A stretch of 33,798 bases of DNA, from NCBI GenBank assembly GCA_028706745.1, contig JAQTVM010000017.1, forward strand, positions 1-33,798, given 5' to 3'. The notes below the pieces were generated by a model. The model saw only the letters and a list, made by a program, of their open reading frames with translations. It was not told the origin of the DNA and did not search any database. The stretch is from Candidatus Nanoarchaeia archaeon. Its GTDB lineage: Archaea > Nanobdellota > Nanobdellia > SCGC-AAA011-G17 > GW2011-AR17. Below are positions 1 through 33,798 of the stretch, piece by piece. Numbering within the stretch: position 1 is the first letter of the stretch; every line of letters begins with the position of its first letter. The position numbers were made by a program, and so were the translations under genes.

Positions 1-82
1 CAATTTTCCTTGCCTGATAGCTCGTCCCGCCTTCGTTTTTTCTCCTTATGGTCTCTAATAGCTTATTTTTCGTGAGTTTCAT
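1..82 (-). CDS. N-terminal fragment of a possible HTH transposase/integrase-like protein (cut by window edge)
   Basis: An open frame starts at an ATG at 82-80 and runs 27 codons off the left edge without a stop. It begins MKLTKNKLLETI and continues with a basic stretch including GGTSYQARKI. That start resembles the helix-turn-helix N-terminus of archaeal integrase/transposase-like proteins, where a TxYQARK segment opens the first HTH. Too little is present for a firm assignment. The upstream 83-170 stretch has no other convincing gene; it holds a GGGG-AAA-CCCC mini-hairpin at 141-151. Confidence 0.35.
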   Translation of the reverse strand, partial: MKLTKNKLLETIRRKNEGGTSYQARKI

Positions 83-171
83 ACAAGGAAAAAACTCAGC
101 CTTGAGAAATAATTTTGGGATAACACAGAAAAGGAGGTAAGGGGAAACCCCTTAAACCCCACTGCAAAACC

Positions 172-180
172 TTTTTATAG
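172..180 (+). promoter_or_regulatory. TATA box of tRNA-Ser
   Basis: TTTTTATAG lies about 30 bp upstream of the first base of the tRNA-Ser gene, the usual spacing for an archaeal TATA box. Confidence 0.55.
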
Positions 181-208
181 CTACGGATGTTGCCTTAAAG
201 TGCCTTAT

Positions 209-329
209 GCCGGCGTCGCATAACCTGGTACATTCCAAAAAGAATGCAGGAGATTGCGTCGGTCTCGAACTTGACGACGAGCTAACCGATGCCTTCACGG
301 GCTTGTAGGTTCAAATCCTACCGCCGGCG
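209..329 (+). tRNA. tRNA-Ser(CGA) with two predicted introns
   Basis: The acceptor arms GCCGGCG (209-215) and CGCCGGC (322-328) pair fully, with discriminator G329 as usual for archaeal tRNA-Ser. The T arm is GTAGG-TTCAAAT-CCTAC (305-321). The anticodon stem TCGGT (259-263) pairs with ACCGA (285-289) once a 14-nt intron (about 270-283) is removed at 37/38. This leaves loop CTCGAAA with anticodon CGA. The D loop is also interrupted: removing about 230-252 (23 nt) gives GCA-TAACCTGGTAT-TGC with correct A14, G18G19 and A21. Both sites fit bulge-helix-bulge folds: CTCG/CGAG with 3-nt bulges for the anticodon intron, and CCTG/CAGG plus CATTC/GAATG for the D-loop intron. GCC/GGC (291-302) forms the long variable arm. 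Mature length is 84 nt. Confidence 0.85.
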
Positions 330-331
330 TT

Positions 332-742
332 TTATAACCCGTAATGCGTACGCATTACCTGCGCCTCATATGTCTTATATTCAGGGTACTTAGTTAAGAA
401 CGCTTCCATCTTTAAGTATTTTTTATCTTTTGGTGCAGTTCCGTTTGCTATGGACTTTTTTTCCTCATCTGAAAGCCAACAAACTGGCCTGTCGTAGGGA
501 AATTCATATATCGAAGGTGGGCACCAGAACTTGTAATGCCCGTGCTTCACTAACCCGCCTTTCCAGCTAAAACTGGTATGGCTGTGCTGATAGCCGCATT
601 TATCCCTTTCAGTTGCATACTCGTTGATAAGCTCAAGCCCTTCCCTATCTTCATCAGAAAATGTCTGTTCAATTTCCTTATTAACTTTATTCTGCAGCCG
701 CTTTTCCTCATACCACTTTTCGATTCTTGCAAAGATTCCCAT
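332..742 (-). CDS. Hypothetical protein, 136 aa
   Basis: Not recognised. The protein starts with an amphipathic, charged helix (MGIFARIEKWYEEKRLQNK) and continues with an aromatic, histidine- and cysteine-containing middle (KCGYQHSH, HYKFWCPP, RPVCWLSDEEKK). The start is supported by a canonical AAGGAGGT 9 bp upstream of the ATG. It ends 2 bp from the 3' end of the convergent tRNA-Ser, so the two transcripts meet. No signal peptide or membrane segment is visible. The three spaced Cys and several His residues could bind metal, but no known zinc motif is formed. Confidence 0.65.
   Translation of the reverse strand: MGIFARIEKWYEEKRLQNKVNKEIEQTFSDEDREGLELINEYATERDKCGYQHSHTSFSWKGGLVKHGHYKFWCPPSIYEFPYDRPVCWLSDEEKKSIANGTAPKDKKYLKMEAFLTKYPEYKTYEAQVMRTHYGL
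341..358. repeat. 18-bp perfect palindrome
   Basis: GTAATGCGTACGCATTAC is a perfect palindrome 12 bp past the end of tRNA-Ser. It lies inside the last codons of the convergent gene at 332-742. It could help end either transcript or bind a protein; nothing in the sequence decides. Confidence 0.5.
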
Positions 743-773
743 TAATACCTACCTCCTTAAAATAAAACTGGAC

Positions 774-809
774 CCAGTGGATAGTTTCACTCTGTTCGGG
801 ATCCACTGG
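774..809 (-). repeat. Hairpin copying the tRNA-Lys 3' end
   Basis: CCAGTGGAT (774-782) and ATCCACTGG (801-809) form a 9-bp stem just downstream of tRNA-Lys in its direction of transcription. Read on the minus strand, the second arm continues as ATCCACTGGGTCC, a near copy of the tRNA 3' end ATCCCACTGGGCCC. The loop reads CCCGAACAGAGTGAAACT. A T-rich run follows, so it may serve as a terminator or processing signal. Confidence 0.5.
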
Positions 810-821
810 TTCTGTCGAAAA

Positions 822-912
822 TGGGCCCAGTGGGATTCGAACCCACGACCCACTGATTTCTTTCCATTAAGGGTTAAGAGTCAGTTGCGCTACCAGACTG
901 CGCTATGAGCCC
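822..912 (-). tRNA. tRNA-Lys(CTT) with an intron
   Basis: On the minus strand the acceptor GGGCTCA pairs with TGGGCCC (one G-T wobble), discriminator A. The D arm is GCGC-AGTCTGGTA-GCGC and the T arm GTGGG-TTCGAAT-CCCAC. The anticodon stem ACTGA (885-881) pairs with TCAGT (856-852), leaving loop CTCTTAA with anticodon CTT after removal of about 17 nt (around 874-858) at the canonical 37/38 site. The BHB core is weaker than in tRNA-Ser, so the exact splice points are approximate. Confidence 0.9.
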
Positions 913-962
913 ATAGTGAAAAATGATATAAGGGGTTATTTATAAAGCTTACTGGGCTTATT

Positions 963-1217
963 TCAATCCCGCATTTCACCTTTCATCTTCAGGTAAAGCT
1001 CTTTTGTCATTGGAGAATTCCTTAAGCATGAATTAATGATTATATTTTGCTGCCTTGACCATTCCTTGTCATCATGGTCCAATACATATCTTGCCCATAA
1101 GTCAACGAATTCCAGCCTTTGCTTTTGGTTGTCTTTAATAGATGCCCGTATACTTTGTATTTCATCTTCCGACAATTCCCTGTTAATTTCAATAAGCTTT
1201 TCAGAGATAAACTTCAT
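963..1217 (-). CDS. Hypothetical protein, 84 aa
   Basis: A small, charged, mostly helical protein (MKFISEKLIEINRELSEDE...) that I do not recognise. It has no signal peptide or membrane segment. On the minus strand a TATA-like CTTAAATAC lies about 25 bp upstream of the ATG, which suggests a leaderless transcript and supports the start. It sits alone between tRNA-Lys and a lipoprotein gene. Codon use looks like the neighbours, which favours a real gene over a chance ORF. Confidence 0.6.
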   Translation of the reverse strand: MKFISEKLIEINRELSEDEIQSIRASIKDNQKQRLEFVDLWARYVLDHDDKEWSRQQNIIINSCLRNSPMTKELYLKMKGEMRD

Positions 1218-1277
1218 AGAATAGGATTAAAGGAAGCGCGTATTTAAGCATTTCCATGCCTAAATCTCAAGAAAAAA

Positions 1278-1634
1278 TTAATGCCAGTAGACTCTGATTT
1301 TGTCCTTGTCAAAAGAAAGGATGTCTGCTTTGCACCCCATAAAACCCGTTATATCACCTTTATCAACTCCGCAGGTTACTTGTCCATCCCTAGGTTGTCC
1401 CCACCTTACATAAAATTCAGCATTTGGCTCGCCTTTATGAATTGGGAAAGGGTGGTCATAATCACTGCCCAAATAACAGAAAGGTATATTCTTGCACCCT
1501 TCCGTAGGAAAAGTCACGCATTCCCATTTCTGCACTTCCACAACCTGTAACAAATTGATAGCCTTGTTTTCTGCTCCGCAGCCGGCAATTACTGCCAGCC
1601 CAAGAACCGCTGCCAATGATTTAATTGCTTTCAT
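1278..1634 (-). CDS. Small lipoprotein, 118 aa
   Basis: Residues 1-19 form a lipoprotein signal peptide: charged MKAIKS, a hydrophobic stretch, then the lipobox VIAGC with Cys19 as the predicted lipidated residue. The mature part has further cysteines (ECVTFPTEGC, PFCYLG, VTCGVD, MGCKAD), which may form disulfides outside the cell. The start is backed by GGGGGT about 8 bp upstream. It is probably a surface-anchored protein of unknown function. No known domain is recognised. Confidence 0.7.
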   Translation of the reverse strand: MKAIKSLAAVLGLAVIAGCGAENKAINLLQVVEVQKWECVTFPTEGCKNIPFCYLGSDYDHPFPIHKGEPNAEFYVRWGQPRDGQVTCGVDKGDITGFMGCKADILSFDKDKIRVYWH

Positions 1635-1696
1635 TTGAATTACCCCCGAATATCCTTTTGAAATCTATTGCTGATTTATAAGCTTTCTGCCTCTTT

Positions 1697-2602
1697 TTAC
1701 TTCGCCATCTCATTCAGCTTCTCAAATAAGGATTCATACATCTCCTGACATTGCCCGTGTATGCACACAGAAGGCATTTCAATGAATTCCTTTGGCTCTT
1801 TTGCAAATGAAAAAGTATTCTGAGCCTGCGCAAAAGGAACCACGTTATCGCTCTTTGAGTGAAAGAATACAAGCTTCCTTGGAGATATCTTGTCAATATA
1901 CCAGTCAGGGTCAATAGAAGCCATGAATTTTCCTTCCATTGGCAAATTGCTCTGCTTTCCGTATCCTGAAGTGCTTATCACGAATACGCCCTTAAAATTC
2001 TTGTCAACAGCTCCTGCAATGACTGCAAACCTTGCGCCCATACTCTCGCCGCCAATTAAGATATTTGAAGAATCAATATGCTTCCTTGTTTTCAAAAAGT
2101 CAAATGCCCTTAATGCGTCATAAACAAACAAATGATTTACAGGCTCATTTCCTGCAACAAATGAATTAAAGTCATCCTGGGTTGAAGGCATATTGCCGCC
2201 TGTTTCCCCTATTCCCCTCTGGTCTATTGTAAAAAATGCATATCCTCTCTTGACTAATTCTTTTGCAAGGTAATTCTGCCCTTCCTTTCCGGCTCTTGCA
2301 GCAGGCAGCATTATTATTCCGGGAGCATTGTTTGCATTCTTAGGCATGTACAATAAGCCGTAGATTATTGCGTCCCTGCTTTTGAAAGAAACTTTTTCAA
2401 TTGTGTAAGTAATGTTGTCTTCCAGCAGATTGATTTTCACATTCTCCGGCTTTCCCCTGTCAGAAGGATACTGCAATAAGCCATTTGAGTCAACAGCCCA
2501 TTCTCTCTGAGGAGAAATGCTTCTTGTTGCAAAATAAAGGAAAGCGAATGCAAAGGCAGCTATAAGAATTGCATTAAAAGAGTATTTCAGGTATTTGTGC
2601 AT
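1697..2602 (-). CDS. Membrane-anchored alpha/beta hydrolase (dienelactone-hydrolase/peptidase-like)
   Basis: Residues 8-26 form one membrane helix (signal anchor), which places the enzyme outside the cytoplasm. The rest has the alpha/beta-hydrolase order: oxyanion region PGIIMLPAARAGKEGQ, then FFTIDQRGIGETGG, the nucleophile elbow GESMGA (G-x-S-x-G), an acidic residue in HSKSDNVVPF, and a C-terminal His in CIHGQC. Length (301 aa) fits dienelactone-hydrolase-like or prolyl-oligopeptidase-like members. The His lies between two cysteines (C-IHGQ-C), which could form a disulfide beside the active site. Substrate cannot be read from the sequence. It is divergent from the aminopeptidase gene that follows. 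Confidence 0.8.
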   Translation of the reverse strand: MHKYLKYSFNAILIAAFAFAFLYFATRSISPQREWAVDSNGLLQYPSDRGKPENVKINLLEDNITYTIEKVSFKSRDAIIYGLLYMPKNANNAPGIIMLPAARAGKEGQNYLAKELVKRGYAFFTIDQRGIGETGGNMPSTQDDFNSFVAGNEPVNHLFVYDALRAFDFLKTRKHIDSSNILIGGESMGARFAVIAGAVDKNFKGVFVISTSGYGKQSNLPMEGKFMASIDPDWYIDKISPRKLVFFHSKSDNVVPFAQAQNTFSFAKEPKEFIEMPSVCIHGQCQEMYESLFEKLNEMAK

Positions 2603-2697
2603 TAAATATTGAAAACAATCCTTGCTTAAAATTGTTTGCCCATAAGATTTATATACAGTAAATAACCGCTAAAAAGTAGCATTTAGGGGGTATTCAA

Positions 2698-3813
2698 ATG
2701 AAGCTTGATGAACGCGCAAAAGAACTGGCAAGAATTGTTGTTGATTATTCAACAGAAGTCAAGAAAGGCGATTTGGTTGCAATCAACGGGGAAGTTATAG
2801 CGCTTCCTTTCATGGAAGAGATTGCAAGAAGTGTTATTGACAAAGGGGCTTATCCTGTTTTACAGGCAGGAACTTCTGAAATGGCAAGATACTTTATTGA
2901 CCATGCGGCGGATGAACAGCTCGTAAGGCTTCCAAATTTTATGGTAGAAAGGGCGAAAGAACTTGATGTAAATATATCTGTTGTGGCACAGGAAAATCCC
3001 ATGTATCTTAGCGGGGCTGACCCTTCACGCATATCTGCACTGCAAAAATCAAGACTTCCGCTTCAAGGTATAATTCTAGGGGACGGAAAAGAAAATAAGG
3101 GCAAAAGATGGCTCGGTGTAGGCTACCCCGCTGAAGGCGATGCAAGAATGGCAGGCATGACATTAAGTGAATATGCTGATGTTGTTTTTGGCGCAACAAA
3201 CATTGAATGGACGAAAGAAGCAGAAAAGATGAAAAAAGTGAAGGATGCTTTTGACAATGCAGAGGATGTTCACATTTATGTGCCCGGGCTTACTGACTTG
3301 CACTTAAGCCTTAAAGGAAGAGGCGGAGAAATATGCGATGGCAAGTTCAACATGCCTGACGGAGAAGTTTTCTACGGCCCTATTGAGGACAGTGCAGAAG
3401 GATTCATTACATTTGCATATCCTGCTGTAAGGGACGGCAACCTTGTTGAAGGCATCAGGCTTGAATACAGGGCAGGAGAAGTTATTGCGCATTCAGCAAC
3501 AAAAAATCATAATTTTCTCGAGGCAATGCTTGCACTTGAAGGCGTGAAAAGGATAGGTGAACTTGGCATTGGATGCAACCCCGGCATTACAAGGTATATG
3601 AAAAACCTGCTTTTTGACGAGAAGATTGGAGGCACAATACATCTTGCAATTGGGATGTCCTATCCAGTCCCTCTTGACAAGGGCGGCGGATTGAACCAAT
3701 CTCCATTGCACTGGGACATTGTATGCGAATTAAGAAAACTGGGCAATAATCCCGGCGGGCAGATTAAAGTCAATGGAAATCTGGTGCAGGAGAACGGCGC
3801 CTGGCTTTTCTGA
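2698..3813 (+). CDS. M29-family metallo-aminopeptidase
   Basis: The 371-aa product matches the M29 (AmpS/AmpT, thermophilic aminopeptidase) family in length and layout. The C-terminal catalytic part carries the family's metal-binding pattern: a Glu in RIGELGIG, a His in GGTIHLAIG and the His-Asp pair in LHWDIV; an upstream Glu is present in GIRLEYRAGEVI. These enzymes remove N-terminal residues from peptides with two metal ions, normally in the cytoplasm; no signal peptide is seen here. A TATA-like TTTATATA near 2648 and GGGGGT before the ATG support the start. A more diverged M29-like protein is encoded at 18321-19319. Confidence 0.9.
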   Translation: MKLDERAKELARIVVDYSTEVKKGDLVAINGEVIALPFMEEIARSVIDKGAYPVLQAGTSEMARYFIDHAADEQLVRLPNFMVERAKELDVNISVVAQENPMYLSGADPSRISALQKSRLPLQGIILGDGKENKGKRWLGVGYPAEGDARMAGMTLSEYADVVFGATNIEWTKEAEKMKKVKDAFDNAEDVHIYVPGLTDLHLSLKGRGGEICDGKFNMPDGEVFYGPIEDSAEGFITFAYPAVRDGNLVEGIRLEYRAGEVIAHSATKNHNFLEAMLALEGVKRIGELGIGCNPGITRYMKNLLFDEKIGGTIHLAIGMSYPVPLDKGGGLNQSPLHWDIVCELRKLGNNPGGQIKVNGNLVQENGAWLF

Positions 3814-3888
3814 TTTTCTTCTTTCTTTTCTTTTTTCAATTAATTCAATAATCCTTATTGCAGGGGATTTCCCATCTGATTAAGCCAA

Positions 3889-3899
3889 GCTTTATATAT
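3889..3899 (+). promoter_or_regulatory. TATA box of gatB
   Basis: TTTATATATTT lies about 24 bp before the gatB ATG and no ribosome binding site is visible, so the mRNA is probably leaderless. Confidence 0.6.
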
Positions 3900-3922
3900 T
3901 TCAATAAACTCAATTCTCTGCA

Positions 3923-5344
3923 ATGGGAAACGTGAAGATTGGGCTGGAAGTGCATATCTCTCTTAACAAGGGAATAAGGACAAAGATGTTCTGCGGCTGC
4001 AAGCTTCCCGCAAAGCCGGAGCCCAACACAAACTGCTGCCCTGTCTGCCTTGCGCATCCGGGAGCAAAGCCTGTCTTCAACAGGCAGGTATTGAAACACG
4101 CATTAAAATTGGCAATAGCATTAAACTGCGGCATTGCAAAGCAGGCAATATTCTCAAGAAAAACATATTTTTATCCTGACCTTCCTGCAAACTATCAGAT
4201 TACGCAGTATGAATTTCCGCTGGGAACAGGCGGCTATGTTGACCTGGGAAACAAGAAGGTTTCATTGAAAAGAGTGCATATGGAGGAAGACCCCGCAGCA
4301 TTAATACATCCGGGCGGTGTTGGAAATGCAGCATTCACGCTGATTGACTACAACAGGGCAGGCACGCCGCTGATAGAAGTAGTTACAGAACCTGACATTG
4401 AAAGCGCTGAAGACGCAAGGGAATTCCTGAAAAAGCTTCTTTCAATTGTGGAATACCTGGGTATTTATGACAATTCAACAGGCACAATGAAGGCTGACGC
4501 AAATATCTCAATTAGGGAATCAGGATACACGAGAGTTGAAATAAAAAACATATCCGGATTTAAGGAAATTGAATCCGCATTATTTCACGAAACTGAAAGG
4601 CAGATGCAGGCTGCAGGAAACAATGAAATGATTATTCAGGAAACAAGGGGATGGGATGCCCTGCTTCAAAAGACATACCAAATGAGAAAAAAAGAGGATG
4701 AGGATGATTACGGGTATATTGCAGAGCCGAACCTTACTGTGATTGACATTACAGAAGAGATGATTGACGAGGCAAACAAAGAAGTTCCCGAGCTTGCGCA
4801 GAAAAAGGCAAAAAGGCTTTCTGACAATTATAGCATATCTCCCGAGGATGCGAATGCGCTGGCAATGGACATGGAGCTCGCTGAATTGTTTGAAAAAGCT
4901 GCAAAAGAGATTGACCCTGTGTTTGCCGCGCGATGGCTCAGGAAAGAGCTTGTTGCAGTCATGAAGCAGAGCAAGAGAAAAATAAAAGCGGCAAAGTTTG
5001 ATGAAAAGCAGCTCATCCTCCTCTTAAAAATGCTTGAGAAAGGCGGGTTGACAGATGTCACTGCGAGGGAACTGCTTGAAAGATTATCAAAGAAAAGCTT
5101 TGATGTTGAAGAATACGTGAAAAAGCACGAACTTGAAGCTGTTTCTGACAAAGGCGAATTAAGAAGGCTTTGCAGCGAAGCAATTGAAGACAATCCGAAA
5201 GTTGCGGATGATTTTAAGGCGGGAAAAGAGGAAGCGTTGAATTTTCTTGTCGGAAAGGTAATGAAAAAAACAAAAGGAAAAGCCAAAGCAGGCGAAACAA
5301 AGGAGATTATCGCCGATTTGCTTAAGCAAGGCACTGAAAAGTGA
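3923..5344 (+). CDS. gatB: Asp/Glu-tRNA amidotransferase subunit B (GatB)
   Basis: GatB is the kinase-like subunit of GatCAB. It activates Glu or Asp mischarged on tRNA-Gln or tRNA-Asn so that ammonia from GatA can form the amide. The start GNVKIGLEVHISL, the Cys cluster FCGC...NCCPVCLAHPGAKPVFN, YFYPDLPANYQITQYEFPLG and HMEEDPAALIH are hallmark GatB segments; the Cys residues are the usual zinc site. The C-terminal helical GatB/YqeY tail is present, ending KAKAGETKEIIADLL. At 473 aa it matches GatB and lacks the GAD insertion that marks the archaeal GatE. gatA and gatC are not in this window. Confidence 0.95.
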   Translation: MGNVKIGLEVHISLNKGIRTKMFCGCKLPAKPEPNTNCCPVCLAHPGAKPVFNRQVLKHALKLAIALNCGIAKQAIFSRKTYFYPDLPANYQITQYEFPLGTGGYVDLGNKKVSLKRVHMEEDPAALIHPGGVGNAAFTLIDYNRAGTPLIEVVTEPDIESAEDAREFLKKLLSIVEYLGIYDNSTGTMKADANISIRESGYTRVEIKNISGFKEIESALFHETERQMQAAGNNEMIIQETRGWDALLQKTYQMRKKEDEDDYGYIAEPNLTVIDITEEMIDEANKEVPELAQKKAKRLSDNYSISPEDANALAMDMELAELFEKAAKEIDPVFAARWLRKELVAVMKQSKRKIKAAKFDEKQLILLLKMLEKGGLTDVTARELLERLSKKSFDVEEYVKKHELEAVSDKGELRRLCSEAIEDNPKVADDFKAGKEEALNFLVGKVMKKTKGKAKAGETKEIIADLLKQGTEK

Positions 5345-5509
5345 AACTTGCGATATTCACCAGCCAGTTAATACGAAAGCATATTCTTCAAAATATATTT
5401 TAGAAAAAGGATTTTGCAACATAACAATTGCAGTGCGTAAATATTTATAAGCAACAAACACGGCATAAATAACAGCGGGAAAAAATCCTGCAAAGGGGGT
5501 TCAAAAAAA

Positions 5510-5725
5510 ATGAGAGGCAATGAAGAGCAGATAAAATTTATGGTAAAAACCATAATAAGCCGGCTCACGCAAAACAGCCCGAGCGTCTTCTACGAACAGG
5601 TATTTTATGAGGCCGGCGACGTCGGAATAGGGGACTCCGCCGTCAAAAATGTCATCTCCGAGCTCAAGAAGGAGAACTACCTGGAAGAGTTCCTCGAACA
5701 AGGCGTTCTAAGGCGGCTGGCTTAA
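5510..5725 (+). CDS. Small winged-helix-like protein, 71 aa
   Basis: The predicted fold is three helices followed by a short wing-like end (YLEEFLEQGVLRRLA), as in small winged-helix DNA-binding proteins. No family is recognised. A TATA-like TAAATATTTATAAG lies at about 5437-5450, and GGGGGTTC precedes the ATG, so the mRNA has a leader of some 40 nt. Its stop codon lies in the centre of the palindrome GCTGGCTTAAGCCAGC. A second strong hairpin with a T-run follows, suggesting a highly expressed, tightly ended transcript. Confidence 0.65.
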   Translation: MRGNEEQIKFMVKTIISRLTQNSPSVFYEQVFYEAGDVGIGDSAVKNVISELKKENYLEEFLEQGVLRRLA

Positions 5726-5798
5726 GCCAGCGCCTTTTTATATTTCTTAAAAGGCGCTCCCGAACCAGAGTGAGGACAGCGCCTTTTTATTTTTTTTA
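5716..5798 (+). terminator. Double hairpin terminator after the 71-aa gene
   Basis: The palindrome GCTGGCTTAAGCCAGC (5716-5731) is followed by GCCTTTTTATATTT. A second hairpin follows: AAAAGGCGCT (5749-5758) pairs with AGCGCCTTTT (5778-5787), then TTTTTATTTTTTTT. The downstream arm CAGCGCCTTTTTAT repeats the end of the first unit. The loop reads CCCGAACCAGAGTGAGGA, like the loops of the hairpins after tRNA-Lys and tRNA-Leu. Confidence 0.75.
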
Positions 5799-6956
5799 GA
5801 AAAATTCGCTTATTCTCCATCCCACGCCAAGCTGTATTCCAAGCCCAAAATCAAAATTGTCGTCAACAGAAGTGTATATTCTTAACTGGGCATAGTCATT
5901 GCCGAATGCAGCCATTATGTTAAACGAGTCCCTGTAATGCCCTAATAAAGTTCTTTCATCAATTCTTACAAAAGCCGCAAACTCTCCCCAGTCCAATCGC
6001 TTTGCAATCTCAAACCTGTATTCGGCGCCTTCGCCTATATTCAGCATTTCAGCCCTTATGTCAAACCAGCCCATCGGGGAAAGCCCAATTCCCAGATTAA
6101 GCCTCGCAGGGTCATATGCAGGAAGATTTAGAGGGTTGTCTGCGTAATGAGTATAGCTGAAAAAATTGTCAATTGAAACAGCAGCAACAGGCCTTGTGTA
6201 CTCCTCAATTGCGCTGAAATCAGCTATAATGCCTGCGTTGAAAAACAGTCCGTCACCGTAGCTTCTTACTTCAGATGAACCGGGATAATATACGTTTTCT
6301 CCTGAATAAATTAAAGCATCAGACGCAAGGTAAGCTGACGCAAATTCCCTGTGCCTGTACCATACGCCAATTGAGGGATACAGCTTTATTCCAAATATTT
6401 CAGAAGGAATTACAAAATTACCCCCTGCGATAATATCGGCATAAGCCCTGCCAAAAAATGCGGTTTGAGGCTTTCCAAAGTTTGCCCATACAGACTCCTC
6501 CTCAAGATTGAATTCAATAGCATACTCGTCAAGCCCGCGCGAGATTAAGTCAGCCCTGCCCCATCCGCCGACAGAGCCGTGAAAATTAACATACTCAGTA
6601 AAAAGTCCGAACTGCACAAGGTTTTCAATCGCAATTGAGCTGTTAACCCTCGGAAGCTCGTTTATTTCGTTTGCAAACGCCTCAAACATGTCCCTGTTTT
6701 CAAGTATATTGCCTTCAGGAGCATCCAAATCCAGAAGTCCTGAAGCCAGGGGATACGCATCCCTTAGGATTGTGCAGTCGCTTACGTAAATATATGGTAT
6801 CAAAGGGAATGTAAGATACCAGTCGCTTTCATTTGGCTCTTGAATGCTTGTAAGATACGGCCTTCCGTCATCTACTCTTGCGGGAATTTCCTGAGAAATT
6901 GCATTTTCAGCATAAAGAGAAGTGACAAGCCCCGCCAGTGCCAATGCTTTTTTCAT
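5796..6956 (-). CDS. Secreted beta-barrel-like protein, 386 aa
   Basis: A Sec-type signal peptide (MKKALALAGLVTSLYAENAIS) is followed by about 360 residues of alternating aromatic/polar strands with Gly-rich turns. Examples are FHGSVGGWGRADLI, FGIKLYPSIGVWYRHRE, FFNAGIIADF, LNLGIGLSPMGWFDIRAEML and YRFEIAKRLDWGEFAAFVRI. The chain ends in FGLGIQLGVGWRISEFF with a C-terminal Phe, as in bacterial outer-membrane barrels. It resembles the DUF5723/TraF-like barrel style, but I recognise no exact family. An outer-membrane-type barrel is unexpected in an archaeon; it may instead be a soluble or surface beta-rich protein. A minus-strand TATA-like CTATATAAAT near 7000 suggests its own promoter, separate from the RT gene upstream. 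Confidence 0.6.
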   Translation of the reverse strand: MKKALALAGLVTSLYAENAISQEIPARVDDGRPYLTSIQEPNESDWYLTFPLIPYIYVSDCTILRDAYPLASGLLDLDAPEGNILENRDMFEAFANEINELPRVNSSIAIENLVQFGLFTEYVNFHGSVGGWGRADLISRGLDEYAIEFNLEEESVWANFGKPQTAFFGRAYADIIAGGNFVIPSEIFGIKLYPSIGVWYRHREFASAYLASDALIYSGENVYYPGSSEVRSYGDGLFFNAGIIADFSAIEEYTRPVAAVSIDNFFSYTHYADNPLNLPAYDPARLNLGIGLSPMGWFDIRAEMLNIGEGAEYRFEIAKRLDWGEFAAFVRIDERTLLGHYRDSFNIMAAFGNDYAQLRIYTSVDDNFDFGLGIQLGVGWRISEFF

Positions 6957-7075
6957 TTAGATACCCCAAAACAACGCCTTGTTCAAGATTTGAGCTTGAT
7001 TTATATAGTTTTTGATGAGAAAAAGGTATATAGGTCTAACAGAAAGGAGGCAGCAATTCTATTCTTTTTATGTTT

Positions 7076-8185
7076 TCATGAACATTTCAGAAGATTCAAG
7101 CACCTGTTTATTTCCTTATCTGACATTTCATTTGCAAACTTCTTGGCAATAGGAGCAAATAGCCCGCTCTTTAAGCTAAAGCAGTTTGCATTTTTTGTAT
7201 ACGCATTCCATCCTTCAAGAGAATTGTATACTTCATCGTAGCTTATTTCTCTTTTATCATAAAAAGAGCACAGCATTTCAAGCTTATTCCTGAATTTTCT
7301 TATGTTCTTCTTTTGTATAAGATTATGATGTGGGAACACTTTTAATCCAAGGAAATTAACTCCCCTGTAAAGCGGGAACACGCTTGACTTGTCGGGATGC
7401 AGGCTGATGCTCAAGACGTTTTCAAGGAAAATGCTTAGTTCTTTCTTATAATACTCAAGAATCTCCTTGGATTTATGCAGTATCACAAAGTCATCAACAT
7501 ACCTTATGTAATATTTTACTTTCAGATTTTGTTTTATAAAATAATCCAACTCATTAAGGTAAACATTCGCGAAAAACTGGCTCGTCAGGTTGCCGAGAGG
7601 CATGCCTTTTCCTCGCTGTTGAGGGCAATGGTTCTGCAATATAATTTTAATAAGCCACAGCACTTTTTCATCGGTTATTTTCCGGCTTATAATCTTCATT
7701 AATATTTCATGGCTGACAGAGTCAAAAAACTTCTTAATGTCTGCTTTTAAAACAAAACCCTTTATTCCATCTCCTGTCTTTAATGGCGTCAGATTCCTTG
7801 AAACCTTTCTCTTGAAATATTCAAAGCGACTTATTGCCTTCAAAACCCCTTTTCCCTTCCTGTTTGCGTAGCTGTCATAAATAAATGAATTCTCGAATAT
7901 AGGCTCAATTATGCTGCAGAGTGCATGGTGCACAACCCTGTCCCTGAATGCTGATTTGCTGATTTTCCTTGTTTTCGGCTCCCTTATGATAAATGCTTTT
8001 AGCGGCTCCGGGCGATAGCTGTAAAAGAGGAGGTCCGCCCTTAATTGGAGCAAATTGTTTGTTAAATCATTTTCAAACTCAACAACATACTTCTTTCTTG
8101 TTTTATGCTTTCTTGCTTTTTGATACGCCGAGAACAGGTTTTCATAGGAGCACAAATGAAAATACAAATTATTGTATGTTTTCAT
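7076..8185 (-). CDS. Diversity-generating retroelement reverse transcriptase
   Basis: This is the DGR reverse transcriptase, which copies the template RNA into adenine-mutagenised cDNA. The start MKTYNNLYFHLCSYENLFSAY is typical of DGR RTs, so I prefer the internal ATG at 8185 over the longer frame to 8224. Visible motifs are RDRVVHHALC (about residue 81), the first catalytic Asp in LKADIKKFFDSV (D149), GMPLGNLTSQFFANVYLNELD (about 194-214) and RYVDDFVIL (about 228-236). LGNLTSQ in place of the QGxxxSP of other RTs marks the DGR clade. The end has the NSLEGWNAYTKN thumb-like motif. At 369 aa it is of normal length and intact. It is the last gene of the minus-strand DGR cluster, 48 bp after the TR. 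Confidence 0.95.
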   Translation of the reverse strand: MKTYNNLYFHLCSYENLFSAYQKARKHKTRKKYVVEFENDLTNNLLQLRADLLFYSYRPEPLKAFIIREPKTRKISKSAFRDRVVHHALCSIIEPIFENSFIYDSYANRKGKGVLKAISRFEYFKRKVSRNLTPLKTGDGIKGFVLKADIKKFFDSVSHEILMKIISRKITDEKVLWLIKIILQNHCPQQRGKGMPLGNLTSQFFANVYLNELDYFIKQNLKVKYYIRYVDDFVILHKSKEILEYYKKELSIFLENVLSISLHPDKSSVFPLYRGVNFLGLKVFPHHNLIQKKNIRKFRNKLEMLCSFYDKREISYDEVYNSLEGWNAYTKNANCFSLKSGLFAPIAKKFANEMSDKEINRCLNLLKCS

Positions 8186-8233
8186 AACAAGCAGAATAAA
8201 TAGGAATAATAAAAATCCTCGCAATAAAAGGGC

Positions 8234-8321
8234 TATTCCACGAGCAGCGTTATTGTTGTTAAGGTTGTTATTGGCATTAAGGTTGAAGTTATTGTTGTTG
8301 CAACCGAGCCACGCAGCTCTT
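8234..8321 (-). repeat. DGR template repeat (TR), 88 bp
   Basis: This 88-bp block aligns without gaps to the ends of four target genes (VR1-VR4). In the coding frame it reads RAAWLGC, then NNNNFNLNANNNLNNNN, then AARG. The variable block is 8249-8299, with 13 AAC/AAT codons and fixed F, L, A and L codons between them. The flanking AAGAGCTGCG...GGTTGC is invariant in all copies. The end reads CGTGGAATA in the TR but CGTGGGGTA in all four VRs, as expected of IMH* versus IMH. It lies between the VR1 gene and the RT, so it should be present on any transcript that reaches the RT. Confidence 0.96.
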
Positions 8322-8383
8322 TAGCCCCCTTGCCGTTTCGAGCACCGCTGCTTCAGGTTTCGCTTTGCTACTTGCTGTTGCAG

Positions 8384-8400
8384 TTGAATTTTATAGCCAA
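8384..8400 (-). promoter_or_regulatory. Possible internal promoter for TR and RT
   Basis: On the minus strand, TTTATTGGCTATAAAATTC contains a good TATAAAA about 65 bp before the TR. A start 25 bp further would make a short leader, the TR and then the RT mRNA. The interval 8322-8517 between the VR1 gene and the TR holds no convincing gene. Confidence 0.3.
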
Positions 8401-8517
8401 TAAATGCCATGGCAAAGGGACGTGTAGCCCTTGCTTTGCAGCGAGGACAAAGAGAAAATAGTTATTGTGCTTATATGCTTATTGCTTAACCTTTATTTCC
8501 TTTGGAGATTTTTTGCG

Positions 8518-9438
8518 TTACGACGAACGTACCCCACGAGCAGCGTAATTGCTGAAAAGGTAGTTAAAGGCACCAAGGTCGAAGTAATCGTAGTCGCAAC
8601 CGAGCCACGCAGCTCTTGTCTCATTGCTGCTTGAAGTCCAAACATAAGCGGGCTTTCCAAAAAATTCCCCAATCTCAACAAGCACTTCGGGATTTCTCAA
8701 GCCTGTAAACTGCCTTACAAACCTTGCCATTTCAGGAATCCTCAATGCATCTCTCAATTTACAGTCTTTCAGCTTTTTCCTATCAAAAGAAAAAGCCTTT
8801 CTTTTGCCTGCATTCACATTGCTGTTTCCGCCGTTTGAAGTGAAATCAGAATCAGTTGGATAATGTATTACCTGTGCCGAACCCCAATTCACTAAAGTGT
8901 TCTGCGCATGCCAGCCGTATCCTTTACCCTTGTTTTTGTAATCATTTAATACCTTCATGCACTCAGGATTATTCTTATTATTCCACAACGCTTCAAGAAT
9001 ATTGCAGCTTAACGCAAACGAAGGCAATTCTATCCCCCTCTGCTCAAAATACACAATCCAATTGTAAGGAGTATTGTTTATCTGGCTGTTGTCACCATTC
9101 TTCTCAATATTCTTAGGCACATATATCCTGCCATGCCTTTCAAACTCATTGCCGTCTGCGTCAACGCAGCAGATGTTTTCAAGCGTTATGTATTCAGAAG
9201 CATCTGCAGCCGCAATAAGCGGCTTCCTCTCCCTATATTCTCTCATCTTCCCGAGCGCTTCCTGCAGTCTCGGACCATACGCGCGGTGCCTTGCAAGCAT
9301 CTGCATTGGAATAGTCCCTGCAGTGAGCATTGATTCAAGCGCAGAAATATTCTGAGGCTTGTCACTATCCAAAGCCTTCTCTGCTTCTTCCAGCGCTGCA
9401 ACGCAGCGCTTGTATTCTGTGATGAGTTCAGATGTCAT
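8518..9438 (-). CDS. DGR target protein 1 (carries VR1), 306 aa
   Basis: This is a diversified target protein. Residues 1-75 form a helical, coiled-coil-like stalk (ITEYKRCVAALEEAEKAL ... LQEALGKMREYRERKP). A middle domain shared with the other targets has VDADGNEFERHG, NWIVYFEQRG, FALSCNILEALW and GYGWHAQNTL. The C-terminal domain leads through NPEVLVEIGEFFGKPAYVW to the variable segment DYDYFDLGAFNYLFSNY after RAAWLGC, and ends AARGVRSS. This is the C-type-lectin-fold layout of DGR targets, though the fold is inferred. No signal peptide or membrane helix is present. The ATG overlaps the stop of the HEPN gene (ATGA), so it is translated with that pair. VR1 matches the TR at every non-adenine position of the block. 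Confidence 0.93.
   Translation of the reverse strand: MTSELITEYKRCVAALEEAEKALDSDKPQNISALESMLTAGTIPMQMLARHRAYGPRLQEALGKMREYRERKPLIAAADASEYITLENICCVDADGNEFERHGRIYVPKNIEKNGDNSQINNTPYNWIVYFEQRGIELPSFALSCNILEALWNNKNNPECMKVLNDYKNKGKGYGWHAQNTLVNWGSAQVIHYPTDSDFTSNGGNSNVNAGKRKAFSFDRKKLKDCKLRDALRIPEMARFVRQFTGLRNPEVLVEIGEFFGKPAYVWTSSSNETRAAWLGCDYDYFDLGAFNYLFSNYAARGVRSS
8530..8617 (-). repeat. Variable repeat VR1
   Basis: The 88-bp copy of the TR at the end of target gene 1. Fourteen of the 26 adenines in the Asn codons are changed (8 to T, 6 to G, none to C). There are no changes at other bases within the variable block, which is the cleanest match of the four. No GC-rich hairpin follows it. Confidence 0.95.
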
Positions 9439-9860
9439 TTTTCCAGCAGCCCCTTTAATAGCTCAATAATATGCTTAAATTCCAGCTTATTCATCTCAAT
9501 ATATGACTTATCCACAAATATTCCGTCATATGAAACCCTGTTCCTTACATCCTTCAATTTGAAGATTGTTTCAGCCTCATATTCATATTCAGGAAATCTG
9601 ACTTTGAAAAAGCGGATTAAGCATTCATGGTTGTCTGATTTCAACCCGTCTTTAAGCAAAAGAGCCGTAAGCAGCTCTTTAATAATTTCATAGTAATCCT
9701 CTGCTATAACTGAAGCGGTTTCCGCATCAAGAGCTATCTGCTCAACAACCTTCAATCTTACATTGCACATCTTCACGATGGAGCTTATCTTCTGTGTGTC
9801 AGGCTCAACTTTCTTTATATGCTCCTTCAAGCATTCATTCCACGGCATCAGCGGCTTCAT
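9435..9860 (-). CDS. HEPN-domain protein (HepT-like), 141 aa
   Basis: An all-helical protein of HEPN size. The conserved C-terminal motif reads KDVRNRVSYDGIFVD; in HepT toxins this place holds the RNase motif Rx4-6H followed by Tyr. Here Arg-Asn-Arg and Tyr remain but the His is absent, so RNase activity is uncertain. The gene starts inside the end of the upstream nucleotidyltransferase gene (4-bp overlap, 9860-9857), the standard arrangement of MntA-HepT-type pairs. It in turn overlaps the start of DGR target 1 by 4 bp (9438-9435). Being a roughly 140-aa helical bundle inside a DGR, it could be mistaken for Avd, but its sequence and partner are HEPN/MNT. Confidence 0.8.
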   Translation of the reverse strand: MKPLMPWNECLKEHIKKVEPDTQKISSIVKMCNVRLKVVEQIALDAETASVIAEDYYEIIKELLTALLLKDGLKSDNHECLIRFFKVRFPEYEYEAETIFKLKDVRNRVSYDGIFVDKSYIEMNKLEFKHIIELLKGLLEK

Positions 9861-10459
9861 TTTATCTTTAAGTACCCCTTTAGCTTTATCCCGTTTATTA
9901 TGTTATTTAGCAGTTCAGGCGATAATTTGCTTAAGTCTGGCTCAAAAAAGAGGTTAATGGGGTGCTTTAATTGCTTTTCAAACCTGCTTAAGCCCAATAC
10001 CTTTTCATTTGCCTGCACAAAAATGTCTATATCGCTGCTTAAATCATATTCCGCCTTTGCGAAAGAGCCAAAGAGCACTATGCATCTAGGGTTCAATTCC
10101 TGCTCCAAAAAGTCCAGAATGCCCGAATCAAGGATTGCCTTTAAAGCGCCGTGGCGCTTGTAAAGCTTATATTCTTCGCTTGAAGAATTTGCTATAAAAC
10201 TCGGGAAAACGCCCTGCTCTTTTTTGGCAATAAGCCCCGTTTTACACATCTTGCTGACATAGAAAGCCGCAGTGGATTTCGGAATCTTAAGCAATCTCGC
10301 TATTTCCCTTATATGATACTCCTTTTCCGGATTCTCCATGAAGAGAGATTCTATCTTATGTCCCATTTTGTTGTCCAATAGTCCAATATTTATGGACATA
10401 TTTAAATCTTGCGGTTTTGTTTTCCGCTTCCCTGATTTTCCGCCCGTTATTTTAGACAT
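9857..10459 (-). CDS. wHTH-nucleotidyltransferase (MntA-like), about 200 aa
   Basis: After a basic N-terminus comes a winged HTH (IESLFMENPEKEYHIREIARLLKIPKSTAAFYVSKMCKTGLI). A minimal nucleotidyltransferase domain follows, with CIVLFGSFAKAEYDLSSDIDIFVQ containing the GS and D-x-D catalytic motifs. In MntA/HepT pairs this enzyme adds AMP to the HEPN toxin and silences it; the wHTH probably binds DNA and may autoregulate. I chose the ATG at 10459 (MSKITGG); the longer open frame upstream lies inside the VR2 gene in another frame. The ATG overlaps the stop of target gene 2 by 8 bp (ATGTCTAA), so it is coupled to the DGR targets. Confidence 0.85.
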   Translation of the reverse strand: MSKITGGKSGKRKTKPQDLNMSINIGLLDNKMGHKIESLFMENPEKEYHIREIARLLKIPKSTAAFYVSKMCKTGLIAKKEQGVFPSFIANSSSEEYKLYKRHGALKAILDSGILDFLEQELNPRCIVLFGSFAKAEYDLSSDIDIFVQANEKVLGLSRFEKQLKHPINLFFEPDLSKLSPELLNNIINGIKLKGYLKIK

Positions 10460-11312
10460 TTTGTTTACCTTTATATTTTTTTCCGACTGCTCGCAGCCCC
10501 GGCTGCTCGCTACGTACCCCACGAGCCGCGTTACTGTAGCTAAGGTCGTAATAGGCATTGAGGTAGAAGTAATAGTAGCTGCAACCGAGCCACGCAGCTC
10601 TTGTGTCATTGCAATTTGAAGCATCTCCGTTCGGAACCCAAAGATGCGCTTCTTTGCCAAAATACTTGCCAAGCTCTACAATCAATTCAGGATTTGCCAT
10701 GCCTGTAAGCTGCTTTGCAAACCTTAATGCAACACTATCGTTCAATGCCTGCTCAAGAGGCATGCTTTTCAAGCCCTGCTTTGAAAATCCTAATGCAACC
10801 CTCCTGCCAGTATTGATATTACTATTTCCCCCATCACTCGGGAAATCAGAATCATAAGGATTATGCATTACCTCTTGCCCAGCATAACTAATCAGCGTAT
10901 TGGGCTTATGCCCGCCATTGCCATTCCCCTTGTCCTTGTACTGCATTAAAACTTTGTTCAATTCAGGCTCTTGCCTTTGCGCATATAAGGCAGCCGCTAT
11001 ATTGCAGTGAAGGGCAAAGCTCGGGTTGCGCATTGCTTTCTGCTCAAGATGCGCTGCGGCATCATAAGCAGTAAAATACAATATTTTCCCATCGGCATCC
11101 TTTTCTATATCCCGCCTTACATACAGATTAGGGTATTGCTCAAACACATTCCCGTCTGCATCTACACAGGCAATATTCTCCAAACAGATATAATCTGCCG
11201 TAATATCACCAATGCCTGAAACAGAAGTTATCACGGGCTTAATCGGCTCGGGCTCGTCAGTGATGCCCATCGCCTTCCGCATCCATTCAACTTCTTCAGG
11301 TGTGTATGCCAT
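10452..11312 (-). CDS. DGR target protein 2 (carries VR2), 286 aa
   Basis: A paralogue of the other targets with a shorter, different N-terminus (MAYTPEEVEWMRKAMGITDEPEP) in place of the 75-residue coiled-coil stalk. Shared segments are VDADGNVFEQYPNLYV, FALHCNIAAALY, GNGNGGHKPNTLISYAGQ, NPELIVELGKYFGKEAHLW and RAAWLGC. The variable segment is SYYYFYLNAYYDLSYSN, followed by AARGVR. Unlike targets 1, 3 and 4 it does not stop after the VR. A short deletion removes the usual stop and the frame runs through the downstream hairpin, adding a basic tail (SEQPGLRAVGKKYKGKQNV). No signal peptide is present. AGGAAA lies upstream of the ATG. Confidence 0.92.
   Translation of the reverse strand: MAYTPEEVEWMRKAMGITDEPEPIKPVITSVSGIGDITADYICLENIACVDADGNVFEQYPNLYVRRDIEKDADGKILYFTAYDAAAHLEQKAMRNPSFALHCNIAAALYAQRQEPELNKVLMQYKDKGNGNGGHKPNTLISYAGQEVMHNPYDSDFPSDGGNSNINTGRRVALGFSKQGLKSMPLEQALNDSVALRFAKQLTGMANPELIVELGKYFGKEAHLWVPNGDASNCNDTRAAWLGCSYYYFYLNAYYDLSYSNAARGVRSEQPGLRAVGKKYKGKQNV
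10493..10506 (-). repeat. Hairpin after VR2
   Basis: GCAGCC-CC-GGCTGC lies 8 bp beyond the VR2 end in coding sense. It is inside the open frame of target 2. It matches the hairpins after VR3 and VR4 and is placed like the DNA hairpin needed for homing in the Bordetella phage DGR. Confidence 0.6.
10515..10602 (-). repeat. Variable repeat VR2
   Basis: The 88-bp TR copy in target gene 2. Eleven of 26 Asn-codon adenines are changed (7 to T, 4 to G). Two synonymous non-adenine differences from the TR are seen: Leu CTT to CTC in the block, and Ala GCT to GCG just after it. Confidence 0.95.
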
Positions 11313-11358
11313 TTTTGTGTTTTCCTTTTGTTTTTTGTTTTATTATTTTTTCCTTTTA

Positions 11359-11396
11359 GCGCGCTCCGCGCGCCCTGGCTCGCAGCCTGCGGCTGC
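11359..11396 (-). repeat. Two tandem hairpins after VR3
   Basis: GCAGCC-TGC-GGCTGC (11382-11396) lies 18 bp beyond the VR3 end, past the stop codon. It is followed by a second hairpin, GCGCG-CTC/C-CGCGC (11359-11371). The first is identical to the hairpin after VR4. Confidence 0.6.
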
Positions 11397-11399
11397 TCG

Positions 11400-12320
11400 C
11401 TACGACGACGAACGTACCCCACGAGCCGCGCTACTGCTGCTAAGGTAGCTAATGGCAAAGAGGACCAAGTTATCGTTGCTGCAACCGAGCCACGCAGCTC
11501 TTGTATCATTACTGCCTGATGTCCATACATAAGCGGGCTTGCCAAAATGTTTTCCAATCTCAACAAGCACATCGGGATTTCTCAATCCCGTAAGCTGTTT
11601 TACAAATCTCTCCATGCCCGGATTTTTAAGCGCATCTTCAAGCGTGCAATCCTTAAAGCCCTGCCTGCTAAACTGCAATGGCATTCTTCCGCCATTGTTG
11701 ATATTATTATTCCCGCCGTTTGAAGTGAAATCAGCATCAGACGGATAATGTATTACCTGAGCGCTGCCCCAGTTTACCAAAGTGTTCTGGGCATGCCAGC
11801 CATAACCGTTACCCTTGTCCTTGTAATTCATCAATACCTGCATACATTCAGGATTATCCTTGTTCTTCCACAGCGCTTCAAGAATATTGCACGAAAGCGC
11901 AAAGCTTGGCAAAGACATTCCCCTCTGCTCAAAATATACAATCCAATTGTAAGGAGTATTGTTAATCGGGCTACCATCGCCATTCTTATCAATGCTTTTC
12001 GGCACATATACCTGCCCATGCCTTTCAAACTCATTGCCGTCAGCGTCTGTGCAGCAGATGTTTTCAAGCAAAAGGCAGTCAGAAACACCTGCAGCCGCAA
12101 CCAGCGGCTTCCTCTCCTTATATTCCTTTATCTTCCCGACAACTTCCTGCAGTCTGGGTCCATATGCATGGTGCCTCTGGAGCATTCTCATTGCAGAAGT
12201 CCCTGACGAGAGCATTGATTCAAGCACAGAAAGATTCTGAGGCTTATCACTATTCAAATCTTTCTCAGCTTCTTCCAGCGCTGCAACGCAGCGCTTGTAT
12301 TCTGTTATGATTTCAGTCAT
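11400..12320 (-). CDS. DGR target protein 3 (carries VR3), 306 aa
   Basis: Very close to target 1 along its whole length, with the same stalk (ITEYKRCVAALEEAEKDL), TDADGNEFERHGQVYV, NWIVYFEQRG, FALSCNILEALW, GYGWHAQNTLVNWGSAQV and NPDVLVEIGKHFGKPAYVW. The variable segment is SNDNLVLFAISYLSSSS after RAAWLGC, then AARGVRSSS and stop. The two genes are therefore a recent duplication or kept similar by conversion, apart from the diversified end. No signal peptide or membrane helix is present. An AAGGAAAA-type ribosome binding site precedes the ATG. Confidence 0.93.
   Translation of the reverse strand: MTEIITEYKRCVAALEEAEKDLNSDKPQNLSVLESMLSSGTSAMRMLQRHHAYGPRLQEVVGKIKEYKERKPLVAAAGVSDCLLLENICCTDADGNEFERHGQVYVPKSIDKNGDGSPINNTPYNWIVYFEQRGMSLPSFALSCNILEALWKNKDNPECMQVLMNYKDKGNGYGWHAQNTLVNWGSAQVIHYPSDADFTSNGGNNNINNGGRMPLQFSRQGFKDCTLEDALKNPGMERFVKQLTGLRNPDVLVEIGKHFGKPAYVWTSGSNDTRAAWLGCSNDNLVLFAISYLSSSSAARGVRSSS
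11415..11502 (-). repeat. Variable repeat VR3
   Basis: The 88-bp TR copy in target gene 3. Thirteen of 26 Asn-codon adenines are changed (8 to G, 5 to T). Three non-adenine differences are present: Phe TTC to Leu TTG, Leu CTT to CTC, and Ala GCT to GCG. The last two are shared with VR2. Confidence 0.95.
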
Positions 12321-12358
12321 TTTTGTTTTTTCCTTGTTTTAGTTTTTTCCGACTGCTC

Positions 12359-12373
12359 GCAGCCTGCGGCTGC
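12359..12373 (-). repeat. Hairpin after VR4
   Basis: GCAGCCTGCGGCTGC folds into a 6-bp stem with a 3-base loop, 18 bp beyond the VR4 end and just after the stop codon of target 4. Confidence 0.6.
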
Positions 12374-12379
12374 TCGCTA

Positions 12380-13327
12380 CTACGACGAACGTACCCCACG
12401 AGCTGCGCTACTGAAGTTAAGGATGTTATAGGCACTAAGGTCGAAGTTATAGTCGTTGCAACCGAGCCACGCAGCTCTTGTATTTTTGCATTTTGCAATA
12501 TTGTCAGGGAACCAAACCCTTGCTTCTTTCCCAAAGTATTTTCCAATTTCAACAAGCACTTCGGGATTTCTCAAACCTGTAAACTGCCTGATAAAATATA
12601 ATGCTACCGCATGCTGCAATGCCTGCTCGAGAGTCTCATCTTTTAATGCCGATTTATTAGTAAAAGGCAAAACAATCCGCTTTCTGCCGCTATTAATGCC
12701 TGCAACGCCCCCATCATTGGGAAAATCGCTGTCAAACAGATAATGGATTATTTTCTCTCCTGCATAATCAACAACAGTGTTCTGGCAGTGCCAGCCGTTG
12801 CCATTGCCTTTATTCTTGTACATAAGCAAAATCCTTTCGCATTCAGGATTGTCTTTGTTCTGCCACAACGCATTAAGTATGTTACAGCTTAATGCAAATG
12901 AAGGCAGAAATAATCCGCCTGCCTGCTTTTCAAAATGAGCAGCACCATTGTAAGGCGTAAAGAACACTAATTCACCGTTTTGATTTTTCTCGAGATTTTT
13001 ATTCACGAACAATTCATCATACCTTTCAAACACATTTCCATCAACATCAGTGCAGCATACATCCTTCAATAAGAGATAATCGGATTTATCAGCAATTGAA
13101 ACCCCTGCAGGCTTCCTCTCCTTGTATTCCTTCATCTTCCCAACGACTTCCTGCAATCTGGGTCCATACGAATGGTGCCTCTGGAGCATTCTCATTGCAG
13201 GAGTCCCTGCCGAAAGCATTGATTCAAGAGCAGAAAGATTCTTCGGGCTATCAGTATTCAAAGCATTCTCAACTTCTTCCAGCGCGGCTACGCAGCGCTT
13301 GTATTCCGAGATGATTTCAGATGGCAT
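12380..13327 (-). CDS. DGR target protein 4 (carries VR4), 315 aa
   Basis: Shares the coiled-coil stalk of targets 1 and 3 (ISEYKRCVAALEEVENAL ... LQEVVGKMKEYKERKP). The middle and C-terminal domain are closer to target 2 in places (FFTPYNGAAHFEKQAG, GNGNGWHCQNTVVDYAGE, GGVAGINSGRKR, LEQALQHAVALYFIRQFTG, FGKEARVWFPDNIAKC). The variable segment is NDYNFDLSAYNILNFSS after RAAWLGC, ending AARGVRSS. It therefore looks like a mosaic of the two target subtypes. No signal peptide is present. Its ATG directly follows the stop of the coiled-coil gene 13328-14380, so the two are one operon. Confidence 0.92.
   Translation of the reverse strand: MPSEIISEYKRCVAALEEVENALNTDSPKNLSALESMLSAGTPAMRMLQRHHSYGPRLQEVVGKMKEYKERKPAGVSIADKSDYLLLKDVCCTDVDGNVFERYDELFVNKNLEKNQNGELVFFTPYNGAAHFEKQAGGLFLPSFALSCNILNALWQNKDNPECERILLMYKNKGNGNGWHCQNTVVDYAGEKIIHYLFDSDFPNDGGVAGINSGRKRIVLPFTNKSALKDETLEQALQHAVALYFIRQFTGLRNPEVLVEIGKYFGKEARVWFPDNIAKCKNTRAAWLGCNDYNFDLSAYNILNFSSAARGVRSS
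12392..12479 (-). repeat. Variable repeat VR4
   Basis: The 88-bp TR copy in target gene 4. Ten of 26 Asn-codon adenines are changed (5 to T, 5 to G). The only non-adenine difference is the third base of the Ala codon after the block (GCT to GCA). Confidence 0.95.
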
Positions 13328-14380
13328 TTATCTCTCCAATTTTTCTGTAAATTCAGCTTCAATTATAACAGGCTCTTCAACATAAGGCTTTGGAGATTCA
13401 GCTACTTTCCCAAGTACCATATCCATTCTTGCCTTCAAGTCCATTTTGGATTTTGAATCAGCAGCAAAAATCTCGGCATCAAGAGAGTCTTCAGCAGCCC
13501 TTTGTTCGCTTTCAACATCAAGATGAATCTGCGCTTCCTCGCGAAGCTGCCTTAATTCCTCAATCCTTGCCTTTCCCCTGGAAATAATCCCCTCAGGCAC
13601 TTCAGAGCTTCCTATGATATCAGCGTGCGTTTTTGCCTCTTCATATTCGCACTTCATCTCGTGCAATACATCCATTGCAGGCAGGAACTTTGCCTTTACC
13701 TTATCCTGGTCATACTGCTCTATTGCCTTCATCTGCCTTCTGGCTGAAAGCAATTCCCTTTCTGCAAAAGGATAGTCAATTTGAATCTTCCCTATTTTCT
13801 TCTCATTCTCATCAGATATTCCTGAAAAAAGCATCTGCCTTGTATCAGCATCATCAAAATCAATGTCAGCGCCTTCTGACAGCGCAGAACGAACTTCCTC
13901 CTGAGCCTTAGCATCAAGCTTATCATATTGCAAAAGCCTGCCAAGCACAGAGCCCTTCTGCTCAACAGAAGAAATATCCTGCCTGTATCCGCTAATCCGC
14001 GCAACCAGCGCCTGCTCCTTTTGTGAAAGCTCAGCATACTTTGCCCTAAGCCCTTCAACTGTTTCCGGAACGCCTGCAAACTCCTGCACGCTTCTAACAA
14101 TTTCCTCGTGGCTTTTCACAATGCTTTCAAGAAGCTCTGTCCTCAATGACGGCTTTGGCTTTGCCTTTCCAAAGAAAACTGCCAGCACTCCGTGCCTTTT
14201 CCTGCAGTCTGCCTTGTCTGTCTTCCTGCTTAAAGCCAATTGCCCTGAATAAGTCTTAAAATCCTCGGGCGGTATGGAAACCTTTTCAAGATACTGCCTT
14301 GCAACTGAAGAATCAGTAATCCTCGCTAGAGAGCCTTCTCCTGCTTTTATTATTGCTGTTGTGTATGCTGTTTCACTCAT
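13328..14380 (-). CDS. Coiled-coil protein heading the DGR operon, 350 aa
   Basis: I recognise no family. The product is almost wholly helical and highly charged, with long coiled-coil stretches around residues 85-145 (ELLESIVKSHEEIVRSVQEF, LRAKYAELSQKEQALVARI) and 200-310 (ERELLSARRQMKAIEQYDQ, IEELRQLREEAQIHLDVESEQR). There is no signal peptide or membrane helix. The stop abuts the ATG of DGR target 4. A minus-strand TATA box at 14431-14440 and GGGGGT before the ATG make this the first gene of the DGR transcript. Since three targets carry N-terminal coiled coils, it may be a scaffold or partner for them; that is inference from context only. Confidence 0.75.
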   Translation of the reverse strand: MSETAYTTAIIKAGEGSLARITDSSVARQYLEKVSIPPEDFKTYSGQLALSRKTDKADCRKRHGVLAVFFGKAKPKPSLRTELLESIVKSHEEIVRSVQEFAGVPETVEGLRAKYAELSQKEQALVARISGYRQDISSVEQKGSVLGRLLQYDKLDAKAQEEVRSALSEGADIDFDDADTRQMLFSGISDENEKKIGKIQIDYPFAERELLSARRQMKAIEQYDQDKVKAKFLPAMDVLHEMKCEYEEAKTHADIIGSSEVPEGIISRGKARIEELRQLREEAQIHLDVESEQRAAEDSLDAEIFAADSKSKMDLKARMDMVLGKVAESPKPYVEEPVIIEAEFTEKLER

Positions 14381-14430
14381 TTTATACCCCCTAACTATTG
14401 ACTAATTGTTACATTTTAGTAGTGGCAGGA

Positions 14431-14440
14431 ATATATAAAT
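14431..14440 (-). promoter_or_regulatory. Promoter of the DGR operon
   Basis: Minus-strand ATTTATATAT is a good archaeal TATA box 50 bp before the ATG of the coiled-coil gene, leaving a leader of roughly 25 nt that contains the GGGGGT ribosome binding site. No other strong promoter is seen before the targets, so they are probably co-transcribed from here. Confidence 0.6.
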
Positions 14441-14467
14441 GTTTTGGTGCAGAAAAACGTTTCCTAA

Positions 14468-14498
14468 AGGGGGAAAGATTTATAAATAGTTTCCCCCT
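14468..14498 (+). promoter_or_regulatory. Inverted-repeat operator framing the TATA box of the ATPase gene
   Basis: AGGGGGAAA (14468-14476) and TTTCCCCCT (14490-14498) form a perfect 9-bp inverted repeat. Its 13-bp spacer holds most of the TATA element TTTATAAATA (14479-14488). A protein bound here would block TBP, so repression is the likely effect. Confidence 0.5.
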
Positions 14499-14508
14499 AT
14501 AAAACCTT

Positions 14509-15807
14509 ATGGAAACAGGCAAATTAATGCGCTACTTTGCGGACAAGAAGGAAATAATACGCGGGCTGAAAGTCCTTCCAAGGGAAGCTGATATAAGGCT
14601 GACAAAGGATTTCATATCCTGTATTATAGGCCCGAGGCGCTCAGGAAAAAGCTACTGTATGTACGATTTAGTGCTGAATAAGCTTAAGCTGAAAGACGAG
14701 GATTTTCTTTATATTAATTTTGAAGATGCGGAAATGTCAGGCGCCTCGTTCAGCGAAATATTAATAGCTGTAAACAGCCATGAGGAAAAATACGGGAAAA
14801 AGCCGTTATACTTGTTTTTGGACGAAGTGCAGGTTGTTGAAGGCTGGCACAAGGCGCTGAACAGCCTGTACGAAAGCAAGAGGCATTTCATTGTTGTGTC
14901 AGGATCTTCATCAAAACTTCTGTCAAAGGAAATAGCAACCTCGCTGAGGGGAAGGGCATTAAGCTATACCCTGCTTCCTTTGTCATTCAGGGAATATATG
15001 AAATTTGGCGGAGTTTCATTGGATATTAAAACCAGCTCTGAAGAAAACATGGCAAAAAATATTTTGAGAGAATACCTTAAGCACGGAGGCTTCCCGGCAG
15101 TCGCGCTTAATAAGGAAATTGCAGAACAGTTTTTCAGGGAATACATGGATCTCGTGGTATTCAGGGATGTTATTGAAAGAAAGAAAATAAAAAATATATT
15201 TGTAATAAAAGCAATTGTCAGGCTTCTGATGTCATCTTTTTCAAAAGAATCATCCATCCACAGGATGTTTGACACATTGAAATCTCAGGGCATTAAGATA
15301 AGCAAAAAAACAGTTTATAACTATGCATCATACCTTGAAGATGCATTTTTTGCATTCTTCCTGAGAAAATTTGATTATTCAATAAAAAATGAGATTCTTT
15401 CAATGCCAAAATGTTATATATGCGATAACGGGCTTGTAACTTCTGCCGAGGGATCTGCTGAAAACTTCGGAAGGCTTGCCGAGAATGCTGTTTTTCTTGA
15501 GCTAAAAAGGAGGCAAAACAATACAGCCGAAGAAATAGCCTATTATAAGCTATCAGCAGGAAATGAGGTGGATTTCGCAATAAAAAAAGGAAAAACGGCA
15601 ATAAAGCTTATTCAGGTGACTGCTGTTTCAAACCTTGAAGATATAAACAAGAGGGAATTGAAAGCTCTCCTTGAAGCGTCAGGCAGCCTCAAATGCAGCA
15701 GCCTGCTTGTTATTACATGGGATTATGAAGACAAGAAGATGATTGAATCAAAAGAAATAAATTTTGTGCCTCTTTGGAAATGGCTTCTTGAAAGCCCCGG
15801 CTTCTGA
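14509..15807 (+). CDS. AAA ATPase with DUF4143 domain
   Basis: A 432-aa member of the large archaeal/bacterial ATP-binding DUF4143 group. Walker A is GPRRSGKS (41-48) and Walker B YLFLDE (101-106), followed by the sensor-like VVSGSSSKLL and the family phrase LRGRALSYTLLPLSFREYM. The C-terminal half holds the DUF4143 nuclease-like region with ENAVFLELKRR and NEVDFAIKKGKTAIKLIQVT, which has the E...E-V-D...Q pattern of PD-(D/E)xK folds. The role of this family is poorly known. The ATG is 21 bp after the TATA box, so the mRNA is leaderless. It is divergent from the DGR operon. Confidence 0.88.
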   Translation: METGKLMRYFADKKEIIRGLKVLPREADIRLTKDFISCIIGPRRSGKSYCMYDLVLNKLKLKDEDFLYINFEDAEMSGASFSEILIAVNSHEEKYGKKPLYLFLDEVQVVEGWHKALNSLYESKRHFIVVSGSSSKLLSKEIATSLRGRALSYTLLPLSFREYMKFGGVSLDIKTSSEENMAKNILREYLKHGGFPAVALNKEIAEQFFREYMDLVVFRDVIERKKIKNIFVIKAIVRLLMSSFSKESSIHRMFDTLKSQGIKISKKTVYNYASYLEDAFFAFFLRKFDYSIKNEILSMPKCYICDNGLVTSAEGSAENFGRLAENAVFLELKRRQNNTAEEIAYYKLSAGNEVDFAIKKGKTAIKLIQVTAVSNLEDINKRELKALLEASGSLKCSSLLVITWDYEDKKMIESKEINFVPLWKWLLESPGF

Positions 15808-15912
15808 ATGCATTGAAAAGCCCAAGAAAGCAGGATATTGCCTCAATTCAAGCCTCCTTTTCCGGATTCCGATAGGAAACGCTTAAATAGATTCCAGATA
15901 ATAATATATCCC

Positions 15913-17403
15913 ATGGCAGAAGAAAAGCTATTATTGTCCGCTCCAAAGGCAGAACAGCAGAAAGAGGCAGCGAAAGCCCCTGTCGAAGCTGAAAAGCCCA
16001 GAGAAGCAGCCAAATTGCCTGAAAGGATAGAAAAGGTGTTTGCAGGCATTGACAAGAACTTTGACAAGCACATCAAGAAAGTGCAGGATTTTTTAAAACA
16101 GTCAAGCGTTTCAGCTGAGAAAGAAGGAATTATAGAAACCGCCCTGATGGTCAAGGGAATGATTGAGTCAATAGGGGGAAAGGCAACTTTCCACGGCTCT
16201 GACGACTTCCCCATTGTTTTTGGGAAATTAGATTTGGGAAAACCAAAGACGCTTCTCATTTACGGCATGTATGATGTTCAGCCTGCTGATGAAAAAGGGT
16301 GGAAAAGCCCGCCTTTTGCAGCTGAGATAAGGGAAACCTCGCAGCACGGAAAGTGCATTTTTGCAAGAGGAGCGGTAAACTCAAAAGGCTCACTGGCTTC
16401 CTTGTTCAATGCATTAAAGGAAATGAAGGCACATGATGAGATTCCTGTTAATTTAAAATTCACAATCGAAGGCGAGGAAGAGATTGGAAGCCCTCATTTT
16501 GCGGCTTTTGTAGAAAAGCACAAGGATGAATTAAAGGCTGATGCGTGCGTTGACTTTGACTTTGCGCAGGACACTGACAAAAAAGTCACAATGCAGCTGG
16601 GTGTGAAGGGGATAATCACCTTTGACTTGATTGCAAAAGGCGGAAGAATAGGAGGGCCTGCCGAGAAAGAGGTTCACAGCTCTGACTCAGCCTGGATTTC
16701 ATCCCCTGCCTGGAGAATGGTGCAGTTTTTGTCCACTCTGGTAGACAAGAAAGAGAAAGTCCTTATTGAGGGTTTTTACGAAAATGTTATTCCGCCTCCA
16801 AAAGAGGACTTGGAGCTTTTGAACAAGCTTGCGCAGACATTTGATGAAAATGCCATACTCAGGGAAATAAAAAGCCTAAGGTTCAAATACGATTCCCACG
16901 GCGCCGAACTGCTGCAGAAATACTTATATCTTCCAACATTGAATATTACAGGGGTTTCTTCAGGATATACAGGGTCTGGACAGAAATCAGTGCTGCCATA
17001 CAAGGCAAGGGCAAAGATGGAGATAAGGCTTGTGCCAAGCCAAAAGCCGGAAGAGATTCTTGACAAGTTCAAGAAACATATTGCAAAGCACGGCTTTGAT
17101 GATATTGCAATGGAGGATATTTTTGCATACTCATGGAGCAAGACGCCGGTAAGCTCAAGGATTGTCCATGAAATGATTGACGCTTATCGGATATTGGGGC
17201 ACGAGCCTGAGATTTGGCCTTTGGGGGCATGGTCTGCGCCTTATTACGTGTTTTCCAATGTTCTTAACCTTCCTTTCGTAAGGGGCGGGCTAGGGCAGGG
17301 AGACGGAGAGCACAGCACAAATGAGTACTGCACAATCGACGGCATAAAGCAGTTTGAGAAGTTTGTTGTTGTGTTTTTGAATGAGTTTGCGGGAAAGAAG
17401 TGA
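15913..17403 (+). CDS. M20-family peptidase with altered metal motif
   Basis: An M20 metallopeptidase-like protein of about 496 aa. The order is IYGMYDVQPADEKGWKSPPF, ARGAVNSKGSLASL, EGEEEIGSPHF, a dimerisation (lid) domain, and the late His in GEHSTNEY. In classical CNDP/DapE-type members these read GHYDVQP and RGxxDDKG; here the first metal His is Met and the bridging Asp is Asn. The Glu pair and last His are kept. A subgroup with the NSKG variant may exist, so this could be a changed metal site and not a dead enzyme. I prefer the ATG at 15913 (MAEEKLLL) because TTAAATAG lies about 25 bp ahead; the frame is open back to 15838. Confidence 0.85.
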   Translation: MAEEKLLLSAPKAEQQKEAAKAPVEAEKPREAAKLPERIEKVFAGIDKNFDKHIKKVQDFLKQSSVSAEKEGIIETALMVKGMIESIGGKATFHGSDDFPIVFGKLDLGKPKTLLIYGMYDVQPADEKGWKSPPFAAEIRETSQHGKCIFARGAVNSKGSLASLFNALKEMKAHDEIPVNLKFTIEGEEEIGSPHFAAFVEKHKDELKADACVDFDFAQDTDKKVTMQLGVKGIITFDLIAKGGRIGGPAEKEVHSSDSAWISSPAWRMVQFLSTLVDKKEKVLIEGFYENVIPPPKEDLELLNKLAQTFDENAILREIKSLRFKYDSHGAELLQKYLYLPTLNITGVSSGYTGSGQKSVLPYKARAKMEIRLVPSQKPEEILDKFKKHIAKHGFDDIAMEDIFAYSWSKTPVSSRIVHEMIDAYRILGHEPEIWPLGAWSAPYYVFSNVLNLPFVRGGLGQGDGEHSTNEYCTIDGIKQFEKFVVVFLNEFAGKK

Positions 17404-17557
17404 GCGTGGTCTGAAGCAAGTAGACGGCAGCTGATGGTTATTCGGCAACCACTGGATAAGAAGGAGGCTATGCTTTTATTATTTCTATTGTTTTCTTGGT
17501 GATTGTTCTAAGTTAGAACAGAAAACCTTAAATATAACTTATTTCATATAATATTAT
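17404..17557. promoter_or_regulatory. Intergenic region with palindrome and TATA box
   Basis: TGTTCTAAGTTAGAACA (17504-17520) is a perfect palindrome around a central G. It lies 7 bp before the TATA element TTAAATATA (17528-17536) of the lipoprotein gene that starts at 17558. A small hairpin TGGTT-ATTCGGC-AACCA lies at 17435-17451, just after the M20 gene. Nothing else is recognised. Confidence 0.5.
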
Positions 17558-18283
17558 ATGAAAAATACTATAACTAAGAAAAGCAACGTGAAAATCCTAA
17601 ACCTGTTCAGGAAAAACATCTTCCTGAGCAAGACAATTAGGGAAATTGCAATTTTAGTTCTATTTTTAATGGCAGTTAGCATTACTGCGTGCAAGCTGCA
17701 AAAAGATACAGTAACTGAAGAAGATATTAAGTCTTTTGAGGATTATGTCATGCTTCAAAAATCGATAGTATATGATGCAGAGTATGTTATAGAGGGTGAA
17801 GGTTCAGAAAAGGCTTCTGCGAGAGTAGTATTTGACAAAGGCATAAGGGTTATGGCAGAAACTTTAAGAGAAGCGCAGCTTACAAGAGTATATGTTAATG
17901 AAGAGGGTCCGTATATGTGCTTTAAAGCAGGAGATAATTGGGAATGTAGTAAAACCCTTAATGAATATGATCCTTTTAATGCATTCATGCCTGAATTGTT
18001 TTCAGATTTAAAGAAACATCCAGAAGTATTCAGGATAGAGTATGATGGAATCAAATTAATTGGGGGAAAACAGGCATACTGCTATAAAGCAAGTGTTGAC
18101 GAAAACGCAGCAATAGAATGTTTTAGCAAAGAAGGAGTTCCAGTTTATATGGAAATTGAAGGTTCACAGAATGGAAGGATATACACCTTAGATTATAAAA
18201 CATCAATAACTGAATCCGATTTTTTTCTTCCTGCTAAACCTCAAGAAGATATTGCCAACCAAAGAATTTCTATGCCCGGATAA
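17558..18283 (+). CDS. Lipoprotein, 241 aa
   Basis: A long positively charged N-terminus (MKNTITKKSNVK...) leads into one hydrophobic segment ending in MAVSITAC, a lipobox-like site with Cys near residue 45. The mature part is beta-rich, with four spaced cysteines (YMCFKAGDNWEC, AYCYKA, IECFSKEG) and the phrase GVPVYMEIEGSQNGRIYTLDYK, reminiscent of the LolA/LppX-like outer-surface fold. No family assignment is firm. It appears leaderless (TATA 22 bp upstream), and a palindrome next to the promoter suggests regulation. Confidence 0.7.
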   Translation: MKNTITKKSNVKILNLFRKNIFLSKTIREIAILVLFLMAVSITACKLQKDTVTEEDIKSFEDYVMLQKSIVYDAEYVIEGEGSEKASARVVFDKGIRVMAETLREAQLTRVYVNEEGPYMCFKAGDNWECSKTLNEYDPFNAFMPELFSDLKKHPEVFRIEYDGIKLIGGKQAYCYKASVDENAAIECFSKEGVPVYMEIEGSQNGRIYTLDYKTSITESDFFLPAKPQEDIANQRISMPG

Positions 18284-18320
18284 AATATAATCATTATATT
18301 CAAAGCACAATAATCTCTTT

Positions 18321-19319
18321 CTATATTCTATACTTCCCTTTCTCCATTATAAGATTTCCATCCACATAAACATCCGGCTTCAATACAACCATGTCAAGAT
18401 GCTTTGGGCAAGTCCATTCTGCGCCTGTGTCAATGGGATAGGGATAGCCAAAGGCAAGATGAAATGAAGGATACTTCTCGTCCTGCAATAAATTTCCGAT
18501 TATTCTGTCCAGACAGATATTCGTGCCTAATGCAACTTCCCCCACTCTTGATGCAAAATTGTGCCCTGAAAACAGATAGCTTAAAATATCATTCTGCAGC
18601 GCCTTATTATGGCAAAAAAAGCTGTCAGGCATTGCATACCCTTTCTCAATCCTTAATTCAAGAGGCGTTCTTGTTATTGCGCCGTATTTTAAGTCAAACA
18701 CATCCCCCAATACGCCGTCAACAATCAAAAGCCCGTTAATGTCTTCAGGGCAGGTGAATACCTCTCCTTCAGGCAGGTTATCGTCCTTTATGCAGGGATT
18801 TATCCTGCCGCTGCAGTTTACCCATCTGTATTTCCCGCAATTTATTTCCAGATTAGTGCCTAATTCTGTTTTCACATTGATTTGCCTGCAATTCTTAATC
18901 CTCTCATAAACTTCGTCAGTAAATTCAGCCACTTTGCCAAAATCAACATTCAATCCAATCTCAATTGCTTCCTTATTTATCCCTGTCATTGACATAAAGC
19001 GAACATTATAATCCTTGATTGTGTCAAAAAACGGGCGCCTGAAATGCTCTGTTTCTCCTTCAACCTCTGTTGCGCAAAGAACTCCTGCGTCTGCGGTGCT
19101 CAATGCTTCCAATATAATGTCAGGGCATTTCATAGGCCTTTTGCCGTAGCTGTCAAGAAAGAATATCTTGGCGTATGCCTTCATTTCAATGCAGGCTTCT
19201 ATTAAGGCGTCTGAAAAGAACTTGTTGTTATAATCGCTGACAGCGACAAATGTCTCGCCTTCTTTCAGCTTGTAAACGCTCCTCAAAACATTAAAAGCCG
19301 CCTTCTGGACAAGGTCCAT
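18321..19319 (-). CDS. M29-like aminopeptidase, diverged, 332 aa
   Basis: A shorter relative of the M29 aminopeptidase at 2698. The C-terminal half keeps the metal-site pattern: Glu in RVGEVALGTN, His in SFHLAFGYPYPIDTG and His-Asp in KHLDMVVLKPDVYVDG. An upstream Glu is present in RTPLELRIEKG. The N-terminal domain is diverged (YKLKEGETFVAVSDYNNK). Several cysteines (NCGKYRWVNCSGR, CIKDD, FTCPED, WTCPKH) are unusual for the family. No signal peptide is present, so it acts in the cytoplasm. It is 36 bp upstream of nothing on its own strand except the C39-like gene, with which it may share a transcript. Confidence 0.8.
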   Translation of the reverse strand: MDLVQKAAFNVLRSVYKLKEGETFVAVSDYNNKFFSDALIEACIEMKAYAKIFFLDSYGKRPMKCPDIILEALSTADAGVLCATEVEGETEHFRRPFFDTIKDYNVRFMSMTGINKEAIEIGLNVDFGKVAEFTDEVYERIKNCRQINVKTELGTNLEINCGKYRWVNCSGRINPCIKDDNLPEGEVFTCPEDINGLLIVDGVLGDVFDLKYGAITRTPLELRIEKGYAMPDSFFCHNKALQNDILSYLFSGHNFASRVGEVALGTNICLDRIIGNLLQDEKYPSFHLAFGYPYPIDTGAEWTCPKHLDMVVLKPDVYVDGNLIMEKGKYRI

Positions 19320-19355
19320 AAGAGAGGTAATGTTAATGAGATATAAAAACTTATC

Positions 19356-19829
19356 CTACTTTTTTTCCAAAACAACCATTCTTCTCAGAAATAAGTCATT
19401 CTTTGTTTTCATGCATTCGCCTTCAAACCCGAACCATATGCTTGCAAAATAATCACGCTTCAATGTTCTTATTTTGCCGATAAAAGGGTCGGCAAGATAG
19501 ATTTTTTTCTTGTCAATGCCCGCAACAACAGAGAAATGCGAGTCATCTTCCAGAAACCATTCAACAATCACAGGCATTTTTTTCCCGATTGCATAATGGG
19601 CTATATCCGATAATGAGGAATTGTCCTTTACAAAGCCCTCAAATCCGTATTTCTTCGCTGCCTTTACCATATTCCGGGCAGTAACGCCTTCTTTTTTATT
19701 CCATTTCAGCTCTTTTGCAAGCTGTTTTTCAGTTTTTTCAATGCCGTAATAGCCAAGAAACATCTTTAATGTGCCCGGCCCGCAGTGCGCAGGGCTTGAT
19801 TTGAACGGCTTTATTTTAAGCATATGCAT
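19356..19829 (-). CDS. C39-like cysteine peptidase, 157 aa
   Basis: A peptidase C39-type papain-like domain and little else. The active-site Cys is in AHCGPGTLKMFLGYYGI (C16), His in DDSHFSVVAGID and Asp in LADPF, the usual Cys-His-Asp order. In bacteria C39 domains are fused to peptide exporters and cut double-glycine leaders; here the domain stands alone with no transporter nearby, so its substrate is unknown. A second ATG at residue 3 is an equally good start. It lies 37 bp upstream of the M29-like gene on the same strand. Confidence 0.8.
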   Translation of the reverse strand: MHMLKIKPFKSSPAHCGPGTLKMFLGYYGIEKTEKQLAKELKWNKKEGVTARNMVKAAKKYGFEGFVKDNSSLSDIAHYAIGKKMPVIVEWFLEDDSHFSVVAGIDKKKIYLADPFIGKIRTLKRDYFASIWFGFEGECMKTKNDLFLRRMVVLEKK

Positions 19830-19984
19830 TTATACGCCTCTTTTCTTTAAAAATTTACTCCTTCCCTTCTCAGACAGCAAATAGCATAGCTTTATATACT
19901 ACCCACTATAACATTTAACCTAGTATACGCAAAGTCTACTTCTAGTACGGCTCGAGTATATCTAAGAACACGGAGGAAACGAGA

Positions 19985-20158
19985 ATGGGATTCGGAGAGC
20001 GAAGAGGCAATTTCGGCGGCCCGAGAGAAATGCACAAGGCTGTCTGCTCTGAATGCGGCAAGGAATGCGAAGTTCCTTTTAAGCCTACAGAAGGCAAGCC
20101 GGTTTATTGCAGAGACTGCTTCCAGAAGAGAAAGAAGTCTAAGCGTAACAGCTTATAG
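19985..20158 (+). CDS. 57-aa zinc-ribbon protein
   Basis: A very small protein with a disordered Gly/Arg-rich start (MGFGERRGNFGGPREMHK), then a zinc ribbon built from CSECGKEC and CRDC (CxxC ... CxxC) around EVPFKPTEGKPVY, and a strongly basic tail (QKRKKSKRNSL). This style is common in DPANN archaea and Patescibacteria and suggests nucleic-acid binding. GGAGG lies 8 bp before the ATG. TTTATATAC near 19891 would give a leader of about 70 nt, which is long for this genome and might hold regulation. Confidence 0.8.
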   Translation: MGFGERRGNFGGPREMHKAVCSECGKECEVPFKPTEGKPVYCRDCFQKRKKSKRNSL

Positions 20159-20215
20159 CGGCTTAATTTTCCAGAAACAAACACTTTTTTATTTTTTACA
20201 ATTTTTTTGCTTATT

Positions 20216-20815
20216 TCACTTGTATTTTTTTCGCCTTTTCCTGTATAATGACACGAAATCCTTCACTGCCTTTACATCATATTCAGTCAGAAGCGCCTTG
20301 GAATTTCCATCCTTATACTGCAATTCAAGCTCAAACCTTGTTATTCTTGCGTCCAAAGAGGGCGTTGAAAGCTGATTTTTGAACCGTTCATTCAATTGCT
20401 CCTCCAGCTTGTATTTATTTTCTTCCCATCTGTTGTAGACATCAGTGTCCTTATGCCTGCTTAATTTCCCCTTCCATATGGTCCTGGGCGTGTCAGAGTC
20501 TGCATCATAATAATCAACAGAAATTAATCCGCACCAACTGTGCCCGTATGACCTTTCTCCGGGAAGGGACCTATGGCGCTTTTCCCACAGATTGCATATT
20601 GAAAGCAAGCAATTAAGCTCTTCATTCGGAACAAGCAGAGTGCCGTTCTGCATCACATACCTTGAAAGCCGCGTCAGCCTTATTCCTTCCCTGTAAAAAT
20701 TAGCTTCTGTCCCGTAATCTCTGTGCTCGGCTTCCTCTGAAACCAATTCACCGCTACTGCATTCATAAATCTGGTTGCGTATTGCAATTCCGCATTTGCC
20801 CATATTGCCCTTCAT
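20216..20815 (-). CDS. Hypothetical protein, 199 aa
   Basis: Not recognised. The protein has no signal peptide or membrane segment and mixes beta-rich stretches (YGHSWCGLISVDYYDADSD, DARITRFELELQYKDG) with a basic helical end (KAVKDFVSLYRKRRKKYK). The basic tail suggests contact with nucleic acid. It is divergent from the gene at 20983 and shares with it a 170-bp promoter region that contains an inverted repeat. A minus-strand TATA-like TTTAAATAA near 20865 supports expression. Confidence 0.6.
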   Translation of the reverse strand: MKGNMGKCGIAIRNQIYECSSGELVSEEAEHRDYGTEANFYREGIRLTRLSRYVMQNGTLLVPNEELNCLLSICNLWEKRHRSLPGERSYGHSWCGLISVDYYDADSDTPRTIWKGKLSRHKDTDVYNRWEENKYKLEEQLNERFKNQLSTPSLDARITRFELELQYKDGNSKALLTEYDVKAVKDFVSLYRKRRKKYK

Positions 20816-20884
20816 TATTTTTCATCCCCTGCGCCGCAGCGCAAGTAAAAGATAGATATTCTTATTTAAATAATCTTTTGACAA

Positions 20885-20906
20885 TATTATTCTTATTGGA
20901 ATAATA
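20885..20906. promoter_or_regulatory. Inverted repeat in a divergent promoter region
   Basis: TATTATTC-TTATTG-GAATAATA is an 8-bp perfect inverted repeat between the divergent genes at 20815 and 20983, upstream of both TATA-like elements. It is a possible operator, but AT-rich enough to arise by chance. Confidence 0.35.
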
Positions 20907-20982
20907 AAGAAAGGGATAATGCGGCAGAAACAAAGGCGAAACAAGGGCAATGCTTATATTCCAATCTGCCTTTTATTTTCAT

Positions 20983-21546
20983 ATGAAAGTAAAATTCGTT
21001 GACGGGCATAAAATCAGGATGTCCATAGACACTGACTTCTGCGCAATAAGCTCTTGGAAAAGGGTAGAATACATTCCAAAAGGCGAAATCTGGATTGACA
21101 AGGCATACAGGACAGAAGCGGATTGGCTGAAAAGAATGCATTTGTTTGAGCAGAAGCTCCTGCCAAAAATGAAATACTCAGAGGCAAGAAAGCTTGTATG
21201 CAAAAAATTCATCAGAAAAGCCAAAATTATCCCCCGGTTTGTATTGAAAACAGAATGCAGGGAGGGATTAAAAATCAACTACGTTGAAGGATGCGCTGTA
21301 AGGAATTACATTGACCCGAAGTTTGTTCTTGGCGGGCATGACTTGGTATATGATTACATACCAAAAAATGAAGTATGGATTGACAGCTGCCAGGGAAAAA
21401 AAGAAGCCAAATACACGATAATACACGAGATTTATGAAAGAAACCTGATGAAAAAGGGAATGGACTATAACTCAGCCCACGACTTTGCATTAGCAGCTGA
21501 AAAATACGAAAGAAGGAAAGACGGCGCTGTTTACCCTGACGATTAA
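20983..21546 (+). CDS. Protein with internally duplicated HExxE-like domain, 187 aa
   Basis: The protein consists of two related halves. The first reads VDGHKIRMSIDT ... EYIPKGEIWIDKA ... MHLFEQKLLPKMKYSEARKL. The second reads VEGCAVRNYIDP ... DYIPKNEVWIDSC ... TIIHEIYERNLMKKGMDYNSAHDFA. The second half carries HEIYE plus a downstream His, suggestive of a small zincin-like metal site; in the first half the matching residues are mostly lost. It may be a peptidase-like or metal-binding domain with a degenerate partner. I chose the ATG at 20983 because GCTTATATT lies about 27 bp upstream; the frame is open back to 20950. Its last 4 bp overlap the end of the convergent amidohydrolase gene. Confidence 0.7.
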   Translation: MKVKFVDGHKIRMSIDTDFCAISSWKRVEYIPKGEIWIDKAYRTEADWLKRMHLFEQKLLPKMKYSEARKLVCKKFIRKAKIIPRFVLKTECREGLKINYVEGCAVRNYIDPKFVLGGHDLVYDYIPKNEVWIDSCQGKKEAKYTIIHEIYERNLMKKGMDYNSAHDFALAAEKYERRKDGAVYPDD

Positions 21547-22379
21547 ATCCTGAACAATTCTTTTGCGTTTGAATAAAACACATTCTGCCTGAACGAGGAA
21601 GGCACAATCTTTCTCATAAACCCGTAATAGTCCTTCATTTTTACAAGCGGCCAGTCAGTGCCGTAAAGGAACTTGTGCGGTTCGCCGACGTATTCCATTG
21701 CAAACTCAATCTCAGAAGCTATTGCAGGCGCGCTTTTCGGCACATTGTCCACAAAAAAGCCGGACAAGTCAGCATAAACATTGGGGTTCTTGCTCATCAC
21801 AAACGCGGCATCCCTTATCCACGGGTTTCCCAAATGAGCGATTATAATCTTCATCTTCCTGAATTTAACAGCAACTTCGTCAAGATGCAGCGGGTGGGTG
21901 TATTTTGCAAGAGCAAGCCCCTCAGGGTCGTTCAAATCGCCTGTATGGAACATCACAGGAACGTCATATTTTATTGCCAAATTGTAAAACTTGTGGTAAA
22001 CCTTGTCAAACGGATAAAAGTGCGAATAGCCTGAAAGCACCTTGAATCCGACAATCCTCCCCTTTTTCAGCTCTTCCTCTGCCATTTTCAGCGCATTCTT
22101 TGGAATGCTGTTCGGGTTTATGCCGGGCATGAGCCTTAATGATGAATTTTCTTTCACGTATTCCAGGGCATCATACATCCTGATTGGCGTTGGATAAGAA
22201 GGGCATTCAATTCCGTCACCCACTGAATCGACTGTGTTGAAAATTGCCTGCTCAACATTTGTATCTTTCATCTCTGCAAGAAGCTTTTCCTTTGTGAATT
22301 CAGGGCGGTTAAGAAAGAGCATTGACTTCCTGTTCCTGTCCTCTATGTCCAAATGCAGATGGCAGTCAATCACTCTCAT
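21543..22379 (-). CDS. Amidohydrolase (amidohydrolase-2/TIM-barrel metal hydrolase family)
   Basis: A 278-aa TIM-barrel metal-dependent hydrolase. The first metal ligands are in VIDCHLHLD (HxH), followed by VPVMFHTGD (His), IIIAHLGNPW (His) and LYGTDWPL (Asp), the amidohydrolase-2 order. Family members decarboxylate or hydrolyse small aromatic or carboxylic compounds, or act on other small molecules; substrate cannot be told. A minus-strand TATA-like TTTAAATATAG near 22405 lies about 25 bp before the ATG. The 180-bp gap upstream (22380-22560) is A/T-rich and shows no gene. Confidence 0.87.
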   Translation of the reverse strand: MRVIDCHLHLDIEDRNRKSMLFLNRPEFTKEKLLAEMKDTNVEQAIFNTVDSVGDGIECPSYPTPIRMYDALEYVKENSSLRLMPGINPNSIPKNALKMAEEELKKGRIVGFKVLSGYSHFYPFDKVYHKFYNLAIKYDVPVMFHTGDLNDPEGLALAKYTHPLHLDEVAVKFRKMKIIIAHLGNPWIRDAAFVMSKNPNVYADLSGFFVDNVPKSAPAIASEIEFAMEYVGEPHKFLYGTDWPLVKMKDYYGFMRKIVPSSFRQNVFYSNAKELFRI

Positions 22380-22560
22380 GATTTCTAGTTAGGCTTAAGC
22401 TATATTTAAGCTTAGCGAAAAAGGGCAAAATAGCTTGAAAATGACTTAAAAGCAGATAAAAAGCTCGTTTTTAGCGATTTACAAAAGTAAAAAACCAAAG
22501 GTTTAAAAGCGGATTTTTGGTTGTTACTGCTATAAGCTGATTACCAAAAGCCCGCGCATC

Positions 22561-23610
22561 TTATTTTTTTTCAAAGGAAAGCACACAATAAGAATACTCC
22601 CCAATCGTGATTTTCCTCTCTTTAAGCAGCTTAAAGCCCTTTGCAAACTCCTTAAATATCTCAGGATGATGGATTGCAGCCACAATAATGCCTTTTTTCT
22701 TCATTATGTACTCTGCCTGGTAAAAAAACTCCTTGTATGTCTTTCCCATTTCCTTTTCATCCTTCACAGAAGGCACTGCAGTTACTATCTTGTCAACTGA
22801 ATCCTTCTTGAATTTTGTCTCAAGCCAGTCAAGCTCTGTCCTGCTGAACGTGATTTGCTTGTTAACAGAAGCTAATTTCGCATTTATCTCAGTGCTTCTG
22901 ACATTCGGCATCAAAGCGTCGTATGCAAACACCTTCAATTCATCCCTTTTTATTTTCTTGTCAATGGATTCTATCTTTCCGTCATTTGAGAAAAAGCCCC
23001 TCGGAATATTTGAAGCGTACAATGCAGCCTCTATCGCAATAATCCCGTCCTTGCAGAAAGGGTCTAAAAGAGTTTCCTCTTTTTTCCAGTTTGCCAATCT
23101 TATCATTGCGTATGCAACGCACGGATTTACAGACTGGACATGCGCCTTTATCCTGTAATCGCGCTTTTGAAGCTCTTTCCTTGTAAGTTCAATGCTTATG
23201 ATGCAGTTGTTATCTTCAATGTTAGCGCAGATTAAAGTGTCGGGTTTTTCAAGATTTACCTTGTAGTGCTTTGGAGCTGTGTTTCCGATTAAAACCTCTA
23301 TCTCGTGCGAGTCAAATGCGTGGTCGCCTTTTCTTGTGCATCTTGCCGCGAATGTGCCTTTTATCGGGAATTTTATTTTCTTTAATTCGTTTTCAATGTC
23401 ATCTATTGATTTGAATGTGAATCTTGAAAGGAAAAGGCATATTTTTGTAAGGCTTTTTGTGACGTAAATTAGTTCATTTATTTTCTTTTCATCTGTGCTG
23501 AACAAAAGGCGGCCCGGAAGGATGAGCTTGGCTTTTGCTTTCGTAAGCTCTTCTATTTCCTTAATTGCAACATCCTCAATGCCAATCACAGTGTAGGCTA
23601 TGTATTCCAT
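22561..23610 (-). CDS. THUMP-domain RNA methyltransferase-like protein (Trm14/TrmN-like)
   Basis: The N-terminal ferredoxin-like plus THUMP region (about 1-150, with CTRKGDHAFDSHEIEVLIG) binds RNA in this family. A Rossmann methyltransferase follows, with RLANWKKEETLLDPFCKDGIIAIEAALYA in place of the usual DPFCGSGTIxIEAA. Relatives make N2-methylguanosine in tRNA. Two key sites are altered: GSG is KDG in the SAM loop, and the catalytic (N/D)PPY motif is replaced by IVTAVPSVKDEKEMG. Either the target differs or activity is reduced. It ends 8 bp short of nothing downstream but lies 8 bp after the HEPN gene stop, so it may be the third gene of the MNT-HEPN transcript. Confidence 0.8.
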   Translation of the reverse strand: MEYIAYTVIGIEDVAIKEIEELTKAKAKLILPGRLLFSTDEKKINELIYVTKSLTKICLFLSRFTFKSIDDIENELKKIKFPIKGTFAARCTRKGDHAFDSHEIEVLIGNTAPKHYKVNLEKPDTLICANIEDNNCIISIELTRKELQKRDYRIKAHVQSVNPCVAYAMIRLANWKKEETLLDPFCKDGIIAIEAALYASNIPRGFFSNDGKIESIDKKIKRDELKVFAYDALMPNVRSTEINAKLASVNKQITFSRTELDWLETKFKKDSVDKIVTAVPSVKDEKEMGKTYKEFFYQAEYIMKKKGIIVAAIHHPEIFKEFAKGFKLLKERKITIGEYSYCVLSFEKK

Positions 23611-23617
23611 GAAATCC

Positions 23618-24130
23618 TCATTTCAGCACAACGGCTTTCGTGTCATTCAGGCATTCCTTGCACAATGCTATGCTCTTTTCAATATCCTTTTTATTGCCGA
23701 CAGAAATACTTGTGCCATATGTATATTCTTCCCTATCTTCTATTATGCTCGTTTCATGCCTGCCTGTTTCATTAAACAAGCCAAGCGCAGCAATAAACTT
23801 CTCATCAAACTCTATTTTGCCTTCCTGCTTCAAATACTTGATAAGGGCAATTGTGCATTCCTGGTTTTTGGAGTCATAGCCAAATTTTGCAGCAATTGCA
23901 AGAAAGCAGTGATAAATGCAGTAAAAGGCTGCGCTCATGCTCCAGTCAGAAAAACCGCCATCGCTAAAATAAGATATTGCCAGCAGGTTATGCTCTGCTT
24001 TTTTTAAGTGCCTTTTTGCTTCTTCCATATCAGGCTCTGCTATTACAAGCCCCCTGTGCTTCCCTTTTTCCTTGATTTCCTTTTCAGCCTTTTTCAGGCA
24101 CCATTCCATCTTGTTCCCGGCGTGGCTCAC
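23618..24130 (-). CDS. HEPN-domain protein, 170 aa
   Basis: A helical HEPN protein: EEAKRHLKKAEHNLLAISYF, DWSMSAAFYCIYHCFLAIAAKFGY and NQECTIALIKYL follow the archaeal HEPN pattern. The C-terminal motif is EDREEYTYGTS in place of Rx4-6H, as in the HEPN subgroup thought not to have the classic RNase site. The start GTG at 24130 overlaps the stop of the nucleotidyltransferase gene (GTGA), but an ATG at 24109 (MEWCLKKAEKE) resembles the start of relatives better. It forms an MNT/HEPN pair with the gene at 24127. Confidence 0.8.
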   Translation of the reverse strand: MSHAGNKMEWCLKKAEKEIKEKGKHRGLVIAEPDMEEAKRHLKKAEHNLLAISYFSDGGFSDWSMSAAFYCIYHCFLAIAAKFGYDSKNQECTIALIKYLKQEGKIEFDEKFIAALGLFNETGRHETSIIEDREEYTYGTSISVGNKKDIEKSIALCKECLNDTKAVVLK

Positions 24131-24699
24131 CTTACCGCCTCCATGTAATTTTCATAGCCATAAAGCACAACGCCGGACTTTATAATGCTTGCCATAGCCT
24201 TGTTCCGCAATTTGGCATCTTTCTGAAAATCCTGCATACTCTGGAGCAGGAGATGTATCTTTTTGCTTGATACCTTGTTTCGCATTTCTATTATATCTTG
24301 TATTTGCTTAAAATTCCTGCTTTTCGCAACAACAAGCAAATCAATGTCGTTTGCCTCTTTTTCGTTAACGAGGATTGAGCCGAACAGGATGACAAACAGG
24401 GAAATGACCTTAATCTCCTTAAATTCCTCCAGCCACCTCTTATAATTCAATGACTCCATTGCAAGCGCCAGCTCTATCATCTTGCCTGCCGCAGGGTTGC
24501 CAAAATCAAAAGAATAAACAACAGCATTTCCTATCCTCCTGCCGTTCATAATTCCCAAACCGGACAGCTTTCTCATTATCTTGAATGCGCCCGCATGGCT
24601 GATGCCAATTGCTTTCCCTATGCTCCTGCTGTTATGCTGCGCTGAAATGTCCTTAAACAGCAGAAGCACGGCTTCCTGTTCTTTTGAAAGGTGTTTCAT
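24127..24699 (-). CDS. HTH-nucleotidyltransferase (MNT) protein
   Basis: An N-terminal HTH (LSKEQEAVLLLFKDISAQHNSRSIGKAIGISHAGAFKIMRKLSGLGI) joins a minimal nucleotidyltransferase with FVILFGSILVNEKEANDIDLLVVAKS (GS ... D-x-D). It is the likely partner and antitoxin-type modifier of the HEPN protein encoded next. The ATG at 24699 is chosen; a GTG two codons earlier (24705) is possible. The promoter region holds two direct repeats that the HTH may bind, which would make the pair self-regulated. It is the same gene pair type as the one embedded in the DGR, though not closely similar in sequence. Confidence 0.83.
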   Translation of the reverse strand: MKHLSKEQEAVLLLFKDISAQHNSRSIGKAIGISHAGAFKIMRKLSGLGIMNGRRIGNAVVYSFDFGNPAAGKMIELALAMESLNYKRWLEEFKEIKVISLFVILFGSILVNEKEANDIDLLVVAKSRNFKQIQDIIEMRNKVSSKKIHLLLQSMQDFQKDAKLRNKAMASIIKSGVVLYGYENYMEAVR

Positions 24700-24700
24700 A

Positions 24701-24738
24701 TTCACTTTTAGTTAATATATGTTTACTTTTAGTTAATA
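24701..24738 (-). promoter_or_regulatory. Direct-repeat operator before the MNT/HEPN pair
   Basis: TTCACTTTTAGTTAATA (24701-24717) and TTTACTTTTAGTTAATA (24722-24738) are near-identical 17-bp direct repeats with a 21-bp period, two helical turns. They lie between the minus-strand TATA-like TTATATACC (about 24742-24750) and the start codon, as expected of an autorepression site. Confidence 0.6.
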
Positions 24739-24775
24739 CAGGTATATAAGCTTTTTGCTTTCAAGAACGCACAAA

Positions 24776-25861
24776 TTACAGTTTCAGGAACGCAACGCCC
24801 CTTGCCTCTTTTGCAATAAGGGCTTCAGCTTTCTTGGAAAGCTCCTTTGCTATTACAATCAAGGGAAGCTTGTGGTGCTGCGCAGCAGAATAAGCCAATA
24901 ATACGTCATCATCGCTTAATTTCTTTTTCTTCTTTGCAATTGCCAAGTATGATAATTTGCCTAAAGCTGATTCTACCTTTACAACAAATGCGTACTCGCC
25001 TTTTTTCATTCCAACCTCTTCAAGCACTTCCAATCCTTTTTGCTGCAGGAACGATAATAACTCGTTTTTGTAAGCGTCTATTTTTTCCTTCTTTGGCTTT
25101 CTGGGCTTTTCCGCCTTTGCTTTTTCCTCTTTTGATTCTAATTTAGTCTGCTCTTCCTTCGTTTTTTGCGATTCAACATCGGGCTTTACCGGCTTAATGG
25201 GCTCAGGGTTTGGCTCTATCGGCTCGGGCATTGGCTTTATAGGCTCAGGCTTTGATTCTTCCACCTTCCTGTACGCCTTGCCTTCAACAATCGCCTTGAT
25301 TCTGTCTCTTGCATCATCTTCAGATAAGAGATGCCATCTCCAGAAAATTTCCTCGCTTCCGTCTTCGTGCCTTACAGGAATGGGCATTGCAAAATCCTTC
25401 AGCTCCCTTAATGCAATTCTCTGCCACGGCTCGCACTGCGAATCCCGCATTATCAAATGCTCTTTCAGCAGTTCATACGCCTGCTTTGGTATTTTTCCCA
25501 AATGCTCTTTCAGCATGTCAAGCTTTTCTTCCTGCCCGGGAATATAATATACAGGAGAACCGCCAATCTTTGCGCTTGTTATTTTTAATATTCTGTTTGA
25601 AATAAGCTCTGACAAGACAGCTCCTGCGAACATTGTGTCGCTTCCGACTGCTTTTGCAATCTGTATTGGAATCACGGGGCCTGATGCTCTTATGTAAGAA
25701 ATCACTTTCTGCTTCAAGTCATTGAAGTTTCCGGAAGGAAGGGTTTGCCTTGCAGTCGGATGGCTTTGCAGAGGAGCTTTATTTTGAGGCGCCAGCGGCT
25801 TCTTCTGCGTGAAAGTCTGCCTGAACACAGGCTTCTTCTGCGGCACCCCGTTTATTATCAT
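24776..25861 (-). CDS. wHTH, Pro/Glu-linker, nuclease-like protein, 361 aa
   Basis: Three parts are visible. A basic, Pro/Gln-rich start is followed by a winged HTH at about 50-105 (LKQKVISYIRASGPVIPIQIAKAVGSDTMFAGAVLSELISNRILKI). A low-complexity linker of PEPI(K/E)P repeats and Lys/Glu runs spans about 205-260. A C-terminal alpha/beta domain (YKNELLSFLQQKGLEVLEEV, GEYAFVVKVESALGKLSYLAIAKKKKKLS, HHKLPLIVIAKELS) has the strand order of PD-(D/E)xK-like nucleases, with an Asp/Glu and Lys pattern that is only partly convincing. It probably binds DNA. Relatives seem widespread in DPANN genomes, but no function is known to me. Confidence 0.65.
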   Translation of the reverse strand: MIINGVPQKKPVFRQTFTQKKPLAPQNKAPLQSHPTARQTLPSGNFNDLKQKVISYIRASGPVIPIQIAKAVGSDTMFAGAVLSELISNRILKITSAKIGGSPVYYIPGQEEKLDMLKEHLGKIPKQAYELLKEHLIMRDSQCEPWQRIALRELKDFAMPIPVRHEDGSEEIFWRWHLLSEDDARDRIKAIVEGKAYRKVEESKPEPIKPMPEPIEPNPEPIKPVKPDVESQKTKEEQTKLESKEEKAKAEKPRKPKKEKIDAYKNELLSFLQQKGLEVLEEVGMKKGEYAFVVKVESALGKLSYLAIAKKKKKLSDDDVLLAYSAAQHHKLPLIVIAKELSKKAEALIAKEARGVAFLKL

Positions 25862-25918
25862 AGCTGTGAATATGTTGTAATGATATTTATAGTTTTGGGG
25901 AAGAAAGCAAAGGAGGCA

Positions 25919-26947
25919 CTATACAATATCCTTAATTTTGGCTTTTACCTCTTTAAAATCTAGTTTAGTCGTGACAATAAGAAGATATTTAGAATAGCCA
26001 GCATCATCTAATGCTTTTCGTCTTGATAAATAATATCCTTCAAAAGTTTCCTTTCGTTCTTTTCTAATATTCAGAGGATGATGTTCCCAAAATAGTTTAT
26101 GATTTATAAAAAAATCAATATACTTCGTGCCTACCTTAAAATTATACTCAAAAGGTATGCCCTGCCTTTTTAAAAATTTATAACATAGAATCTCTGATTT
26201 TGATAGAAATTTTTTCCCATCATATTCATAAGGGCTATTTTCCGCCATAACTCTTACTGTTTGGGCACCTCCCTTTTTACCACCTTTAATGCAATTTCTT
26301 CTAAATCGTTCTGGATATTTTTCTATAAACCTTCTTCTGCCTTCTATTAGTTTAGCTTTTTGAAATTTATTCATTTTCTTTCCTTTATTATGAGGTATAA
26401 GCCCTTTTTTGAAAACGGTGGAGGGGACTATACCTGTCCTTTTGCCTTTATTCCATGGTTTAAATCTTCCTGAAGCATATTCAATCTTACTTTGTTCTGA
26501 GTCCGTTCTCAGTTTAATCCCCTCTTTTTTTAGTCGGTTTTCAATGGTTTTTGGATCACATCTTAAACGCATAGCTATGTTATTACGAGAATAGCCTCTT
26601 GTATAGAGACTAATAATTCTTTTATCTTTAATATCGGGTCTGTGAGGAATATAAAAGTCGTAGCTTCTCTTTACAGAAATATCATTCTCTATCAATATTC
26701 TTCTAATAGCCGTATAACTTCTTTTTGTAATCTTTTTAATATCATTGATAAAGCACCCTTTTTTATATAAGCTCACTATTTTTTCCTGCTCTTTTTGTTT
26801 TAGCCTAGAACCAACTTTTCTACCAAATAAAGGGCTTTTTTTACCAGTTTTTCCGCGCATATTATGCCCAAGTATATAGCTATTTGGAGTATAAGGCCAA
26901 TAGGGTTTATTCCCTGCATCTATTCCACAGCCACATTTGCATCTCAT
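25919..26947 (-). CDS. Free-standing homing-endonuclease-like protein, 342 aa
   Basis: The N-terminus has CKCGCG and a NUMOD3-like motif (MRGKTGKKSPLFGRKVG). Two HTH-like repeats (KIVSLYKKGCFINDIKKITKRSYTAIRRIL and RIISLYTRGYSRNNIAMRLRCDPKTIENRL) and further basic KPWNKGKR / IPHNKGKK motifs follow. The C-terminal domain (FLSKSEILCYKFLKRQGIPFEYNFKVGTKYIDFFI, then LFWEHH) resembles the Vsr/EDxHD nuclease fold of intron-associated homing enzymes. The gene is more AT-rich than its neighbours and lies next to a tRNA pair, both signs of transfer. No intron is seen around it. Confidence 0.7.
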   Translation of the reverse strand: MRCKCGCGIDAGNKPYWPYTPNSYILGHNMRGKTGKKSPLFGRKVGSRLKQKEQEKIVSLYKKGCFINDIKKITKRSYTAIRRILIENDISVKRSYDFYIPHRPDIKDKRIISLYTRGYSRNNIAMRLRCDPKTIENRLKKEGIKLRTDSEQSKIEYASGRFKPWNKGKRTGIVPSTVFKKGLIPHNKGKKMNKFQKAKLIEGRRRFIEKYPERFRRNCIKGGKKGGAQTVRVMAENSPYEYDGKKFLSKSEILCYKFLKRQGIPFEYNFKVGTKYIDFFINHKLFWEHHPLNIRKERKETFEGYYLSRRKALDDAGYSKYLLIVTTKLDFKEVKAKIKDIV

Positions 26948-26989
26948 TAAGCAGATAGAATTGAGACACTAATAAAAAGCTTTTCTATA

Positions 26990-27062
26990 AGCCTCTGACG
27001 GGAATTGCACCCGTGACCTCTCCCTTACCAAGGGAGTGCTCCACTGATTAAGCTACAGAGGC
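26990..27062 (-). tRNA. tRNA-Thr(GGT)
   Basis: Minus strand: acceptor GCCTCTG/CAGAGGC, discriminator T as usual for archaeal tRNA-Thr, D stem GCTT/GAGC, anticodon arm CTCCC-TTGGTAA-GGGAG with anticodon GGT, T stem ACGGG/CCCGT. Length is 73 nt with no intron. The T loop is TGCAATT in place of the usual TTCRANY, and the D loop AATCAGTG lacks the normal GG, so both partners of the elbow are non-standard. Confidence 0.85.
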
Positions 27063-27091
27063 AACACTTTTCCATGACTTAAATCATGAAA

Positions 27092-27175
27092 TGCGGGGAA
27101 CAGGGTTCGAACCTGCGTAAGCACTAAGCTAATAGGTCTTGAGCCTATCCCGTTTGACCACTCCGGCATCCCCGC
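27092..27175 (-). tRNA. tRNA-Leu(CAA)
   Basis: Minus strand: acceptor GCGGGGA/TCCCCGC with discriminator A, D arm CCG...CGG with GTGGTCAAA, anticodon arm ATAGG-CTCAAGA-CCTAT with anticodon CAA, a long variable arm (TAGCTTAGTGCTTAC) and T arm GCAGG-TTCGAAC-CCTGT. Length is 84 nt with no intron. It is paired with tRNA-Thr 29 bp downstream; the spacer holds a small inverted repeat CATGA...TCATG (27074-27089). Confidence 0.93.
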
Positions 27176-27298
27176 GTATGGTCCGCCTTGGTATAGCCAC
27201 TATTCATATATTTATAAACTTTCCGAGCATTTAAAGGAAATAACACCAGCCGCCTTTTTCTGCCAACGTTTAAATACATAATATGCCTACACTCCCTT

Positions 27299-28039
27299 AT
27301 GCCCCTATTCAACGACAGGACATGGACGCCGGCAGACCAAATGAACCTGTACCTGGCGTGGAAAGGACTGAAGCCTGCTTCTATCATTGACTTGTACCTT
27401 GGAAAAGAAGAAGATGACAGGAAAATAAATGATGAGTATATAAAAAAAACAGAAGATAAATTCAGCAGCCTTCTTGAAAAGAGATGCATCTGCTTTGAAA
27501 AGGAGATAGACAAGGCATACGGCGCAGCATTGCAAAACGGGAAGATAATAAAAGAATACAGCGAGGTGTTCCTTGCTTATTACATTGCAAAGGAAAAAGA
27601 CAATCTGGAAAATCTTGTGTCTGCAATAAAAAATAAAGAAAATGGAAGAATCAACCACAAGGCATTGGGCGCTGCGCTTGGATACCCAAAAGAAGCAGTG
27701 GATTCATTCATGACAAAAAAGGACGAAGTCCTAATCTGCGGAGCATACACCCAGGTCGAGCTTGCAAAGGCAAAGAAAGCAGGCGTTGAAATACCTCGCT
27801 GGCTCGCATACATCAATTATGTTGTTGAAGAGATTGATTTGATTAACGGAAAAGTCTCGGAATCAAGCAAGGCGCTGGGGGAGAAATACCGCAAATACAT
27901 AAGAAAGCATAACCCCCGGCTTGCTGAAAAAGTTGAAAACCATTTTAAAAGAGTGGCGCTCCCTGTAAAATGGGAACTAAGAGATGATGGATTCTATGCA
28001 ATGGATTATGGCGATTACAGCTTTAATATTGGAAGCTGA
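27299..28039 (+). CDS. Hypothetical helical protein, 246 aa
   Basis: Not recognised. The protein is mostly helical, with charged segments (KEEDDRKINDEYIKKTEDKFSSLLEKR, EKYRKYIRKHNPRLAEKVENHFKR) and no signal peptide or membrane helix. TTTAAATA lies about 22 bp before the ATG, so the mRNA is probably leaderless and the start well supported. It is followed 40 bp later by the adenylate kinase gene, which has its own TATA box. Confidence 0.7.
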   Translation: MPLFNDRTWTPADQMNLYLAWKGLKPASIIDLYLGKEEDDRKINDEYIKKTEDKFSSLLEKRCICFEKEIDKAYGAALQNGKIIKEYSEVFLAYYIAKEKDNLENLVSAIKNKENGRINHKALGAALGYPKEAVDSFMTKKDEVLICGAYTQVELAKAKKAGVEIPRWLAYINYVVEEIDLINGKVSESSKALGEKYRKYIRKHNPRLAEKVENHFKRVALPVKWELRDDGFYAMDYGDYSFNIGS

Positions 28040-28079
28040 ATCAAAAGCAATATAAACTATGCATTCTTACTCTTCTGCT

Positions 28080-28709
28080 ATGAACCTAATCTTTCTCGGA
28101 CCACCTGGAACCGGAAAAGGCACGCAGGCAGAGAGAATATCCGCTGAATTAAATATAGCGCACATTTCCACAGGAGAGATGTTCAGGCAACTGGCAAATG
28201 AAGGCAATTCATTGGGCGTTGAAGCAAGAGACAAGTACTGGGGAAAGGGAAATCTTGTTCCCGATGACATCACAATAGGACTGGTTCAGGAAAGATTGAA
28301 GAAAGAAGACTGCAAAAATGGCTTTATCCTTGACGGCTTTCCAAGGACAATACCGCAGGCAGAGGCATTGGAGAAAATAATTAAAATAAACTATGTGATT
28401 GACATTGAATCAACAGATGCAGTCATAATAAAACGATTGACTTCAAGAAGGCAGTGCCAAAACTGCAAGAAAATCTACGGCATTGATGTTCCGCCAAAAG
28501 AGGAAGGAATCTGCGATATTTGCAAAGGAAAGCTGTTCCAGAGGGATGATGACAGGGAAAGCGTGATAATGGAAAGATTGAATGTATACAATAAGCAGAC
28601 AAAGCCATTGATTGAATTCTACAAGTCAAGAGGATTACTAAGAATAGTAAACGGCGAGAATCCGATTGAGCAGATAAAGGCGGATATACTGGAAATAGCT
28701 CAAAAGTAA
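28080..28709 (+). CDS. adk: Adenylate kinase
   Basis: This is adenylate kinase (ATP + AMP to 2 ADP), in the bacterial/eukaryotic long form with a zinc LID and not the archaeal trimeric type. The P-loop is GPPGTGKGT (about 7-15), the AMP-binding STGEMFR follows, then LDGFPRTIPQAEAL. The LID carries CQNCKKIYG ... CDICKGKLFQRDDD with four zinc cysteines. I chose the ATG at 28080 (MNLIFLG), giving 209 aa of standard length; CAATATAAAC about 28 bp upstream acts as TATA box. The longer frame from 28059 would start inside that promoter spacing. Confidence 0.94.
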   Translation: MNLIFLGPPGTGKGTQAERISAELNIAHISTGEMFRQLANEGNSLGVEARDKYWGKGNLVPDDITIGLVQERLKKEDCKNGFILDGFPRTIPQAEALEKIIKINYVIDIESTDAVIIKRLTSRRQCQNCKKIYGIDVPPKEEGICDICKGKLFQRDDDRESVIMERLNVYNKQTKPLIEFYKSRGLLRIVNGENPIEQIKADILEIAQK

Positions 28710-28742
28710 AGTTTTTATACTGCCTTCTCTTTTATTTCAGCT

Positions 28743-29414
28743 ATGCCTGACACACAGCCAGTACAGCAAAAGCCTGACCAGCCGTTTGAGAATGTTATTG
28801 AACTGCAGTCAGAGCAGTTTCTAAGAGACATGGAACAGCTGGGCGTTATTCTTCCTGACAGGGCATTGAGAAAGGAATGGGCAAAGGACAAATTAAGAAA
28901 AGGATTTCCCCTTCAGATTATTGAGCAGTCGCTGAAAGCAAACAAGTATGATTTTGATGTTGTAGGCAAATACCTGGACACAATCTATAAGTCAAAGCAG
29001 CAGGCTGAAACAGCAATAAAAGAAGTCAAGGATATGAAAGATGAGAAGATAAAAACAGAAAAAGACCTGAAAAAGGCAACGCACCTTAGCTGGATTGTTG
29101 CTGCATTCATGACATCCGCAATCGGCGGAGGAATGTCAATATTCTTAAAAGGGCAGACAAAGGATATAGGGCTTACCGAACCCGGCATGGAAATGGCAAG
29201 CGATATGCTTAGCAACTTCATAAAAGGCGGATGGGTAATATGCATTGCGGCAGGGCTGGTCGGATTATTGCTCGGAGCTTTTGCGCTTAACGAATATTTA
29301 GATGAAAGAAAAAAGAAAAAGCAGGAGAGGGAAGCCGCAATCCAAAATGTTCAGGAGTCAATAAACACGCAGATAAGCCCTGCGGGGCAAAGCCAGCCGC
29401 AAAATCCGCAATAA
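28743..29414 (+). CDS. Membrane protein with two transmembrane helices, 223 aa
   Basis: A soluble helical N-terminal part (about 1-110, ending in a charged coiled coil AIKEVKDMKDEKIKTEKDLKKA) precedes two hydrophobic helices. These are HLSWIVAAFMTSAIGGGMSIFL (about 114-135) and GGWVICIAAGLVGLLLGAFAL (about 163-184). A charged helix DERKKKKQEREA and a Gln/Pro-rich tail follow. I recognise no family. It stands directly before the pilin-like cluster, so a role in pilus assembly is possible but unproved. Confidence 0.7.
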   Translation: MPDTQPVQQKPDQPFENVIELQSEQFLRDMEQLGVILPDRALRKEWAKDKLRKGFPLQIIEQSLKANKYDFDVVGKYLDTIYKSKQQAETAIKEVKDMKDEKIKTEKDLKKATHLSWIVAAFMTSAIGGGMSIFLKGQTKDIGLTEPGMEMASDMLSNFIKGGWVICIAAGLVGLLLGAFALNEYLDERKKKKQEREAAIQNVQESINTQISPAGQSQPQNPQ

Positions 29415-29449
29415 TAAGTTATATAAAGCAAAATAGCTTGAATTCTAGC

Positions 29450-30295
29450 ATGAATAAAAGAGGACAAGTGTATGTTCTTGCAGCAATCATCATGTCAATC
29501 ATAATATACGGCATGGTGACAATCTCAAACAGGGTTGTGCAGGAAAGCGTCGCAAGCGACTTTGAAAGGATTTCAAGCAATTATGCAATGGAGACTGCAA
29601 AGCTTGTGAATTCAGTTGCAGGCAAGGGGGATATGCTTGATGCATTCAAGAAGTTCACTGTCCAGTTTGCCAGCTATGCAAAAGCCCAAAGTCCCAGATT
29701 TGAGCTTATTTCCGTGTTTGACAGCAACGGAGTGCTTTACATAGGCAATTTTCTTAAGGAAAAAATAATAATCACGTGCAATGACGGGATTTGCAATGAA
29801 GAGCTGCCTTTGGCAGGATGCTATCAGACAATAAAGGCAGAAGTCACATTTGACGGGCTGGGATTCGAGGTTCCTATTAACATGGAAGAGATTACAAGAT
29901 GCCAGACAGAAATATCTTATGGCGCAACTCCAATAAAATATATTAATATTTCAGCAGGAAATGTTGCATACCAATTCAGGCTTGAAAGGGAACAGCCTGA
30001 CGTGATTGTTGTCAGCTGGGAGACAAACGCAAAGCAGAGAAAGGTTTTCACAAGAGGCAATTTTGTTGCGTCTTCAGGCAGTGTTATGACACTTACTGAT
30101 TACTGCGCAAGCAGGCTTGCCCTTACAGGAAGCTGCACAGGAAGCGCAGAAGTCGGAGATGACTTTGGGGCATATTGCCAACCGGGCAATTGCAAGCCTA
30201 ACTGCGAACTAATTGGAAGCAATGAAGAGGAATGTCTTATCAACACAGCGTGCAGGTGGGATACAAGCATAATGGAATGCACGTCTGCATCCTGA
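29450..30295 (+). CDS. Pilin-like surface protein with Cys-rich end
   Basis: The protein begins MNKRGQVYVLAAIIMSIIIYGMVTI, a short basic head followed by a hydrophobic helix, as in archaeal pilin-like proteins. The extracellular part is beta-rich with cysteines (ITCNDGICNEELPLAGC) and ends in a compact Cys-rich module (YCQPGNCKPNCELIGSNEEECLINTACRWD) likely held by disulfides. I chose the ATG at 29450; a TTG four codons upstream is in frame. TATA-like TTATATAA at about 29419 lies 25-30 bp ahead. It is the first of four genes with pilin-like N-termini. Confidence 0.75.
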   Translation: MNKRGQVYVLAAIIMSIIIYGMVTISNRVVQESVASDFERISSNYAMETAKLVNSVAGKGDMLDAFKKFTVQFASYAKAQSPRFELISVFDSNGVLYIGNFLKEKIIITCNDGICNEELPLAGCYQTIKAEVTFDGLGFEVPINMEEITRCQTEISYGATPIKYINISAGNVAYQFRLEREQPDVIVVSWETNAKQRKVFTRGNFVASSGSVMTLTDYCASRLALTGSCTGSAEVGDDFGAYCQPGNCKPNCELIGSNEEECLINTACRWDTSIMECTSAS

Positions 30296-30302
30296 GGTAA
30301 AA

Positions 30303-30764
30303 ATGAAAAAGAAAGGAATAGCGCCGATAATTGCATTTGTAATGCTGATGGCTTTGGCTGTCACATTGGGCGCTTTTGTCACAATATGGTACACGAAATC
30401 CACTGAAAGCCAGACAAAGACAATGATTGAGAAGTTCGGCAATGTGGACGAGTGTGCGGACGTGAGGTTTGACGTTGAGTTTAATTATACAACCTGCAAA
30501 AACATAACAGTATATAATTTGGGAAATTTTAATATTGACAAAATAAAGCTTGAGCTCATACTTATGGATGGAACTCCTTTCAGTGAAGTATTTGATTATC
30601 TCATACTGCCAAAAGAAAATGTAGAAATATCTATCGATTTAAGAGATGTTCAAAAATTCCAGTTTGCACCAATAATCGCAGAAGGTACTGCAGTTACAAT
30701 GTGCCTGAATGACAGGGTATTTGTTCCAGATAAAATAAAATGCCCGCCCCTCACACCACCATGA
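30303..30764 (+). CDS. Type IV pilin-like protein, 153 aa
   Basis: The N-terminus MKKKG-IAPIIAFVMLMALAVTLGAFVTIW is a class III signal peptide: cleavage by a prepilin peptidase after KKG would expose the hydrophobic helix that packs in the pilus core. The rest is a beta-rich head with paired cysteines (DECADV, YTTCKN, TMCLND, IKCPP). It starts 8 bp after the previous gene and ends overlapping the next (ATGA), so it is in one operon. Confidence 0.85.
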   Translation: MKKKGIAPIIAFVMLMALAVTLGAFVTIWYTKSTESQTKTMIEKFGNVDECADVRFDVEFNYTTCKNITVYNLGNFNIDKIKLELILMDGTPFSEVFDYLILPKENVEISIDLRDVQKFQFAPIIAEGTAVTMCLNDRVFVPDKIKCPPLTPP

Positions 30765-31183
30765 ATAAGAAAGGCGCTGAATGGATAGGGTATATTCTTG
30801 CAACAGGGTTGTTTGTTGCGATTTCAGTAATGGCCATACTTTGGGCAAAAGGGCACACTGAAGAGTCGACAGCAAGCACAATAACCTATATGGAAGGCAA
30901 GGAAGAGTGCAAGATGGTTTTCATTGACGCGAAAAAGAATCCTGATTGCAATACAATAAGCATTGAAAACAAAGGCACAGTGTCAATAGAAAAATTTGTT
31001 ATACGCGCTGATGATGCCCGCAGTACTGAAACAGAAGGCGTTCTTCCGACGCCAGAGCCGATAGCGATAGATTTAAGTAGTATATCTCCCACTAAAAATA
31101 TTGAGATTTTGCCAATAGTTGAGATAAGCCAAGGGCAATTGGCAAGCTGCACAGCAAAGAAACTGGTGATACAATGCGCGTGA
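30761..31183 (+). CDS. Type IV pilin-like protein, 140 aa
   Basis: Starts MNKKGAEWIGYILATGLFVAISVMAILW, again a basic head, KKG and a hydrophobic helix, though the +1 region (AEW) departs from the usual (I/V)(A/S)P. The head carries cysteines (EECKMV, PDCNTI, SCTAKK, IQCA). I chose the ATG that overlaps the previous stop (ATGA at 30761-30764); the open frame begins 7 codons earlier. It overlaps the next pilin gene by 10 bp. Confidence 0.8.
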   Translation: MNKKGAEWIGYILATGLFVAISVMAILWAKGHTEESTASTITYMEGKEECKMVFIDAKKNPDCNTISIENKGTVSIEKFVIRADDARSTETEGVLPTPEPIAIDLSSISPTKNIEILPIVEISQGQLASCTAKKLVIQCA

Positions 31184-31665
31184 AGAAGATTACAAAAAAA
31201 GGCGTTTCTCCGATAATTGCAACTACAATGCTTATTGGATTCACAGTCGCTGTAATCGCAATGGTTGTTGTCTGGAGCAGGGGATATATTGAAGAAAGGG
31301 CTGCAAAAGAGGAAGCCCTTGCGAATACTAAATTAAAGTGCGAGACAGTCAAGTTCACTGTTGAGGAAGTCTGCCAGACAGGTTCTAGCTTAAATGTCAA
31401 GGTTAAAAATCTCGCAAACCAGCAGATTGATTCCTGGATACTGAGAATTAAAGGCAGCGCAGGCGTGCAGGCTACTGAGCAGGGTTTTGTTGTAAAAGGG
31501 CTGGAATCAAAAGATTTGGCTTTGAGCGGCGAAAGCTATGATGCGGCAGCAGTCGGCGTTATCGAGACAGTCGAAGTAATACCTGCGATAAAAGCAGGAA
31601 GAAACAAGTATGTGCCTTGCTCAGGGCAGATGCTTGAGGCAAGAGCCAGCCCGCCGGGCTGTTAA
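31174..31665 (+). CDS. Type IV pilin-like protein, 163 aa
   Basis: The N-terminus KKITKKG-VSPIIATTMLIGFTVAVIAMVVVW is a textbook archaeal class III prepilin peptide. The head domain has the beta-rich NVKVKNLANQQIDSWILRIKG pattern and cysteines (KCETV, VCQTG, PCSGQ, PGC at the end). It is the last gene of the cluster (29450-31665) and overlaps the previous one by 10 bp. No prepilin peptidase or assembly ATPase is in the window. Confidence 0.87.
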   Translation: MRVKKITKKGVSPIIATTMLIGFTVAVIAMVVVWSRGYIEERAAKEEALANTKLKCETVKFTVEEVCQTGSSLNVKVKNLANQQIDSWILRIKGSAGVQATEQGFVVKGLESKDLALSGESYDAAAVGVIETVEVIPAIKAGRNKYVPCSGQMLEARASPPGC

Positions 31666-31702
31666 AAAAATAATTATTTCTTAATGCGACAGAGAGAATA
31701 AT

Positions 31703-31870
31703 ATGCAGGGGAAGGTTGTAGTCACTTCGTTCCTAACCTCCCCCTTAGGAAAAATATTATTTTGAATTAAGTGTATTCCAATTAATAAATATAATATAAT
31801 GCAGGGGAAGGTAAACGAAACTTCTCGTTTCGGACCTTCCCTGCATTCGCTTCGCTCATGCAGGGGAAGG
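31703..31870 (-). repeat. Three copies of the tRNA-Leu 3' end arranged as hairpins
   Basis: ATGCAGGGGAAGG occurs at 31703-31715, 31799-31811 and 31858-31870; the last is the 3' end of tRNA-Leu(TAA). Each downstream copy pairs with an inverted copy: GCAGGGGAAGGT with ACCTTCCCTGC (31801-31845), and AGGGGAAGGTT with AACCTCCCCCT (31707-31747). On the tRNA strand the loops read CCGAAACGAGAAGTTTCG and GGAACGAAGTGACTAC, and the first spacer GAGCGAAGCGA. The rest of 31716-31798 is A/T-rich without a gene. Confidence 0.7.
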
Positions 31871-31982
31871 GATTCGAACCCTCGGACCCACTAAGGGACA
31901 GGATTTCCCAGAAGGGAGCTTGGCAACCAAGCTTGTCCCGCGCTTAAGTCCTGCGCATTTGACCAGGCTCTGCAACCCCTGC
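31859..31982 (-). tRNA. tRNA-Leu(TAA) with a 38-nt intron
   Basis: Minus strand: acceptor GCAGGGG/CCCCTGC, discriminator A, D stem GCA/TGC with GAGCCTGGTCAAA, anticodon stem CAGGA (31953-31949) with TCCTG (31903-31899), T arm GAGGG-TTCGAAT-CCCTT. The loop CTTAAG+A has anticodon TAA when about 31942-31905 is removed at 37/38. The intron contains its own 7-bp hairpin AGCTTGG-TTG-CCAAGCT. The long variable arm identifies Leu. Confidence 0.92.
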
Positions 31983-32052
31983 ATAAAACATTGAAACCCG
32001 GCTGCCTTTTAAGGGGTTTCTGCTGTTTTATAAACTTTTAGATTAAGAATAG

Positions 32053-32061
32053 ATTTATATA
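32053..32061 (+). promoter_or_regulatory. TATA box of the first protease gene
   Basis: TTTATATAG lies about 28 bp before the ATG at 32089, giving a leaderless mRNA. The second protease gene has a similar GATATATAAATA near 32997-33008. Confidence 0.55.
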
Positions 32062-32088
32062 GTATCCGGACATATTATAATTCAAATC

Positions 32089-32985
32089 ATGGGCGAACGC
32101 CTGAGACGATTAAAAAAGGGTGCAATTGCTTCTCTTGCAGCAATTGCTATGTCTTCCGGCATTGGCTTTGCAGTTCCTTCTGATTACAACAAGACAGCTG
32201 AAGAGGCAAGACAGGCTTATGTTTACGAGCATCAGGACATTGACGGATTGTATGACTATGACTCAGAATGCATTCCAAATCTGGAAAATATTCTCAATGA
32301 AATAAAGGAAAGCACTTATGAAATAAACAACTTTGTGTTTTATACTGTGGAAGGCGGAATATACGCGGGCTCAAACATGCGGATAGCCGGGGGCTCGGGA
32401 ATTCTGCTTGACAGCGGATACATAATATCCGCAGGGCACGTAATAAAAAATGACCTTGAAGACATGGTAAGAAGCACAGGAGGAATAATCACTGATTATA
32501 AGTCTTCTTTTTTTCTTGCAGAAGAAGGCAAGTATCATGCTCTTGAGGCTGTATGGACAGGAAGCGATGAAGATGACTTCACAATACTCGGGATGGAAAA
32601 TCCCGAACCGAGCCTGCATTCGGCTTCAATAAGATTCGGAAGCGCTGAATACCTTGCAAACGGAAGCATAACATACACTTTCAGCGCAATGAACGAACCG
32701 TGGATAAAAGAAGGGCACGTGTTCAATGCAGAAAGGGGAATATGGAACCGCGATGCAAGGGACTATGGCTATTTCCTTGAAGACACTTACGTTACCCACG
32801 GCGATTCCGGAGGTCCTGTGATTGCATTCAGGGACGGAACTCCCGAACTGATAGGAATAACCTGCTATTACGCGCACACCAGATGCGGGCAAATGCTCGT
32901 AAGGGAAAGCGGAATACTCAAGATAGACGTGATACTTGAGCATGCAGGGGATATCTTAATGCCAAGCACAATATCCGCTTATTGA
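32089..32985 (+). CDS. Secreted trypsin-like serine protease, 298 aa
   Basis: A signal peptide (charged MGERLRRLKK, hydrophobic core, end near GFAVPS) precedes an S1-type protease domain. The catalytic His is in GYIISAGHVI (H117), Asp in DEDDFTIL (D163) and Ser in THGDSGGPVIAF (S240). An acidic N-terminal segment (HQDIDGLYDYDSECIPNLENIL) may be a propeptide. It should act at the cell surface or outside. The next gene encodes a relative with the same layout, so this is a tandem pair from duplication. Confidence 0.9.
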   Translation: MGERLRRLKKGAIASLAAIAMSSGIGFAVPSDYNKTAEEARQAYVYEHQDIDGLYDYDSECIPNLENILNEIKESTYEINNFVFYTVEGGIYAGSNMRIAGGSGILLDSGYIISAGHVIKNDLEDMVRSTGGIITDYKSSFFLAEEGKYHALEAVWTGSDEDDFTILGMENPEPSLHSASIRFGSAEYLANGSITYTFSAMNEPWIKEGHVFNAERGIWNRDARDYGYFLEDTYVTHGDSGGPVIAFRDGTPELIGITCYYAHTRCGQMLVRESGILKIDVILEHAGDILMPSTISAY

Positions 32986-33028
32986 TTTCTGCAAAAGATA
33001 TATAAATATCAGCTGCATAACTGCCTTT

Positions 33029-33798
33029 ATGGTAAAAAAAGCAGTATTGGGCGCATTAGCGGCTTTTTCTCTTGCAGGAAGCCAGATTTCAGCAAATGAT
33101 GAAACAATGTATGCAAATTACAGCCCTGCATTGCAATATGAAGAAAACCCAATTGAAAGCATCGCTCCGCAGGAAACAGAAAGCGTTCCTGAATTAAGCG
33201 AAAATGACAGGCTCCTTGCGCAGTGCCATGACGGAGAGTATGACTTTGATACAAGATGCATTGACTTCACGCAGGGATATGTGGACAATATTGTTAATTC
33301 AATATACCGAATTGAGAGGATTGCAAGATACGAGCAAGACGGAAAGCAGGAAGAGGAAAAATCATACTGCTCATCAACGCTCATAGAAGACGGGATTGTG
33401 ATTACTGCAAAGCACTGCGCGCATTTCAGGAGCCTTGACGCGAGGGGAATAAAGTATGACATGGAGATAAATCTGATGCGCGAGGGCAGGAGATACGGGC
33501 TTGAAACAATACTCAAGGGCAATAAGGATTTCGCAATCCTTATGATGAAAAAACCTGCAAATATCCCTTTTTTCCCTTACGAATTAGGGGACACAACCGG
33601 CTTGCAGGCTGGAAACTTCACTTACATGATTGGATATGTTGACAAGAGCTACCCGATGATAAGGGACGGCATTGTTACAAGAATGGAGCCGAATGACGCA
33701 GGATGGAATGAGGGATATTTCCTTGTCAGCAACGGAATACACTTCGGCGATTCAGGCGGCGCGACAATCGCTTTCAGGGACGGAATTCCGGAATTCAT
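33029..33798 (+). CDS. Secreted trypsin-like serine protease, C-terminus cut by window edge
   Basis: The start MVKKAVLGALAAFSLAGSQISA is a signal peptide. An acidic segment (AQCHDGEYDFDTRCIDFTQGYVDNIVNSIYRI) matches the propeptide-like region of the first protease (YDYDSECIPNLENIL). The S1 domain has His in ITAKHCAHF (H129), Asp in KGNKDFAILM and Ser in HFGDSGGATIAFRDG. Here CSSTL and HC show the Cys pair that in trypsins bridges the His loop; the first protease lacks it. At least 256 codons are present and the frame runs off the window. Confidence 0.88.
   Translation, partial: MVKKAVLGALAAFSLAGSQISANDETMYANYSPALQYEENPIESIAPQETESVPELSENDRLLAQCHDGEYDFDTRCIDFTQGYVDNIVNSIYRIERIARYEQDGKQEEEKSYCSSTLIEDGIVITAKHCAHFRSLDARGIKYDMEINLMREGRRYGLETILKGNKDFAILMMKKPANIPFFPYELGDTTGLQAGNFTYMIGYVDKSYPMIRDGIVTRMEPNDAGWNEGYFLVSNGIHFGDSGGATIAFRDGIPEF

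Follow-up and report, generated by a model that had tools for sequence, protein, structure and literature searches.

The window, that is, the whole stretch of DNA analysed here (33,798 nt), belongs to an archaeon whose nearest named relatives are Woesearchaeota, and its sequence supports the presence of a chromosomal diversity-generating retroelement (DGR) of a DPANN archaeon, in which a single TR serves four targets in cis. All parts of the locus lie on the minus strand and could be covered by one transcript (14380 to 7076), which would include a partner gene, the four CLec-like targets and the template/RT module. The head gene, a coiled-coil-like 350-aa ORF (13328-14380), comes first in this apparent operon. 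It is followed by target T1 (12380-13327, 315 aa), which has VR4 (12392-12479) at its 3' end and then the IMH TGGGGTACG, by target T2 (11400-12320, 306 aa) with VR3 (11415-11502), and by target T3 (10452-11312, 286 aa) with VR2 (10515-10602). T3 is without the N-terminal helical domain found in T1, T2 and T4. An embedded module of two genes comes next: the first (9857-10462, start codon uncertain) encodes a winged-helix and MNT-type nucleotidyltransferase protein, and the second (9435-9860) a HEPN-like protein, its stop overlapping the start of target T4 (8518-9438, 306 aa), which contains VR1 (8530-8617). The TR (8234-8321), with 13 AAY codons and the IMH* TGGAATA at its end, precedes the reverse transcriptase gene. 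A viral origin was considered and rejected, given that the nearest IMG/VR relatives present 34-43% identity, against 72% for the closest same-genus genome and 50-63% for many other archaeal genomes.

The target sequences yielded no useful match against PDB, Pfam, NCBIfam and PHROGs. The AlphaFold model of T1 has a mean pLDDT of 81, and its whole-chain Foldseek matches, with E values of at least 0.5, are driven by the N-terminal helices; hence, the search was redone with the VR-bearing C-terminal domain. The best PDB match of this domain is the DGR variable protein TaqVP (TMq 0.51, but E > 1), and lectins are also among its best, though weak, structural matches. The head protein matches no Pfam family. 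Its paralog on contig C13 (39% identity, E 5e-67) directly precedes a remote DGR target, and the same genome has a second DGR whose target is likely remote; in genome G002, a head homolog precedes two tandem targets.

Module gene 1 matches Polbeta (1e-8) and PADLOC PDC-M05A (5e-14). The pair does not qualify as a type VII (HepT/MntA) toxin-antitoxin, both proteins falling below the family cut-offs: gene 1 scores 28 bits against the MntA model (cut-off 60 bits), and gene 2 scores 14 bits against HEPN (E 0.05, cut-off 22 bits). With head homologs found before DGR targets at two further loci, and with target relatives adjoining vWA or AAA genes as in clade-5 DGR conflict systems (PMC10907252), the MNT-HEPN pair and the head gene might be working parts of a DGR defence operon. 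We regard this as somewhat unlikely, however, since the vWA/AAA matches are mostly weak and the presence of a second wHTH-MNT/HEPN-like pair in the window (23618-24705) makes the embedded module look like a free-standing insertion.

The reverse transcriptase (7076-8185, 369 aa, PF00078) likely starts at ATG 8185. The earlier note had pointed out its LGNLTSQ and YVDDF motifs; these, and its closest solved relative, 8ub7 (E 1e-45), with group II intron RTs far behind (4e-22), mark it as DGR-type. Entries 8ub7-8ube are presumably BPP-1 RT complexes. The VTG motif of retron-type RTs is absent from the sequence, 8ub7 is not itself a retron RT, and the retron St85 model scores 57 bits, below its cut-off of 235. 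A DGR RT is carried by 49 of 145 relatives.

Adjoining the TR is an element absent from the earlier note, the RT-16 RNA (RF03019; 8316-8447), which matches at 85.4 bits (E 3e-12), exceeding the gathering score of 50, and would supply the template RNA with its structured 5' domain. RT-16 reportedly goes back to Weinberg 2017. No assigned role was found for it, as Rfam gives only sRNA, and a full-text literature search for RF03019 returned the Rfam 15 paper alone, although a link to DGRs may be noted elsewhere. The element was found no more than 400 nt upstream of 48 of the 54 testable DGR RTs, and its 3' end lies within 9 nt of the TR 5' boundary in 35 of 36 related loci. On the other side, the TR 3' end falls within -3 to +2 nt of a box strand, C1, in 26 of 35 loci, while in nine of the 35 the VR homology of the TR ends 8-43 nt short of C1. 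The arrangement of RT-16, TR and box was found in DPANN, and in none of the tested relatives from bacteria or Archaeoglobus.

Two covarying long-range helices link the 5' part of RT-16 to the box immediately 3' of the TR. In the outer one, strand A (GUCCUCGC, 8441-8448) pairs with strand C2 (GCGAGGAU, 8215-8222); in the inner one, strand B (AAGGGC, 8427-8432), which is adjoined by a conserved CUACAC motif (8427-8422), pairs with strand C1 (GCCCUU, 8228-8233), whose first base directly follows the TR. Among 55 loci, positions 1 to 9 of B:C1 are paired in 52, 52, 47, 49, 39, 43, 36, 35 and 33, respectively; position 4 is U-A in 26 loci and A-U in 17, and in slid registers pairing drops sharply past the conserved G/C-rich end. 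For A:C2, cognate strands yielded -12.1 kcal/mol against -7.6 kcal/mol for non-cognate ones (0 of 20,000 permutations). A separate set of 23 loci, compared for B:C1, presented 119 of 161 pairs against a permuted 89.1 +/- 4.7 (again 0 of 20,000). All these permutations ignore relatedness among loci. Both helices are present in the minimum free energy fold of the window's RNA, whose advantage over shuffled sequences is only moderate (z -2.4). The local hairpin P1 (A:B) covaries as well, which suggests strand A may switch partners. A C1:C2 hairpin spotted by eye, which would make a four-strand switch, was unsupported (z -0.5). Given the boundary match and the covarying long-range helices, RT-16, TR and 3' box very probably form one closed DGR template RNA, serving four targets.

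This layout differs from that of the BPP-1 DGR of a Bordetella phage, which has a structured spacer 3' of the TR and a stop motif 5' of it, on the avd side (PMC12875486). The two systems share a DGR RT, AAY codons in the TR, VR changes restricted to A, the IMH/IMH* pair, and a CLec-like target whose 3' end holds the VR (the fold match being weak here). In the present locus, however, the structured RNA lies on the 5' side of the TR, over which it closes, no Avd gene was identified between targets and RT, there are four targets, and A>C is nearly absent. Only 48 nt separate the TR from the RT ATG, and a long structured spacer of the BPP-1 type is absent from this interval. RT-16 terminates at the TR start; hence, the locus could be read as an ordinary multi-target DGR with a BPP-1-like 3' spacer, RT-16 merely marking the cDNA end as the avd-side motif does. 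This is unlikely, given the DPANN spacer to the RT ATG is too short (a median of 32 nt, whereas the figure for nine non-DPANN loci is 172 nt), RT-16 is far bigger than a stop signal, and the covarying helices tie it to the 3' box.

The nanoarchaeal (DUSEL4) DGRs share with this locus an archaeal DGR RT, the presence of several DGRs in one genome and the IMH*/IMH pair TGGAAT/TGGGGT (PMC4372165). Four cis targets on one TR set the present locus apart from them, and RT-16 and its closing helices go unmentioned in the available part of that account. Relative to Rfam, the match in the window is a member of RF03019 (85 bits) that two helices connect to a box past the TR. A retron ncRNA (msr-msd) likewise has a 5' structured part, then a template, and a long-range stem between its two ends, and A:C2 and B:C1 correspond to such an a1/a2-like closing stem. 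Here, however, the RT is DGR-type and the template feeds VRs; the likeness seen is one of RNA layout, and 2'-OH branch priming would be a further, hypothetical parallel.

The TR coordinates and gapless 88-nt matches to the four VRs given in the earlier note are correct. VR1 presents 16 mismatches, all 16 at A, VR2 presents 15 (13 at A), VR3 18 (15 at A), and VR4 13 (12 at A). Of these 62 mismatches, 56 coincide with one of the 32 adenines of the TR (P about 1e-18 against random placement). The fixed AA>GG change at the IMH*/IMH boundary, where all four VRs have GGGGTA and the TR has GGAATA, accounts for eight of them, and so 48 mutagenic A changes remain. Variation at the 13 TR Asn codons holds in that each differs in at least one VR, yet no VR differs at all 13, and the F, L, A and L codons were not entirely kept: F is changed in VR3 of T2 (TTC>TTG, C>G), and some CTT and GCT codons are altered at T. 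Since A>C accounts for none of the 48 mutagenic changes here and for few of those in the clade (29 of 629), an AAY codon effectively samples nine residues rather than 15, which lowers the previously proposed 1.9e15 combinations to 9^13 = 2.5e12. Six of the 62 mismatches are not at A, and these few changes could be taken to mean the locus is a relic, with fixed VRs and retargeting ended. This appears quite improbable, as such changes are scarce, the RT is intact, and T2 and T4, despite 74% identity and identical flanking TR bases, agree at only 3 of 13 template-Asn codons.

Although the RT start usually follows RT-16 at a distance of 110-130 nt, with the C box just before that start, it is very improbable that RT-16 and the C box are a cis-regulatory leader for RT translation or transcription with no templating role, since the RT-16 and C1 boundaries track TR/VR homology instead of the RT start, and in five loci (L108, L110, L123, L147 and L149) where the RT is encoded on the opposite strand or no RT was found in the vicinity, RT-16 still abuts the TR, with a strong A:C2 of about -11 to -19 kcal/mol.

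In the proposed closed template RNA, the TR would be the copied loop, because the first base past IMH* already belongs to B:C1 and the RT-16 domain reaches only to the point where the TR begins. The RT may bind the RT-16 domain and initiate cDNA synthesis at IMH*, next to helix B:C1, copying the TR with errors at A (G or T in DNA, rarely C). Synthesis would halt at the P2 stem of RT-16, and the cDNA could then replace any of the four VRs, all of which have the same IMH and flanks. By analogy with retrons, a more speculative version is possible, albeit doubtful: an end-to-end stem would close RT-16 and TR, and cDNA from IMH* would be primed by an RNA nucleotide in CUACAC, opposite the stem, and stop at RT-16. 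If true, there would be two DGR RNA architectures, one with a 3' and one with a 5' scaffold, and a priming logic common to retrons and DGRs.

These results suggest RT-16, an Rfam family without a found function, gains a likely job as one arm of the DGR template RNA. In a large archaeal DGR group, the structured domain of the template would lie 5' of the TR, the reverse of BPP-1, and DGR priming models, as well as engineered DGRs based on BPP-1, would need room for a second layout. The combination of four targets, a head gene and an embedded module had been called unusual, a description that applies only in part. Several VRs exist in about 28.6% of DGRs (PMC6642488) and DGRs are common in these DPANN; hence, a multi-target DGR is by itself ordinary. 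Nevertheless, four is the maximum among the 37 related loci scanned, and the four targets served by one template, the conserved partner gene and the second DGR together present a good case for studying what DPANN cells diversify, and why.

All DGR parts of the window lie on the minus strand. The template repeat (TR, 8321-8234), translated in the frame of the variable repeats (VRs), reads RAAWLGC-NNNN-F-N-L-N-A-NNN-L-NNNN-AARGI, and genes T4, T3, T2 and T1 each terminate in one of the four VRs. The earlier note had proposed that one TR feeds four targets, and this is upheld: 56 of the 62 TR-VR mismatches lie opposite a template A (32 in the TR), and the homology is sharply bounded, matching being at chance level outside the 88 nt. 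When the 1.24-Mb genome was searched by pattern, the TR 5' block turned up at five sites only (the TR and the four VRs). The 3' ends are TGGAATA in the TR (IMH*) and TGGGGTA in all four VRs (IMH), the same pair that PMC4372165 reports for nanoarchaeal DGRs. The presence of DGRs in DPANN is already known. The description of four targets as unusual stands only in part, given that several VRs per TR are known for 28.6% of DGRs (PMC6642488), although four is the highest number among the 37 loci scanned.

The RT-16 RNA (Rfam RF03019) matches 8447-8316 on the minus strand with 85 bits, and is found in 45 of 145 related genomes and in 106 of 371 from a wider phylum sample. Sixty loci around RT or RT-16 matches were compared, with TR-VR pairs called from the mismatch pattern alone, RT-16 not being used. 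RT-16 lies at most 400 nt upstream, on the same strand, for 48 of the 54 RTs with enough upstream sequence. For 35 of 36 loci, the interval separating its 3' end from the start of the TR measures -8 to +9 nt. Given that RT-16 abuts the TR even in five loci where the RT is on the opposite strand or none was found nearby (L108, L110, L123, L147 and L149), it belongs to the template and not to the RT gene. RT-16 was not found in the scanned Halanaerobiales, planctomycete, Patescibacteria, Omnitrophota, alphaproteobacterial and Archaeoglobus relatives. One locus (L145, G069 contig C51) carries RT-16 and a TR followed by an apparent truncated RT start, and looks like a decayed DGR.

When the loci were read side by side, the 5' part of RT-16 (strands A and B) proved complementary to a box just after IMH* (C1 and C2). 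For the outer closing helix, A:C2, the mean energy is -12.1 kcal/mol for cognate versus -7.6 kcal/mol for non-cognate pairings, and none of 20,000 permutations was as low. For the inner helix, B was taken as the strand before the conserved CUACAC and C1 as starting at the second base after GGAATA; positions 1-9 are paired in 52, 52, 47, 49, 39, 43, 36, 35 and 33 of 55 loci, and position 4 exchanges U-A (26) for A-U (17). Since B:C1 had been defined on those loci, it was retested on 23 other named loci, where 119 of 161 pairs form (permuted 89.1 +/- 4.7; 0 of 20,000 reach that value). These permutations preserve base composition but not relatedness; slid registers, which do preserve relatedness, gave clearly lower B:C1 pairing. 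On the minus strand of the window, A:C2 (8448-8441/8222-8215), B:C1 (8432-8427/8233-8228) and the RT-16 stem P2 (8419-8411/8334-8326) are all in the minimum free energy structure of the whole RNA. In 26 of 35 loci, C1 begins -3 to +2 nt from where the TR ends, and the remaining nine have TRs with an 8-43-nt segment ahead of C1. A TR subclass of seven loci (L115, L118, L122, L131, L132, L136 and L138), in which VR homology ends about 31-43 nt before C1, carries a CUCG...CGAG hairpin-like insert ahead of IMH*. A local A:B hairpin likewise covaries; many loci could accommodate it as a side hairpin between these two strands, and at other loci it would be a competitor of A:C2.

In BPP-1, scaffold and primer are located in the spacer 3' of the TR (PMC12875486). 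The DPANN spacer is too short for this: TR and RT are 48 nt apart in the window, and the median is 32 nt across named DPANN loci as against 172 nt across non-DPANN ones. The DPANN scaffold instead sits 5' of the TR. The closed shape of the RNA made of RT-16, TR and box resembles a retron msr-msd, and we infer that a CUACAC nucleotide may be the primer. In the searchable literature, whose coverage is incomplete, no earlier work was found that describes RT-16 as forming the 5' half of a closed template RNA of DGRs.

The RT (8185-7076, minus strand) has 8ub7 as its best solved relative (E 1e-45), followed by group II intron RTs (4e-22). It is present in 49 of 145 related genomes, and named relatives include Woesearchaeota, Pacearchaeota, Aenigmatarchaeota, Micrarchaeota and others. 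The targets have no family match in Pfam, NCBIfam or PHROGs. The T1 C-terminal domain is modelled confidently by AlphaFold (pLDDT 85.5, pTM 0.89). Among PDB structures, the DGR variable protein of Thermus aquaticus matches it best and lectins rank lower, with E-values >1; these matches suggest that the fold is probably CLec-like. T2 and T4 are 74% identical overall, yet share only 3 of 13 template-Asn positions.

For the mutation spectrum, 51 TR-VR pairs from 37 DPANN loci were considered, with the IMH bases left out. These present 374 A>G, 226 A>T and 29 A>C changes (4.6%), and 22 non-A changes. This A>C share is roughly fourfold lower than the 17.6% in nine loci of non-DPANN relatives (Fisher P 9e-7, sites not independent), despite mostly AAY templates; selection at the protein level could contribute. 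The window has 0 of 48, inside the clade's range (P 0.10). For the BPP-1 enzyme in E. coli, the equivalent error accounts for 26% of misincorporations (PMC12875486).

The source genome holds a second complete DGR on contig C24 (L003, 8208-10503), with an RT at 8208-9296, a TR at ~9330-9437, a VR at 9844-9951 and a 245-aa target. RT-16 is sub-threshold there (33.6 bits, local E 0.003), at the same place as elsewhere. On contig C13 (L015, 3079-5284), a paralog (39% identity, E 5e-67) of the head gene, which is the first of the apparent DGR operon, directly precedes a 337-aa target. The VR of this target aligns to the TR of C24 with codon-sized gaps, which makes it a likely remote (trans) target of the second DGR. 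In a relative, a head homolog is followed by two tandem DGR-type targets (L222, G002 contig C30, 80-3044), and no RT was seen in the ORF list of that 7.1-kb contig. Since C13 and G002 show the same arrangement, head and target form a recurring pair in the genus, the only one in which the homolog search found head homologs.

Target relatives also occur directly after a vWA gene at L153 (1798-3881; VWA_4, 4.7e-7) and, with a weaker match, at L078 (33-2241), and directly after an AAA (MoxR-like) gene at L077 (3-2169; weak match). This adjacency is reminiscent of the MoxR/vWA conflict systems described for other, bacterial clade-5 DGRs, an arrangement not seen in DPANN by PMC10907252; a link of DPANN targets to such systems may be taken as a lead only. 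Elsewhere in the window, a second wHTH-MNT gene (PDC-M05A, 1e-10) is paired with a HEPN-like gene at 23618-24705, and an AAA_14/DUF4143 ATPase at 14509-15807, divergent from the DGR operon, strongly matches PADLOC PDC-S01 (3e-104).

Follow-up and report, generated by a model that had tools for sequence, protein, structure and literature searches.

Among the closest described relatives of the gene pair reported here are the HepT-MntA systems (type VII), in which the antitoxin adenylylates the toxin according to the covered sections of PMC7641770; what is said below on toxicity and neutralisation takes these systems as its basis (PMC7641770 and PMC11586414, both in part). Another is PDC-M05, a candidate system of PADLOC, which has a wHTH-nucleotidyltransferase gene A directly upstream of a HEPN gene B, the two overlapping. 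Passages of PMC4372165 describe DGRs of DPANN archaea (Nanoarchaeota and Woesearchaeota) with the TR just upstream of the RT, the VR at the 3′ end of the target and several DGRs per genome. For multicellular bacteria, diversified DGR targets adjoining conflict-type genes are described in parts of PMC10907252, the partners being STAND NTPases or MoxR/vWA ternary systems, and DPANN clade 5F DGRs are stated there to lack ternary or conflict links. The Pfam families near 32,321 DGR sequences have been surveyed in PMC10053308 (covered in part).

Our MNT-HEPN pair resembles PDC-M05 in gene order, in the overlap and in the match of gene A to PDC-M05A, but its gene B is weak on PDC-M05B (E 0.033) and the pair is embedded between DGR targets. 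With HepT-MntA it has in common the MNT gene upstream of the HEPN gene, the NTase active-site residues and the HEPN fold; it differs by a wHTH fused to the MNT and by Rx4Y in place of Rx4H in the HEPN, with a Gly two positions later, at the place of the modified Tyr of HepT. The DGR is like those of the covered part of PMC4372165 in RT type, in the positions of TR and VR and in there being several DGRs in the genome; it is unlike them in that a single TR serves four targets and that a toxin-antitoxin-type module separates two of the targets. Adjacency of diversified targets to conflict-type genes is shared with the systems in the covered parts of PMC10907252, whereas the partner here is an apparently self-regulated MNT-HEPN pair. 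The pair is of a known kind, and its DGR setting and recurrence look new within the literature covered (titles, beginnings of abstracts and passages, PMC10053308 in part), where no report of toxin-antitoxin modules inside archaeal DGRs was found.

Architecture of the DGR locus

The window, i.e. the whole stretch of DNA analysed, is an entire contig of 33.8 kb (G000:C15) from a genome of 1.24 Mb in 32 contigs. On the minus strand the order is 350-aa gene, targets 4, 3 and 2, MNT, HEPN, target 1, TR and RT, with the following features:

7076..8185, minus strand: DGR reverse transcriptase (RT), RVT_1 match at E 4e-22
8234..8321, minus strand: template repeat (TR), from TR/VR comparison
8518..9438, minus strand: DGR target 1, VR at 8530-8617, overlapping the HEPN stop (ATGA)
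9435..9860, minus strand: HEPN gene, predicted toxin of 141 aa, family residues Y57, H78, R106, N107, Y111 and G113 kept
9857..10366, minus strand: MNT gene (wHTH and minimal nucleotidyltransferase), predicted antitoxin of 169 aa when counted from the ATG conserved in the family
10356..10410, minus strand: putative conserved promoter, operator and start of the module, from comparison of upstream regions and nhmmer
10452..11312, minus strand: DGR target 2, VR at 10515-10602, C-terminus 17 residues beyond that of target 1, into the linker
10457..10519, minus strand: inter-target linker (hairpin, leader and ATG 10459), upstream of the inserted module
11400..12320, minus strand: DGR target 3, VR at 11415-11502
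12380..13327, minus strand: DGR target 4, VR at 12392-12479
13328..14380, minus strand: 350-aa gene upstream of target 4 with zero gap

Each of the four VRs differs from the TR at 12-16 template A positions and at 0-3 others (A/other 12/1, 16/0, 13/2 and 15/3 for the four targets). Since the mismatches are almost wholly confined to template A, the DGR, with its RT, TR and four targets, is genuine, and target 1, which lies behind the pair, is diversified too. The location of an MNT-HEPN pair within a DGR, as proposed in an earlier note on this DNA, was therefore confirmed: the two genes have kept their family residues and are flanked by targets 2 and 1 of a genuine DGR with four targets. The RT shares 72% identity with the RT of a DGR from a second genome of the genus, and the contig of the sister DGR of the genus (G003:C23, L111) stops at the target start. 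A Pfam search of the 350-aa gene gave no family above the cut-off. Target 1 was modelled poorly by AF2 (pLDDT 57.6), and this model was left unused.

Target 2 has no stop directly after its VR, unlike targets 1, 3 and 4, and reads through the hairpin (10452-10500, minus strand). Divergent from the DGR operon, the window carries an AAA_14/DUF4143 ATPase gene at 14509-15807 on the plus strand (PADLOC PDC-S01, 2.7e-104). The same genome contains a second DGR (L150, G000:C24:36267-37295) with its own TR/VR (12 A and 0 other mismatches), and two MNT-type genes are found about 4.5 and 8 kb away from it.

The MNT and HEPN genes

The MNT protein matched Pfam families Polbeta (E 1.1e-8) and NTP_transf_2 (2.4e-6), and PADLOC PDC-M05A at 5.3e-14 in its 200-aa form and 8.7e-14 in its 169-aa form; on the NCBIfam MntA model it scored 28.2 bits, under the cut-off of 60. 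The GSx10DxD motif is intact, its residues being kept in 68 family rows as G131 (100%), S132 (98%), D143 (100%) and D145 (98%). The open frame reaches ATG 10459 (9857-10459, 200 aa) and then continues upstream without an ATG; alignments of homologues to it mostly start at about residue 20-40. From the ORF coordinates, the HEPN gene overlaps the MNT gene by 4 bp and target 1 overlaps the HEPN gene by 4 bp, just as noted earlier.

In the HEPN protein, H78, R106, N107, Y111 and G113, invariant across the 53 family rows, are all present. Because its match to Pfam HEPN is sub-threshold (E 0.05), its identity rests on the fold. The AF2 model (pLDDT 94.7) had as its top structural match the archaeal HEPN protein 2hsb (Z 13.9, rmsd 2.3 over 119 residues), and the HepT chains 6m6u_H and 7bxo_F matched at Z about 12; Foldseek alone gave nothing at E < 0.001. 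With PDC-M05B the window HEPN gave nothing at the 0.01 cut-off, and its homologue in L208 reached 1.3e-4.

The motif of HepT is RX4HXY, its Tyr being the modified residue, and the PDB titles of HepT name the mutants H107A-Y109F and Y104A. The canonical Rx4-6H is absent from our HEPN: the window and every one of the 53 family rows have Rx4Y, and the invariant His is located elsewhere. In HEPN-T, according to the covered part of PMC3710099, Asp can substitute for the His and a conserved His stands elsewhere. RNase activity of the window HEPN is plausible from its residues, and uncertain as the Rx4-6H position has no His; for want of this motif the pair was not classified as HepT-MntA and is only taken to work in a similar way. 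The closest HEPN homologues (63-64%) are in the genomes G071 and G096, where a DGR-type RT was not found at E 1e-20, which indicates that the module travels without DGRs.

Putative promoter, start codon and proposed insertion of the module

Upstream of the MNT homologues there is a shared pattern: a TATA-like box rich in A+T, paired inverted repeats and, within the repeat, the start codon. A promoter/start model built from 11 homologue regions, none of them from the window, was searched against the 33.8-kb window with nhmmer; the best match, a modest one, was 10410-10356 (E 0.014), with the runner-up at 1.6. It includes a TATA-like TTTAAATA at 10406-10399 (minus strand) and inverted-repeat arms ATGTCC (10399-10394) and GGACAT (10363-10358) on either side of the start codon, and it sets the conserved start at ATG 10366, 85 bp past the stop codon of target 2. 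TTTAWA was found at -26 to -60 before 30 of 45 family members and before 415 of 1099 (38%) other ORFs; the box being so common before control ORFs, it says little alone, and the weight is carried by the whole element. By eye, 10 of the 11 MNT genes beside RTs have TATA-like boxes of their own. The first 31 codons of the 200-aa MNT ORF would thus be promoter and operator, not conserved protein.

The linker before ATG 10459 aligns to the linker between targets 4 and 3 with a score of 78 (maximum of 200 shuffles, 26), so this upstream ATG seems to derive from an inter-target leader. The 85-bp stretch preceding target 1 showed no likeness to the linker (score 15, shuffles up to 22). Read in the simplest way, these sequences point to an insertion of the module that separated a target leader from the body of target 1; the leader would thereby have been left with the MNT gene, and the ATG of target 1 would have come to lie on the HEPN stop.

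An 8-bp overlap of the MNT gene with target 2 had been described before; this holds for the ORF from ATG 10459, but not for the conserved start, which lies beyond the stop of target 2. The further claim that the tight packing implies joint expression with the diversified proteins stands in part. On the 3′ side the HEPN gene and target 1 do overlap, and this coupling is real and may be functional; on the 5′ side the pair carries a family promoter, operator-like repeats and a start, hence joint expression does not follow from packing there. ATG 10459, with its target-type leader, may still be in use, and when the MNT is read from the DGR transcript the 5′ coupling may survive in the form of 31 additional N-terminal residues. 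Tight packing alone does not show that the HEPN works with diversified receptors or stands in for Avd.

We consider, at a probability of about 0.6, that the MNT-HEPN pair is an autonomous, addiction-type module of the toxin-antitoxin type and the PDC-M05 kind, and that it entered this archaeal DGR of four targets where target 1 begins. The module would have retained the promoter/operator-like element and start of its family, with the leader stranded upstream and target 1 starting on the HEPN stop. The wHTH-MNT protein would repress its own promoter and neutralise the HEPN RNase, with nucleotidylation, known from HepT-MntA, as the probable means. When the locus is lost, the longer-lived toxin would be freed, and the module would so favour the retention of the surrounding DNA, the DGR included. 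The module promoter may now also drive transcription of target 1 and possibly of TR-RT. By analogy with HepT-MntA we infer that the HEPN is toxic, that the MNT neutralises it by nucleotidylation and that the module stabilises the DGR; the pair may stabilise the locus, and an addiction module, one of the roles suggested before, is compatible with everything seen.

Avd and the related cassettes

No Avd gene is present in the cassette, as had been observed earlier. In 25 DGR-bearing genomes (of the 41 with an RT match), bAvd PF22296 gave no match over the cut-off, and PF05635, a family said to resemble Avd in the covered part of PMC10053308, gave none on any RT contig; the one PF05635 protein that this genome encodes lies on a different contig (C29).

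The HEPN helical bundle had been suggested as a replacement of Avd as partner of the RT, in view of its similar size, its helical fold and the Avd-less cassette. However, the VR-RT gap in related cassettes has a median of 432 nt including the TR (35 measured), leaving no room for Avd, and only 9 of 75 confirmed loci with a measured gap exceed 800 bp. Most relatives with A-directed TR/VR variation are also without a HEPN alongside. Since the related cassettes vary at A with neither protein detected beside them, the Avd families having been searched in 25 of the 41 genomes, and given too that the top structural matches of the HEPN are HEPN toxins and that the nearest homologues of the pair are in genomes where no DGR RT was detected, we rejected this proposal as highly improbable.

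In one confirmed archaeal DGR (L212), a PF05635 protein is encoded 450 bp behind the RT on the opposite strand (7351-7755), so it would be wrong to say that no relative has an Avd-like neighbour.

MNT genes at related DGRs

This genome holds 27 NTP_transf_2 domains in its 1.24 Mb, with 16 matches to the window MNT, and the chance of at least one NTP_transf_2 gene in a locus of such size is P about 0.14. A single case in one genome therefore proves nothing, and other DGRs were compared. The same figure speaks for the pair being a pure bystander, landed by chance or genome plasticity in an intergenic space that tolerates insertions, with no benefit to the DGR.

At E 1e-20 an RT match was found in 41 of 99 genomes, the source genome included. 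The set comprised 67 RT loci including the window and the best 80 of 418 named loci, less 15 duplicates, i.e. 131 loci besides the window, 76 of them with confirmed TR/VR; the named relatives are mostly Woesearchaeota or Nanoarchaeota. In confirmed loci, the gene next after the RT (no more than 700 bp away) was an MNT in 7 of 68 cases, against 7 of 633 genes more than 3 kb away (P 1.2e-4), and all seven are on the RT strand. For all loci the figures were 8 of 115 and 9 of 948 (P 1.6e-4), or 7 of 115 and 8 of 948 with a stricter motif that misses the NTases of L152 and L195. Near the RT, 12 MNTs were counted in 88.0 kb, whereas the regions beyond 3 kb held 18 in 947.5 kb (P 2.8e-6); two of the twelve (L244 and L259) have no NTase motif. 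All these statistics are on phylogenetically non-independent loci, several of which come from one genome. The MNT model was seeded with the window pair and homologues picked regardless of DGRs, while the RelE, PIN and PemK models were seeded from proteins near DGRs, which leaves the MNT test as the only one without such bias.

Against a whole-genome background, five MNTs were observed within 500 bp of an RT where 1.33 were expected (P 0.012), and seven within 2 kb where 3.38 were expected (P 0.057); at 1, 3 and 5 kb P was 0.061, 0.095 and 0.043, in each case among the matches listed. This background consists of the PF01909 matches listed, with matches of the local model added by hand (including G021:C26 and G085:C222). 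In a Pfam comparison of 150 of 162 near ORFs (224 before target-like and long ones were dropped) with 150 of 306 far ORFs, Polbeta was found in 7 near and 2 far, and PIN in 2 each. ParE was found in 4 near ORFs and is absent among the 25 families listed for the far ones; AbiEii, found in 2 far ORFs, is not among the families listed near.

Across related DGRs the MNTs thus cluster beyond chance, though with weaker support on the whole-genome background. This last result agrees with the bystander explanation, but two findings argue against it: MNTs are enriched as first gene after the RT, each of the seven in confirmed loci being on the RT strand, and they are denser near RTs (12 in 88 kb, two of them without NTase motif) than far away (18 in 947 kb). 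We regard it as the lesser possibility, though a serious one. Pairwise identity of the first-after-RT MNTs is no more than 25-45% (over alignments longer than 90 residues, L152 left out), which indicates separate acquisitions.

Exchangeable toxins in the VR-RT interval

Four other confirmed DGRs contain a toxin-type gene between the VR and the RT:

L194, VR-RT interval: ParE, opposite strand
L158, VR-RT interval: PemK
L141, VR-RT interval: RelE-like toxin, weak Pfam match (YafQ, E 0.015)
L195, between VR and TR: MNT-HEPN of a different lineage

L195 is the most telling of these, as its RT is 64% identical to the window RT and its target is homologous to those of the window. With this pair, and with the MNTs placed first after the RT, related DGR loci do have MNT or MNT-HEPN genes; absence of the pair from all of them would, by the earlier note, have shown a chance insertion. 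L165 has a ParE upstream of its RT, its TR/VR being unconfirmed. The VR-RT interval also hosts an rve-type transposase (L200) and a Bro-N gene (L193, identified via a close homologue in L192). The place therefore tolerates mobile genes generally, which again suits a bystander, and the type of toxin is exchangeable.

Another proposed role was that of an immune effector, the diversified proteins sensing invaders and releasing or activating the HEPN RNase. This would suit the overlap of HEPN and target 1, the status of PDC-M05 as a candidate defence system in PADLOC and the link of DGR targets to conflict systems in multicellular bacteria (PMC10907252, covered in part), but none of it is specific to such a role. 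The module has its own promoter, the HEPN and MNT proteins are not fused to targets, and related cassettes have unrelated toxins, with ParE or PemK in a comparable position, or none. The immune role is unlikely.

Exchangeable toxins with promoters of their own speak against a role in diversification or receptor signalling that is specific to the HEPN. They speak for what toxin-antitoxin modules have in common, namely regulating themselves and securing the retention of the surrounding DNA. Under the preferred reading of an inserted addiction-type module, the modules at DGRs are probably self-preserving passengers, not parts of the mutation machine. A broader proposal, which we advance tentatively and hold to be doubtful, is that non-homologous toxin-antitoxin modules are recurrent, selected parts of DGR loci in Woesearchaeota and Nanoarchaeota; they would be interchangeable addiction devices, recruited repeatedly inside the cassette or directly behind the RT on the RT strand, that keep a costly mutator in small, fast-shrinking genomes, and here one would have taken over the expression of target 1. 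If true, such repeated recruitment would explain how several mutator cassettes are maintained in archaea with tiny genomes, and would connect DGRs with toxin-antitoxin modules, two classes of elements so far treated separately.

Other observations

A virus origin of the pair was considered and, on searches of viral contigs and viral DGR loci, rejected. With the HEPN profile, 77 pattern matches in viral contigs included 0 confirmed relatives, and 87 viral DGR loci gave no match to the MNT, HEPN, RelE, PemK and PIN models, although these had been trained on archaeal sequences.

A second MNT-HEPN pair, from another lineage, is located 14 kb from the DGR in the window (23618-24130 and 24127-24705, minus strand), with matches to Pfam HEPN (7.1e-8) and PDC-M05A (1.1e-10). 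By eye, its HEPN resembles those of L195 (inside the DGR) and L152 (behind the RT). In G001 and G003, of the same genus, 60 and 52 NTP_transf_2 domains were counted in 1.5-1.6 Mb, compared with 27 here.

Genes for AAA_5 (MoxR-like ATPase) precede Woesearchaeota-type DGR targets in L142, L152, L158 and L114, and VWA genes do so in L194, L195 and L152. With matches to bpMoxR of ternary systems in L152 (2.7e-4) and to VWA_4 in L194 (4.7e-7), these neighbours are reminiscent of ternary conflict systems.
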